Source: Carallia brachiata (Eukaryota; Streptophyta; Magnoliopsida; Malpighiales; Rhizophoraceae). From it: DNA of 64,000 bases. The stretch lies in assembly GCA_021464245.1 (NCBI GenBank), contig JADCRB010000007.1, positions 744,001 through 808,000 on the forward strand, given 5' to 3'. The notes beneath the pieces are model-generated. The model made no database searches, was not told where the DNA came from, and worked only from the letters and a program-made list of their open reading frames with translations. This document shows positions 1 to 64,000 of this stretch, one piece after another; position 1 is the stretch's first letter, and each line of letters begins with the position of its first letter. The translations under genes and the position numbers were made by a program.

Positions 1-69
1 CATGGCGCACAAGAAGTGTCGCTGCAATGCACAGATGAGATTGTTGATGGCGACAACAAGCATCCCTGA
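1..69 (+). other. possible 3' end of an exon cut by the window edge
   Basis: Frame 1 is open from the first base for 22 codons and then meets TGA at 67-69. Base composition is more balanced here than in the following 1.4 kb. It could be the tail of a plus-strand gene lying mostly outside the window. I do not recognise the peptide, and the stretch is too short to exclude chance. Confidence 0.2.
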
Positions 70-1500
70 CAAGAAGTTCTTTACTTTGTTTTACAAGGTA
101 GCACTTCTCCGTTGTGTAAAGGTGTTTCTCCTTGTTCAGTTATTGATAATCAATTGGTACCATAAAAATCCTTGGAAGGATTTAAAATCCGTTAGTGTGT
201 ATTGCCTTACTATCTTAGGGATGTTTATAATTTCTGTGGTTGTGAGTTTGCTCTCTTGAGTGTTTGACAAAGCTACCAAAAAAGGACTCAAAAAGTATTG
301 ATGTTACTTTCTGAGAAAACTAGAAAGAATAATGTTACTAATTTAATTTGGCTTCTGTTATCTTGGTGTAATTCACTTTGCTATTTTTCTTGTTAGTGCT
401 TTTATCTACCTACTATCATGAAATGATACTATTTATCAATATAGGATATTGAAGTGAACATCTACGTTACATTATAATTACAATTCATGTCATGATACTC
501 TTCACCAATAGAGGATATAGGATTGGATTCTATGTTACATTATAACGACAATCAAGAAAAAAAAAAAAAAACTATTATCCCATGAATTAGGGTGCATTTG
601 GCTCAGGAACCATTTGAAAAGACAGAAATCGCGGACTACAAACATAAGGAGAAATGAAACAAGGAAAACTCAAATTACTGATTGTATTCTAAAACTCAGA
701 TCTGTCCAGGAACCAGAATGAAAAAAATATCTGATTGTATCGACTTCTTAGTAGGCAAAAAGAAAAAATCAAAAAATGTAAAAACTGTAATGAATAATTA
801 CTGTTGTATATCTATGTAAATCTATGTCGCCAGTTTTTTTTTTTTTGTTGTTGTTGTTGTTGCTTCTTATCATTTTTGCTTTGAACATTCACGGACTCAT
901 AAAATTTATGGGTGTCTGTCGGTTGGCTTAATTTCTTGCTGCTGTACTACCAGCCTTGCAAACCTTATCACGCAGTAACAAAGCAAGCAACTTTTGTCAC
1001 CTCAGACGTTAAGCGGCGCAACTCAGCCGACAAGGCCCTAGAACAAGCCTTGTTAGATTAGCATATTAGTCATACGTTTCACATTGATTTGGTTGCGAAG
1101 AAAGAGTACAACTAGGCATGAAAATTATGCAGATATACTTGGAATTCCACCAATCTCATGGGCAGGAATGGCCCCAGTTGATCAGCAGAAAATAAGGAAC
1201 AGATTCTCTTTCTCTTCTCTTCTTATAATTGATAGTTACTGTGTTTGATGGCTGACTAAAGAAAACCTATCCCCAAGTTGCTAATTACTTGAAAGAGCAT
1301 CATTACGCGAGTGTAGTTTAAAAGACACAAGTGAATATGCAATTCATCTAAATATATTTAACAGATGTCATTTATTTATTTTTTTATATTTAATCATCCA
1401 ACAACCCGATCACTTTAATCTCACATAACTTATACTCGCCAAGCATTTCCCACTTGAAAAGCCAGATGTGTCTTTCAACATTGCTTCAGGTCAATTTTGC
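70..1500. other. intergenic DNA, no gene seen
   Basis: AT-rich non-coding sequence with short poly(A) and poly(T) runs and a small GTT repeat near 845-860. The part next to 1826 probably contains the 3' UTR and terminator of the minus-strand kinase gene. I see nothing else here. Confidence 0.5.
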
Positions 1501-1825
1501 AGTACAGGGGAAAATAAATGTATATATTGCAGATCAGGTTAATTAGCATCCAACTCATAGTCAGTGAGATGTTCTAACTCCTCCATCTTGAAAAAGGAGA
1601 CAAAAAAGGGAGAAAGGAACAAAAAAAAAAAAAAAAAAGAAAAAGATCAAGCATTTAGAGAACAGGAGATTGAACTTTGCTACAATAGTTTGAATGGAAA
1701 GAATGAGTTACTTGTTTCACTGACTGTACTCAATTGTCCACATTTATACAACACATTAATAGTACATATTCTACAACGTGGGACAAAGGTAAAAGAACGT
1801 CACAACTTTACTCAAATTCTTGGCA

Positions 1826-4800
1826 TCAGAAGACAAAGCATCCCAGCAACACAGTTGTTAGGGTAACAGTGAGGTTGTCATCAAGATCACTACTTATGGG
1901 GAGTGATTCTACAAGAGCTGAGGCAACAGAGAGGAAGAGGAAACCAGATGCCATTTGCCAGCTGGGCTGAACATATCCAAATGAGCCGAAATAGTACATA
2001 TATCTGTCATTGAATTACCTCATTAGTCACAGTAAGTGGAGTCGCAATCAACACCGACGGTAGATACAGAAGAGATGAAGCAAAATTTACCCTATAGATG
2101 CCAAAAAACCGGCTAGTGCCATTGCAACAGTACCAGCTATGGACTTGTTTCTGTTATAAGGTAATTTCTTAGTGCCAAACCTCCTTCCCACAATGTCCGC
2201 AATCCCTGAAACAGAACAAGTAGGTACAGTTTCTTAGCCACCGCAGTTTATCCCTAGTATTTAGAAGATAAGATAACAAGCTGACCACTATAAAATATAA
2301 AAGAGAGGAATATAGATCACTTAATTAAAGTTACCATCTCCAGCACACAAGTTGCAGATTGCAGCAATTGCAATTGGGGAAGTCCTCCAATATATTGCAC
2401 AAGCAACTGTAATTGCTGTGGCATAGTAGAGAGGTCCCTTGAGAAGTTCCCTGATGCATGGAGCAAGCCAAGGACAGATTGGAATCCAAGTGAAGGAAAA
2501 AAAATAATCTAGTACAGACTCGCAGAAGAACAAGAAAGAACAAGTTCACTTTTTTCCTCTCTCCAATATTTTATATCATTAACCTATCGGAGGATCGCAC
2601 AAGAACAAAAAAGAAAGAAACATGATAAATTTTTGCCCCTGCTCAGACCATTTTATATCAATTTGGCTCACACACGCAAACAATGACATCCCATCTGGGA
2701 TATATCATGATCTTTTAAAATCCAACCAACAACTATAGCTATAAACCAAGAATACAAACAAGATACTTAGATTTAAACCAATTGGCAATTTAAACTAGAA
2801 GATATCCCTCTGCAGTGGAACAGGACAGAGAGGAGGAGGCAACTACTTAGCCTAACATTGGACACAACTGTTTGAATGTACTCAAAGGTTTTAACCTGTG
2901 GTCTCCAAATCTACTCATTGATTTCACGGTGGCCTCATCTTTCCATATTCCAGATCCCACAAGAAGCATTCGTATTATGTTCGCACCTGGAACAAGAGAA
3001 GCCAAAATTGCTCCATGACGTCCGGAACTGCAACAGTTAAAAATAGGTATTTCAGCAGGCAGATAAAAACACCATGTAGATCCTGGTGGCCAATAGTCAT
3101 GAAATTACCTGAACAGTGGCCAACAAAGCACAAAAGCTAGCCCAATGCTTATGTGAACAAGCTTCCTGTTCAGCTTCTGAAAAATAAGAACGAAAGCAAT
3201 CTCTAAGATGAAGAAATATACGAAATTTCAGACAGCAACCTTTATGGAGGAATTGGAAGATTGAAATGTCCCTCACACCTGACAGATTGAAGTTGGTTTA
3301 TGTAAGGGTGTAAACACCAAAAAAAAATCACAAAAAAAAAAATTCAATGCATGCCTACATGAAAGCAACAAGTGCATGCATATGAAAATGATGATTTCCA
3401 TATGGTTGGTGACCATGCAAAAAGTCAAAATCCAACCACCAAAGATGACCCTTGTCATGTAGGATCCTACCCATGATAAATCATATGGAAATTTTAATTT
3501 TCATTTGATTGCAAAATGTCAAAATTTAACCACCAAAAAGGACTCTTGTCATGTAGGATCATACTCATGATGAATCATATGGAAATTTTAATTTCCATTT
3601 GATTGCAAAATGTCAAAATTCAACCACCAAAGAGGTCCCTTGTCATATATGATCCAAATCATACAATTTTGGCATCCATCCTCCCCCAACCCTATAAATA
3701 GGCATCCCCTCAAAACCTTTCAATCTATCCCATGCAAAGCAAAATCCTCTCTTCTAAAGCTTTGCATTCTTTCTTTCTCTCTCTAAACATTTTAGGTGTA
3801 TGCTCTCTAACTGCCACTGAATTGGATCCGCTAAATCAAAATTCCAAGATATTAAAATCTTATATATCCGAGTGGGATCAAGCCTCCTACGGCCCTCACC
3901 AGAGTCCATCCAGTTCGAGTGGGACCAAGTCTCTTACGGCCCTCACCGGAGTTCAATCAATTTGAGTGGGATCAAACCTCTTATGACCCTCACCGAAGTC
4001 CATCCAGTCCGAGTGGGATCAAGTCTCCTACGGCCCTCATCGGAGTTCAACTAATCCACTTGAGATCAAGCCTCGACCCTCAGTGGGATCCATTTCCTAC
4101 AGTTCAAGTTCACGCTGTGGAAATTCAACATCTCTCGGTCAAGATTAAGCCTTCACGGACCTTGATTAAATTACACAGGAGCATTAATCGGAGGATCTAC
4201 TCAGAGATCGAACTCGCATAAATTTTAAATTTTTTTTTCTGTAATTTATTTTTGTATTTTTGAGTCTAACTGTTACAGGCTCGAAATTTACCCGTTACAA
4301 ATTTTTGGCACGCTCAATGGTACAACTCTACCTCCCATCTTTTACTCCTTAGAAAAAAAAAAAAATTGGTAGCACAACGCCCATTTCAGGGCCTATGGGC
4401 CGTGAAATGGCCAACACCAACACAACTCTAAAGGGCAGGAATCCAGCGCATCGGTGGCACTAAAGATGAACAAGACTATCGCTACTAGTAAAAGGACGAC
4501 TGCTCAATCGCCTACATTAATCATCTTACTTGAGTACGTAGGTTCGCAAACTCGTGCATGGACACAGTTCTCATCCAACTGACTCAGTAGAGGGACACAA
4601 GCACCGACTCTATGACAAGCTCACTTCCAACTGGGACGGACTATACCTGGTTCAAGAAGCCTACGTCAATTACGCTTGCATGCTGTCAACGCATCCCGAC
4701 CTGTTTTCATCAAACGGTAAACTTCTAAAATTTATTGTGTAAAAAAAAAAACAAAAAAAGGCAAAAAAAAGAGAAAAATAAAAAAGGAAATAAAAAGAAA

Positions 4801-7800
4801 GAAAAACAAAAAAAAAGCAAAAAAAAAAGTGCAAAAAAAAAGCACGAAAAAAAAAGCCAAAAAAAAGAGGAAAAAAAAGAAGAAAAAAAATGTCTGAAAC
4901 TTATGTGCAAGTTCAGAACCATTTCTCAAAATCCAAATCTAGATTTGGGGGCAGATCTCAAACCCCGATTCAAAACCCAACAAATCCAAATTCGGGGACA
5001 AAATTCAAGCCCGAACCCAAATTCCAGTTCAAAATCCAAGTCCAAATTCAAACTCGGGCCTAAAGCCCAAATTCAAATCCAGGCCCAAAAAAACTAAATT
5101 CAAACCCCAGTCTAAAGCCCAAATTCACCAAATCTAAACAAGAGCTCAAACCTCAAATCTAAGTTCCAACTCAAAGTCCAAATCCAGATTCGGAGACAAA
5201 GCTTAAACCCTGAATCAGAATCCAAGTCAGCAACTCAACAGCTTACCAGCTCAATAGCTCACCAAACAACTCAATAGCTCAGCAACTCTCCGGCTCAGCA
5301 GCTCAACAACTCAGTAGCGCACCAACTCTTCGGCTCAGCAGCTCAACAGCCAAACAGCTCAGCAGCTCACCAGCTTAACAGCTCAGCAACTCAACAAGTC
5401 AACAGCTCAACAGCATTCCAGCAATGCACTCCTGCCTCGCAAGAGTATAAAAGGCGATCAACAGTTCAGCACTCCTGCCTCGCACGAGTATAAAAGGCGA
5501 TCAACAGTTCAGCACTCCTACCTCGCACGAGTATAAAAGGCAAACAGCTCTACAACGTACTCCTGCCTCGCACGAGTATAAAAGGCGATCAACAGTTCAG
5601 CACTCCTGCCTCGCACGAGTATAAAAGGCGACACCACAGTTCAGCACTCCTGACTCGCACGAGTATAAAAAGCAATCAACTACAGCACACTCCTGCACCG
5701 CACGAGTATAAAAGGCGAACAATCCAGCAAACTAGACTTCTGACCCGCACGAGTATAAACTGTGAACGGCCCAAAAAAAAAATCGGAAGTCCCGATCTGA
5801 AAGCTCAAGCGAAAGTCAAAACCCAAGCGAAAGTCAAAGCTCAAATACAAAATCCAAACACTCAACAATCCAGCAAACCAACTCCTGACGCGCACGAGTA
5901 TAAACTGTGAACGGCCCAAAAATATAAAAGCGACGGAGGGTTTGAGTCTGAAACTTAGCATCAGTCTCAACCGATCTTCACCACATATCAGACCTTTACT
6001 CCTCTACCACGCGAAAGATGGAACCAGTTGCAGAACCTCAAGACAAGGGCGAAAAAAAGTCACCCCGCACAAGGTAGCAACCAGCCATGGCACAACTGCA
6101 AATTTTGGAGGAAGTCTTCCACAATAATGGAGATATTATTCTTAATGCATCCCAGATTTACCAACTTGTCTCACGATTGCGCCCGCTCGAGGCAATCGAA
6201 GGAAAAAATGTGTTTTATTGGTTCCAGAATCAGAGAAGTAGGAAGAAACCAGTACTGAGAACTGTTTTTTCCAAAGCACAGTCTACCGTTCAGATAGTAG
6301 ATCCCACCGGTACAGCTTCGCCCTCAAATGAAGCAGGTCCGAGTTCTACCACTGCAATGGTCTCTTCAAGTTATAACGATCAAAACATTAGCCTGTGGGA
6401 ACATGTGTACTGGTCCTGGTGGTCTTATGGAGTCAGTCACAGGTTCATTCTTCCTAAGTACTTGAGTTTAGGAGAGACTTTTCTAGCAGAAAGAAGTCAT
6501 TCCGGCGAAACCTTACCTCTCTTTCCAGAATATTCCAGCAGCATCAACCAGCCGGAAGACTCCAGCGACGTCAACATCATTGGCCCACCAGACGAGGCTG
6601 AGCTTGACTTAGAGCTGCGCCTCGGGTCCCACCAGGACGGTTGACAAGATAAGGCGCAACGACTTCTGCAGTACACGGCAACGACTTCTGCAACACACGG
6701 TAATGACTTTCGTGACGCGCGTCAGCCGCTGCTTCTTTTGTCTCTTATGCAGGAAAGAGACGTGGATGACCCTACTTGATTCTGCGTACCTCCTTTTTTT
6801 TGACTTTTCAAAAAAAAAAACTCTTTATGTTATGTATATGTATCCTGCATATTCGAGCCATAATACTCACCCCTCAGCTTTTCTTCTTCTCAAAAGAAAA
6901 TGGCTAGTCTTTACACTTGTCTAAGGAAGTTCTTTGATCAAGAAGTTGGAGGCGCACGAGCTAAGAAAAGAAAGAGTAGTCTTCCTCGAGGGATCCCTAA
7001 AGCCCTCGAAACTCAGTCTCTAACGTCATCGGTGTCATGGAGTTCCAACTACTCTCCTTAGTTCACATTTACCACAGAGGGATGAGACGCTTCAATCATC
7101 ATAATCTTCCTTTAGATGCAACGACGTACAGGGAAGTTCCAACTACTCTCCTTGTCATGTAGGATTCTACTCATGATGAATCATATGGAAATTTTAATTT
7201 CCATTTGATTGCAAAATGTCAAAATTCAACCACCAAAGAGGGCCATTGTCATGTATTATCTAAATCATACAATTTTGGCATCCATCCTCCCCCAACCCTA
7301 TAAATAGGCATCCCTTCAAAGCCTTTCAATCTATCCCATGCAAAGCAAAATCCTCTCTTCTAAAGCTTTGCATTCTTTCTTTTTCTCTCTAAATATTTTG
7401 GATGTATGCTCTCTAACTACCACTGAGTTTGATCCGCTAAATCAAAAATCCAAGATATTAAAATCTTAAATATCCGAGTGGGATCAAGCCTCCTACGGTC
7501 CTCACCGGAGTCCATCCAGTTCGAGTGGGATCAAGCCTCTTATGGCCCTCACCGGAGTTCAATCAATTCGAGTGGGATCAAGCCTCTTATGGCCCTCACC
7601 GAAGTCCATCCAGTCCGAGTGGGATCAAGCCTCCTACGGCCCTCACCGGAGTTCAACTAATCCACTTGAGATCAAGTTTCGGCCCTTAGTGGGATCCATT
7701 TCCCACAGTTCAAGTTCACGTTGTGGAAATTCAACATCTCTCGGTCAAGATTAAGCCTTCACGGCCCTTGACTAAATTACACAGGAGCATTAATCGGAGG

Positions 7801-9708
7801 ATCTACTCAGAGATCGAACCCGCATAAATTTTAAATTTTTTTTTCTGTAATTTGTTTTTGTATTTTTGAGTCTAATTGTTATAGATTCGAAATTTACCCG
7901 TTACAAAGGGTCTAAACATCTTGCTAAGAAGTAAACAAATCCTGGGGTCTATGCAAAAATTCATGGGATTCCCTTTTCAGAGTCTAACATGTGATCTTTG
8001 GGTTGCAAATTAAACCTTTTAAGTTTGAATGGTTTCCTGACATGATATGAATTTTCGCATATAAATGGAAACTTTATCTTGTTCATGCTTTCAAGTCCAA
8101 ACAAGTTTAATTCGTGAGTTGGATGTCTTCTTCTTCAATTTTTTAGGTCATTAGAAACAAGCAGTCAACTATAAAGTTTTTTTTTTTTAGGAAATTCTCT
8201 ACAAGTTTAGCTTAATTATGAAATTCTGTCGAATCATACGCAAATTGCAAAAAGAGCTTCACTTGTTCATGCGCTTTTTACGTTTAAGTTAAAGAACACA
8301 AAGCGTATGCACCAAACAAACAAAAGAACACAAAGCGGGTCCACTTCATCCCCATGTTGCACTATTTATTTAATAAATTTCTATTTTGAAGTTGTTCTCC
8401 TCATTTTTTAAAGGGTTTTTTTTCTTTCATGAGTATGGGTACAAATTAAAAGGAAAACTGTCAAATAAGCGTTTATAATATAATAAAATTTAAAATTTTT
8501 CATAATTATTTTAATAAAAAAATATAATAAAAAATTATTTTTTTTCATTTTACATATTATTATTATAATTATAATAAATTTTAAATTTGTTAATAACAGC
8601 ATATACTTGGGATATGTACTTTTTTGGTAAATATATAGATTTCACCTATTATTTTTAGTTTTTTTGAAAATTTCGCTTACAATATTTTTTATTTTAAATT
8701 ATACTCTCAACGTTTCTGTCGTCAATCTTTTTATCCTCTACTGTTAGTTCGTCGTTAAATTTAATATTTAACAGTACAATTATTATCACGTCGTCTAATT
8801 CGAATAACATATTAGTATACAGTGATGATTTCATAAATAATAATTTTTTTAAAATTTTTCTTTCAAATATTATGAATTTTAAAAAATTAAAAGAAAATAT
8901 TATTTATCGTTTTATAAAGTTAAAATTAAAAATAAAAATAAAGAGTGTATTATCTGTATATATTATAACAAGTAAATGTCTAAAGAGAATTAATCAAGAA
9001 AGTATAAGATATGTCATATCATTATTTTATTAAATGTCAAATCATCACTTTATACTGATATATTATTCACATTAGACAATATGATAATAATTACACTATT
9101 AAATATTAAATTTAATAATAAATTAATGGAAAAAGATGAAAAATATTAATGATAGAAATATGAAGTGTGTAGAATTTAAAATATAAAAATGTTATGAGTG
9201 AAATTTTAAAAAAGTTGAAAGATGAAGGGTGAAATTGATATATTTATTTGTTATTTTTTTTTTTTTTACATATAATAAACAGTGAGAGAGTAAGAGAGAG
9301 AAAGAGGGGGAGTGTTTTGACCTGGTCGAAGACTTGACGTTTTGCGGTCTGTTCCCAGAAACGGAGAAGAGAGAGAGCGATAGCAGCGGTCAGACCAGAA
9401 GAGTAGAGATCGGAGACGAAAGGATCTGAGGGAAGCATGGCTGCGGCGGAGGCGGCCGCCGCCGCTGCCGACGAAAGCGACCTCAGGTCCCGTCTAGATG
9501 TCCGCAACTTCAGTTCGCGAAATCCGAACTCAAATCCGACACTGTTACCGACACTGGTACGAGAATAGGAAAAAGCAGATAAACCTAGTAGATTTAACAC
9601 TGCAGGCTTCGGTCTAAGGAAGGATCTGTGACTGAAACGGTAAGTGTCGGATCGAAAACTGGTAACGGACGACAGTAGGAGAGCTGGCGTACGTCTGTCG
9701 GTTGCCAT
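1826..9708 (-). CDS. FOLK: farnesol/phytol kinase, chloroplast type (FOLK-like), six exons
   Basis: Membrane-bound polyprenol kinase that phosphorylates farnesol (or phytol) for isoprenoid salvage. Exons read on the minus strand: 9708-9322, 3176-3109, 3027-2896, 2450-2335, 2205-2091 and 2003-1826. All introns are GT-AG, phases agree, and the product is 331 residues, close to the plant family (about 300). Exon 1 starts at MATDRR and gives a Ser/Arg-rich transit-peptide-like N terminus, then VFDQ joining KLNRKLVHISIGL. Family motifs follow: SMSRFGDHRELLKGPLYY, SPIAIAAICNLCAGDG, ADIVGRRFG and LPYNRNKSIAG, and the C terminus has VESLPISSDLDDNLT. Several hydrophobic helices are expected. An upstream in-frame ATG at 9768 exists, but MATDRR fits a transit peptide better. 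Intron 1 is about 6.1 kb because it contains an LTR retrotransposon in the opposite orientation and a MITE. No frame break was seen. FOLK is preferred over VTE5 from the C-terminal motifs. Confidence 0.9.
3309..4299 (+). repeat. 5' LTR (991 bp)
   Basis: Full-length left LTR with TG...CA ends. It contains two to three tandem copies of a ~93-bp unit (marked by CTTGTCATGTAGGAT and CAACCACCAAA), a TATA motif CCTATAAATAGG near 3691-3702, and downstream a second tandem array at about 3868-4080 of ~44-bp units marked by GAGTGGGATCAAGCCTC. It shares its last ~755 bp with the right LTR, with visible substitutions, so the insertion is not very recent. Confidence 0.88.
3692..3700 (+). promoter_or_regulatory. 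TATA box of the 5' LTR
   Basis: CTATAAATA lies in a C-rich context in the left LTR; the same motif sits at 7288-7296 in the right LTR. The position fits a U3/R boundary promoter that would drive transcription rightward through the interior ORF. Confidence 0.5.
4735..5430 (+). repeat. A-rich tract followed by degenerate short tandem repeats
   Basis: Bases 4735-4895 are almost pure A with scattered G and C. Then 4920-5210 repeat a CCAAATTCAAA-like motif, and 5220-5430 repeat AGCTCAACAGCTCAGCAACTC-like units. Long open frames on both strands here (poly-Lys, poly-Phe) come from composition, not selection. This is non-coding leader of the retrotransposon interior. Confidence 0.6.
5430..5910 (+). 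repeat. TATA-box minisatellite upstream of the WUS-like ORF
   Basis: A ~43-bp unit, roughly CTCCTGCCTCGCACGAG followed by TATAAAAGGCGA and CAACAGTTCAGCA, recurs eight times between about 5430 and 5760, and a ninth copy lies near 5885-5910 after a spacer. Every copy keeps a TATAAA core, although the flanks vary. A further ATATAAAAGCG follows at about 5920. The array ends roughly 100 bp before the first ATG of the homeobox ORF, so it may act as a multi-TATA promoter; that role is inference. Confidence 0.75.
6018..6644 (+). pseudogene. WUSCHEL-like homeobox ORF inside the LTR retrotransposon, one in-frame stop
   Basis: Intronless frame with the WUS-clade domain order. From ATG 6018 it begins MEPVAEPQ and reaches a homeodomain whose helix 3 reads IEGKNVFYWFQN (6195-6230), diagnostic of WOX proteins. 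A WUS box TLPLFP lies at 6510-6527 and an EAR-like LDLELRLG at 6603-6626, ten residues from the end. WUS proteins bind DNA through the homeodomain and recruit TOPLESS-type corepressors through such C-terminal motifs. A TAG at 6075-6077 replaces the codon expected for the invariant Trp of homeodomain helix 1. The next ATG, 6087, has context AGCCATGGC and would give 185 residues with an N-terminally clipped homeodomain. The lack of introns suggests capture from an mRNA. It may be a disabled copy or a shortened translated form; the rest of the frame is open. Confidence 0.8.
7151..7905 (+). repeat. 3' LTR, lacking the first ~235 bp of the 5' LTR
   Basis: It aligns with 3544-4299 of the left LTR, including the TATA box and the ~44-bp tandem array. 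The first part of the left LTR (TGTAAACACC onward) is not found here. The sequence immediately before it, AGTTCCAACTACTCTCCTT at 7135-7152, duplicates 7041-7059, which points to a local rearrangement at the junction. No clear polypurine tract is visible. Confidence 0.8.
8627..9250. mobile_element. foldback MITE with ~200-bp inverted termini, in FOLK intron 1
   Basis: The left arm (from GGTAAATATATAGATTTCACC) and the reverse complement of the right arm (CAAATAAATATATCAATTTCACC) run parallel for about 200 bp, sharing ATTTTAAAT, TTAAATTTAATATTTAA, AATTATTATCA and GTGATGATTT in the same order. The centre is AT-rich and non-coding. A target duplication was not clear. The large perfect-order TIRs suggest a Mutator-like non-autonomous element. 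Confidence 0.65.
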
Positions 9709-9868
9709 GTGGTCTTTGGAGTTTGAGTTTTGGTCTTTAGCCACGCAATGCGCAGCATCCACGTCCACTCTTGACTTTCCGATTCTCCTTCACTATCTTT
9801 TTCAACTTCTTTTCCCATAACTATTTCTTGCTTTAATTTTTTTTCGAAAATTCGCATTGTAATCATTT

Positions 9869-11700
9869 TTTTTAATCTAATGCTTAATTTTTGATAAAAA
9901 AAATTATGTATTTTTTATCTGTTTTTTATTATAAACTTTAAATTATTGGTTGCAAAAAATAAAAGGTTGATTTTTTTGTCTCATATTTTTTACATCTACG
10001 TATATTTTTTAAATTTTTTTTTAATTTTATAATGAAAGAGGTTTTTTTGAGTTTTTGCAGTTAACTAATATTTTTTTATGTTGACGGAGATTTAAGGGGT
10101 GCTTGTTTATTATGTATTTTTTTTTTTATGAGTATACCTACCATACATCCGATCTTAAATTATTGGCTTATTATATATTTTTATTGTTATGAGTATAATA
10201 TATATACAATCTTAAACTACAAAGATCTATTTTAATTTTTTTTTATTTTAGATATGAGCACTTAAAATTTTATTTTTATTCATATTTAAAAATAAAGTTA
10301 ATTTAACTCATATTTTAGGTGAGTCTAGTAATTCTTTTAATTTTATGCATGGATGTTAATAAATAGAGTTTGTTGTGACTTGTGACAAATAAATTCAAGA
10401 TCACACCTTGAGATTGATTCGGTACTCTAAAATTGATAAATTTGGGACGAAAATAGCAACATTCTATTTAAAATGAAAACGAAAAACTTTATAGTCACCA
10501 AAAAAAATTTGTTGTTTAAAAGTTAACTAAAATTACCTAACTCAATAATTAACTTTTAATCACATAAATTTATTAAGTTTATAAATGATTTCAGAAAAAA
10601 AAAAAAGAAAACAGAATGATCAAAAAACGAAAATCATGAAGGGTGAGGGTTAAAAGTTCGATTGAAATTAATGTGTTTTTTAATATAATATTTTACCATA
10701 ACAATATTTTATGTTCATTTTTAAAAAAAAAAGATTGTAGGGACTTAGATTTAAACATTATTAAACATAAAACAAAGATTTTGGATAACTCTACGATTAA
10801 GGTATACTAGTGTATATTAATTGACTCCTTTTTTTTTTTGTTTAAAACTTTTGTTTTAATTTAAAAATATTGTTAATTACATTTTGCTTGACATGATTCC
10901 ATACGTTGTTATAAGTTAAAAAAAAAAGTATTATTTTGTGTGTATAAATTAAAAAAGATACATGTAGAAACGAAGTTTATTTAATAATATCTAACAATTT
11001 ATTTAATTTTTTTATTTTCAATTCAACTATTTAATAATCTGTATTACTTTGATATCATTTGATTCTTCTACCTAACCTATTTTCAATGAGTATTTCCTTA
11101 AAAAAAAGAAAAAAAATCTCATCCCTATTTGAGAAAGAAACAGCTATGAATATTTCACTACGTATACAATATTTACTATCCATATAATTACCAAGAAGTT
11201 TGACTTACAGATCCCAAAAATCCAATGGTGGGTTGGAGGTGGGGTGGGCTTAAACTCATAGACATACAGCCCAATGGACTGGTCTACCGGCCCAAATGTA
11301 AGTCCCTCGCGCTCGCAACCATGTGATGCGATTTACGGCGCCATGGCGGGATGGGCGCTCTCATCTTCATCGTCTCGTATAGCGGGCAAAAACTTATAGC
11401 ATTTGTAATTTTTTTTTATTTTTTTAAATAAATTATGTGATTATATTATTATTATGTAAAATTAAACTGTATCATGATAAGTATATATTTTTTTTCAAAA
11501 GTAAAAGTTATAAGAAGGAAGAGATCAAAAAAGCCTCATGAAACTATAATTAGTAAAATTTTGCTTCTTTAACCTACGAAGCAAAATTAGTAACTTAATA
11601 GTGATACTTCTAGAAACTAGATGATGAAAATCATGAAATGATGATGTTATGCGACTTATTAACAAAATTAAACGTGGATTAATCAACAAAAAATTAGGTA
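9869..11700. other. AT-rich spacer, no gene seen
   Basis: Long poly(A) and poly(T) tracts. Around 11221-11390 there is an island of higher GC content with ATGGCGGGATGGGCG at 11342, encoding about 18 residues (Ser-rich) before a stop. It looks like an orphan 5' exon or promoter fragment, but nothing follows that would continue it. Confidence 0.4.
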
Positions 11701-11708
11701 AAAACTAT

Positions 11709-12118
11709 ATGTTTAAAATACGAGATTAATATACAAAAATATCATCAATTTTACCTAAAATAACAAATTAACACCAATTTTAAAAAGTATTAGTTTACCC
11801 CTTTTTAATTTTTTTATAACAAATCTACCACACTGTAAAATTTATTAAACTGAATTTATCTATTTTGATAATATAACGCTAATATATATTATTATTATGT
11901 CATCGAAACAAACATATTTTCATAAATATGTCATCGAAAAAAACATATTCCTATAAATATGTTATTGAAACTGACATCTATTTATATAAAATTACTGCGT
12001 ACTAAATTTGTTACAAAAAATTTAAAGAGAGATAAACTGTTACTTTTTAAAATTAGTATTAATTTATTACTTTAAATAAAATTAGTGATATTTTTATATA
12101 TTAATCCTTAAAATATAG
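11709..12118. mobile_element. foldback MITE with ~120-bp inverted termini
   Basis: The left arm contains GATTAATATACAAAAATATCA, AACAAATTAACACCAATTTTAAAAAGTA and later AACAAATCTA. The reverse complement of the right arm has the same blocks in the same order with substitutions. The loop carries three near-copies of ATATTCATAAATATGT-like sequence. It is non-coding. Confidence 0.6.
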
Positions 12119-12791
12119 AGACGTGTCAATAATATAGAATTAAAATAATATTATCATATAATTTTATTTTTCGCTGCTCGGTCATGGAACCACCTTACAC
12201 GTAATATTGAACTAAACATTCTTAATTATAGACGGTAGTTATTTTTAAACCGCAATTATAGTATCATCTTTGCTGTAAACATTCTTTTACTTATTTGTTT
12301 ATTTCCCTAGTAAGATTTCTAATAGTTATAAGTTATACAATAAGAGTAATTTTTTTTTATTTTCTTAAATTTCATATCATCTTTCATCCTCTTTATCAAG
12401 ATTAGAATCCAAAGATCAAAAAAAAGATATAAGTTCTTAAACAATGAGAGTATCTCCCAATCACTAGAAGAAAATCAGTTTTAACAAACAAAACTTTTCG
12501 TGCCAAAATTCATACAAGAAAAATCACTTCTTATGGATCAAAAAATGAAAAATCACTTCAAACTGTAAATCACAACAAAATTTGCAGGTCAATACATACA
12601 AAACACTTCATAATTAGGGAAATATTTAGTAAAATTCTTTAAATAAGGTTAAATAAGATCAAAATGACATATACTATTGAATTGTTAAAATAAAAAAATT
12701 ATTAGATATCGTTAAATAATTTATATAATTATTTTTATATTATCTAAAATTAATATGTATAATAATACCCCTCACAGTTATAGTTTTAAGT

Positions 12792-12862
12792 ACCCAAAAA
12801 ATATTGAACGTGTAGTACAAATGGTACTCAAAAAATTTTGAACGTGTGTAGTACAAATGCAT
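12792..12862. repeat. short tandem duplication
   Basis: A unit of about 37 bp (GTACCCAAAAAATATTGAACG then TGTAGTACAAATG) occurs twice in a row with small changes, directly before a foldback element. Non-coding. Confidence 0.6.
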
Positions 12863-12888
12863 GATTTGGCTGAAACCATTGCCTGTAC

Positions 12889-13334
12889 TAACGGAAATAA
12901 CACTATCTTTAATCTTAAATTTTTATAATTTTTTTAATTAAATTTTAAAATTTTTAATTTTTTCAGTTAAATCATATACCTTTTAAATTTTTACAATTAA
13001 ATCTTTTTTGTTAATGTTCATCAATTAAACCGTTTAAAATTATTTGAACCAAACAAAAGTGAATTAAAAAAAAAATCTTAAATACGGTATTTTAATTATT
13101 TTTTAAAATATTAAAACAAAAATATAAAAAAGCGGTATTTATTTTTTTTATTCATATATGTTTGGTCAAAGTATGTTTTAAACAATTTGATTAATGATCA
13201 TTGACCAAAACGACTCAATTATAAAATCTAAAAAGTGTAAGATTTAATTAAAAAAATTAAAATGTTTATAACTCATTTTTAAAAATTTAAAATTAAAAAA
13301 GATATTATTCCTTATTATGATTAAGGTTCTGTTA
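12889..13334. mobile_element. foldback MITE with ~150-bp inverted termini
   Basis: It opens TAACGGAA and closes TTCTGTTA. Left-arm blocks AATCTTAAATTTTTA, TTTTTTTAATTAAAT, CAATTAAATC and GTTTAAAA recur in order in the reverse complement of the right arm. Non-coding and AT-rich. The target duplication could not be resolved. Confidence 0.6.
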
Positions 13335-13892
13335 TTGATAGAATTATACATTCAAATTTTAAAGAAAAAATTATATAGACACACTTACTAAAACACACTT
13401 AATAAAATTTAACAATTTATATTTTTTTAATTTAATATATTTTTTATAATTTAATAATTTAAATCACTATATATTACACTCTTACACCCTCAAATACTCT
13501 AATTTATTTCTCCTGCATTGTACTATCAGATGACAGCTATCATATTTTCCTTAACAAATTTGAGTAAATTAATCATTGCAATGAGGAAATTATAAGATAA
13601 GCACGAACATTAAATGGCACAACGAAGTTCAATATCTGAAGAGGTGATGTGAATTTGACTAAAAAAACCAACATCAATTCCTTTCTTTCGTAATAATGGG
13701 GTAAATTTTTACTTTGCAAGAGGTCTTTAGTAACCATAGGGTTTCAAAATTTATTTAATGACTAGTAAATGAGGTTCCATAGTGTAGAAGACAATATCTA
13801 ACCATAGATGGTAAACTCTTAGAATTAACCTGTATAAATCCAGGGACAGGCAAGCCTTATTACCTCATTGAAATTCATTTCTCTCCTTTCAG

Positions 13893-16376
13893 AGTTAGTG
13901 TCAGGAGGAAGTTCTACAATTTCCTTCAAAATTTGTATGTAGTTCTTTTGTTGTTAAATCTTAAAGTATAATAGATTTATTAACCAAAAAAAAAAAAAAG
14001 TCTAATAGATTTGCTTCTTGATTGCAGGAAAAAATCGCTGAAAATATGGAACGCTTGATCAAAAAAAACAACGACAGAATACCACAACTATGGCTTAAAA
14101 AAACTAACGAAATGAGGGCTTTGGCAACGATTCCTCCATGTCCCAACACTGTCCCTTTGGCCCCAAGTTCATACCAAGTGTGGAATAGTAATTATAAATC
14201 TAACTTAGACTGTCGTGAGGTGGGGGATAATGGATTTGAGACCCCTTTAAAGCTACCGGATGGCAAAGCCCCAGCTTCGTCATTGGGTGGTCGTAACAAC
14301 AATTCAAAAAATGCATCTAGACCGCAAGCCCAGAAGGATAAGGCAGTCCATGGTCTTGTTGATCTAGCAATTCCCGCTGCTGCTGTTCTGATGATCATAA
14401 TAACAATTCACAAAATGCATCTAGACCACGCCCCCATAAGGATCTGGCCCTCCGTGTCTTGTTGATCCAGCAATTCCTACTACTGCTGGTGCTGATGTTG
14501 GTCATAATAACAATTCACAAAATGCATCTAGACCGCGCCCCCAAAAGGATAAGGCAAACCATGGTGTTGTTTTAGCAATTCCGGCTGTTGCTGGTGCTGA
14601 TATTCGTCGCAACAACAGTTCACAAAATGCATCTAGACCACGTCCCCATAAGGATCTGGCGGTCCATGGTCTTGTTGCTCCAGCAATTCCTGCTGGTGCT
14701 GATGGTGGTTGGAATAACAATTCACAAAATGCATCTAGACCACGCCCCCATGAGGATCTAGCAGTCCATGGTCTTGGTTGTCCAGCAATTACTGCTGCTG
14801 CTGGTGCTGATGGTGACAATCATGTCCCAATAGTCAACACTCAAGCTGTGTCTTGGCATAGCCAAGTTGGATCAAGACGCAGTCCGAGCCCCTCGAAGTT
14901 GGACCCCAAAAGGCTTAAAAAGTATGTATTTTTGTCCAAAGCATTTTCTACTATAATAATATATAAGCATGGTCATATGATTTTGTGAATTAACGTATCT
15001 TGTCTTTAACTGACTTTTTTAATGTCAATAGTATTCTTCAGTCTACGTCTTGTTACTATGGGAACATTTAAACATTGTTGGATTATATTTTTTTGGTCTA
15101 CAGGCTTATCTCGAACCGAGAATCCGCAGAGAGAGCTAAATTGAGGCATGCTCAGTTCGTTAGCGACATGGAAAGCAAAGTTAAAGCTTTAGAGGTAACA
15201 TGATGTCTATAAATTTCTTACCATTTTGGGATATATATATTTTTTATTTTTGCGGCGCGATCACGTGCTATCGTTAATCGAGTTTGATATTAATTAATAA
15301 AAATTATCGATCTGCTCCATAACTTTATTTAGAAGTAGTGATAATTTACCTAATTGTCGGATAAGCTAATAACAAACATGTAAATTTTTTAAGTCCCAAA
15401 TTTTTATGCTCATGTAATATTATGTGACAAGATAAACTAAACTTTTTTTAATTTCCTCATAGGCTACCGTATCATATATGTCTTCTAAAGTCGAATTTCA
15501 TAGAAGGAGGCAACAGTTATTACTGAAGGAGCAGAAAAGGTTACAGGAAGAACTGATTTTTAGCACAAAATTCAACATACTCAAGGAAGGTGAATATACG
15601 AGCAAATATACGATGATAATTCATTGTAATCATTTGTTGTAAGTGTGGTTATAATTGTTAATATGCTCAATGTCCAATGATGACGAACTTGAACTTATTT
15701 TGCAGTTGAAATTAAGGACACCCAGGCCGAAATAAAAAGGCTGAAGCTTCAAATATCACTACAACAGGAACAATTTCATAGAATGATGCATGTTTGGGAA
15801 GACGAAATTGGAGGAGGGCAGCCTCATTCATCACAACAACAGGAAATTTTTCATGGACTAATGCCTGTTTGGGAAGAGGGTATTGGAGGAGGGCAGCACC
15901 ATTCATCAAAACAGCAGGAAAATTTTCAAGGAATAATGCCTGTTTGGGAAGACGGGATGGGAGGAGGGCAGCCCCATGCATCGCAACAACAGGAAAATTT
16001 TCATGGAATAATGCCTGTTTGGGAAGACTGGATTGGGGGAGGGCAGCCCCATTCATCAAGACAGCAAGAAAATTTTCATGGAATAATGCCTGTTTGGGAA
16101 GATGGGATAGGAGGGTGGCAGCCCCATTCCTCACAACAGCAGGAACAATTGCATGGAAGTACGCCTGTATGGGAAGATGCGAATTCGTCACAACAACAGG
16201 AAAATTTTCATGGAATAATTCCTGTTTGGCAAGATGGGATTGAAGGAGGGCAACCCCATTCACCACAACAACAAGAACAATTTCATGGAATAATGCCTGT
16301 TTGGGAAGATGACATTGACGAATGGTTAAATCTAAGCCCGAATCATCCTAGCACCGGGCAGACGGGTTCTATATGA
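13893..16376 (+). CDS. plant bZIP transcription factor (group E/I-like) with coding minisatellites
   Basis: Exons: a possible leader 13893-13936, then 14028-14921, 15104-15194, 15463-15589 and 15706-16376, with phase-consistent GT-AG introns in the core. The likely start is ATG 14046 (MERLIKKN). The spliced core reads DPKRLKKLISNRESAERAKL then RHAQFVSDMESKVKALE, a bZIP basic region with N-x7-K and the start of the zipper. It continues as VSYMSSKVEFHRRR and ends IKRLKLQISLQQEQF. The order DPKR, basic region, long zipper matches plant bZIPs related to bZIP34/61. N-terminal to the core are four ~37-residue repeats; C-terminal are eight ~24-residue repeats. The first and second N-terminal repeats are out of frame with each other and with the rest (a 4-bp and a 1-bp difference between units), so the upstream part cannot be joined to the core as written. 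Nuclear DNA-binding role is expected; targets are unknown. Confidence 0.75.
14287..14818 (+). repeat. coding minisatellite, ~111-bp unit, N-terminal side of the bZIP gene
   Basis: About 4.7 copies of a unit marked by AACAATTCACAAAATGCATC and AGACCACGCCCCCATAAGGA. Translated, each gives NNNSQNASRPRPHKDLAVHG then an Ala/Pro/Gly spacer ending GAD. Unit-to-unit length changes of 4 and 1 bp shift the frame between copies 1/2 and 2/3; copies 3 to 5 stay in frame with the bZIP core. Confidence 0.85.
15780..16325 (+). repeat. coding minisatellite, ~72-bp unit, C-terminal side of the bZIP gene
   Basis: Eight tandem units each encode about 24 residues of the form FHGIMPVWEDGIGGGQPHSS then QQQE. One unit is shorter. 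All stay in frame through to the stop at 16374-16376. The conserved W in PVWED and the Gln run are kept while other positions vary, consistent with repeat growth inside an expressed protein. A degenerate CAACAGGAAAATTT fragment also appears at 16640 in the downstream non-coding region. Confidence 0.9.
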
Positions 16377-19170
16377 ATGGTTCTATATGAACTTTAGCCA
16401 AGGTATATGTATATATATAATTCTGGTATATTCGTGCTTTCTTTTGCTTAACGTTTATCGTTCAATTATGTACGGTGGTAATGCAAACACTAATATCTGC
16501 GAAAAAAAATGGGGAAAGTATTTTACATAACAATATATATAGTCTTTTTGTTTTTTGTTTTTTGGGTAATATATATGTGTCTATGTAGTCTTCAGTTTGT
16601 AGCATTAGGTGTCTATGTATATATATATATATATGCCCAACAGGAAAATTTAATCATTCTACAGGTTAGGTTTTATGATGAGCCGAATATGTGAGAAACC
16701 ATAATATGCTTTTTTTAAGTTTAGTAGTAATTAGATTATAGCTATCTCTCCCTAGACTAGAAAAAAAAAAACATTATTTTGCTTTCTTTTTATTTTTTTT
16801 TCTTCTTTTGATTTTTTTGATCAATGTTCTTCTTTGATATAATTATTTTATCTGAAGAAAATATATAACATGTACACACATATATATAATGCATTTGGTT
16901 TGAAAATGGACCAACTAATGTGTAAGAAAGCATAATATTGGACTTTTTTTTTCATATGTGCAGACCCAATTGGAGAGGCCACAGTAGAAATGAATAAACT
17001 CTGTGAACTTCATACAGAGGAGCTGAAATACAGATGGCGAATTCGAGCTTGCTTCAATTGTAGGCAGCATCAAAGAGCAAATTTGTATTTCGTTTTGAAC
17101 CAATGCCATTGGAACTGCCCCAAGCTTTATTTCGATTATTGTCTTCTTGTGCTATTCTGCGCTTTTTTTTTTTTTTCCGTAAAGATATATTGTTGTGTGT
17201 TTGTCATCTATATATCTATGGGCATCTATGAAGAAATTTGATAGACATGCATCAATGTATTGATTTTCTCTTGAACTGCAAACTATTATGTTTATGTTTA
17301 ATTACATCAAGTACCAAATGGTTCTCTTATTTCATCAAAAAAAAAAAAAACAATTTAATTAGCATTTTATATTTTGATTAGTGATGTAGCCTCTATAATA
17401 GAGTTTTTCATCGTAGCAATCAATGTCTTAACGAATATGAGTTTTCTGAAAAATTAAGGCCTATGTCCATTGCCCAAAAACTTAGAATGAAGAATTGCAA
17501 TTTGTTCGCTCTTTTTAGTTACAAGGGAGAACAAATACAGGATTAAAAACTATTAATAGAATGTCTCAATTAATTGTACTAAAAGCATGTGAGTGTTTGT
17601 ATACTATAAAAGCCACATGGGGAAAATTTGCTTTTTTGCAAGTGCAACTACTGCATGGCAAAGGCTTCCTGCCAGTGGCAACCATCTAACAACGACGTTA
17701 ACCATCAATATTAGCTTAGCGCATTTTCTTTCCCAATAGGATTCCTCGTGCTACTTGTAACTGTTAATTACCCATTAAAGAGATCATTAGTACAATACAT
17801 TTTATGCAGGTTGAAGATTGCAAATCCTTATTTCTTAATCCAGAACATGTACATATAAATCAAGGAGGCATTTCGTACCCGGCGGGCCCAGCGGCCCGGA
17901 CCAATCCTCGTGCTTTGGTACGTCTTGTTCCATATATATTTACGCTGTCCAAATAGAGAAGAATAAAAGAAGGAAATAGGAGAAATGAAAGAAGAAGAAA
18001 TTAGGTGACATAGTCAACAATTTAGAAGTCTTGGATTCTACAATGGTTCTTTGCTTTTCAGAACTAATTAACAATTGCAAGTTGTAGATGGCTTTTGACA
18101 TAAGCATGATATTGAGCCCCTCGATGTTCATTAGTTACAAAATTAGTTGTGGGGTCGCTCCTTCATTAATCATCAATCATGTTGGTCGTCATAATAATGA
18201 TTAACTAAGCAAATTATTTATATTTTCCAACACCAAACCACAAAAAGGAGAAAAAAAACAAGAAAATTTTGTTATGGGTGTACGTCAAAGAGAGTTTTTT
18301 TACATTTAAGGAATGCTGTTGCTCGAACTTGCAATTTTTTGGGTCTTTTACATTCATTGTCTCCCTCCTCCTCGTCCTCCTCGCTCTCTTCGCTGAAGCA
18401 TCCAGTTAAGTTTCTTTTGCCGGTATTATCTAAGAAGGTTATATATATCATTGAAGCGCGGTACAAAGATAGCGTAAAATGTAAAGATCCGCAAAAAGGA
18501 AAGATGCCAACCAACCCTAAGACTAACAAAAACGAATCACAAAAAGAGGCAGAAAAATTGGGTTGGTTTGTCAACACAGAAATGCTTTTCCTATAGATCA
18601 AGAATCCTACTAAATGAGTGAGGGGTATCATGCATGTGATACCATTTATGTAAGAGGGCGCGGTTTCTGCGTCATACAATATGGGTGGGTTGATACATAA
18701 TATTGCCATGTAGCCTCTAATTTCCCGGTTAAAAATTAGATTGGGATGAATTAGATAACGGTCTTAGGTTTTATAAGTGCATTTTATGTTCCAAGTGAGT
18801 TATATGGTTATAACTTATGCTAACAACTCCAAGATTTATGGATTCGATGGTCGTAAAAAAATAAAATGATAAAATCTTAAAGAGAAAGAACAAAATTGCA
18901 TTGCATTGAAAACCTGCAGTAGGTTATTATTGTAAGCATTAATTATTTCTAAAATTTGGCGGAAATTTTTGTAAATTAACCCCTTATTGTTAAATCAACA
19001 GATACGAAAATGAAATTTTCTCTTGTTATTAATCCTCTTTTTTAAATAAAAAAAAAACAGAGAGAGAGAGTGCGTGCAAGAATGCACAACTTACAAAATC
19101 TTAAGGAATCAAATGGTAAATAATTTCTTTAAAAAAATCAAATTATGGGTTCCTTTGCAATATACAAGAA
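16377..19170. other. 3' region of the bZIP gene and spacer
   Basis: After the bZIP stop there are AT runs, a (TA)n tract near 16618-16634 and a possible spliced 3' UTR exon near 16962-17110. Bases 17872-17945 contain a GC-rich, self-complementary patch (GGCGGGCCCAGCGGCCCGG) unlike its surroundings. I see no recognisable gene apart from a doubtful ORF listed separately. Confidence 0.4.
18272..18709 (-). CDS. doubtful 145-residue open frame, unknown
   Basis: Uninterrupted frame with an ATG start. Its C-terminal third has an acidic run (EESEEDEEEGDNE) followed by basic KRPKK, which is more patterned than random sequence. The N-terminal two thirds are hydrophobic and Cys-rich without a recognised motif. 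It could be one exon of a small gene or chance. I do not recognise it and see no promoter or neighbour that supports it. Confidence 0.2.
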   Translation of the reverse strand: MAILCINPPILYDAETAPSYINGITCMIPLTHLVGFLIYRKSISVLTNQPNFSASFCDSFLLVLGLVGIFPFCGSLHFTLSLYRASMIYITFLDNTGKRNLTGCFSEESEEDEEEGDNECKRPKKLQVRATAFLKCKKTLFDVHP

Positions 19171-19180
19171 GATAATCTTT

Positions 19181-19502
19181 AGGATAACCAACTTTTTAGA
19201 TCTAAACCTTTATGATTTTTTTAATTTGAGACTTAAATCTTTTAAATTTTCTATTTAAGGCCTAAATCTTTTTTTTTTTCTATTGAAGTCTTTTTGTATG
19301 ATTTACCGTTAACTTTTCCGTTAGATCTAACTGAAACAGGCAGAAACAGAATTAAAGTTAACGGAAAAGTTAACGGTTTCATTGTAAAAGGATTTGAATA
19401 AAATAAAAAATAAAAGTTTAGATCTTAAATAGAAAACTTAAAAGGTTTAGGCTTCAAATAGAAAAAATCACAAAAGTTTACGGTTAAAAAGTTAGTTATC
19501 CC
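19181..19502. mobile_element. Mutator-type MITE with 9-10 bp target duplication
   Basis: Termini AGGATAACCAACTTTTTA and TAAAAAGTTAGTTATCC are inverted repeats that continue inward for over 100 bp with alternating blocks of CTAAACCTTT and TTTAAGGCCTAAA type. The flanks GATAATCTTT at 19171-19180 and 19503-19512 are a perfect 10-bp direct duplication. About 320 bp, non-coding. The palindromic middle (GTTAACTTTTCCGTTA / TAACGGAAAAGTTAAC) would form a long hairpin. Confidence 0.85.
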
Positions 19503-20294
19503 GATAATCTTTTGATTTGTTTCTAAATTAGGAACTTGAAAGACTTCAAAATGGATAGCTGGGAACAATGACCAATTAATTTCCGGGAAATATTGGTATG
19601 ATACTGCAAAAAAGTTCTATTCCAGAAAGTAATAATCAGGATAGTGCGTTCACGAATTCTTTCAGTATAAACGAGATTAAGAGGAGAGGAAGTGAGATTC
19701 AATTAATTCAAAAAAAGTTTAGCTCTAATCACCTTTAACTTGGCCAGATTAATTGACCCCATCAAATGATTATATCTTATGAAAACCCCTTGAAAATCTG
19801 ACATACCATCTTAATTAGTATATATGAACATGCCATGTTATTGATTATGCTTTAGAAAGTATTACTTTCTAAGTATAGCTGCTATTAAAATGTTGCCACT
19901 CTCTAGAAAAGGAGATTGCTAGCAACAGACGAAATTCGCTTTTGCTTTTGCTTTTGCCCTCTTAACTTGCCACTTGTCACTTGTTAATTTATTTCAAACT
20001 TGCAACCGGATGATACTAGTTAGAGGGCTGTGGAAATTCAAATAGCACAATCGTAATTAATTGAACTTTCTGAAAATTTTATTTGAAATAATAAAATTAA
20101 AATTTTACCTTTTCCACATTGCGCCGATGCCATGTACCCTAAAATAACTTTACTTTTTCCTTTATTTGTGTCAACAACGTTGGTCCTTTAAAATAGGCGA
20201 TCTCGACCAACACTTGCCATCGGTATATTTGCATTGTAGGTCAACAAAAGGCTTTTGCTTACGATGAAAACTTTCGTCATACACAGCGAGTGAG

Positions 20295-20295
<1 letters not shown>

Positions 20296-20331
<36 letters not shown>
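20296..20331 (+). repeat. (AG)n microsatellite
   Basis: About 17 AG dinucleotides, immediately before TCTCTATAAAACCC, a TATA-like motif that probably served the transposase gene of the MULE. Confidence 0.9.
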
Positions 20332-20335
<4 letters not shown>

Positions 20336-20663
20336 GTCTCTCTATAAAACCCTAATCCTTATCTCTGGAGTTCAGTTATAACAGACGGATTATTGGCGAT
20401 GCTGGTTTAAAATCTCAAAGTTAAGAATTGCAATCCAAAAGGCAGAGGTAGTTCTTTGTCATTCAGGTAAAAAATTCTTAAATTTTTTTTCAATATCTTG
20501 AAGTTTATTTCCTTTTGTTTGATTAAATTTCTATTTCATATGATCCAACTAGGTGTTTCTTGAAGCATGTACAATTTCTTCAAGCATGTACAATTTCTAT
20601 TTATTTCATTGTTTTGTGTGTCCAAATAGCATTTACAGTACTTATGCATTGTTTCGGCTGTCA

Positions 20664-22602
20664 TGAAGATGAACATTGATCTGAATGCAAGCAATGATAC
20701 TTGTTTGGTTGAAACAGATGAAGTTTCAGAGCCATATATTGGTATAGAATTTTGAACAAATGAAAAAGCACATGCATTTTATTTGCAATATGCTAAGCAT
20801 GTTGGATTTGGAATCTCAATAATTGCTAGTCGACGTTCTAAGATATCTGGTGGCTTCATTGATGTTAGATTTGCATGCACTCGATATGTTGTTAAGAGAG
20901 AATCTAATAATGCTAATCCTCGACTTGGAGTTAAAATTGATTGCAAAACATTTTTACATGTGAAAAGAAAAAATGAATGGGATACGGTACGTTCAAAATT
21001 TTATTATGGAGCATAATCATGAACTGTTACCTAGTTATTAGAGAGGAAGCATATCATTTTTCTTGTCATAGGAGGTTTCCTTTGGAAGATAAAAATAATA
21101 TGGACATGTTGAATGCAGTTCAGATACGACCTATTAAGATTTTTGCAGCAATAGCTAAACAATATGGTCGGTATGAAAATGCTGTTTGCATAGAAAAAGA
21201 TGTAAGAAATTACCTTGATAAACAAAAGCGTTTGGCTTTGGAGGGAAGGCGATGCTAATGCCATGCTCGAGCATTTCATTCAAATGCAAGAAAAGAACTC
21301 TTCTATGCAATTGGTTTAGATAAAGAGCAACAGTTAAGAAATGTTTTTTTGGGTTGATGCTGAAGGGAAGGAAGACTACAAGAAATATAGTGATGTTGTT
21401 TTATTTGACACTAGATACATCACCAACAAATACAAGATGTATTTTGCCCCGTTTATTGGAGTTAATAATCATTTTCATTCTATATTACTCAGATGTGCAT
21501 TATTTTCAAATGAGAGTCAGGATACTTTTACTTGGTTGATCAAAACATGGCTTAGGGCTATGAGTGGACAGTCTCCTCAAGCAATCTTAACTGACCAAGA
21601 TAAAGTCATAAAAGCCGCAATAGCAAAGGTGTTTCCCTATGCTCGACACCGTTTTTGTTTATGGCACATATTGAAAAAACTTCCTAAAAAAATTAGTCAT
21701 GTGATGCAAAAACATTCGTGTTTTATGGGAAATTTTAAAAGGTGCATATATAGATCATGGACTGAAGAAAAGTTTGAGAATCGATGGTGGTTAATGGTTC
21801 AGAAATATGAGCTTCATAAGAATGAATGGGTCCAATCTCTTTATGAGGATCGTGAGCATTGAGTGCCACTCAAAAATCTGAAAGTATCAATTCTTTTTTG
21901 ATAAATAAGTGAACAAGAAGACAATTCTCAAGAAATTTGTTGAGAAGTACAAAAAAGTTCTAAAAGATAGGGAAAAAGAGGAAGCTATTGCTAATTTTAA
22001 TACTTGGCATAAGGTTCCACCTCTGAAGTCTCTATCTCTATTTAAAAAGTAATTGTCAACAATGTACATTAATGCGATATTTAAAAAATTTCAAGTTGAA
22101 GTTTTGGGAGTTTCTGAATGTTTCGCTAAAAAGGAAAAAGAAGATTAAACAACTCTTGTATTTAAGGTTGAGGATTTTGAGCAAAAAGAAGAGTTTGTTA
22201 TTGTTTGGAATAGAATTCAAGATGGAATTTGTTGCTTGTGGCACTCTTTTGAGTATAAAGGATTTCTTTGTAAACATATCTTATCTGTGCTTCATAATTT
22301 GGGAATAGTTGAGATCCCAAGGCAATATATATATTAAGTAGGTGGACCAAGAGTGCCAACAAAAGAGGAGGTGATGAAAGAATCAAAGTATCAGGAGCAA
22401 AAACACAATACATTGTGTTTATTAACTACACAAATTAATGAGGCTGCATCATTTTCGAAGAATTGTTATGATTTTGCATATCCTGCTCTAGTAGAAATTT
22501 TGAATAAATGTACTAGGATCAATGAATCGTGTAGACAACCAAGAAGATGGATTGTAAATGAGCACTATGAATATGATAGTGGTAAGAAAAGAAAATTATG
22601 AC
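20664..22602 (+). pseudogene. FAR1/FRS-type MULE transposase, disrupted
   Basis: Starts MKMNIDLN at 20664. The FAR1 zinc-binding domain is visible (EKAHAFYLQYAKHVGFGIS, CTRYVVKRESNNANP and after a frame change EHNHELLP). The MULE transposase domain is 21341-21862: VDAEGKEDYKKYSDVVLFDT gives the first catalytic Asp, AILTDQDKVIKAAIAKVFPY the second, followed by RFCLWHILKKLP. A SWIM-like zinc-finger remnant, CCLWHSFEYKGFLCKHILS, lies near 22228-22285, and a C-terminal piece ends at 22602. Stops after GIEF (20751), after HELLPSY, at 21256, at 21860 and later, plus several frame shifts, break it. FAR1/FHY3 transcription factors descend from such transposases; here the position between Mutator TIRs shows a transposon copy rather than a domesticated gene. 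Confidence 0.8.
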
Positions 22603-23808
22603 AACAACAATGTTTATGATCTTATGGTACTTGATCCACCTGTTGCAAGGACCAAAGGTGCTCCTAAGAGGATTGAGAGTGGTATTGAAAATAAGTACAA
22701 AAATCAATATAAAAGACAAAAGAAAAAGGTATTTTTAAAACTTATTCAATAGCTTATTCTTTTTCATACTTTCTTGCTTTGTTTATGTAATAATTTATCC
22801 TAAATAAATAATTATCTTTAGGCTTGTGTATTGCAGGGGAATGTAAAATCAAGTACCATTGTTGCTCTTGGTGATGTTCAACAGTCAAAAGAAAATGACA
22901 GAGAGCATCATTTTCTTTCAATTGAGAAACTTATTTAATATTCACTATGTTATCTTGATTTATTATCAACTTATTAATTGCTTACATTTTTTTTTTTCAC
23001 ATGTCTTAGGAAGCTACTACTTTGTGGACCTCCAATTCAAATAGCTAAGTTGTTGAATATTCTCAAAAAGATATAATAATTTTGTTCTTTATTGATTTGT
23101 AAAATATGTCATATATCTCAAATATAATCCATGTTTTAATAGTTTTAGGTATGATGGACTTACTATTCGACGAGAATTGGAATTTGATTTTGCACAATAA
23201 TATCGAAACAATGCAACATTGAAGGATTATGTTTTAATTTCATGAAAGATTGAAGTATCATATAAAGAACTATTTTTGAGTTTATTACATATGAACTCTT
23301 GTTTATAAGATAATTAACGACAATAGAACATAAAGAAAGTCAACTCTCTCTCTCTTTTTTTTTGTGTTTTACCATTATGTCATTTTAATTTCACAACTCT
23401 CATTTTTTTGTGTTTTGTAAGTTGAATTTACAAGGATGAACGATGTTAGCACAAATAACAAAAGAATAAGTAAAAGGAAAAAATTAGGAGATACAGAAAA
23501 TAGTCTTAAAGTATGTATAGGCAGTAAAAAAAATTTTTACCAAAAAAAATGGAAAAAAATTGAAATTAAAAATTAGGGCAATATTAAGTACATTTAAAAT
23601 AATATTAAGTATATTTAAGATTTAATTTTTAAAAAAAATTAACTATTTGTTAGAGGATAAATTTATTTTATAACTACTCCATAATTATTTTCTATATCTT
23701 CATAGTCAAACTCTAAATAAAATTTTAATTTTATTATTTTAAATATAATTTTTAGAAAGTCAAGTTAATTACGATTGTGCCATTTTAATTTCCACGGCCC
23801 TCTAACTT

Positions 23809-24309
23809 GGGGATAAATATTTTTAAAGTCCTAAACCTTTAGATTTTTTTACGTTTGAGTCCTAAACCTTTTTAACATTTCATTTGAGTCCTAAATCTTT
23901 TTATTTTTTACTATATCAGTCCTTTAAATTACGAAAAGTAGTCAATCTATTAATAAGTGAGTTTAATTTAATAAAAATCATTTAAAAAAACTTAAATACA
24001 TGAGTTAAATATTTTTTTCATCAACAAAATATGCATATTAAATATTTTTTTAATCAACAAATATACGAATTAAATAGGCAACATGTATATTTTTTATAAA
24101 AAAGACATTCAATTCATATATTTAATCTTTTTTAAATAATTTTTTGTAAAGTTAAAATTATTTTTTAATAGATTGATCACTTTTATTAAACAGAGGGACT
24201 AATTTGGTAGAAAATCAAAAAATTTAGGACTCAAATGAAATATCAAAAAGGTTTAGGACTCAAACGTAAAAAAACCTAAAAGTTTAGGACTAAAAAAATC
24301 CTTATCCCC
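23809..24309. mobile_element. nested MITE inside the MULE 3' terminal region
   Basis: It opens GGGGATAA and closes TTATCCCC; the arms are inverted for about 120 bp and carry CCTAAACCTTT and TTTGAGTCCTAAA blocks. The flanking TCTAACTT occurs at 23801-23808 and 24310-24317; depending on where the G/C bases are assigned, the duplication is 8 to 11 bp. It splits a copy of the MULE terminal repeat at CCCTCTAACTTG. The terminus GGGATAA and the internal phrases resemble the elements at 19181 and 60771. Confidence 0.85.
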
Positions 24310-24608
24310 TCTAACTTGTATCATCCAGGTAAAAGTTTGAAGCAAATTAACAAATGACAAGTGGCAAGTTAAGAGGGTACATGGCATTTGTGCAATTGAA
24401 TATGAAAAAAGTAAAATTTTAATTTTATTATTTTAAATAAAATTTTAAAAATTCCAATTAATTACGATTGTGCCATTTTAATTTTCACTACCCTCTAACT
24501 TGTATTATCCAGTTGCAAGTTTGCAGCAAATTAACAAATGACAAGTGGCAAGTTAAGAAGGTGAAGGTAAAAGTGAAGGTAAATTTCGTCTATTACTAAC
24601 AATCCCCC

Positions 24609-26990
24609 TTTAGAAAATAAGTAATGTTAAATGGACGTGACGATTTTTGACACTGTAACAATGTAAACTACTAATAATACAATCATTATATAATCTCCCT
24701 GTTTTTGTTGGGGGTAATAAATGGCTATGGTTACATTTTTCAGATAGGTGTCTGGTGTCCCTCGTCTATCTAAGTTGTCCGATGCTAAATGGCCGAACTC
24801 TCTCAATTCAGCAGTTTAGGAGTCCAGCAATGTCTTGTCAAGTTGTCATGGTCCTCCTGAAATCAGCGTGCAAGCCAATTAAGATTTAGATTTAAGCTAT
24901 GTCCAGGATCCGTTACATTGTACGATAATTAATTTGTGGTTTTTCATTTCCATGCAATGGATTTGCCACTTTGCACGACAAAATGTCATAATTCCGCCCA
25001 TCTGTACTCTTGCTACTTACACTATATAAGAAAGCAAAGAACACATAAGACAATTCTATAACAAGACAAATGAATAATGTGGACAGCTGGACACCTACGA
25101 GGACATTAATAAGAAACTCAAATTAGATTTTATCTACGTGCTTTTTAGTCTTAAAAAAGTTAGAGAATATTTAATTTTACTGTTACTAATTATTATTATT
25201 ATTGTTAATTATTAATTATTATTATTAATTATTAATTATTATTACAGATTATTATTACTAATAAATAAAATAAAATCATAATATTTAGTTAAATTAAAAT
25301 TAATTATTTTTGATTAAATAATAAAATAACTATTCTCGATATCTTTTTTTTGATTTTATTAAAATAAATTATCTTTTCACTATTAACTAATATAAATTAA
25401 TATTACAAAATTATTTCTCATATATTTATAAAAAAAATTTATTAAATATGTAACTTGAAGATTAATTACAATTTATAATAAATATTATTTTTTAAAAATA
25501 TTATATGTATTATATAAATGACGATACTTAAGAAAATATTATTATTTTTACAAATGAAAGAAAAGAGAAAAAGACAACAGGGGCCAACAGGGACGAATTA
25601 AAAATAAAAAAGTAATGTTTTAGCTTTCCTCCCTTTTGATAGAATTTTAACCCAAAAAAAATATTATTTTACTTTTCCTTTACTGTTCACAAAGATAAGT
25701 TTAAAAAAAAAAATTGTTGCTTTAGCGTCTTAGCCGTTCGTTGCTTAAAAACAAAAAAGCATCCCTTCCATCTCCATTTACTTCTTGCAGGCGTGTACAT
25801 CCCTCCCCATCTCCATGTCTTTTTCTAAGGCCAATTTTGCAATTATTCTTTTTATTAGCTGCTGTTCAAAATAAAAAATAAAAGAATTTTTATTTTTTTT
25901 ATCAGCAGTATTTGTAAGTTTTATCAGCAACAATAACCTCTAAAAAAAATAACTAAACACCACTTTATCTTATTTTTTATTTTCAACAATAACAACACTC
26001 TTCGTCAACAAATCAAACACCCCTTAATCACAAACAAAAATAAGGACTATGGCGAGCAAGTGACAGCGAATCCCTGCTCCCCCCCCCCCCTTAAAAAAAA
26101 CTATATAAAAGGCTGAAAGTCTCTTTGTTACTGGGCTTCGCCCAGTCCTCTCGGCTTCCTCACATTTAGTGCACTATGTGATGCTCAAACAAAGCATGGG
26201 CCCACGGTACTGGTCCGTGAACATTAACTTGGCAACCTAAACTAGTTTCGGCTGAGTTCTGCAACTATGGGCCCATTTGCCTGATGGGCAGACAGACCCA
26301 GGGAAGCAGAGGGTCCGCAAATGTGGTTTCGAATTTCCATATCAATTGGAAAATCGCGTGAACACAGTCAAAAAGAAAAGGAAAATTGTGTGAACAAAAG
26401 TGGGCATGCGAAGAATATTTTATATTTGTTAGATCAGATAACTAAGTGTATAGTATGGTCTTTCTTTTTTTTCAATTATTAAAAAATAATTTATCGTTAG
26501 TATGAAGGTTATCTCATTTGTGAGTCAATACCATAGATCGTTTATTGACGTCTATATTCAATCTCCCTTATAAAGAGAACTCTCCATCCAAACACTGATG
26601 GGTCCAAGTGTGATTCTTCCACAGTTCACCCAATGTATCAAATCTTATTTTCATAGTCGGCTGTAACCAGATTTTTCAAAGCCATTTTTGGGCGAGAACA
26701 CCCAACTACATCAACTAAGGGAGATTGTGTAGTACGAGAATTCGAACTTGGGTCGATTGCGAGAGACACACGTCGAAATATCATTCGAACTACCACGTCA
26801 TATGGTTATAGTACGTTCTTTTTGATCCAACAATTATGGTCTCTTTCATAAGTAAACTTTGTGTGTGCATAATCATCTTTCTCATGAGATCCATAAGAGA
26901 ATTAGGCAAAACAAGCAGAATTATTTTTCGTTTTGATGGGATTAAAAAAAAAAAACACAGCACAACAAACGAAATAATAATAATATAACG
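24609..26990. other. AT-rich spacer with simple repeats
   Basis: It contains a (TTA)n/(TAATTAT)n tract at about 25185-25265, a C11 run near 26080 and stretches of poly(A). Bases 26690-26810 resemble the ends of known plant repeats (ATTCGAACTTGGGTCG) but have no partner here. No gene seen. Confidence 0.5.
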
Positions 26991-26995
26991 AATCC

Positions 26996-27892
26996 TTTTT
27001 TTTTATCAAAGAGAAATATTATCGGATTAAATTGCAAAAATCAGTACAAATGACTAACACATGCTAAAACCCAAACTACCTCACAAAAGCAATTATATAC
27101 ATAAGAGACAATCCCAAGCCATCACAAACAAAACACTAAAAGCCCACAACCAATAGTCCACAATAGCAACCCAAACCGTTGCCCAACGCAGCCCCCCTAC
27201 ACAAGCCCCATACAGACCAAAGGGAAAGCACAAGCCCAAGCCCAAAGCTTGGGGAAGTAAAGCCTGCATGGGGATAAGACAGGCCGAAGCCCAACTGACC
27301 CAAGAGTTTGAGAAGCATGAAGCTTCCAGACACACTCACTCCAAGCGATAACACTGGCGCCAAGGGCCTACAAGGGTGCAACATGACAACATAGCCAATT
27401 CAGCACAATCGCTAAAGCGCACACCGAAAGCGCTAAACCATACATTGCAGAGGACCACAAGAGGCTGACAGGAGAGAGACGACTGTAGATCGGAGGGAGG
27501 CACTGGTAACCAAAACGGCAGCCTAGGAATAGCCAAGTCTCCAATGTGAAACCGCATATACAAGGCATCGGGAGACCAAAAGAGAGCATAGAGAGCCACC
27601 GAGCAGGAAAAAAACAAAGCATCCCCCACCTCCAAGTCCGAACGACGGAGAGGCAGGGGAGACCACCAAACGCCAAGGACCTGCTCAGCAGAAGATGCAT
27701 CGAAATCAAACGATTGACGAATAAAGAACGAAAACAGCAACTGCACAGCTCACTAAGGAGCACAAAGTCCACGGAGGGGTACCAAACGACCGAGATGGCC
27801 GACGAAACTGACTGAAAAGCACAAGCGGCCCCTGATGGTACTCAGAACCTCTCGGCGTACATTAGCAAAGCTAACGTACGTTAAGAGGTACT
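26996..27892 (-). mobile_element. probable non-LTR retroposon remnant
   Basis: On the minus strand a ~900-bp segment with much higher GC content than its flanks ends in TTTCTCTTTGATAAAAAAAA, the poly(A)-type tail of plant LINE/SINE copies. Flanks ATAACGAATCC (26985-26995) and ATAACGGATCC (27894-27904) look like a target duplication with one mismatch. Open frames on both strands (27093-27772) have no motif I recognise and no reverse transcriptase signature. It could be a 5'-truncated LINE or a retrotransposed transcript. Confidence 0.45.
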
Positions 27893-28870
27893 AATAACGG
27901 ATCCACTTCATACGAATGGTTAAATGAACAGGTTAACTTAAAAAAAAAAAATGCTTTAATTTATAATATTATAACCAACATATTTTTTGTTTAATAAAAA
28001 AATTTATTATAAATATGTTAATTTTTAAATAATTTTTCTGGCAATGAGGTCAAATCTTTTAGATAATGTCATTAAGATTTGAATTTAATTGATAAATATA
28101 AAAAATATGTCAAATTAATATTAAATTATTTAAATGAAATAATATCATCAACGCCTTTATAAACACGATTTTTTATCAGCCGAAAAAACAAAATTGTACA
28201 GCCAATATTCATTACCAGAAAACAATAGTCACAATTCGAACACGTATGCAAGGAAAAGAAAAAAAAAAAAAAAAGGAAAGTAAAAAACGATATATGCTCT
28301 TTTTTTTTTTTGTCATAAGAAAACGATATGTTCTTCCGAGACACCAGTTGACAGGGAAAAGACAAGCACAAAACCACCGGTCGGTCTCCACCTAGAGCCT
28401 ACCCCCACTTCACAGGGACTACTTTGTCTTGCAGCGGCCGCGGCGAGGCGACCGGTGGCAAATGGCTTCGCATGAACCCCCAAACCGCCTAATTTGCACC
28501 CTCTAATTAATTGTTTCCTCCATCCTCCAACTGTCGAAATTTCAGTCCTTACAACACCGGGTATTGGCCATTTCTAGCCATTTTATTCTCGTTATGTGAT
28601 GATTCCTTCCTTGTTCTTGAAACCAAGATGCTTGGCTCCATGTGGGGTCTTAATGCAATCCATGAAAGGAAGTTAAAGTTTTAGTTTTTATTCTTTACTC
28701 CAATGGCTAACTTTGTCTTTTGTTGACTTGTGTTTTACTCTTATCCAGTGCTTTCCCCTTTTTTTTTCTGGTTCTTTTTCCTAAATTTTCTGAGTTTCCA
28801 AACTGGAAGTTGCTGCTCTTTTTTCCTTTGATTGATTGGGGTCTCCAGTTTTTTGTGTTGAATTGGAGAA

Positions 28871-31066
28871 ATGGGCTCTGCTTGTGCATTTGCTTCTTTG
28901 ATTAAAATTTCTCCTTCAGTTTCACTTCACCAACCATACCGGCTTCCTATTCCTGAATTTGGTCAACACTTATCTATGAAAGTTAGCCCTACAGTTTCTG
29001 GGGTTTCTACTGTAATCTGCAGCCACCAGAACCCTAAAGCCTCAAACTTTATTCCTGCGAGACCACGTCGGGAATTTAGGTTAGTGAAATCAGTGGAATT
29101 GGACCGGTTTGTAGCGAGTGATGATGAAGATGAAATGAGTGAAGGGTTTTTTGAGGCAATTGAAGAGCTTGAGAGAATGACCCGCGAACCCTCCGATGTT
29201 TTAGAGGAAATGAACGAGAGGCTATCAGCTAGAGAATTGCAATTAGTATTGGTCTACTTCTCTCAAGAGGGGAGAGACTCGTGGTGTGCACTTGAGGTGT
29301 TTGATTGGCTAAGAAAGGGGAACCGAGTCGATAAGGAAACCATGGAGCTTATGGTTTCAATAATGTGTAGCTGGGTTAAGAAGTTGATTGAAGGAGAACA
29401 TGATGTTGGGGATGTGATTGACTTGCTTGTGGACATGGAATGTGTGGGGTTGAAGCCAAGTTTCAGTATGATCGAAAAGGTCATATCTTTGTATTGGGAG
29501 ATGGGAGAAAAGGAGAGAGCAGTTTTGTTTGTGAAGGAGGTTTTGAGACGGGGAATTGCATATTCAGAGGATGATGGGGAAGGACAGAAAGGAGGACCAA
29601 CTGGATATCTTGCTTGGAAGATGATGGTAAGCTTCTATTGTGTGGTTACAACATAGTATTTAGTTATTTTTATTTGGACATTTGGATTTCTATTGTCATT
29701 AGAAGGTGTGTCAAAGATTCAAGAGTGCATAACTGAATAGCGTCTTAGATACTGCAGTGTTGGGGTTGCCTTCCTCTTCACCACACTGCATTGCTTGGAT
29801 AGTTACTATCATACGGTGCTGGAGTTTGCTTGGGCTTTGTTTTCAGGCTTAGTTTTCTGTATGTCACTGGTGGAATTTCTCATGGCTTGTTTTAACTGTT
29901 TGTGATAGCTTCCTGAGACTGCTGAAATTTCTAATTTTTGTTTAAGCAGTGCCAAGGTATAAGTTATTATAGCATGATCAGCCTGAAGAGAAAGAAATTT
30001 AGTGGATATTTTAGTAGTTTTTGCTATCTAGGTTGTTCTTACAATATATCTGTCAGAATGAATGTGTATCGTCCTAATTTAAGGACTTGCCTATTAGATT
30101 TGAGCTTATGATGAGTGATTTATAGTTTTTCATTCACTGTTGAAAAGATGATTTACCCTTTATAGTTATATCTGAATGGGAAAGGTTGATGTTAAAGTTT
30201 AGACCATTTCCACACATCCTTCCGTTTGCTCCAGCATGAATATCTTTGAAACCAGAGGATGTTTTACAAATGACAACTTGAAATCTCCTGTCAGGTTGAT
30301 GGAAATTACAATGAGGCAGTAAAATTCGTAATTCAGCTTAGAGAAACTGGGTTGAAGCCTGAGGTCTACTCCTACCTGATTGCAATGACAGCTGTAGTCA
30401 AAGAGCTGAATGAATTTGCAAAAGCTTTGCGGAAGTTAAAGGTTTATACAAAGTCTGGCTTCACTGCTGAACTTGATGCAGAAAATGTGGGACTTATTGA
30501 GAATTATCAGACAAATCTTCTTGCTGATGGTACTCTTGTCGAACTGGGTGCTTCAGGAGGGAAGTCCCTCCCTTCGCGGTGTGGTTCACGAGCGGCTTCT
30601 TGCTATGTACATTTGTGCTGGCCGTGGACTTGACGCTGAAAGGCAGTTGTGGGAAATGAAGCTTGTGGGTAAAAAGGCTGATGAAGACCTTTATGATATA
30701 GTTTTAGCTATCTGTGCTTCCCAAAAGGAGGCTAGTGCCATAGCACGGTTGCTTACCAGAATAGAGGTTGCAAACTCTATGCGGAAGAAAAAGGCATTAT
30801 CGTGGTTGTTGAGAGGTTACGTGAAAGGAGGACATCATGATGAGGCTGCAAAAGCTCTAACTAAGATGCTTGATGCGGGCTTGTGTCCAGATTATTTAGA
30901 CAGGGTGGCTGTGCTGCAGGGACTTAGGAAAAATATCCAACACTGGGAACACGTCGAATCTTACCTGAAGCTTTGTAAGCGCCTATCCGATGCAAACCTT
31001 ATTGGACCTTCTCTTGTGTACCTGTATATGAAGAAACATAAGCTTTGGATCATGAAGATGCTGTGA
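28871..31066 (+). CDS. pentatricopeptide-repeat protein, chloroplast type (At2g30100-like)
   Basis: Two exons, 28871-29626 and 30295-31066, joined in phase at KMM|VDGNYNEA across a GT-AG intron. The N terminus (MGSACAFASLIKIS, then Ser/Arg-rich) fits a plastid transit peptide. The helical body has PPR-like units: ALEVFDWLRKGNRVDKETME, VEMECVGLKP-like VDMECVGLKPSFSMIEKVIS, VIQLRETGLKPEVYSYLIAM, and after the break GVVHERLLAMYICAGRGLDA. It ends LYMKKHKLWIMKML. PPR proteins bind organelle RNA; the exact target is unknown. Between about 30525 and 30545 the frame changes from phase 1 to phase 2 (one extra or two missing bases), giving LSNWVLQEG after LADGT. The downstream frame is clearly conserved, so this is probably a sequence error. 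The ORF continues without other stops. Confidence 0.8.
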
Positions 31067-34000
31067 GTGGCTCCCCAATCCCATGTTTCATTGGAAGTTT
31101 GTTGAACATTGAGTCTCGCAAAGGTCCGGTTTTTGTTTGACAAGAATCTGACACCACGGCCCAATTGCACAAAGTTCTTCAATGCAAAGTTTGTATGGAT
31201 AAGTCGCTGCAGAGTGGTATAGTGATATTGAATGGACGAGTGTCTTGTGTAGATATGTGTATTCTGTAACAAGATAAACGACGTTCTATATAAAAAATGT
31301 AAGCAATCAACCGCATATAAGTCGTACAGACAACAGATATAATACTGTTTTTCTCTTTTATGCCATTACAGTCCCATGTTTCACTTTCTTATAAATAATA
31401 AATGACAACTTAATAATGGATGTACAGTGATCTGAATTGTTGGATTATAAAAACTATATTGAATTTAAAAAAAAAATCATTAGATATCGTGTGATAGACT
31501 GTATATTTTATTAAACGTATTCACATAATTAAATTCTGCGTATCTCACTAAGTATGTCTCATTAAATTCTATGCTTACTATATATTTTTGCCTGATTGCA
31601 TCTTTTATCAATTGTTCTATGGTTGCCGAGCTAGGAGAGAGCATGCGGAAAGTCCTTGGATCCTGCATGTAATTTCGGCTGGCCGAGTCCAATTATCTAT
31701 TGTGTTCTTGCTCGTGTCCCATAATCTTTAGTTGAGCTCAATGGACAACTTGACAAGGATAAGCTTGTTTTCCCCGAAGCAGGTCATCGATTTTAACTCC
31801 AGCTGTTAAGCCTTAAAGCATCGACTCTAGTAGGGCCTTAATATTGTCGTCCCGAAGTTGAGACATAAAGTTGCCAATATTTTGGCCACACAGAAAGGAA
31901 AAAGACGTGAAAATTGGAACTTATCCACCATTGGATGGTTGAAGGTGTTGTTGTGGCACCTTTCTGAGCCACTTGATCAGTTTGTTGTTCATACAAATGA
32001 GGTTAATTAGTTGGTATGGACATGTCATGTCTCGTTCCGACATTCACGTATCATATCTTAACATTCTAACTTGATATGCTTGTCTTTAAGTTGCCCCTTT
32101 TTGCATGTCCAAAGGTTCTCAAATTATTTCACCAAGTGGCTGCATTATTACAAAGTGTTTTCTATTAAACCAAGTATTTCCCTATTAAAAATTCACAAAA
32201 ACCTGAAAGTGGGTGAGTTTGGATTACTATTTTAATCATTAGGGGGGAAATAGAGAAGAGAGAGAGAGAGAGAGGGAGAGAGAGTTGTAAATTATTGGCC
32301 GCTCTTTATGCTAACTCAATATCTCAATATTGTTGTATAGTTATGAAGAGAAAATGTTTGTATATTTTTTGGTATTTTAATCGTTATTTTAAGTGAAATA
32401 AAATTGATAATATTTATAATAAAAAATAATAATTTTTAATTTTTGTTATAAAATTATTAATTTTATTGTAAAAATTGTCAATCTTATTATATTTAGAACT
32501 TTTGGCGCACCAAAAATCTAAACATATATTGGTGCTGAACGAAAATGCATTTATGTTCCCTTGGAACTACCTTCTCTACTCTTTCAAATTCGAGGGTTAC
32601 CTGCTTATGTGAAACGGGGTTGTTCCAATGTTATTATCAAATGAAGTCTTTAAGCCCTTGTCTCTATTTTCCTTGTCAGTTTGGACGACAGGCCATGGCC
32701 AATGGGTATATATTCTCTACAGCATAGTGTTTATTTCAACGGGGGCTTTTGCAACTTGCACAAAAATGTGTAGACAAATGTTTAAGCTTTTCAACTTCGA
32801 ATAATGTTGTCTTTTAACCGCACATAGAAACGCATGATAATAAAGAGACATCAGATTCCTTCCTACGTCTATGAAACTATTACATTTATAATATAGGAGA
32901 AATGGTTAGTTTATATCAGTCTTACACTTATTTTTATTTTTTTATCGTAAAAAGATTATTTTTATGACTAAAAATAATAATTATTAAATTATAATAAAAT
33001 AATTTTTATATTGCATTAAACGGAAAAAAAAGTTAAAGATTAAGAAAAGAAAGAGCACTCCCAGCCCACACAACTTAACAAAGGGTTTATTATATCTATG
33101 TACCAACCTAAGGATGAATATTTCCATTTCTTTACAGCAATTATTGATTCTTGACCTGACCCTTGCATGTGTCACCTAGGTTTCGTGGGGCTTTAATATG
33201 TTCGGCTGATGAAATTGGGCTGATGTAATTGATTGAAAACAAAACTGGTGGCGGCTAAGTGCAAGCCAATGTGTGATTTGGACATCTCACCGGTAAACCA
33301 AATACACATCTCTTAATATGTCAAAAAAAATACACATCTCTTAACACCATATACTCGTTGGAAAGTTCTATTTATCTCCTTTTGTGTTTATTACAAAGGA
33401 AAAAAAAAAAAAGTAGGTTTCTAGAATTGAGTTTCTACTTAAATGCAATAACACTTATATTTTGTGTAATAAGAGTTTTATTTTGTGCAATAAAAAAATA
33501 TATGAAAAATCTGTGTTTTTTTTGTTGTACAAAATGAAATTCTTGTTGCATAATATATAAATGTTGTTGCATTCGAACAAAAATTCAATTCTAGAATTCT
33601 AATGACACCCTATTACAAATTGCATATGCACACACGCGAATTTTTTATTCGTGATTGATAAAATGTGTAGATTTAATAAAGATAACATGAAATTCATCAA
33701 AATAGAATGTAAACTAAATTATTTTTATACGATCATCATTTACAGAATTGAGAAATAAAATTAATAATTACTTATTTATGTGAAAAATATCAATATAATA
33801 ATGAGATGTAAGAACTTAGAAGAGTGAAAACAATGTTTTTCTTACCATGGGAACTAAACCACAAAAATTATTATTCCTAACAGTTGACCCAAAAATTGTT
33901 ATTCTAGTTGAGATCACTGACTCCATTGCAAGGTGTGGATCTATTCTGTATTGATAAGAACTATGAATTGATTCATTATGCTTATCTGAATTGTTTCTTG

Positions 34001-35169
34001 GCCTGTAATTTTGCTTCTGCTGGTAAACGAGCACTTGAAAAAGATTAATTTTATCACAATCCACCGTGACTTCCCCATTTATTGTTGGCCAAATGTTATT
34101 TTTCTCTTCTTTTTTCTTTGACTACAATTAAGTTGACACGGGGAGATATAAAGTTGCAACAAAATGCAATAATTTATCTTTTTTTTATTTAATATATTTT
34201 TTTACGATTCAACAATTAAAATTATTGTGCATATTGCGTGTTTTCCTATATGTTGCCAACAATCTTTGCTTCTTTTTTTTTTTTTTACATTGTAATCATA
34301 ATTTAAAGAGTTTTACTGTTTAATTTAATTTTAAATATCAATAAAATTATCATACAATTCATCTAATAATATTTAATAATTTATTTTTTTTATATTTTAA
34401 TTATCTAATAATTTATATCATTTTATTTTACTAAAATATTATTACTTAATATTTCTTGAATTTAAATTCACTAAAAGTTAGACTATTACCGCCAGACTAG
34501 GCCAAATATTTAATTTCTATCCGTTTTAAATTCAAGATACAAAATTTAAGAGTTTCGACTATTTTAACTCATCCAGCAGACCAATATTTCATCCTATCCA
34601 TAGTTAGGAAAGCAAAACGAGAAGTTAAATTTGGATACTTTAATGTTTGGGACGAAGTATAGTCATATGCTTTGACATTGACGTGATATTTATTGGTTTG
34701 GGAAGAAGAATCGTCATCTGCTTTGACATTGACGTGGCTTGGCTCCCAGGTGGAGTGGGAATCGGTTGGGGGGCTTTGGACCGGAACTCCACTGCATTGG
34801 AGTTGGCCACCGAATCAAAAAACTTTCCGGCCACCAAAACTGCCAAAGTCCCTCAATAAGAGGCCTAGTTTTCTGTGTAGATTCAACAAAACTCAACTCT
34901 TGAGACAATCTATCCATGAAAAGGACGACAACAATGGTCAAAGACTCAAACTTTCTCGCTGTTTCTGGACAAACTAGCCATTATCAACTCAAGTTAGCCT
35001 GAATGTAATATTGGAGGTTTTTTTTTTTTTGAGGTAAACACTGTTTCTCTCTCATTTTCTGGGTCATTTCTGTTCAGCATCTGAATATTTTCTATTTTAA
35101 CATTTTGAATCTTATTGGGTCTGGACAGGCATCCAAAGAACGTACCAGAATTGTAGTTTTCATCAAAAG
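31067..35169. other. spacer between the PPR and EOL2-like genes
   Basis: AT-rich, with an (AG)n tract at about 32257-32284 and several poly(T) runs. The last 500 bp probably hold the EOL2-like promoter and leader: a possible leader-intron acceptor, TCTGGACAG, lies at 35121-35129. No gene or transposon ends were recognised. Confidence 0.45.
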
Positions 35170-38100
35170 ATGCGTGGCCACAAGCTCTTGGATAGATTCA
35201 AGGGCGCCCAAGTTCATGCCTTGGGCTCCCCAGACGCCACTGCTGGTTCAAGGGGCAAACTTTCAAAATCCAAATTCACCAGCTCTGACTTGGTGGCTAA
35301 ATCTTTGCTGCTTCCTTATGGGTTCCCTTCTACTGAGCTTCTTGAGCCACCCATAGACCCCCACTTGAAACCTGTATACCATGTGGAGTCCTTAGCCGAT
35401 GTCTATCATCGCCTTGAGAATTGCTTACAATCGGACAAGTCATTTTTATACATGGAACAATATCCCTTTTATGCAGCTTAGGTGATGCCAAGCTGCTTAG
35501 GAGGTGCCTCTGCTCTGCGAGGCAATTCGCTGGTGATGTGCACTCAAAGGTAGTGCTTTCTGCTTGGTTAAGATATGAGAGGAGAGAAGATGAGTTTATT
35601 GATGTTTCATCAATGGACTGCAGTGGCTACATTCTTGAATGTCCTAAGGCTGCTTTGGTTTCTGGGTATGATTCCAATTCAGTTCATGATCGTTGCCAAT
35701 GTAAACAACATTGTGCTGAGTTGGTTAATTCTCAGACTCTTAGTGACAACGAGTGTTTGGGTTTGGAGGAAGATGGCGATGTTGCATTTTGCATTAATGA
35801 TGAATTGGTTCATTGTGTTAGATTCAAAATTGCTGCCCTCTCAAGCCCATTAGAGGCAATGCTGTATGGTAGCTTTGTGGAATCAAGAAGGGATAAGATT
35901 GATTTTTCTAATGATGGTATATCTGTGGAGGGAATGAGAGCTGTGAAAGTGTACAGTAGGACTAGGAGAGTTGATTTTTATTGTCCAGAAATCGTCTTGG
36001 AATTACTTTCCTTTGCGAATAGGTTTTGCTGTGAGGAGATGAAGTCAGCTTGTGATGCTTATTTGGCTTCATTGGTCTCCGGGATTGAGGATGCATTGAT
36101 TCTTATTGATTATGGTCTGGAAGAAAAGGCAAATCTTCTTGTAGCTTCTTGCTTGCTGGTGTTGCTAAGAGAGCTTCCAAATTCTTTGTATGATCAAAGA
36201 GTCACTAAAATTTTTTGTAGCTCTGAGGCTAGAGAGAGATTGGCCATGCTGGGGAGTGCATTATTCTTGCTTTATTATTTCCTAAGCCTGGTGGCCATGG
36301 AAGAAAATATGCTATCAAACACAACTGTGACTTTGTTGGAGAGACTGGAAGAATTTGCAGTAGAAAAGTGGCAGAAGGCCCTTGCTCTGCATCAACTGGG
36401 CTGTGTGTTGCTTGAAAGAGGAGAATACAAGCATGCTCAGTTTAGTTTTGAGGCAGCTGCACAGGCAGGCCACATTTATTCACTAGCTGGAGTTGCAAGG
36501 ACAAAGAACAAGCAAGGTCAGCAGTATTCGGCTTATAGGTTGATAAACTCTCTTATTTTTGAGCATAAGCCAGTTGGATGGATGTACCAAGAGCGGTCTT
36601 TGTATGGCGTGGGACAAGAGAAGATGACAGATTTAAATGCTGCAACTGAACTGGATCCAACCCTTCCATTTCCCTATAAATATAGGGCTGTGAGGTATGT
36701 GGAAAAGAAAGATATTAGAGCAGCTATCTCAGAGGTTGATAAATTTATTGGGTTCAAGCTCTTACCTGATTGCCTGGAATTACGGGCTTGGTTCTTCATC
36801 TCGCTTGAGGATTATGAAAATGCTTTGAGAGATATTCGAGCAATTTTAACACTGGAACCCAAGTATAAGATGTTTCATGGGAAGGTGAACACTCATCACT
36901 TGATTGAGCTTCTCGGCCAGCAGGTTCAGCGGTGGAGTCAAGCTGATTGCTGGATGCAACTTTATGATCGATGGTCTTCTGTTGATGACATAGGCTCTCT
37001 TGCTGTCCTACATCAGATGCTGGAAAATGATCCTAGGAACAGCTTGTTGAGGTTTCGACAATCTTTGCTTCTTCTACGGTATGTTCTGTCATTGCACTCA
37101 TTTAATTGTGCTGTAAAACAGCTGCACTATTTGCCTTTCTTTATCTCTGAAATTGCCTTGGATTCATTGGAGACACGTTCCTATGGTGGATATTGGAATT
37201 TCCTTGTCAAAAGATCATAAACTCATATCTTAGTTTGGGATCATTATCCTAGCATGCTTGTTTCATGAAATTCTGCAAGTTGATGCACGGGATTTTGTTG
37301 ATACCTGTTTTGTTGTAACCCTAGCCCCATCTAATTTTATTCCATGAAGTGGTAAAACATCTCGTTGTCTTGCACTCAGAAATGACCAAGGAATCTGACC
37401 CGGTGATGCAATGCATTAATTTCTGCTTCACAATTAGCACCGAACTTTATCTACATTTAATAAAAATGGGTTGTGTGTGATAGGTTGAATTGTCAAAAGG
37501 CTGCAATGCGCTGTCTGCGAATGGCGAGAAACAATTCTGGTACTGAGCATGAAAGGTTGGTTTATGAAGGATGGATTTTTTATGACATGGGCCACCGTGA
37601 AGAAGCTCTTGCAAGAGCTGAAAAATCCATTTTGATCCGGAGGTCATTTGAAGCTTTCTTCCTCAAAGCATACACATTGGCTGATACATATTTAAATGCT
37701 GAATCTTCATCTCATGTCATCCAACTCTTGGAGGAAGCTCTTAGATGCCCTTCAGATGGTCTTAGGAAAGGACAAGTGAGTAATAACTAAATACAAAAGG
37801 ATCTTTTGCCCGTACTTTGATGACTTGTTGATTATGCTCTCTGATATGCTGCAGGCATTGAATAATTTAGGAAGTATTTATATGGATTTCGGTAAGCTGG
37901 ATAGGGCTGCAGACTGTTATACAAATGCTCTTAACATCAAGCATACAAGAGCTCATCAAGGGTTGGCACGTGTCTATCATTTAAGAAATCAGCGAAAAGC
38001 TGCATACGATGAGATGACCAAGCTGATAGAGAAGGCACAAAATAATGCATCAGCATATGAGAAACGGTCTGAATACTGTGACCGCGAGATGGCAAAATAT

Positions 38101-39121
38101 GATCTTAATATGGCAACACGGTTGGATCCACTGAGAACATATCCGTACAGATACAGGGCAGCTGGTATTCATCGTGACCCTTCCCCTGTCTGCTCATTTT
38201 ACTTATTTTCCATGCAACTGGGTGGTTCATATGCCATAGTCGCCATTTAGATTTTGTTGTCATCTGTTTTTCTTATTTTTCGGGAAGGGGGAGATGGGGA
38301 TGATGGTGAAGATTGATCGTGGATGTAAAAAGTCTTTTGAGTCTTAACTGCCCTTTTACTCACCAATTGTAAATGATTCAAGTGGCATCTCTCCGAATTG
38401 CAACAGCTAATGCATTACATTTGGTGCACTGCTTGGATGAGAACAACTCTCTTTTGTTGTTATCGTTCAATCCTTTAAAGCAGCTTATGTTTTGCTCACT
38501 ATGCGACCATAACCACCCGCACAATAATCTGCAGACCTTAGGTAGCTGTTCTTCCCATAGTCATATGTTCGGGATTGTTGAATGTTGTGTAATCATTTGG
38601 CCCTGGTCTTTCTCCCATTGACCTTGCCATCTCTGTATGCTGCTAGATAAATTTATCACCCTTCCTTAAGCACCAATAGGTTCTCCTTTTTATTTTCCTT
38701 GTAATTTTTCTCCCTTCAATTATCATGTTGAGTTGGTTAAACGGAGAATTGAGTAGGAACCTTATCACTGAAGTTTTACAGTTATCTCAATTGATTTTAG
38801 TCTCCATTTTTCTTTTCTTGTTCAATTATGCTATTGTCTGTGAAATCCCAAGCCACTTCTAACACTTTGAATCTCTTATCTCCAGTGCTGATGGATGATC
38901 TGAAAGAAAATGAAGCAGTGGAAGAGCTGACAAAGGCCATAGCTTTCAGACCCGAACTGCCAATGCTTCATCTTCGAGCGGCATTCTACGAGTCAATGGG
39001 GGACATAAATTCTGCTCTTCAAGACTGCAGGGCAGCTCTCTGCCTGGAACCAAATCACACTGATACGCTTGACTTGTATAATAGAACACGGGAGCACACT
39101 GCTTGTCAGAAGAACGTTTGA
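35170..39121 (+). CDS. EOL2: ETO1-like protein, EOL2 type (BTB-TPR adaptor of a CUL3 E3 ligase)
   Basis: Adaptor that binds type-2 ACC synthases and targets them for ubiquitination, limiting ethylene synthesis. Exons 35170-37078, 37484-37775, 37855-38164 and 38886-39121 join in phase with GT-AG introns; with one base restored the product would be about 915 residues, as in the family. The start MRGHKLLDRFKGAQVHAL matches EOL2-type N termini. A BTB domain follows (RFKIAALSSPLEAMLYGSFV to LSFANRFCCEEMKSACDAYL). TPR repeats follow, with family-typical GWMYQERSLYGVG, ATELDPTLPFPYKYRAV, ADCWMQLYDRWSSVDDIGSL, FRQSLLLLRLNCQKAAM, GQALNNLGSIY and YPYRYRAAVLMDD. Near 35455-35470 the frame slips by one missing base (YMEQY then LLCSLGDAKLLRRCL), beside CCC/TTTT runs. 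The downstream receptor-kinase gene is convergent, 0.9 kb away. Confidence 0.9.
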
Positions 39122-40013
39122 GTGGCAATATGCATTCTACGATGAAGTATGGAGAAGACAATTTTGCTGTTGACCACTTTCCATGCCCACCTTTGATCTT
39201 TTTTCTCCGCTCCCCTGGAAAGCATCGTCTGTGTGCATATATCATTGCGAATTCGATGATGAAAGTCCAAAGATTACTGAAAACAGCTCCTGGACAAGTT
39301 CAGTGAAAGTTGGTCATTTGAAATCAGGTCCACATGATCAGGGACTGAAGTCAGGAGCTCCACCGTGGTAAAATGGCACAGGTTTTGCAGTTTCTGTCTG
39401 CGTTAGAAATGGGATCTTCATTCTTCCTTTCTCAATTCTTGTACATAAACAAACTTATAAGTTATCTACAAATGGACATTGTTTTGCTGCAGTTTTCTTT
39501 ATATTATGACTCATAGATTAGAACTGAACTAAGTGAGGCATGGATCAGCAAAGGGAAAGGAATTCCTTTTGTTCTCAAATTAATGAGTATTGTTGTTTTG
39601 GGTATTCCCACATGATCCTTGTCAGCCATCCTTCCATTTCTTCACTTTCGTTTCCCTGTTACCACTGCCCCTCAGAAAGAGTTCCAAGCATCCATAGAAT
39701 TACAACTGGGAAGGACTTAAATTTGTTCTCATTAAATGAAAGCAAGTTTGAACAGGATTTAACTTGAACAGCCGGCAAGCTCAACATATATTTGATCTCT
39801 TCATGCGAAAACTCATACAATTAATTTTAACAATTGCCAAAGAATATAGCAAAGGAGAGGCCAGCGTATCTTTGTGGTTATATACAAATATCATGTTCTC
39901 TTCTTGAACTTCGACGCATATATTATCTACAGGAAAAAAAAAAAATCTGCTTTTCAGATGGACAGTAAAATCAGGGAATTTTCCCATCCAAGCCTCAGCA
40001 TGACACTGACCTC

Positions 40014-43000
40014 TCAACTTCCTTCCGCAGACATAATTTCAAGTTCAGCCCACCAAAGAGGAGATAATTTTGGTGATGCTCCATCAGGTCCCATTGACGT
40101 TACCTCTTTTAGCTTAGCAGCAATCTCCCTCATTGTTGGTCTCTCTTCCGGATCAGGATGGATGCAAATCTTTACTACTTCAAGCAATTTCTCAAGCTCA
40201 TCCTCTACAAAAGTTTTTAGAGTTGGATCCACTATTTCTCTTAGCGGTTGCTCCCCTCTCAGATAGCTTGACACCCAGTCTGCAAGAGAGCCATCATCAA
40301 CTACGCATGGCATCCTACCGGTTATCATTTCAAACAAAATAACACCAAAGCTGTATGTATTGGTCGCCGCAGATGCTGATGGTGTTTCTAAAAGCCCCAT
40401 GGAATCTGAATGAATCTTTGCCGCAGTTGCTTCATTCCAGAAACTGAAGTATGATATTTTGGCAGCATAGTCTTCAGTCAGGCATATGGAGGAAGATTGC
40501 AGGTTTTCCTGGATTATGGGTGGAGTTAACTGGTGCATGTACTCGAGACAATATGCCATTCCCATTGCTATTCGTACTCTCATTCCCCAGTCCAAATGTT
40601 CTGCTTCTTTTACTGCAAGAACTCAAGAATTCAAGGTACTCACCATTACAAATAGCTTCGAATGACATCATTTCAATTGTGCATAAAGGCTGTGGCTGAT
40701 ATCTTCAGCACATCCACATTTGAGTGTGTAGAATCATATGTAAATCCACCAAGGATTTACCCAGTAGGTTAAGGAAATCAACTTAGAATGCATATGTATT
40801 AAGGTACTAGTCAGTCAAGGCAGTTGAAAAGGGCAGACTTGGGCCGCCTTAGAAGAATTAGAATGGAGAATAAGGACATGTTTTGCTAGAAGAACAAGAA
40901 CAAAATAGATCAACTAAATGTGCATAGCAAACACCTCTAGGCAATAGAAATCAACATCCTTTAGGTACAGTAAAAGGCATGATGCACACAACAACGAAAA
41001 ATGAGACTGCCATATATACATGTTTTCTTCATACTTATAACTTGCAGAATACACCAAAATTTTATCTTATTTCCAGGGAGTATTGTTAATTATGAACACC
41101 AGACTAACTTTTCTGAGAATGTAATACACATCAAAAGAAGTATTTGAAAATATAGGATACTTACTGTGCAGATGTTCAAAGAGAGTCCCATTAGGAGCAT
41201 ACTCAAAAACCATCATTCTCGTGAAAGGCTCATCTTCTTCACAGTATCCTATGAGGTTGACAAAATTCTTGTGGTTCACCTCTGACAATGTGTCAATCTG
41301 AGAACAAGAGCACAATGGCATTTAGAGACTCCCAAACTTAATGCAAGAAGTTGAGTAATTTCAGTTTCCAGTACCTTATTTCTAAACTGAGCTTCTAAAT
41401 TCTTTGACCAATCTTCACGAGATTTGACCGCCGCAGATGTCACAGCTATTTCAACCCCACTAGATAGAGTCCCCTTATACACTGTGCCACCTATAAAGGA
41501 GCCAATTATATTGCTGAAATCCTCACAAGCAGCTTCAAGTTCTGACCTCTGGAGCTTTGGTACACCTGAAATAGCACACCATAAAAAACAAGTGTATAAT
41601 TATGCAGAACAGCATCAAAGAAAAATGGAAGGACTTGCATTATGTCTTGTGTGTCCACATTTATGTTCTTTTTTCTGCAAAAGAATACCTGTCACAAATG
41701 CTTTTTGTAGTTGTCCACTCAACCCTGTTGCCCAAGGTCTGACAGTGACTACCTTGCTGCTTCTGAAGAAGATAAAACCAATGGCAGAAAGCAAAATAAG
41801 CACAGAACCCCCAACAACGACTGCAATAAGAACTACACGATGTTTTGCCTCCGAGTGATTATCTGCCATTTGACCTAGACCTGAACCTGGAGCCATTGAA
41901 ACTCCATTTGGTTGTCTTGGTGAAAAACCAATAACTAGGGAATTTGCTGGAGCTGCTGAAGATGGAGCTGGAGCAACAGTGGGTGAGGGTGAAGGAGACA
42001 AAGGGATGCTATTGGGGGATTCTATTGGAGGAAACGATGGAGATTCTGAAATAGATGGTGATGGGTAGATGATAATGACGGTGACAATGACCCTGATGGT
42101 GCCAAAGACAACAATGGAGATCCTACCGGTGGAAATAAAGGAGAAGATGATGGTTCAGAATGACTGTGGTGAGCTTTACTACTGCTTGATTTGTGTGAAT
42201 TTGGGGCATTGGGAGCCTGCAGCAAAATCCTCTGACCTAAATTTCCAGGCTGAGCTATTTTCCTGGCAAAGAAAGGAGGTCTGTCATGAAGCTGGCATAC
42301 ATAAAGTGTCAAAATATTAAACATGTCAGCATAGCCTACAAAAGGAGTAGAATTGGGACTACAAGACAGGAGAAGTTAGCACATGTCAAAATATTAAGGC
42401 ACATGAGAAGTTGCTCTGTATTCTTACACCCCCCCCCCCCCCGGGGGGGGAGGGGGGCACGCGATTTCACCATGTCCCTCATTTTGTATATTCAAATGTA
42501 TTCTATAAACTGTACTCAGATGGCAAAGTAAACTAAGTAAAGAACAAATCATCACTAAAAGGAAGAAAAAATCTTCACAGATGACAACAACAATTAATTC
42601 TTCCAAGGGGGAAAGCAAAAGGCACTTCTCCTATCCTTAAATCCTTCTTCAACTTCTTCTCAGACACATATCTAAATTGCCTGAAGATTGAAAAAAGGAA
42701 GAAAAACAGCTGGAAATTTTCTTACCAAGGAATATATCTGCTGTTACATGAACCCCTTAGGTGGTTCTCATCTGCCTGAACTTCAGAAAGCACCTTAAGC
42801 TCATAAAGTTCAGGAGATAGGCTACCAGGAATTCGTTATTGTCAAGTAGGCTGCAACAAGATTCAGATGATAATTCAGCAAAAGCAACAAGGCCCAAGGA
42901 AAATTTTTTGTATGCGTGCACAATCGTAGTTAGAAAGAATTAACATACAGGGACGTCAGTGACAGATTGTTGGCAAATTCAGATGGAAACGGCCCACTAA

Positions 43001-44325
43001 AATTGTTATATCCCAAGTCCAAGACCTCCAATTCCTTTAATTCTCCAATCTCTTTGGGTACATTGCCGAAGAAAGAATTGTTACGCAAAATACTGTCAAA
43101 AAGAAGTGCAATTAGAGAAACTCTGAGCACAAAAGAGATCACTCCAATATTATTGTTCAGGACGAAGTTTGAGCTTACATAGATTTCAAGTGATCCAATC
43201 TCCCCAGTTCAGGTGCCAGTGTCCCTTTGAGACACAAATCCTTCAAATGCCTGAAAATTACATTGCTGACATCAGGGTAACAAACAGAAGATGCAGAGAA
43301 ATTAATAAATCCTCAGTGATTAACAACTCAATTAGATTAATCAATATCTCCATCAATATGGCACAATGAAATGACGCAAAATAAAAGGTCAAAACAGAAT
43401 ATGGTAGATAGTGGACATAAGACAAGAAAACAGACGATTTGAGAATTGCTTTACACAGGCCAGCCCACATAAATTTGCAAATATCCACTATAGGAACACC
43501 ACATACGCAGGATTCAATGGCATCTGATTACTTCAAACAAGAGCTTTATACTATGGCTAACTTCTCCTATGCCATTCCAACTCCTAATGCCTAACAATGA
43601 TGAAAACCTCCATCAATTGCTCCCTCTGCGACACGTAACCTGAATCTTGAAATTCTAATTTGAACGCTCGATCTGAAACCAATACTTTTCAGAGGGGCAT
43701 TTCAAATAAATCATTCATCCAAAATCCGCTGCATTATGTTGGCAAAAAGCCACAGACAACATTCAATTCCATAACAAAACGCCAATCATCAATAACCACA
43801 ACACTGCCGGTATCCAAATTCCAACCAGCATATACAAGTCAAAGAACAAAAGATAACAGTCACAAACTTTCATAAAACCTTGCAAAGTTCCGTACTTTTC
43901 CAGCCAAAACAACCAATCAAAACTGAGACCAAACTAATTACTCACAAGATCACCACTTTTCCATCAGAGCACTCAACCCCAAACCAAGAACACGGGTCAG
44001 CATCTCCATATTTCTGATCCCAATTCAACAAAGCTCCAAATGGGTCTTCCTCAACTCTCTCCCGGAACCTCAATAGAGCCAAACCTGCGCATTTTCAATT
44101 TGAAATCAAGTAAAAAGAACGAAACTTTTCATCTCCAATCACTGTACTGACATGAAAAAAAAAACCACCAAAAGAAAAAGAAAAAGTTGACAGCATAGAA
44201 AGCATACCTTCAGTGTTTAGAGCAGAGCAAAAGCTGGGATTCTGATGATAAAATAGAATCAACACCGCCATGAAAATCTCCACCGCCTGGAGCTTGACCC
44301 GATTCAATCCCCACCGTCCATCCAT
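40014..44325 (-). CDS. LRR receptor-like pseudokinase (MRH1/MDIS-type)
   Basis: Exons on the minus strand: 44325-44208, 44084-43946, 43250-43179, 43092-42949, 42850-42726, 42291-41689, 41565-41375, 41297-41165 and 40612-40014. Order: signal peptide (VEIFMAVLILFYHQNPSFCS), LRRNT with DADPCSWFGVECSDGKVV, about four LRRs (LKGTLAPELGRLDHLKSI, NNSFFGNVPKEIGELKELEV), a Ser/Pro-rich stalk, one transmembrane helix (VVLIAVVVGGSVLILLSAIG) and a kinase-like domain. The kinase lacks the ATP-binding Lys (VEIAVTSAAV), has no HRD motif (PPIIQENLQSSSI) and no DFG (AKISYFSFWNE), as in the MRH1/At5g45840/At2g40270 group, so signalling would be by scaffolding. Root-hair and pollen-tube roles are known for relatives. 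Two single missing bases (about 42825 and 42065) and a phase mismatch at the junction of exons 5 and 6 interrupt the frame; the kinase exons are clean. Confidence 0.88.
42429..42457. repeat. C14-G8-A-G6 homopolymer block in a receptor-kinase intron
   Basis: Fourteen C are followed directly by eight G, then A and six G. It is perfectly self-complementary over 16 bp and lies in the intron between the last LRR exon and the stalk exon. See the finding for possible explanations. Confidence 0.9.
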
Positions 44326-47300
44326 TCCTGAAAGATGATCAAAACTTACTTCCTTCTTCTTACAACCTCGTCTTGTGTTCTATATTATCAACCTTAAACC
44401 TCTCCTTTCGATGAAATTACAAAAATAAAAAAGAACGCAGCAAAGGTCTATAGAAAGAGAAAAGTCTTCTACAGTATTATATTAGAAGTGGCGGAAGCTC
44501 ATTTGGACTAGAGGAGAAGAAAGCGCGTGCGTATCGGTGAATTTTGAATTTTTAAAAAATAAATAAACAAATAAATAATCATAAAAAGAATTGGGTTGTC
44601 AGACAGAGCGGAACCTTTCGGATACAAGGAGTCCGAGATCGGCCATTTTTTTGAGGCGACGCGTCAAAAGGACAAATGGTTTCGGGGTTTTGGGGAGAGT
44701 TTTTTAAGCGGGGAGTAGTAGTAATAAAATCTTCCGCGGCGATCCAGTGGCGATGGCGGCGGCTTCTGTTTTGTTGGGTTGCACCGCTGCGGATGATTGA
44801 CTGACTCAACTCCGTCCAGTTTTTAACTTCATTTATATTTATAGCGCCGTCCTATTTACGTCCACCTGTTGCTCACGTGCCTTATGATAATTCTCTTGAC
44901 AAGAAAAAAATGGTGATGTTTTTGTTTTTTGTTTTCACCGAAAAAAAAAAAAAAAAACCTGGATCCGCCTGACAGTTTTTAGGAATGAGATGAAATTTGA
45001 CCCGCAACGTATCCAACCTACCTTTACCACATAATTTTAAAATTTTCTATCGGGAAATTTTTGAAGCACAAACAGCAAATCTGGAAAATATTTTTTACTT
45101 TTTCTGTCATAAAAAAAAAGAAAAAACTTTTTTACTTTGAATCAAATAGTTAATACTCATTTTAAGTGACTATCCGATGTAATAATTTTGTAGTAATTTT
45201 ACGTATTTTTTTTACTTTTGACCTAAGTATGAATCTCACGGATAACGCTTTCTTTACTGTACCTTATACCCCTAATTTCAAATTTATTAACATTGATTTG
45301 TTCATTGTAGGGAATGACGAGGAGACTTGTTTGGGTCTAACAATCCTTAGGTGATAGGTCCATTCTTATAAGTTGAGTTAAATAGGGTAAAATAAATAAG
45401 GTGCTCCGACCCTGACCCACAAATTTAAAGACCAGCATATCCGCGATAGATTTTTTTTCGATCAAAATAAAGGTACACTTTATGTGACAGCTCGATTAGT
45501 AAGTTAGTGTATTTTCTCTCGTATTAATTATAGTTTGAGTTCTATATTATTGCCACCTTCTAATAAATAATATTTATATTGAGAGGTAGTATTGAATTTT
45601 AAATTTATTAATATTATTGTTATTCTTATTATTATTTCAAGTGGTACTTTCCTTAGTGATCTGATTTCTTACTTCCTTTATTAGTCTTTGTTTGAATACT
45701 ATCACAGCTGTTTGCTTCTTAATAAATGGAGTAAAAAGTGCGATGTTGAATACTAAACTCATTAATATTATATTAAAATGCGAAGAATATTACTCAAATT
45801 TAATAATTTTTAAATAATAAATCTTATATATTATGAAGGTTTAATTACCTCTAATTGAACTCTCGTGTAATAACGTTTTTACTAGCGCAAAAAAACGAGG
45901 TTAGGAAGAAGTCACTTCATTGGAAGAATATTATTATTCTTTTGACAACTCAACCACGCTGAAGGCCATGTGGATATATGTGTCCCATTGCCTATACTGG
46001 ATGTGTAGATCGGTCATGGCCAACCCCGTTTGATTGGTTGCTAGAAAATTCCATGTTCCGGATGACTCCTGTTTGGTTCAATTCTGATTATGGTCTTAAA
46101 ATAATCAGTTTTGGTTTGGTTCCACGATTTTGAGAGAAATGGAACCCAACCGTCTGAACATAGTATTGTTTCAATTCTAGATTTAAGCCAGTTTCCATTT
46201 TGGATCGGGTTTTTAGTCAGTTTAGGTTACAATTTAGTTCAAGTTCCAAAAAAATTCCACCATTTTTATTTTTGAAAGATAAAAGGAAAATAGTTTGTGC
46301 TCTTTTTGTAGAATGGTCGATCCCAAACCGGCAGTATAATCAACTTGTTTTGGAAAAAAATGAACCCTAACCAAACCGTCTTTCTCATGGTTCACATCTA
46401 ACCGAACCGATGAACCCATTCTAATTATAATTCCATTTTTTTTAGGAAAATATATTTTGGGTTCGACTTGCAACCTTGGTAATTTGCTGTAGCCCACATG
46501 AATTTCATTATCCCTTGTCGGCTTTCTCACGTGAAATTGTCAATGGTACCAAATTATTGTTAGGCAGTTATTGTTATACCAGTTCCAATTTTCGAAACAA
46601 TCAAATTGTATTTTTATATTTTATTTAGTCGCAAGTCAAATGGGTATAAAAAGAATAGAAAAAATGTATGGCAAAAAAAAAATTTTTCAAACAGTATTTA
46701 TATTATAATAAGAGTATATTTTGTGGAACTACAATAATAAAAAGTTGTATGATTAAGTATTATTATATTTTTTGAATTTATTTTTTGATTGTTGTTACAT
46801 AAAATATACTCATTATTGTAATCTGGATATTATTTAGATAATTTTTTTTAGTTTGGCATGTAATAAAGCTCGAAAAAGAAAGAACAATTGGTTTGTTTTT
46901 GGCAACTAAAATTGTGATATTAAATAAATACAAATGCGAATGTTTGATAATGTATCACACGTGCACACTAAGGTTGACCAGATAAATCTTTCATTAATCG
47001 ATTTATTGCGAAGGAATTAACAAATCATTTCAAGAGTTTAATAATTCAACTTTACTTAACGTAATCAGGAGCTGGTATCAAATCTAGACTATTCACCTTT
47101 CGTTCGCTTAAAGTTCGACCTGATACGAGTCTAATGCAGTTTTTTCTAATGCGTGTGGTGGTTGTTAGAGTTTCATAGATTATCTTTTATTAATTATGAA
47201 TGAATTTCACACAATAACTTAATTTTTAAATTTTTTAACATGAAATCAGCACTTTATGGTCGATTTTGGGTCAAGAGTTCTCAATAATAGTGATGAGACC

Positions 47301-47657
47301 AATGATTCTAATAATGTATTATGCGCATGTATCCTCTGGCCTTCTTCTCATTGGCTATTGGTTTTTGTTGCTTTCTCGAAAGTTCCCACGTCAAATCTAC
47401 ATTCTTTTTGGTACGTCAGAAAATTTATCTACACGTAAAATTTGCGGTGGTTTGGTTGGCATACTTTAGTGCCTGGACCCGCCTTTATTGACCATTTGTT
47501 TAGGGGCCAAACCCGAAGCCTCGTCTTGACAGAATATTTACTTATTTCTCAGGCGGAGAGGTTGTCCTGTTCTTTTTCCTGTTTTCCCTCATATTTAATC
47601 TCTGGCTGATGCAAGTGGAATAGGTCCACTTCAACCTTGAAGTCCGCAGGCCTGCAT
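44326..47657. other. promoter of the receptor pseudokinase and spacer
   Basis: Bases 44326-44880 are a GC-richer promoter/leader region upstream of the minus-strand gene. Beyond that is AT-rich spacer. 46040-46440 is rich in GGTT(C/T)GGTTTGG-like and AACCGAACCG-like words in opposite orientation, probably an old foldback repeat. No gene recognised. Confidence 0.4.
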
Positions 47658-48185
47658 CTAAGAAATACTGATACTTTTAAAATGAAAGGCACACGTATTA
47701 GATCTGACACTCATTTGATATTTTATAAATATGTATCAAATATTTTGAAAGGTGTCTAATAAAAAAAGAAATTTTAGATACGCGTATTGGATACTTCTAA
47801 TTTATGTGTTGGATACTTCTAATACACGTCTTAACATTTTTATATATATTTAAAATTTTAATTAATATATTATACGTACACTTATATATTATTTACTTAA
47901 ATATTTTGTTTTATATATATATATATACACACACATTTTTTAAAAAATTATGAACAAAATACAAATTATATCATAAAATATTATAATAATAATAATTATA
48001 AATTATATGTAGAAAAAATTTTAAATTTATTAAAAATATTTAAATTATATACATACATATATAATATTTAATTTATTTTATAACCGTGTTTACGTCGTCT
48101 CTGTATTCTAATTTTTTTAATATTTCCGTGTCTCCGTATCCGTGTCGTGTCGTTTTTGTATCTCGTATCTGTATCCGTGCATCAT
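47658..48185. mobile_element. unclassified MITE-like insertion with 10-bp target duplication
   Basis: AGGCCTGCAT occurs at 47648-47657 and again at 48186-48195, exactly bounding a 528-bp AT-rich segment. The right end carries CCGTATCCGTGTCGTGTCG and GTATCCGTGCATCAT; the left end has CTAAGAAATACTGATACTTT and later ACACGTATTAGAT, loosely complementary to it. The 10-bp duplication favours a Mutator-like element. Non-coding. Confidence 0.6.
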
Positions 48186-48195
48186 AGGCCTGCAT

Positions 48196-51100
48196 ATGTT
48201 TATTTTCGGTCCAAATTTCCAAGTTTTCTATTACCATTGTTTATTGATTAGTCTTCCAACTGTTCACTTATAAACAAAAACTTTGTTTTTTGGTTGTTTG
48301 TTCTTTGGAATTGCCAAGTGGTTGGGAAATTAGAGAAGACAAGTGAGGGATTGGGACTCGAAACTCAGTTCCCTTAATTAAAGATCATTGATTTCACATA
48401 TCTTACTTATTGCTAAGTTGTTATAAACAAATACAATATGCAGCATGAAAAAAAAAAAAATGTTATAGGGAAGTATCAAATGGAAACATGGGACCATAAA
48501 AACTTGGAAAATAAGCCAGGAGGTTGGGAAATTGGCAGCAAATGTTATAATTACTGAAACCGGCTGAAAATGATGTACAATCTTCCTCGACAATGATCTT
48601 GAGGCAACAAGGCCATTGTACAATCACGCAGGGACGTTCTTGTCTTCATTCTTTTACCATTTTTCTTTCAGAAAGCAGGCACTTCCAATGGGAATTTGAC
48701 AGAACTATATGAACTTTCTTCTAATTGTTTTTGCCTGTAGATGTAGACATTAATAAGTTAGCATTTTGCACGCTTCAGAGGCCCCGGCAATTATTAGAAA
48801 AAGCTGTTTTAAAATTCTTATTTAGTGCATAGTCAAATTCCCTGAAACAAATTCTCTGTATTTTTTTTTTCATATGCCCACTCAGTGAAAAGATAGTTTG
48901 TAGTTGGTACATTGAGGTTGTGAGGATGATGATACAGATTAGGACAGGGCTACTGTCTTGGTTGGATTGTCGTGCAAAAACATATTATATGGAGTTAAAT
49001 TGTATCCTTAAAAACCAATTGGCTAGTTTTATTATATACTTTGTGTGTACTAATAATTACGCTTGTTGAGGGCTCGTTCTTTGCTGAAATTTGCAAAAGT
49101 TGAAGAGGATGACAAAAGCCCATATCAAGAAATTGACTGTCCACCGTATGAAAACTCCACAGTGTTTATCTTTAATCTGAGATTTTTCGGTTTGGTACAA
49201 TTTTTTTTTTTTTGGTACAATTTTTTAGATGGATGCCTTCGGCAAAAAAGAGTTGGGCCAATTAAGAAAATGTTAAATGTATTTGTTTTAGGTGAGCTGG
49301 GGACTTGCTTGCTTGGGGGCCCCGGATCTTGGACCCGTAACCGGACGTAAGTATGGCATAATGGCATACCGGCAGTTGAGGCTGAACCACCACTATTACA
49401 TGTCGCCACTAGTTGGGCGTCAATAATCCTCCGAATAGAATGCTACAATGGAAAGTCAAACCCAGCAATGATAAAGAATTTTATAAATGTTTGATCAAAT
49501 GATATGACAAGCGGCGTGTAGGAAGGGGAAACATGTTGGTCCATTTGCTTGTATCGAGTAGACAAACAAAAAACAAAGCGTTTTTTTTTTTGAATCTTCT
49601 CTTGAGCGAGGCTTCAAATTACATATGCTCAAGAATAAAAATTGACTTTCATATCACTAAACTATAGTTTATTGGTCAAGTTTGTGTATTCATTGTATTA
49701 TTTAATGCAGTGATTTAAATAATAATTCAGCATGTGTTTTATATAATCAACCTAAATTCAAATCTCAGTATTGTACAATCCTCTTAACTAAATATTGGGT
49801 GTCTTTGTCCAATGTGAGCTTAAGAATCTAGTGGCGATCGGTTGTAGGACTTGGGTTCAGCACCAGCTGGATGGGTTGTTGTGAGTCACATTCGCACTTA
49901 TCAGTACTTAGGTGATAGGTTATTTTCATGAGAAAAATTGAACGAGGACATCAACATTACCATAATTTCAATTTATAAGTATAATAACTTACGTACTGAT
50001 GATGCACTATTTTTTATTAAAATTTTTTTTTTTTTGTATATGTCTTACAAAACCTGACCTCTTTCTCCCACAGTGCAACTTCCTGATAAATGACACAAAC
50101 ATTGTTGTATGACCTATTCAAGCTGTGATGTTGAACCGGCAAGGACAGAATCTTCTTAGTCGTATACAAGAGGCGCGGTTTTGATACTTTTGGGATATGC
50201 TTAACAAAAACGAAAAAAGAAAAAAACACTTTTTTTTTTTTTGGTTTTTGGGATCATTTGTTGTTGGGTTTTTTTTTTTTTTCAAAGTATTTATGAGCAC
50301 AGCCCAACTCTCAGGGTTCAGGCCCTATAGAAGCCAAGCCCATTTGACTCTTTTTTGGATCGATGATCTCAATAAAAAGCTTAATCACATCTCCCAAGTT
50401 TATAACAAAATTTTAACCCAAAAAAAAAAGAGTTTATAACAAAATTTAATATGGTGTCTCATATGGACTTCTCATTATTTAAGAATTTATAATTTTATTC
50501 TAATTTTAAAAAAAGAATATAGGGTTTTAGGGTATAAGAGAGAGTTATTCATTGTATAGTTCGCACTTTGCAGGCTAATAGACTTTCAATAAACACAAAG
50601 AAAAATTCAATAAAATAATTCACGTAAAGATTAACCAAAGGTTGAGCGGAACAGGAATAGATGCAATATTCTGTCTTTCCTCTTTTTCAGTATGTAATCA
50701 TGTGCAGAATGTAGAGAATCTGTTTTTGTTTAATCCGGTTTTCTGATCGTAGGGTGTTAACGGATGGAACTCATGTCCTTCTACACATTATTCTTCTATT
50801 TAAAAATGTTTTATTGTATCCGTTTGCATGTTCCGATGATGTTATATGTTTACCATGAGTGAAAATACAAGAAAAATTCATGTAAGTAACAATTAAAATT
50901 AGCCTAGGCAAGCTTAATTAGGTGAAATTTGATCTCTGTGCTTGTCGTTTGTGATGGAAGTTTCTAAGGGAAATGATTTGGAAAATTTTAAAAGCTAGAA
51001 TATTTCGGGGTGACTGAACCTAATTCTTTTTAGGCATACAGCCAAAATATGTAATGAGATTACAAACTAGCATTATGCTAAGGATTTCTGGAGGAGGAAA

Positions 51101-51899
51101 ACAAAGGCTTCCAAGAATTGGTTTTACTTGGTGATCGATGTTCGTAAATTCCACACTTGCAGCCAAAAGGCAACATATCTCTGTTTCTTCTCAATATTTG
51201 TAAGGCACCATCAGATAGAAGTTAAAGTAACAACAATTTCGGCCAGAATGCACCCCAAAAAAATTGAACAAATTTAGCCTTCAACTTATACAAATAAAAA
51301 AAAAAAAAAACCTCTGAACTTCACATAGAGAGTTTAAAGAATTGTAAAGTGATATTGTTGGGCGGTTGAATCAAAAAAATTAAAAAAAAAAAGACAAACA
51401 TTATATATTTTTGGATGTGTGTTGTTATTTTAATATTACTTAAACAAAATTACGTAGTAATACTCTAATTATAAATGTGTTTCCTTGATGACCATTGGGG
51501 TTGACATTTTTTTTTTTACAAAGTTAATTACTTAAAAGTTTTTCATGGTGATGTTTGAAGAGTACAAATCCACAGAAACTGATGTTTGATTAATGATGCT
51601 TGCAGCTCAGGGCTGCTATTGAAACAGATCTTTTTAGCAGCAGGAAATTTAAGTACAAATTGCTCAAACGGTTGCATGGAAAAGGAAATTTGATGATCAT
51701 TAGATCGCCAAGTCATTCTTTGCTCAAAAATTCAATGATACGAAAGATTTACAGCCAAAAAAAACAATTGTAAAAATTATTTGTCAGCTTACAATGAATC
51801 CGCCATTAAAATGGTCTGAAAGATAATTCTAGATTAGGTGAGAAAATCATTTCAACGTCCCTTCACTAATGGAGTCCCCCAGCTAGCAATTAACCTTCA
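48196..51899. other. spacer, no gene recognised
   Basis: AT-rich sequence with several poly(A)/poly(T) runs of 10-17 bases. 49063-49170 keeps an open frame (LLRARSLLKFAKVEEDD then KSPYQEIDCPPYENS) that reads like a real peptide and stops near a splice-like CCACAG; it may be an exon relic, but I found no continuation. Confidence 0.35.
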
Positions 51900-53462
51900 C
51901 TAATGGAATCTCCAGCTAGAAACCTTCACTAATGGAGTCCCCATGTAACTCAAGACCATTTCATTCTGATTTACTCCTTCCAAGCTTATGCAGTAAAAAT
52001 TCTTGCCTTCCAGGACAAGCTCCTTGGCCTCCATAAGATTGTCATATGTCATCCTCCAAGCTTCCAATCCTGCCTCTGAAATTGCCTTATTTTCCCTGCT
52101 GATATCCTCCCACATTTGTGCATTGGTAAGAGAAGAAATAAAGGGTATCAAGAATAGAGATTCCATGGCTATCCTTGCTTCCCTGAAGTGATGAGGAAAA
52201 TGACAATCCATTGATTCCATCAGGACTTGGAGCTGAATCAACTGCTCTTCAAACAAGGACCCATATCCACTCCAGCCTTTGATCCCCTTCCCCCAACCGA
52301 ATCCGTCCCCGAAAGTTAAAATTCCTGGATTAGTCCCATCATTATGATGATCCAAACTGATTGATTCCTTGGCAATCTTTAGAAATTCTGCAACTCTTTT
52401 AACACTTCTCGCTTTCCCCATGTGAGGGAGCCCCACCATGCAATTGAAGACTAACCATTCACTATTTCCACCATATCTGTTCATTGTTTTCTTCATCTCA
52501 ATTGCCAAGGCCTCGATATCCATCTCCTCCATTGATGATATAATGCCAAACATATATGCATGTTGACATAGCTGCATTCTTGTTTCATTGAACCTCTGCA
52601 TAGAATAAATAGAATTACGATCCTCATGATCATCCCATTTTATCGCGGTAAATCTCATTGCTTTTTTGCCTTGCCTTGCGAGTGCCTCGATTAATGGAGG
52701 CCATTGTATGCCTCTGCCAATGTCAAAATCAATGATATGCAACATCTGTACATCTTCAGGCATAGCTTCTAGTATAACAGAATTGGCAGTGAAGTGAGCA
52801 AACTGGCCGTAAGGAAATATCTGATAAAAGGCTCTGAAAGCAGCTTCATAGTTCCTGCTTGATTCTTCCCATATAAAGTCTACCTGTTTGTCCAAAGCTT
52901 GGATAAAATAGTAAGCGATACGTTGCAGGGCTGGACCAGTTGGACAAGCCTTCTTCCTGAGTCGATACATAATTTCTTCTGCTAACCTCTTTGTCTCCAT
53001 CTCGATGGCCTCTCCGTATGCCTTTAGCAGATGTAATATGCTCAATTGATCATCAATTTTCATGCCATCACTAGGCAAAACTAAGGATGATAGGATTTCC
53101 TCCGATGCCTTGCTCGATTCGAGCGACATATGCAGGCTAGCTTGATCATCCCCATGGCCGTGGGGTTGTTGTTGTTTTGAAGGTTGAGTATTACTGCTGT
53201 CACTTAGCAACCACTTGCTAAAATCGGGAGCCACATTGACCATTAACTGGTCATCTAAATTAGCATCATTCTCCAAATTTAGCAAGCAATTCTGAGCTGG
53301 AAACATGACTGGCAAGTCATCATAATCAGGGAAGTTTTGTGATCCATCAACATGACCGGTTACGGATAATGGGAGAGAAGAAGAACCATTGGAGAAATTT
53401 TTAAACATTGCTGAAGTCGAGTACTGATGATCATAGTCATAGCTGCCCAGTTGGACATCCAT
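51900..53462 (-). CDS. GRAS-family transcriptional regulator, intact single exon
   Basis: Single uninterrupted frame of 520 residues, typical of GRAS genes, starting MDVQLGSYDYDHQ. The variable N terminus has a Gln/His stretch (QQQPHGHGDD). The GRAS domain starts at about residue 140: leucine heptad I (ILHLLKAYGEAIEMETKRLA), the VHIID motif as LHIIDFDIGRGIQWPPLIEA, then MRFTAIKWDD. Leucine heptad II is degenerate, the PFYRE motif reads PHHFREARIAMESL, and the SAW end is LVKVSSWRFH. GRAS proteins act in the nucleus as cofactors in gibberellin, root, symbiosis and meristem pathways. No DELLA motif is present. The VHIID and PFYRE variants suggest the NSP2/SCL26-like side of the family, but the subfamily is uncertain. 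Splicing or frame problems are absent. Confidence 0.85.
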   Translation of the reverse strand: MDVQLGSYDYDHQYSTSAMFKNFSNGSSSLPLSVTGHVDGSQNFPDYDDLPVMFPAQNCLLNLENDANLDDQLMVNVAPDFSKWLLSDSSNTQPSKQQQPHGHGDDQASLHMSLESSKASEEILSSLVLPSDGMKIDDQLSILHLLKAYGEAIEMETKRLAEEIMYRLRKKACPTGPALQRIAYYFIQALDKQVDFIWEESSRNYEAAFRAFYQIFPYGQFAHFTANSVILEAMPEDVQMLHIIDFDIGRGIQWPPLIEALARQGKKAMRFTAIKWDDHEDRNSIYSMQRFNETRMQLCQHAYMFGIISSMEEMDIEALAIEMKKTMNRYGGNSEWLVFNCMVGLPHMGKARSVKRVAEFLKIAKESISLDHHNDGTNPGILTFGDGFGWGKGIKGWSGYGSLFEEQLIQLQVLMESMDCHFPHHFREARIAMESLFLIPFISSLTNAQMWEDISRENKAISEAGLEAWRMTYDNLMEAKELVLEGKNFYCISLEGVNQNEMVLSYMGTPLVKVSSWRFH

Positions 53463-56400
53463 GATGCTGGATACATAAAAAACTGAAAGAGCCCAATACT
53501 CGTTTTGATGTGAATTTTTGGCCTGAAGAATGAACAGCAGTGTTCACAAATTAACACAGGCAGAGGGCTCGTAGTGAAGGAAGCCCTGACAATGTACGCC
53601 CCTGGAGCTACATTATAAAGAACATAAGGTTGGAGAAACACCCAGTGAGAATCCAGCTGTACAGAGCATTTTCCATGATAAACTTTCAATGGGGTTCCCA
53701 TTTTTTTCAGTAAGCTACTTGCAGAGCCGTCAGGTCTTGGGAACATGTATTACTATTATTCCCTTTCTGTCTGGTTATCGGTATTGGTAATCACCGGGAC
53801 CATTTGTCGTAAGGAAGCAGTTACCTGCATTGAGAGGGAAATCGAATTATTTTTATACATATTTTTTATAAATTTATTAAATATTCATAAAATGTACAAA
53901 AAAAAAAATTTATTATTTTTCTTGTACTACATTTTATCATTTAATTGCACAAATTACAACGATTATTATATTGCGAACACTCATCAAAAGATATATCTTG
54001 ACGCCAAAATTCTTTCTTAATATTATCACCTCCTTTGATGTTCAATTGTTCATGCTCTTTGTTCCCTAACCTAAAGTAAATGAAGGGTGTTGAGATACTG
54101 ACTCTCAAAAAATAGCAAAAAGGTTCTTCCAAATTAGAGTTTCAAAGTCTAGTTTTGAAGTATGGTGTATTGACATTCATGCCGTCTGATAAAGATATTC
54201 AGTCAGTAGAGAAAACAAACTTCCCTCAAAACTCTATTTTTGATAACACGTTAAATTTTTTGACGGATGTAGAATACATTAACTCATAATCTATGTGCAG
54301 AATATGCAAGCTCTCATTGCGCTATGGTTTTCCTCCATACTCTGAGCTCGGTTTCTATATATTCAGACTTCAAATTTTGGATTGACTTTTCATATCATTG
54401 AGTATGAGAGCAAATAATAATACAACGGGTCATTTATTTCAAATAAAATGTAACATAACATCTAAAAATAACATGATTTGTTGCATACTAAAATTTATAT
54501 TACAGTATTACAACTATTGAACGCACTTTTACAATTACAATCGGTAATTACGATTATACATCAAAATATTAAAAATTTACAATCAATGGTAAGATAGTCC
54601 AATGGAAGATAGTAATGGAAGATCTATGCCAACAAAATAGAGTCCATATAATTTTACCTAATATCTAATCGTGGCCACCCATGTCAATTCACGATGACTT
54701 ATAAGAGATCGTGAGATAACCGGCTGAATATTGAAGGCCATGCAAGCACGAAATTTCTCAATTAATTCCAAATCCTGGATATTTATCTTTCGGCTTCATT
54801 GATCGATGGCCGTGCAAAAGTGGTAGCAGATGTACGGCCTTCAACGTTCAACAGTTCCGAGTCCCTTTGTACATGCTTGATATATCCAAAGGGCTCAATT
54901 TGAACCTCTTTACAGCAGTCTCCTGGCCAGATTATTTTATTAATTTCTTTGGGTTCTTTCCAAATAGGTAGGTAAAGAAATGCCCCTCTAATTGGGGGCG
55001 CAACCTCTAACTAAAAGAATTGAGGTTCGAACCATAACTTTTTTCTCATCTCTCATGGCCTTGTCTTCTCTTCTATAAAATCAGAAAAAAAAAAATGTTT
55101 GACAGAAACCGCAGTAAATTTACATGCAAAAACCTACCACGTACTTTGTCTGTGGTGGACCATGTGAGACAGGAGGTGAGTCCTGCCTAACATGCGGAGT
55201 GAAGTTCGCCAAGATCACTCAAGAATTCACTCGACTTTCATTGTGAAAGTCGGTATCCCATCCACTTTATAGGCAGTATCGGCGGATTAATTTTTAATTT
55301 CAGAAAGTTACAGACAAGACTGAATTGCACTGTGCGAGAATGTGCACAAGTAACAGAATCAACCCAGCATGTGCATTTAGCAATGAGTGAAATTTTGTGG
55401 GGGAATATCCTCCCACACCTGGTTGTTTAATGTTAGAGAGCACATTTTCAGTTGGACTATTTATTTGGATGAAATGAAATGATGTGTAAACAATTTCACA
55501 GTGATCTTGGTAGAGTTTGATATGCATTGGTATAAGGAGGAAAGTAAAGGACTCGTTAATACGATGGAAGAAGCTGTGCTTGACGATGCTGTGGCCTCCA
55601 ACTATTTTCAATTGTGAAAAAATCTTTTTTAAACAAATTCCAAGTCTTAAGGCAACGTCTTGTTGTCCTTACTTTTCATTTAAAATATAGAATACGATTA
55701 TAGAATTTGACCGTGAGACTATACTTAACCTACACAATTTTAAATTCGTCTTTACCACTAAAATGACTGGTTTCTCAACAATGGCAAACGGGTCACGATG
55801 GCAAATACAGATTAAGGAACTTGAAAAACAGGGATCGAAATGTCATGATTTCAATCACATGGGTCCTGGGAGGTAGGAGGGCTTACAATACAGCTCATTC
55901 ATAAACACAGCGGAAATATTATTGGACAAATCAGGCCCATTAAAATATGCCCAACCTCTATCGTCATTATTGCCAAAGTAAATTTTATTAGATCTTCACA
56001 TGTCACCTTCTTAATAGGCATGATATAATTTTATGCGTCTTTAACCGTATTAATTGCAGAATCGGTCTACGATTTCTGTTGGTAGAAAGATTCGAAACAT
56101 TGGCGGAAAGATTCGTGAACATATGATTATGGACGATTTCTCGGAGGACAATCGGCCCACCTCCACGAGAAATTATATAAATCATAAGTTCCATCAACTT
56201 GAATGCTAAACAATTAATGAGAAAATAATTATAAAGGGTCTCTTAGGTGACACCCAATTTGAAAATAAAGAAATAAAATTTATGCGAGAATAAAATTAAT
56301 TTGTTATATAATTTATGATCTAATGAATTCTTTAATAAATTAAAAAAATAATTATAAAAAAGAAAATAACATTCATAAAAATTTCAAAACTTAAAATTTA

Positions 56401-58280
56401 AGTGGCAATTTGACCTCAGAACCATAAGGTGGCCCACTATTCTTAGGTTATAAATTTCAAATGGCAAAAACCGACTGCTTCCCAGCCAACTTTAGTTAGT
56501 ACTTAGTAGTGTTGCTTTCCACATTTTATTTTCCGATATTCCATACGTGGTAACAATTACTGAAGCACATCGCCCTACGCTAAAGTGGAGAAGAGCGGGA
56601 AAGATTTTCAAGAAATGGACAGGAGCTACTATGTACAAAGTTTAGCAGTAGAATTACTTTAACTATTAGTTACAAATTTAAGATTCAAAATTAAGTCCCT
56701 ACGAAAAAAGAAAAAAGAGAAAATAAGACAGCCCCATTGGCCATTATATGTGTGAATTATTGGTTGATACATGTAAGGATCAAATGGCCCCCAAACCGTT
56801 AAACTTTACAATTATTTGGGTGCCAATTTTCAGGTCATAATTTGCAACGCTCCAATCAAACTAATGAAAACTCAGCAGCAAATCATACCAGATTCTAATC
56901 ATATATATTACTTCTCACAAAAAAAATGATCATGTAATGAAAAAAAAAATTAAATTAATTAAAACTCGAATAACTTAAATATGAAATGATCGAATCCGAC
57001 TAATTCATGAACCGGTCTCCATTACACTTCTCCCATTTTAATTCTAAGGGCCTATTTGTTGTGCGAAGGAAAAGGAGGGAGAGAAAGAAAAACATAATTA
57101 TTACTATATACTTTTCTTTTTTATATTTCTTTCTTCTCACTTTCTACACAACCCCAAACAACTTTATTTTCTCTTCACTTTTTCTCTCCCAAGTTACTAT
57201 TCATTTTTTCTTTCACCATACTTTCTTTCTTTCAATCTTTCTACCACTCCAAACAACTTTATTTTTCCTTTTTCTCTCACAAATTACTATTCTTTCACCA
57301 CACTTTCTTTCTCTCCATTTTCTTTATCACTCCAAACAATTTTATTTTCTCTCTATTTTCTTTTCTTTTCTCTTCCTTTCCCCACCCTTCCCTCCACTCC
57401 AAACACACCATAAAATTCCTACCTGGAATCCAACTAGAGACGCATACATCATGAATGCAATAATTTAAGGACAATGCCATTATCCGTTACCAGCCTCTTT
57501 GCTACAGAAGAAAGTTAAAAACCTACAAAAACAAACTTTTCTAGTCGGAATACTATGTTAATTAATGGCCCGCAATCAATGATTTAAGAAGGTGTTTAAA
57601 ATAACTAAACAAGGTTATTGGATGAGTCAATAAAGATATAAATAAAGAAATCATATTATTTAAAAAAAAGTGTCCTAAGCTGTGCCTATTATTATTTCTG
57701 TGTTGTTGCTTTTTAATACCGAATAGGCTGATACATTTCCTTTTTGAAATAATACAAGTGATCGAGCTTCCTACATGACTATATTTTAAGTAAAATTAAC
57801 ATAATATCACAATTTATGTATCAATTTATTTTTTAAAATTCAATCATTAAATAAATCACGTTTTATTATTTTGATCTTACTTTCATTCTGTTAAAACAAT
57901 CATTCCCAAAAAAAATATATATAAATCATAATAAAACCATAAAAATAACACGGACAGAGTAACATAGATCTGAGCAAGTTACTTAATTGCTATTTGACGC
58001 AATCACCTCCCTAAAATGCTACAATTGCTGCTTTTTTACATGTCAACTACTTAGATTTTACATTACAATGTCAAAACCACCAAATTAGTTGGTGCCTCCA
58101 CATCACTTTTCCATATTAAGGAAAAATAGAAACAAGCCTACAAAACTTATTAAAAAAAAAACCCCAAATTCGGAAAAAACCAAAAAAGAAAAAAAGAAAA
58201 GGGAGAAAAAAAGGAAAAAAAAAATTTGTTTTATGTTTCTTAATAAAAAAAAATTAAAAAAGGTCAAATAATCAGGGGGA
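53463..58280. other. GRAS promoter and AT-rich spacer
   Basis: Upstream of the GRAS start lies ~300 bp of balanced composition that may be leader. The rest is AT-rich and carries no recognisable gene. 57050-57420 is listed separately. Poly(A)/Lys-like low complexity at 58150-58260 produces false open frames. Confidence 0.45.
57045..57425. repeat. pyrimidine-rich tandem repeat, possible MITE
   Basis: Three to four ~90-bp units share CTCCAAACAACTTTATTTT, CTCTCACAAATTACTATTC and CACCATACTTTCTTTCT. The block opens GGGCCTATTTGTTGTG and closes CTCCAAACACACCATAA, which could be imperfect inverted ends (TTTGTTG against CCAAACA). The long open frame over it is compositional. Confidence 0.55.
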
Positions 58281-59143
58281 TCACGATAGAGGTGCACAGT
58301 AACAAGAAGGGCACCTGAGCAGACCGTTCTCATTGCACGCCGTACAGCTCTTGAACCCGGTTTTCTCTATATACAACTTGTGGCTACCGTTACATAGGGT
58401 GCACAGAACGAACCTATAACCGCCGCACACGTCACACACTCCCGGCTCCGCTGCGGGCAAGCCTTCGACGAACTTCTTGAGCTCGCCGCACTCGTGTAGC
58501 TGCCGAATCTCCTCGGCCCCGCCCATGTACCTCCCTCCGATGAAAACCCTAGGCAAAGTCAACTTGCTGCTTTGACCGCCGGCGTCTCCGCGGCCGAAGA
58601 TCTGCTGCAGCTCGTTTAAGAAACCGGCGTCCATGGAGAGATCCCGCTCGTCGATCGAGACTCTCAACCCGCGGAGGATGGATCGGACGGCGCGACAGTC
58701 CTCGAACGTCGGCCGCACCACGCGGAGGCTCGTGAAATAAACGACAATTCTTTTGTCGGCGCCGGGAACGAGATGGACGGCTGCGGCGGCGTCGGCGGCG
58801 GCGGCTGAGCTTCGCATTCGGTTTTTGGCGGCGGCGTTGGTTCTGGGGTTTCATTGGTTGCGGAGCCATTGGGTTGGGGTTCGAGTTCAAATTTCGAGTC
58901 GAGTCGGGGTAGGGTAAGGGAGCGAGGGGAGGACCACGTGCGGAGGAGCGAGTTCGCGGCACGCGCGCGGTGGAAAACGGAAGACTTTCTGGGGGATGAG
59001 GAAGGATCCTCGGTGCAGAGGAGTTGGATATCTTTGAAGGTGGGGAAGGCGAAGGCAGAAGAAGAAGATGATGATGAAGAAGAAGGTGAGGCGGTGGAGG
59101 TGGAGTGAATCTTGACCGTTGATTTAACCCACGGCCGCCACAT
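58281..59143 (-). CDS. glutaredoxin-domain protein with C-terminal Cys-rich zinc motif (At5g39865-like)
   Basis: Intronless gene, start MWRPWVKSTVKIH at 59143. The N-terminal half is Ser- and Pro-rich (low complexity). The glutaredoxin domain begins RIVVYFTSLRVVRPTFEDCR, includes IDERDLSMDAGFLNELQ, LPRVFIGGRYMGGAEEIRQL, and is followed by four CxxC pairs (CDVCGGYR, CTLCNGS, CTACNENG, CPSCYC) in a DnaJ-like zinc arrangement. As usual in this plant family the active-site CxxC of classic glutaredoxins is absent (TSLRVVR with a later Cys), so a redox role is not certain. The frame changes near 58764-58766: SISFP and GADKRIVVYF join only if one base is missing beside a GGG run. Start choice follows the longest frame with family-like sequence. 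Confidence 0.85.
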
Positions 59144-59507
59144 TGAGGGTGGGAGATTGAGATTTTTTTTTCCTTTTTTTTCGTGTCTAGGTGAGATTTT
59201 ATGGAAGAAAGGAGATTTGGAAATGGTAAGAAAAAGATGAACTTATGATGTTGAATAGGTTTCTGTTTTGCCCTTTTTCTCCTTTCTCTCTCTCGCTCTC
59301 TATTTTTTTTTTAATTTTTTATTTTTACTGTTATTGTTTTGTTGGTGGGTGTTTGATTTGGGTGGGTTTGGGTTTTTGGGGGAGCGTTTTGAGGGTTTGG
59401 TTGCTTAAAACGAACACTTTTGGTAATGGAGGGAAGGGCTGCAAAAGCGGCCAGGCCGGTACCCCTTTGCAGATTTTATTGAGAGGATAAAGCTGCTTCT
59501 CTCTTTT

Positions 59508-59549
<42 letters not shown>

Positions 59550-60770
59550 TGGTTGGTTAGGATGGTAGAGGTTAGGTTTAATGGGTTTTTAACTGAGGGG
59601 TGGATGAAGATGAGGGGTCTTCATTTGGAGATTGGGTAATTCTAGCTAATTATAGATGAAAGGTCCTGATTTCTTAAATGAATTGGGATAGTTTTGCAAT
59701 TTTGGCTTTTTATTTTTATTTTTTTAAAATCCTTTCCTTTTAGACAAAGGGAAACGTGGGGTGGGGGAATTAATGAGTGTTTGGAAGAAGCTTAATTGCT
59801 TAACCAAAGTTTTATTTTATTTTTTATTCATTCCTTCCCGTTTGGTTTGATTTTTCTTCCTCAGTCTGGGTTGAATTGAATCCTTAAGGTGTTTACACGT
59901 ATGTTTTGTAATGGGTACCTCTGAGGGAGCACAATTACCTGCTTTCTTGTCTATTTGCGCTTTTGGAGGAAACGTTTACGCTAATAATTTCTTTTCTAGA
60001 ATGACGTGAAACTTCAATTGAAATCAGAACAACCAAGTTCAATCCCTTGTTATTGGATTTTCGTTTCACATCAGCTATCAGTCCACTGGTTACTTTCGAC
60101 TAAAAGTTTCTTTATTAAATTGTTTGCCTCTTGCTGGAGATGGGGTTGTGACTCGTGAGTTGTGACAAACAGTTTCTAGGTTCTTCGTGAATGGCCCAGT
60201 AATACCTGTGCTGTGTGCATGGTCTTTCTCCTGCATAACACCAATTAACAACACCTGCTAAAAATATAGGAAATTTTGGTGCTTCACTTAAAAGTGGTTT
60301 TAAAGTAATTATAAAATAATATAAATTATTGATAATTAAATTGATTAAAAAGTAAAAATAAAAAAAATCGAATGCTTTAGATAAGATTACGTAACTACTT
60401 GTTTCTACTTATACGAAATCATCAGTATTACTCAATTTCTTGCTGACAAGTTCATGAGGAATGTCATCAAAATGAGAGGAGAGACAATGAAATCCAGGAA
60501 TTGTGCAATGCAGACCATAATGGATTTAATGTGGGGCATGGTGGAGGCATAGCAGGCGTGTGTTTTGGACCTGCTGGTTTCCAAAAGCAAAAGGTTGAAA
60601 GTGAGGGGAAAAAAATGGGGAGCCTATCAAGTGGGCGTGGGTGGGTTCTGAAAAGTTTCACATGGTGGCGCTAGGCAGTGGCAGGAGGAGAAAGTTGAGC
60701 AAAGCATGTTCACATGCATGCAGATTGAAAAAAATTTGACATAACATGGGACTGAGAGAGCTTGGATTAC
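59144..60770. other. glutaredoxin-gene promoter and spacer
   Basis: Contains CT-rich tracts near 59278-59302 and a (GT)n(GA)n microsatellite at 59507-59548. The remainder is unremarkable AT-rich sequence. No gene seen. Confidence 0.45.
59507..59548. repeat. (TG)n(AG)n compound microsatellite
   Basis: About 12 TG repeats directly followed by about 7 AG repeats. Confidence 0.9.
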
Positions 60771-61661
60771 GGGATAAACATCAAAATAGTCCTTAAACTT
60801 TTTAAAATTTTTTCAATGTAGTCCTATATCTTTTTATGTTTTCATATCAATCTATAACTATGGTTTTAGTTATAATTAAGTCCTATCTAAACGGAATCGG
60901 TTAGTCAATCTGTTACAAACCGTATTTGACTTCAAGAAATACATAAATATAATTTTAAAAAGAGAAATACGTTATATTTTAAAAAAGAAACCCTCATATT
61001 TTTTTTGAGAAAATTGACGAGAGATGCACTGTCCAAACCTGTCATAATCAAATTTAATTTTTTTAGAATTAATTTATGTCCAACTTTTTTAGAATCAAAT
61101 TAAAATATCTTTAAACGTGTTCTAAATATGTCCAATACACCTTTTTATTGCGTCCGACATGAGTGTCTGATTTTTTTTTTAATTTTTTGTTTGACACTTT
61201 TTGACATATCAAAATTTTAACTTGCGATTTCCTCTTCCGACTTCCACTCGTGAGTTTCACTTTTCTGCACCAAAACGTTATCACTGAGACAACAAATGAA
61301 TGCAAAGTTTCAGTCTTTGGGTTGTTTTCGAGTTAGGAGCGGAAGAAATTTGCTTTATGGTTGGCGATTTAAATTGTTTTTGAACTGTGGTATTTCAATG
61401 GGAGTATATGGGGAGGAAACGAGACAAAAAAAACATGAGGATTTTCTTTTTAAAAAAATAACGTATTTCTCTTTTTAAAATTATATTATGTATTTCCTAT
61501 AGTCAAATACCGTTTATAACGCGTTGATTAACGATTCGGTTTAAATAGGACTTAATTATAATTAAAACCATAATTATAGGACTGATATGAAAACATAAAA
61601 AAATATAAGACTACATTAAAAAAATTTTATAAGGTTTAGGACTATTTTGATGTTTATTCCC
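60771..61661. mobile_element. Mutator-type MITE, ~890 bp with ~190-bp inverted termini
   Basis: It opens GGGATAAACATCAAAATAGT and closes with the inverse, ATTTTGATGTTTATTCCC. The arms stay aligned for about 190 bp (AATTAAGTCCTATCTAAACG against ATTCGGTTTAAATAGGAC; GTTTTCATATCAATC against GACTGATATGAAAAC). A perfect 9-bp target duplication TTGGATTAC lies at 60762-60770 and 61662-61670. The middle has no transposase frame. It shares the GGGATAA terminus with the elements at 19181 and 23809. Confidence 0.88.
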
Positions 61662-63226
61662 TTGGATTACATGTCTCTATTGTTTTTATCTCCATTACCA
61701 AATTTATGGTTTTTTGACACGGAGGCCAGTAGCTGCGGCTGCAAGGTAAGGACCAATTTTGCCGATGGTATCTTTCCCATCTTCCAGTCGGTTCCTTTGT
61801 TTTCACTTCGAAGCTGGCAAGTTCTGTCACCTTGAGTCCTCGATCTGTGTCTGATCTCTGATGATGGTTATGGGCTGGCTTAGGATCCCAAAAAGTCCAT
61901 GTTGACTTCGGCTTGCCGCTACCTACTCGCTACTGCAATCCCTTTACAAAAAAACAAAAAGCCCCAAGAAAAATCTCATGATTTTGGATAATTTTGGGCG
62001 CGAATTTTGGACTTGCTATCTGAGGAGGTGGCCTGGATTAACTTAGGTGTTAACCAAGAATGGACGGAGAATTTTGTGTCCCAAATCTCATATGCTTTCA
62101 TCGGCTGGGAGAATCAGCACATTGTCACATGTCAGATAAGAGGCATTGTTATGTATTTGGCTTCGCGTGCATTGTGCAGAGGATAACCTCCTTCTTGTTA
62201 ATTAATTACTATTGCTGTGTGACCACTACGATGGACTGCACTCCCAGGTTTCCCCGCCACACAAAAGTAACTTATGTTTATGTGTCACTCACAGTTGATG
62301 GCCGGAGAACAACAGGAAGCCAGCCAGAAATGAATCCAGACACAAATACAGAAAAGCTTGCCTTCACTACCCACTTAAGTAGTTCCACTAATTATGGGAT
62401 TCAAATTCATTTGAAAATCATAAATTTAAATATTAAATTTTATCGGAGCTAAATTGTTGAACTAAATTTACGATGTACTGCTTATCATAATAAATAACAT
62501 AATTATCCAATCCCTGACGAAACAATAAAATGTCACTTTCTTTTTTGGTAAATTAAATAAGAAAGCGAGAATAACATCTCAATTTTCTTCGTAGGGAACA
62601 TTGAGCCCAAGTTCAAGCAAAATTAAACTTTCGATTGGTTACAGCGAGCATTAAACCGATGTACGCTCAAACCTAGAAATCACAGTCAATACATTTACCA
62701 CGTTACCATTAAACTACAACGCGCAATACCATACATCTACTCTTCCATTTTTTTTTTTTGGTAAACCCTCGGTATTCGAAAGCTCGTATTGGAGCCATAA
62801 CTAATCTGATTCGAGCATGGCCAAACCTTTTGCAAGAGACAGCTCCTGACGTCGTTTTCTTCATTCATAAGGCTCGAACCAATACCTTACTTAAAGCTTC
62901 TGAACTCTTTGTCACTCGAACCAAGTCGTTAATCATCAACTCTTCCATTTTTACACCAAACAAATAAAAGAAAGAAAAGCTTGCATTCCCTATTCCATAA
63001 GATAATTCAGAGAAAAAAATATAGAATCACAACCAAAAGGGAGAATCAGATGAAATCTCTCCTTTTTTTTTTCAATTTAGTATGTAACGTGAAATTGTTT
63101 TGAAGAGTCATCCACGAGTGCTCACAGGTGAAACATTGGGATAAAAGACAATTGATGCTCAAAGTTTTTATGCGAAATGTATAGAGTGAAGTGACTCAAT
63201 AATGGTAGATTTAGAGAAAACGACCT
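61662..63226. other. spacer upstream of the E1 gene end
   Basis: No recognisable gene. 62748-62967 carries a T-run then GGTAAACCCTCGGTATTCGA, AGCTCGTATTGGAGCC and ATTCGAGCATGGCC, which has the look of a dispersed plant repeat end, but no partner copy is present. Bases just upstream of 63227 would be the 3' UTR of the E1 gene. Confidence 0.4.
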
Positions 63227-63822
63227 CTAACGGAAGTAAATGGACACGGGAGGAATATCAATATCATTGTCTTCATCATCCTCACAGGCCACAATCACGT
63301 CAAAGTGATTACGGTATGAAGGCAATTCTAGCTTGGCTACTTCCGTCACCAGATCCACCACTTTTCTGTCCATTCTCTGTTTGTGGTGAGGGAACATGCT
63401 ATTGTAGAGAAGGCAACTACCGCATGAGATGCTATAGGCATTCAGGCTCTTGTCCTTCAGCCACTGAATAATCTCCCTCAGAGTAGGATTGTCTTTTAAA
63501 ATCCACCTGTCCCAAACAGTCCAGCTCATGTCCTGATGCTTGATGACCTTGGGTGGACCGGCTCAGCCATGGAGAACAGGGGCAGTGCTAGGTTGGCAAA
63601 AGTATTTCGATAATCCTCCAGTTTGTGATCCCCATCAAGAACCTTGTACAGCTCGAGGCACACAAGACCCGTGGCCATGGCAGTGGAGGTTGCGATAGCA
63701 GGAATGATCCTTCCAGCAATAAACTTGGCTTTCAGTTTGTCGACCTCAGGAATGCTGTAGTTTCTGGCCCTCATGTTGGCAAGTGCAGCTATCAGATCCA
63801 TGTGGTAGTTTGTGTCATCATC
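63227..63822 (-). CDS. UBA1: ubiquitin-activating enzyme E1 (UBA1/UBA2), last exon
   Basis: The final exon of E1, which adenylates ubiquitin and loads it on its catalytic Cys for transfer to E2s. The exon starts after a GCAG acceptor at 63822 with [20 protein letters not shown]. It continues [60 protein letters not shown], then the C-terminal ubiquitin-fold domain ([40 protein letters not shown]) and ends [20 protein letters not shown]. This is nearly identical to plant UBA1. The catalytic Cys exon is outside the window (right). At about 63560 the frame slips by one missing base in a CC/CCC run (AEPV then VIKHQDMSW). The gene continues beyond 64000 with an intron from 63823. Confidence 0.9.
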
Positions 63823-64000
63823 CTGCACAGCCACAAAAATGAGCAACAAACAGTACTTTTAGCTAAACTTAAATTTCACGGTTAGGCATTAAATTGCTAA
63901 TAGCATTATTCCCCAGTATTATGGCCCCTTACAAGTGTTTGGTTCTCAAGTTCCTGTGTTAAGATTAGGAATCATGTGAACACAACCATGACCAATTGAT

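Follow-up and report, generated by a model that had tools for sequence, protein, structure and literature searches.

Which gene lies between the LTRs of the retrotransposon described here, and does it belong to the element or is it only carried by it? The question is raised by one locus in the 64-kb window, the whole stretch of Carallia brachiata DNA that we analyzed. A preliminary description of this stretch had recognized a WUSCHEL-type homeobox (WOX) frame inside an LTR element, in the place where gag-pol is usually found. It proposed that a non-autonomous element had captured the gene from an mRNA, and that such copies, if dispersed, would form a mobile family of which no description was known.

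Structure of the Element in the Window

Positions 3309-7905 are a single LTR insertion with TG...CA ends, a PBS-like site and a 5-bp target-site duplication (TSD), AAGGG. These features, already noted in the preliminary description, are present, and of the usual marks of an LTR retrotransposon (paired LTRs with TG..CA, PBS, PPT and a TSD of 4-6 bp) this copy has lost the PPT. The two LTRs are a real pair: 3545-4299 and 7151-7905 are 94.4% identical over 755 bp, with 34 transitions and 8 transversions. The 3′ LTR is incomplete, however: the 236 bp with which the 5′ LTR begins are missing from it. The first part of the 5′ LTR contains three 94-bp tandem units, and TATAAATA is found inside this LTR at 3693. 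In the spacer, the minisatellite units contain TATAAA, and CGAGTATAAA occurs in eight of them; both are putative promoter words. The features are collected in Table 1.

Table 1. Features of the LTR element and its WOX frame, in window positions
Feature	Position	Strand	Basis or remark
Target-site duplication AAGGG, left copy	3304..3308	.	Sequence inspection
5′ LTR, 991 bp, TGTAAACACC...CGTTACA	3309..4299	+	Further copies elsewhere in the genome
PBS-like stretch starting TGGCACGC, putative	4306..4323	+	Same place and same start in L032 and L034
Gag leader / N-terminal remnant	4463..4570	+	tblastn to L034 2487-2594, E=3.6e-5; blastn to L034, L033 and L035
Pol C-terminus remnant	4599..4739	+	tblastn: L034 E=1.8e-9, L031 E=6.6e-9, L035 E=2e-5
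Non-coding spacer: A-rich stretch, short-unit repeats, ~43-bp minisatellite (5445-5930)	4740..6017	+	
WUSCHEL-type additional ORF (WOX aORF), intronless, sense to the element	6018..6644	+	Broken by TAG at 6075-6077
Homeodomain, three helices	6066..6251	+	Pfam; model of the read-through protein
WUS box TLPLFP	6510..6527	+	Invariant in the 36-row alignment
EAR-like motif LDLELRLG	6603..6626	+	Sequence and copies
3′ untranslated interior	6645..7150	+	PPT lost at the junction with a repeated 16-mer (7042, 7136)
3′ LTR, 5′-truncated	7151..7905	+	K2P against the 5′ LTR 0.058
Target-site duplication AAGGG, right copy	7906..7910	.	Sequence inspection

Between 4570 and 4599 the middle of gag-pol, corresponding to about 2595-6170 of the related copy L034, is absent. 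Because a piece of the gag leader and the C-terminus of pol flank this missing middle, the window copy can be read as a deletion derivative of a family with gag-pol. The pol remnant found no tblastn match in another copy, L033. When five short interior frames were compared with Pfam, four gave no match and the fifth matched DUF2729 at 0.11, which we took as chance, as we did PHROGs matches at 0.2-0.25. In IMG/VR the WOX frame had 13 pattern matches and the pol-end frame 10, with no relative among them. The window copy is a dead member of its family, with the gag-pol middle deleted, a stop in the homeodomain, the PPT gone and LTRs 5.8% apart.

Elsewhere in the window, an open frame at 21341-21862 (+) has a MULE transposase domain (Pfam E=1.9e-30). 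On the minus strand, 51900-53462 is an open frame for an NSP2-like GRAS protein of 520 aa. By identity its closest matches are Malpighiales proteins (Dovyalis, Turnera, Salix and Hevea, 54-57%), although the top score belongs to an Ilex protein (46%). Also on the minus strand, 58281-58817 is a glutaredoxin-like frame with a Pfam match to the GRXCR1/2 C-terminal domain. Tandem-repeat arrays lie at 14288-14820 and 15755-16318; the second has a unit of about 75 bp and is open on both strands.

The WOX Frame

The homeobox frame had been described as running from 6018 to 6644. Its part from 6087 to 6644 (185 aa) is open; the TAG upstream of it replaces the codon of the invariant Trp in the N-terminal arm of the homeodomain. 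Across 91 copies, the window included, this codon is TGG in 82 and TAG in 3, and WFQN with the basic residues after it is retained in most.

The homeodomain, the WUS box and the EAR-like motif reported for this intronless frame were all recovered. Pfam identifies the homeodomain at E=4.1e-8, and the best PDB structures are WUSCHEL (6ry3, E=3.8e-11) and STENOFOLIA (6wig, E=1e-9). The frame has the combination characteristic of WUSCHEL and the modern WOX clade, that is, a WOX homeodomain plus a WUS box of the form TLxLFP. A protein search without read-through of the stop gave 4 matches (best E=3.2e-7), while the same search with the stop read as Trp gave 416 at E<=10 (best 5.3e-14), and most of the best 120 among these carry the name WUSCHEL or are homeodomain proteins without a name. 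In the predicted structure of the read-through protein the three helices of the homeodomain have pLDDT 76-92 in blocks of residues 21-80; the mean for the whole model is 60, with low confidence for most of the protein outside the homeodomain.

A Dispersed Family in the Host Genome

The host genome (337.5 Mb, 164 contigs) encodes this protein at no fewer than 260 places, a hand tally and lower bound obtained as 150 + 129 - 19 overlaps. A search with the WOX frame, in which the best 150 of 2192 candidates were scored, gave matches of 77-86% identity over nearly the whole protein, the window itself excepted. A search with a Turnera WUS protein gave at least 138 matches of 1372 candidates, of which 9 are at host WOX genes and 129 at copies of the element. 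By our own count, at least 58 of the 129 listed element places have one common score, with the same residues and no stop, and three of these (L061, L083 and L089) have the same sequence from the homeodomain on into the linker after it. Such equality hints at a recent burst of the family. An assembly artefact as the source of the family was rejected because the copies sit on many contigs.

Do the LTRs travel with the gene? The preliminary description had named, as the case that would speak against it, LTRs that never flank the homeobox elsewhere. The window 3′ LTR has at least 93 matches in the genome (40 of 1555 candidates scored), and among the matches listed at least 14 pairs lie 2.7-5.1 kb apart. 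All six of these 14 pairs that we checked enclose the WOX frame. Four do so by coordinates (the window, C132 at 7.22 Mb, C145 at 1.35 Mb and C131 at 4.10 Mb), and two others, on C102 and C99, were chosen by the LTR alone and then read. The C102 copy has a deletion within the homeodomain, and the C99 copy is only partly inside the stretch read. The expectation of a dispersed, mobile family is borne out in that LTR and WOX frame move together, and the evidence supports a WUS-type gene that has spread to many places in the genome as part of a mobile LTR element.

LTR divergence is 0.072 in L034 and 0.080 in L032. A copy on C86, whose WOX row is free of stops and whose LTR starts are 8.8 kb apart, has LTRs that differ by 3 mismatches, besides 15 gapped positions, over 586 aligned columns (571 bases compared), the 5′ LTR being partial in the stretch read. 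A purine-rich GAAGTGG(G/A)GGCATT stands upstream of the 3′ LTR in L034, L032 and the C86 copy. L034 has, by eye, the TSD CCAAC, provided that its last base changed; a TSD was sought at L032 and the C86 copy and not found. At C138:448831-452761 and at L014 two WOX frames lie 1.5-4 kb apart on a single strand, suggesting nested or tandem copies.

Linkage to gag-pol and Classification

Five long copies, L031-L035, were compared. That the homeobox stands instead of gag-pol holds for the window copy and for L032, a short element of the same type. In the other four (L031, L033, L034 and L035) the WOX frame is preceded by gag-pol-like stretches and lies in sense direction between pol and the 3′ LTR. 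A Pfam scan of ten frames of L033, L034 and L035 found in L035, in this order, Retrotrans_gag, a weak protease below the curated cut-off, RVT_1, RT_RNaseH, RVT_3 and rve. L033 gave gag, RT_RNaseH, RVT_3 and rve, with no match to protease or RVT_1, and L034 gave a weak protease. L031 was assigned gag-pol by its DNA, which matches that of L034 at 92% over 3.1 kb. None of these four copies showed an uninterrupted gag-pol, and L034 is without a piece present in L033.

The order gag - protease - RT - RNase H - integrase is that of Ty3/gypsy. In L033 and L035 RVT_3 follows RT_RNaseH and precedes rve, and we read it as a probable second RNase H (aRH). The part of PMC6317226 consulted names Ogre and Retand as the Tat elements of angiosperms and recognizes them by an additional RNase H that follows RH and precedes INT; with RVT_3 so read, the Carallia family has this arrangement. 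A Retand-type antisense ORF was sought between pol and the 3′ LTR of L031-L035, and no antisense frame of at least 200 codons was present. The family is a Ty3/gypsy family of Tat type that has the WUS-like gene as an extra ORF in sense direction, and the window element derives from it by deletion.

Positions 218-6394 of L033 and 1-6188 of L035 show that copies may differ sharply along their length: their gag-pol is 98% identical, their 3′ parts (spacer, WOX and LTR) 85%. They are mosaic elements, produced perhaps by template switching.

Origin of the Captured Gene

If the gene came from the host, then we can ask: From which gene, and by which route? From homeodomain core to WUS box the two host WUS genes, L096 and L097, measure 1066 and 1173 nt, the element about 300. 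Since the host genes are interrupted there and the element frame is not, the captured copy looks processed; the absence of the donor introns is what the proposed capture from an mRNA leads one to expect. Introns could also have been lost later, as the element moved through RNA.

The element homeodomain is 65 residues long, as in all 15 WUS rows, and seven other host WOX rows have 64. The homeodomain tree was discarded as a means of fixing the donor, WUS not being favored over other modern WOX genes. Its element branch is long (1.17), the AU test gave p 0.375 for WUS with the elements and 0.19-0.51 for four other groupings, and the neighbor of the element was a WOX3-like row with weak support (36/4). 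The donor was probably WUSCHEL.

Selection on the WOX Frame

How much constraint has acted on the gene since its capture? We compared 91 copies, the window included: the 30 best of the WOX-frame list, one from its middle, and L035 with 59 more from lower down. Changes were scored against the commonest codon and divided by the number of copies sharing them. Singletons comprised 59 synonymous, 180 nonsynonymous and 10 stop changes, with an omega-like ratio of 1.12. Changes common to 2-4 copies (64 synonymous, 102 nonsynonymous, 9 stop) gave 0.585, and those common to at least 5 copies (55, 82 and 7) gave 0.547; the difference between the last class and the singletons has p=0.0024 by Fisher's test. 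By region, the changes in at least 5 copies gave 0.37 in the homeodomain, 0.97 in the linker, 0.43 in the next 35 residues and 0.54 at the C-terminus.

When all variants in at least 3 copies (0.55) were set against singletons, the p value was 0.0006 for the 91 copies. It was 0.005 without C>T/G>A changes and 0.0099 for the 61 lower copies. Two of the five subsets were not significant: the top 30 (p=0.14) and the 61 without C>T/G>A (p=0.33). The ranking of copies by protein similarity biases the sample towards conservation, and the contrast of private with shared changes is less affected by this, though not immune. In 31 copies, pairwise NG86 gave a median dN/dS of 0.46, and mean dN / mean dS was 0.46 in frame against 0.65 and 0.84 in the shifted frames.

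Over the compared stretch 34 of the 91 copies have no internal stop and 57 have at least one. In 2000 runs of neutral drift to 50% homeodomain identity the mean number of new stops was 5.6, and one or none was left in 1.9% of runs. For the decay since the window insertion 0.73 stops are expected, with which the one seen is in line. We read these figures as pointing to neutral decay after insertion and constraint during transposition, strongest in the homeodomain. Allowing for the two tests that were not significant and for a non-random sample of copies, the pattern is that of purifying selection on a gene of the element's life cycle, and the WOX gene seems to be kept by selection in the family.

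Discussion

The reading that we prefer, with a probability of about 0.7, is that a Tat family of Ty3/gypsy took up a processed WOX gene of the modern clade, most likely WUSCHEL, and kept it as a sense gene between pol and the 3′ LTR. An intronless copy would have been acquired in this way and retained as an extra gene. Its predicted product may be a nuclear DNA-binding repressor, acting through homeodomain, WUS box and EAR motif. It may mimic or compete with host WUS and the TOPLESS-type co-repressor in meristem cells; TOPLESS would be recruited through WUS box and EAR. The element would gain from dividing cells that produce the germline. A WUS-like repressor serving the element is the function predicted from the sequence.

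We also compared WUS-site words with shuffles in four LTRs and the minisatellite. They were not enriched in the four LTRs, which argues against the simplest model of self-regulation; any regulation of the element would act elsewhere or indirectly, for example via cell state. The minisatellite had TGAA/TTCA above shuffles (p 0.01), one of 35 tests, and this was taken as chance. A bolder proposal, somewhat likelier to be wrong than right, is that a master regulator of stem cells has been made an accessory gene of the element, its protein reprogramming or antagonizing meristem cells and thereby securing the expression and inheritance of the element. Such a plant counterpart of a retroviral oncogene would be either parallel to the case in Vigna discussed below or related to it by common descent.

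Could the gene instead be a passenger, transduced once and hitchhiked to high copy without benefit, its motifs mere leftovers of the donor? Plant LTR elements are known to transduce sequence (Bs1, and counts of captured genes in maize, rice and sorghum, in the part of PMC7264820 consulted). The 57 copies with stops and the two selection tests that were not significant would suit a passenger; stops common to several copies count against our preferred reading. Against it stand the contrast of 1.12 for private with 0.55 for shared changes in the whole set, and the neutral runs, in which so few stops at so great a divergence were rare; the gene is also present in copies with gag-pol and in deletion derivatives alike. 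On balance we think a passenger unlikely. Selection on a benefit to the host, from one or a few dispersed copies, would likewise explain the functional motifs that the protein retains, and dispersed copies of a regulator could be co-opted. But the signal of constraint sits in variants common to several copies and private changes look neutral, so that most single insertions are seemingly not kept for a host role, and we give this explanation very little credence.

The last alternative keeps to the preliminary description: a non-autonomous element of the window's type captured the gene, and elements with gag-pol gained it later by recombination. The mosaic nature of L033 and L035 agrees with such an exchange. 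However, gag-pol precedes the WOX frame in four of five long copies, some with quite different LTRs, and the window copy itself retains a gag leader piece and a pol end around a deletion. Capture by a non-autonomous element is not supported by these findings and looks highly improbable.

The preferred reading, capture by a Tat family, can be set beside known systems. The closest is in Vigna: by the passage on it in a 2023 meeting report (K. Naito, PMC10714607), V. riukiuensis has more than 1000 WOX copies and V. marina many, mostly between identical LTRs with TSDs. The Carallia family resembles this burst in its very many LTR-flanked WOX copies, so the belief that nothing similar had been described stands only in part. 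Vigna is another plant group, and the passage names no LTR lineage, linkage to gag-pol, WOX subtype or selection. In the open-licence PMC literature, the scope of our search, neither a Tat element with a WOX gene nor selection on such a gene turned up, and the main text of the review PMC7264820 has no word beginning with wus or homeo.

Retand, of the Tat clade, likewise has its domains in gypsy order, RH and INT being separated by a second RNase H, and it has tandem repeats with an extra gene between pol and the 3′ LTR (relevant parts of PMC11963269 and PMC6317226). In the part of PMC11963269 consulted, the extra ORFs of Retand are mostly antisense, mainly Transposase_28, and no sense ORF encodes a known domain, whereas the extra gene of the Carallia family is a sense homeodomain gene. 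Phalaenopsis gypsy elements with a captured 2-ODD (m6A demethylase) domain and other non-canonical domains likewise retained a host-type gene through amplification, and Aegilops elements carry a B3 DNA-binding domain (PMC9289625, in part). The same source, as far as consulted, names no homeodomain in its screen of 121 genomes for odd domains, in which elements were found by RT.

With plant WUSCHEL itself the element protein has in common the WUS loop longer by one residue, the TLPLFP box and the C-terminal EAR-like motif. It differs in being encoded by an intronless, transposon-borne gene and in the sequence of its homeodomain, whose median identity to 123 database proteins is 48% (highest 51%); for random pairs among 107 of these 123 the median is 94%.

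Additional ORFs of plant gypsy elements are most often without known conserved domains, according to the relevant part of PMC9289625. For this reason their use is hard to test. WUSCHEL is among the best understood plant regulators. With so well understood an ancestor, at least 260 places, little-diverged copies and a signal of selection, the use that a transposon makes of an extra gene becomes directly testable with WUS assays. Transposon copies can make the number of WOX genes in a plant genome appear too large, and the family is a source of dispersed meristem-regulator genes open to co-option by the host.
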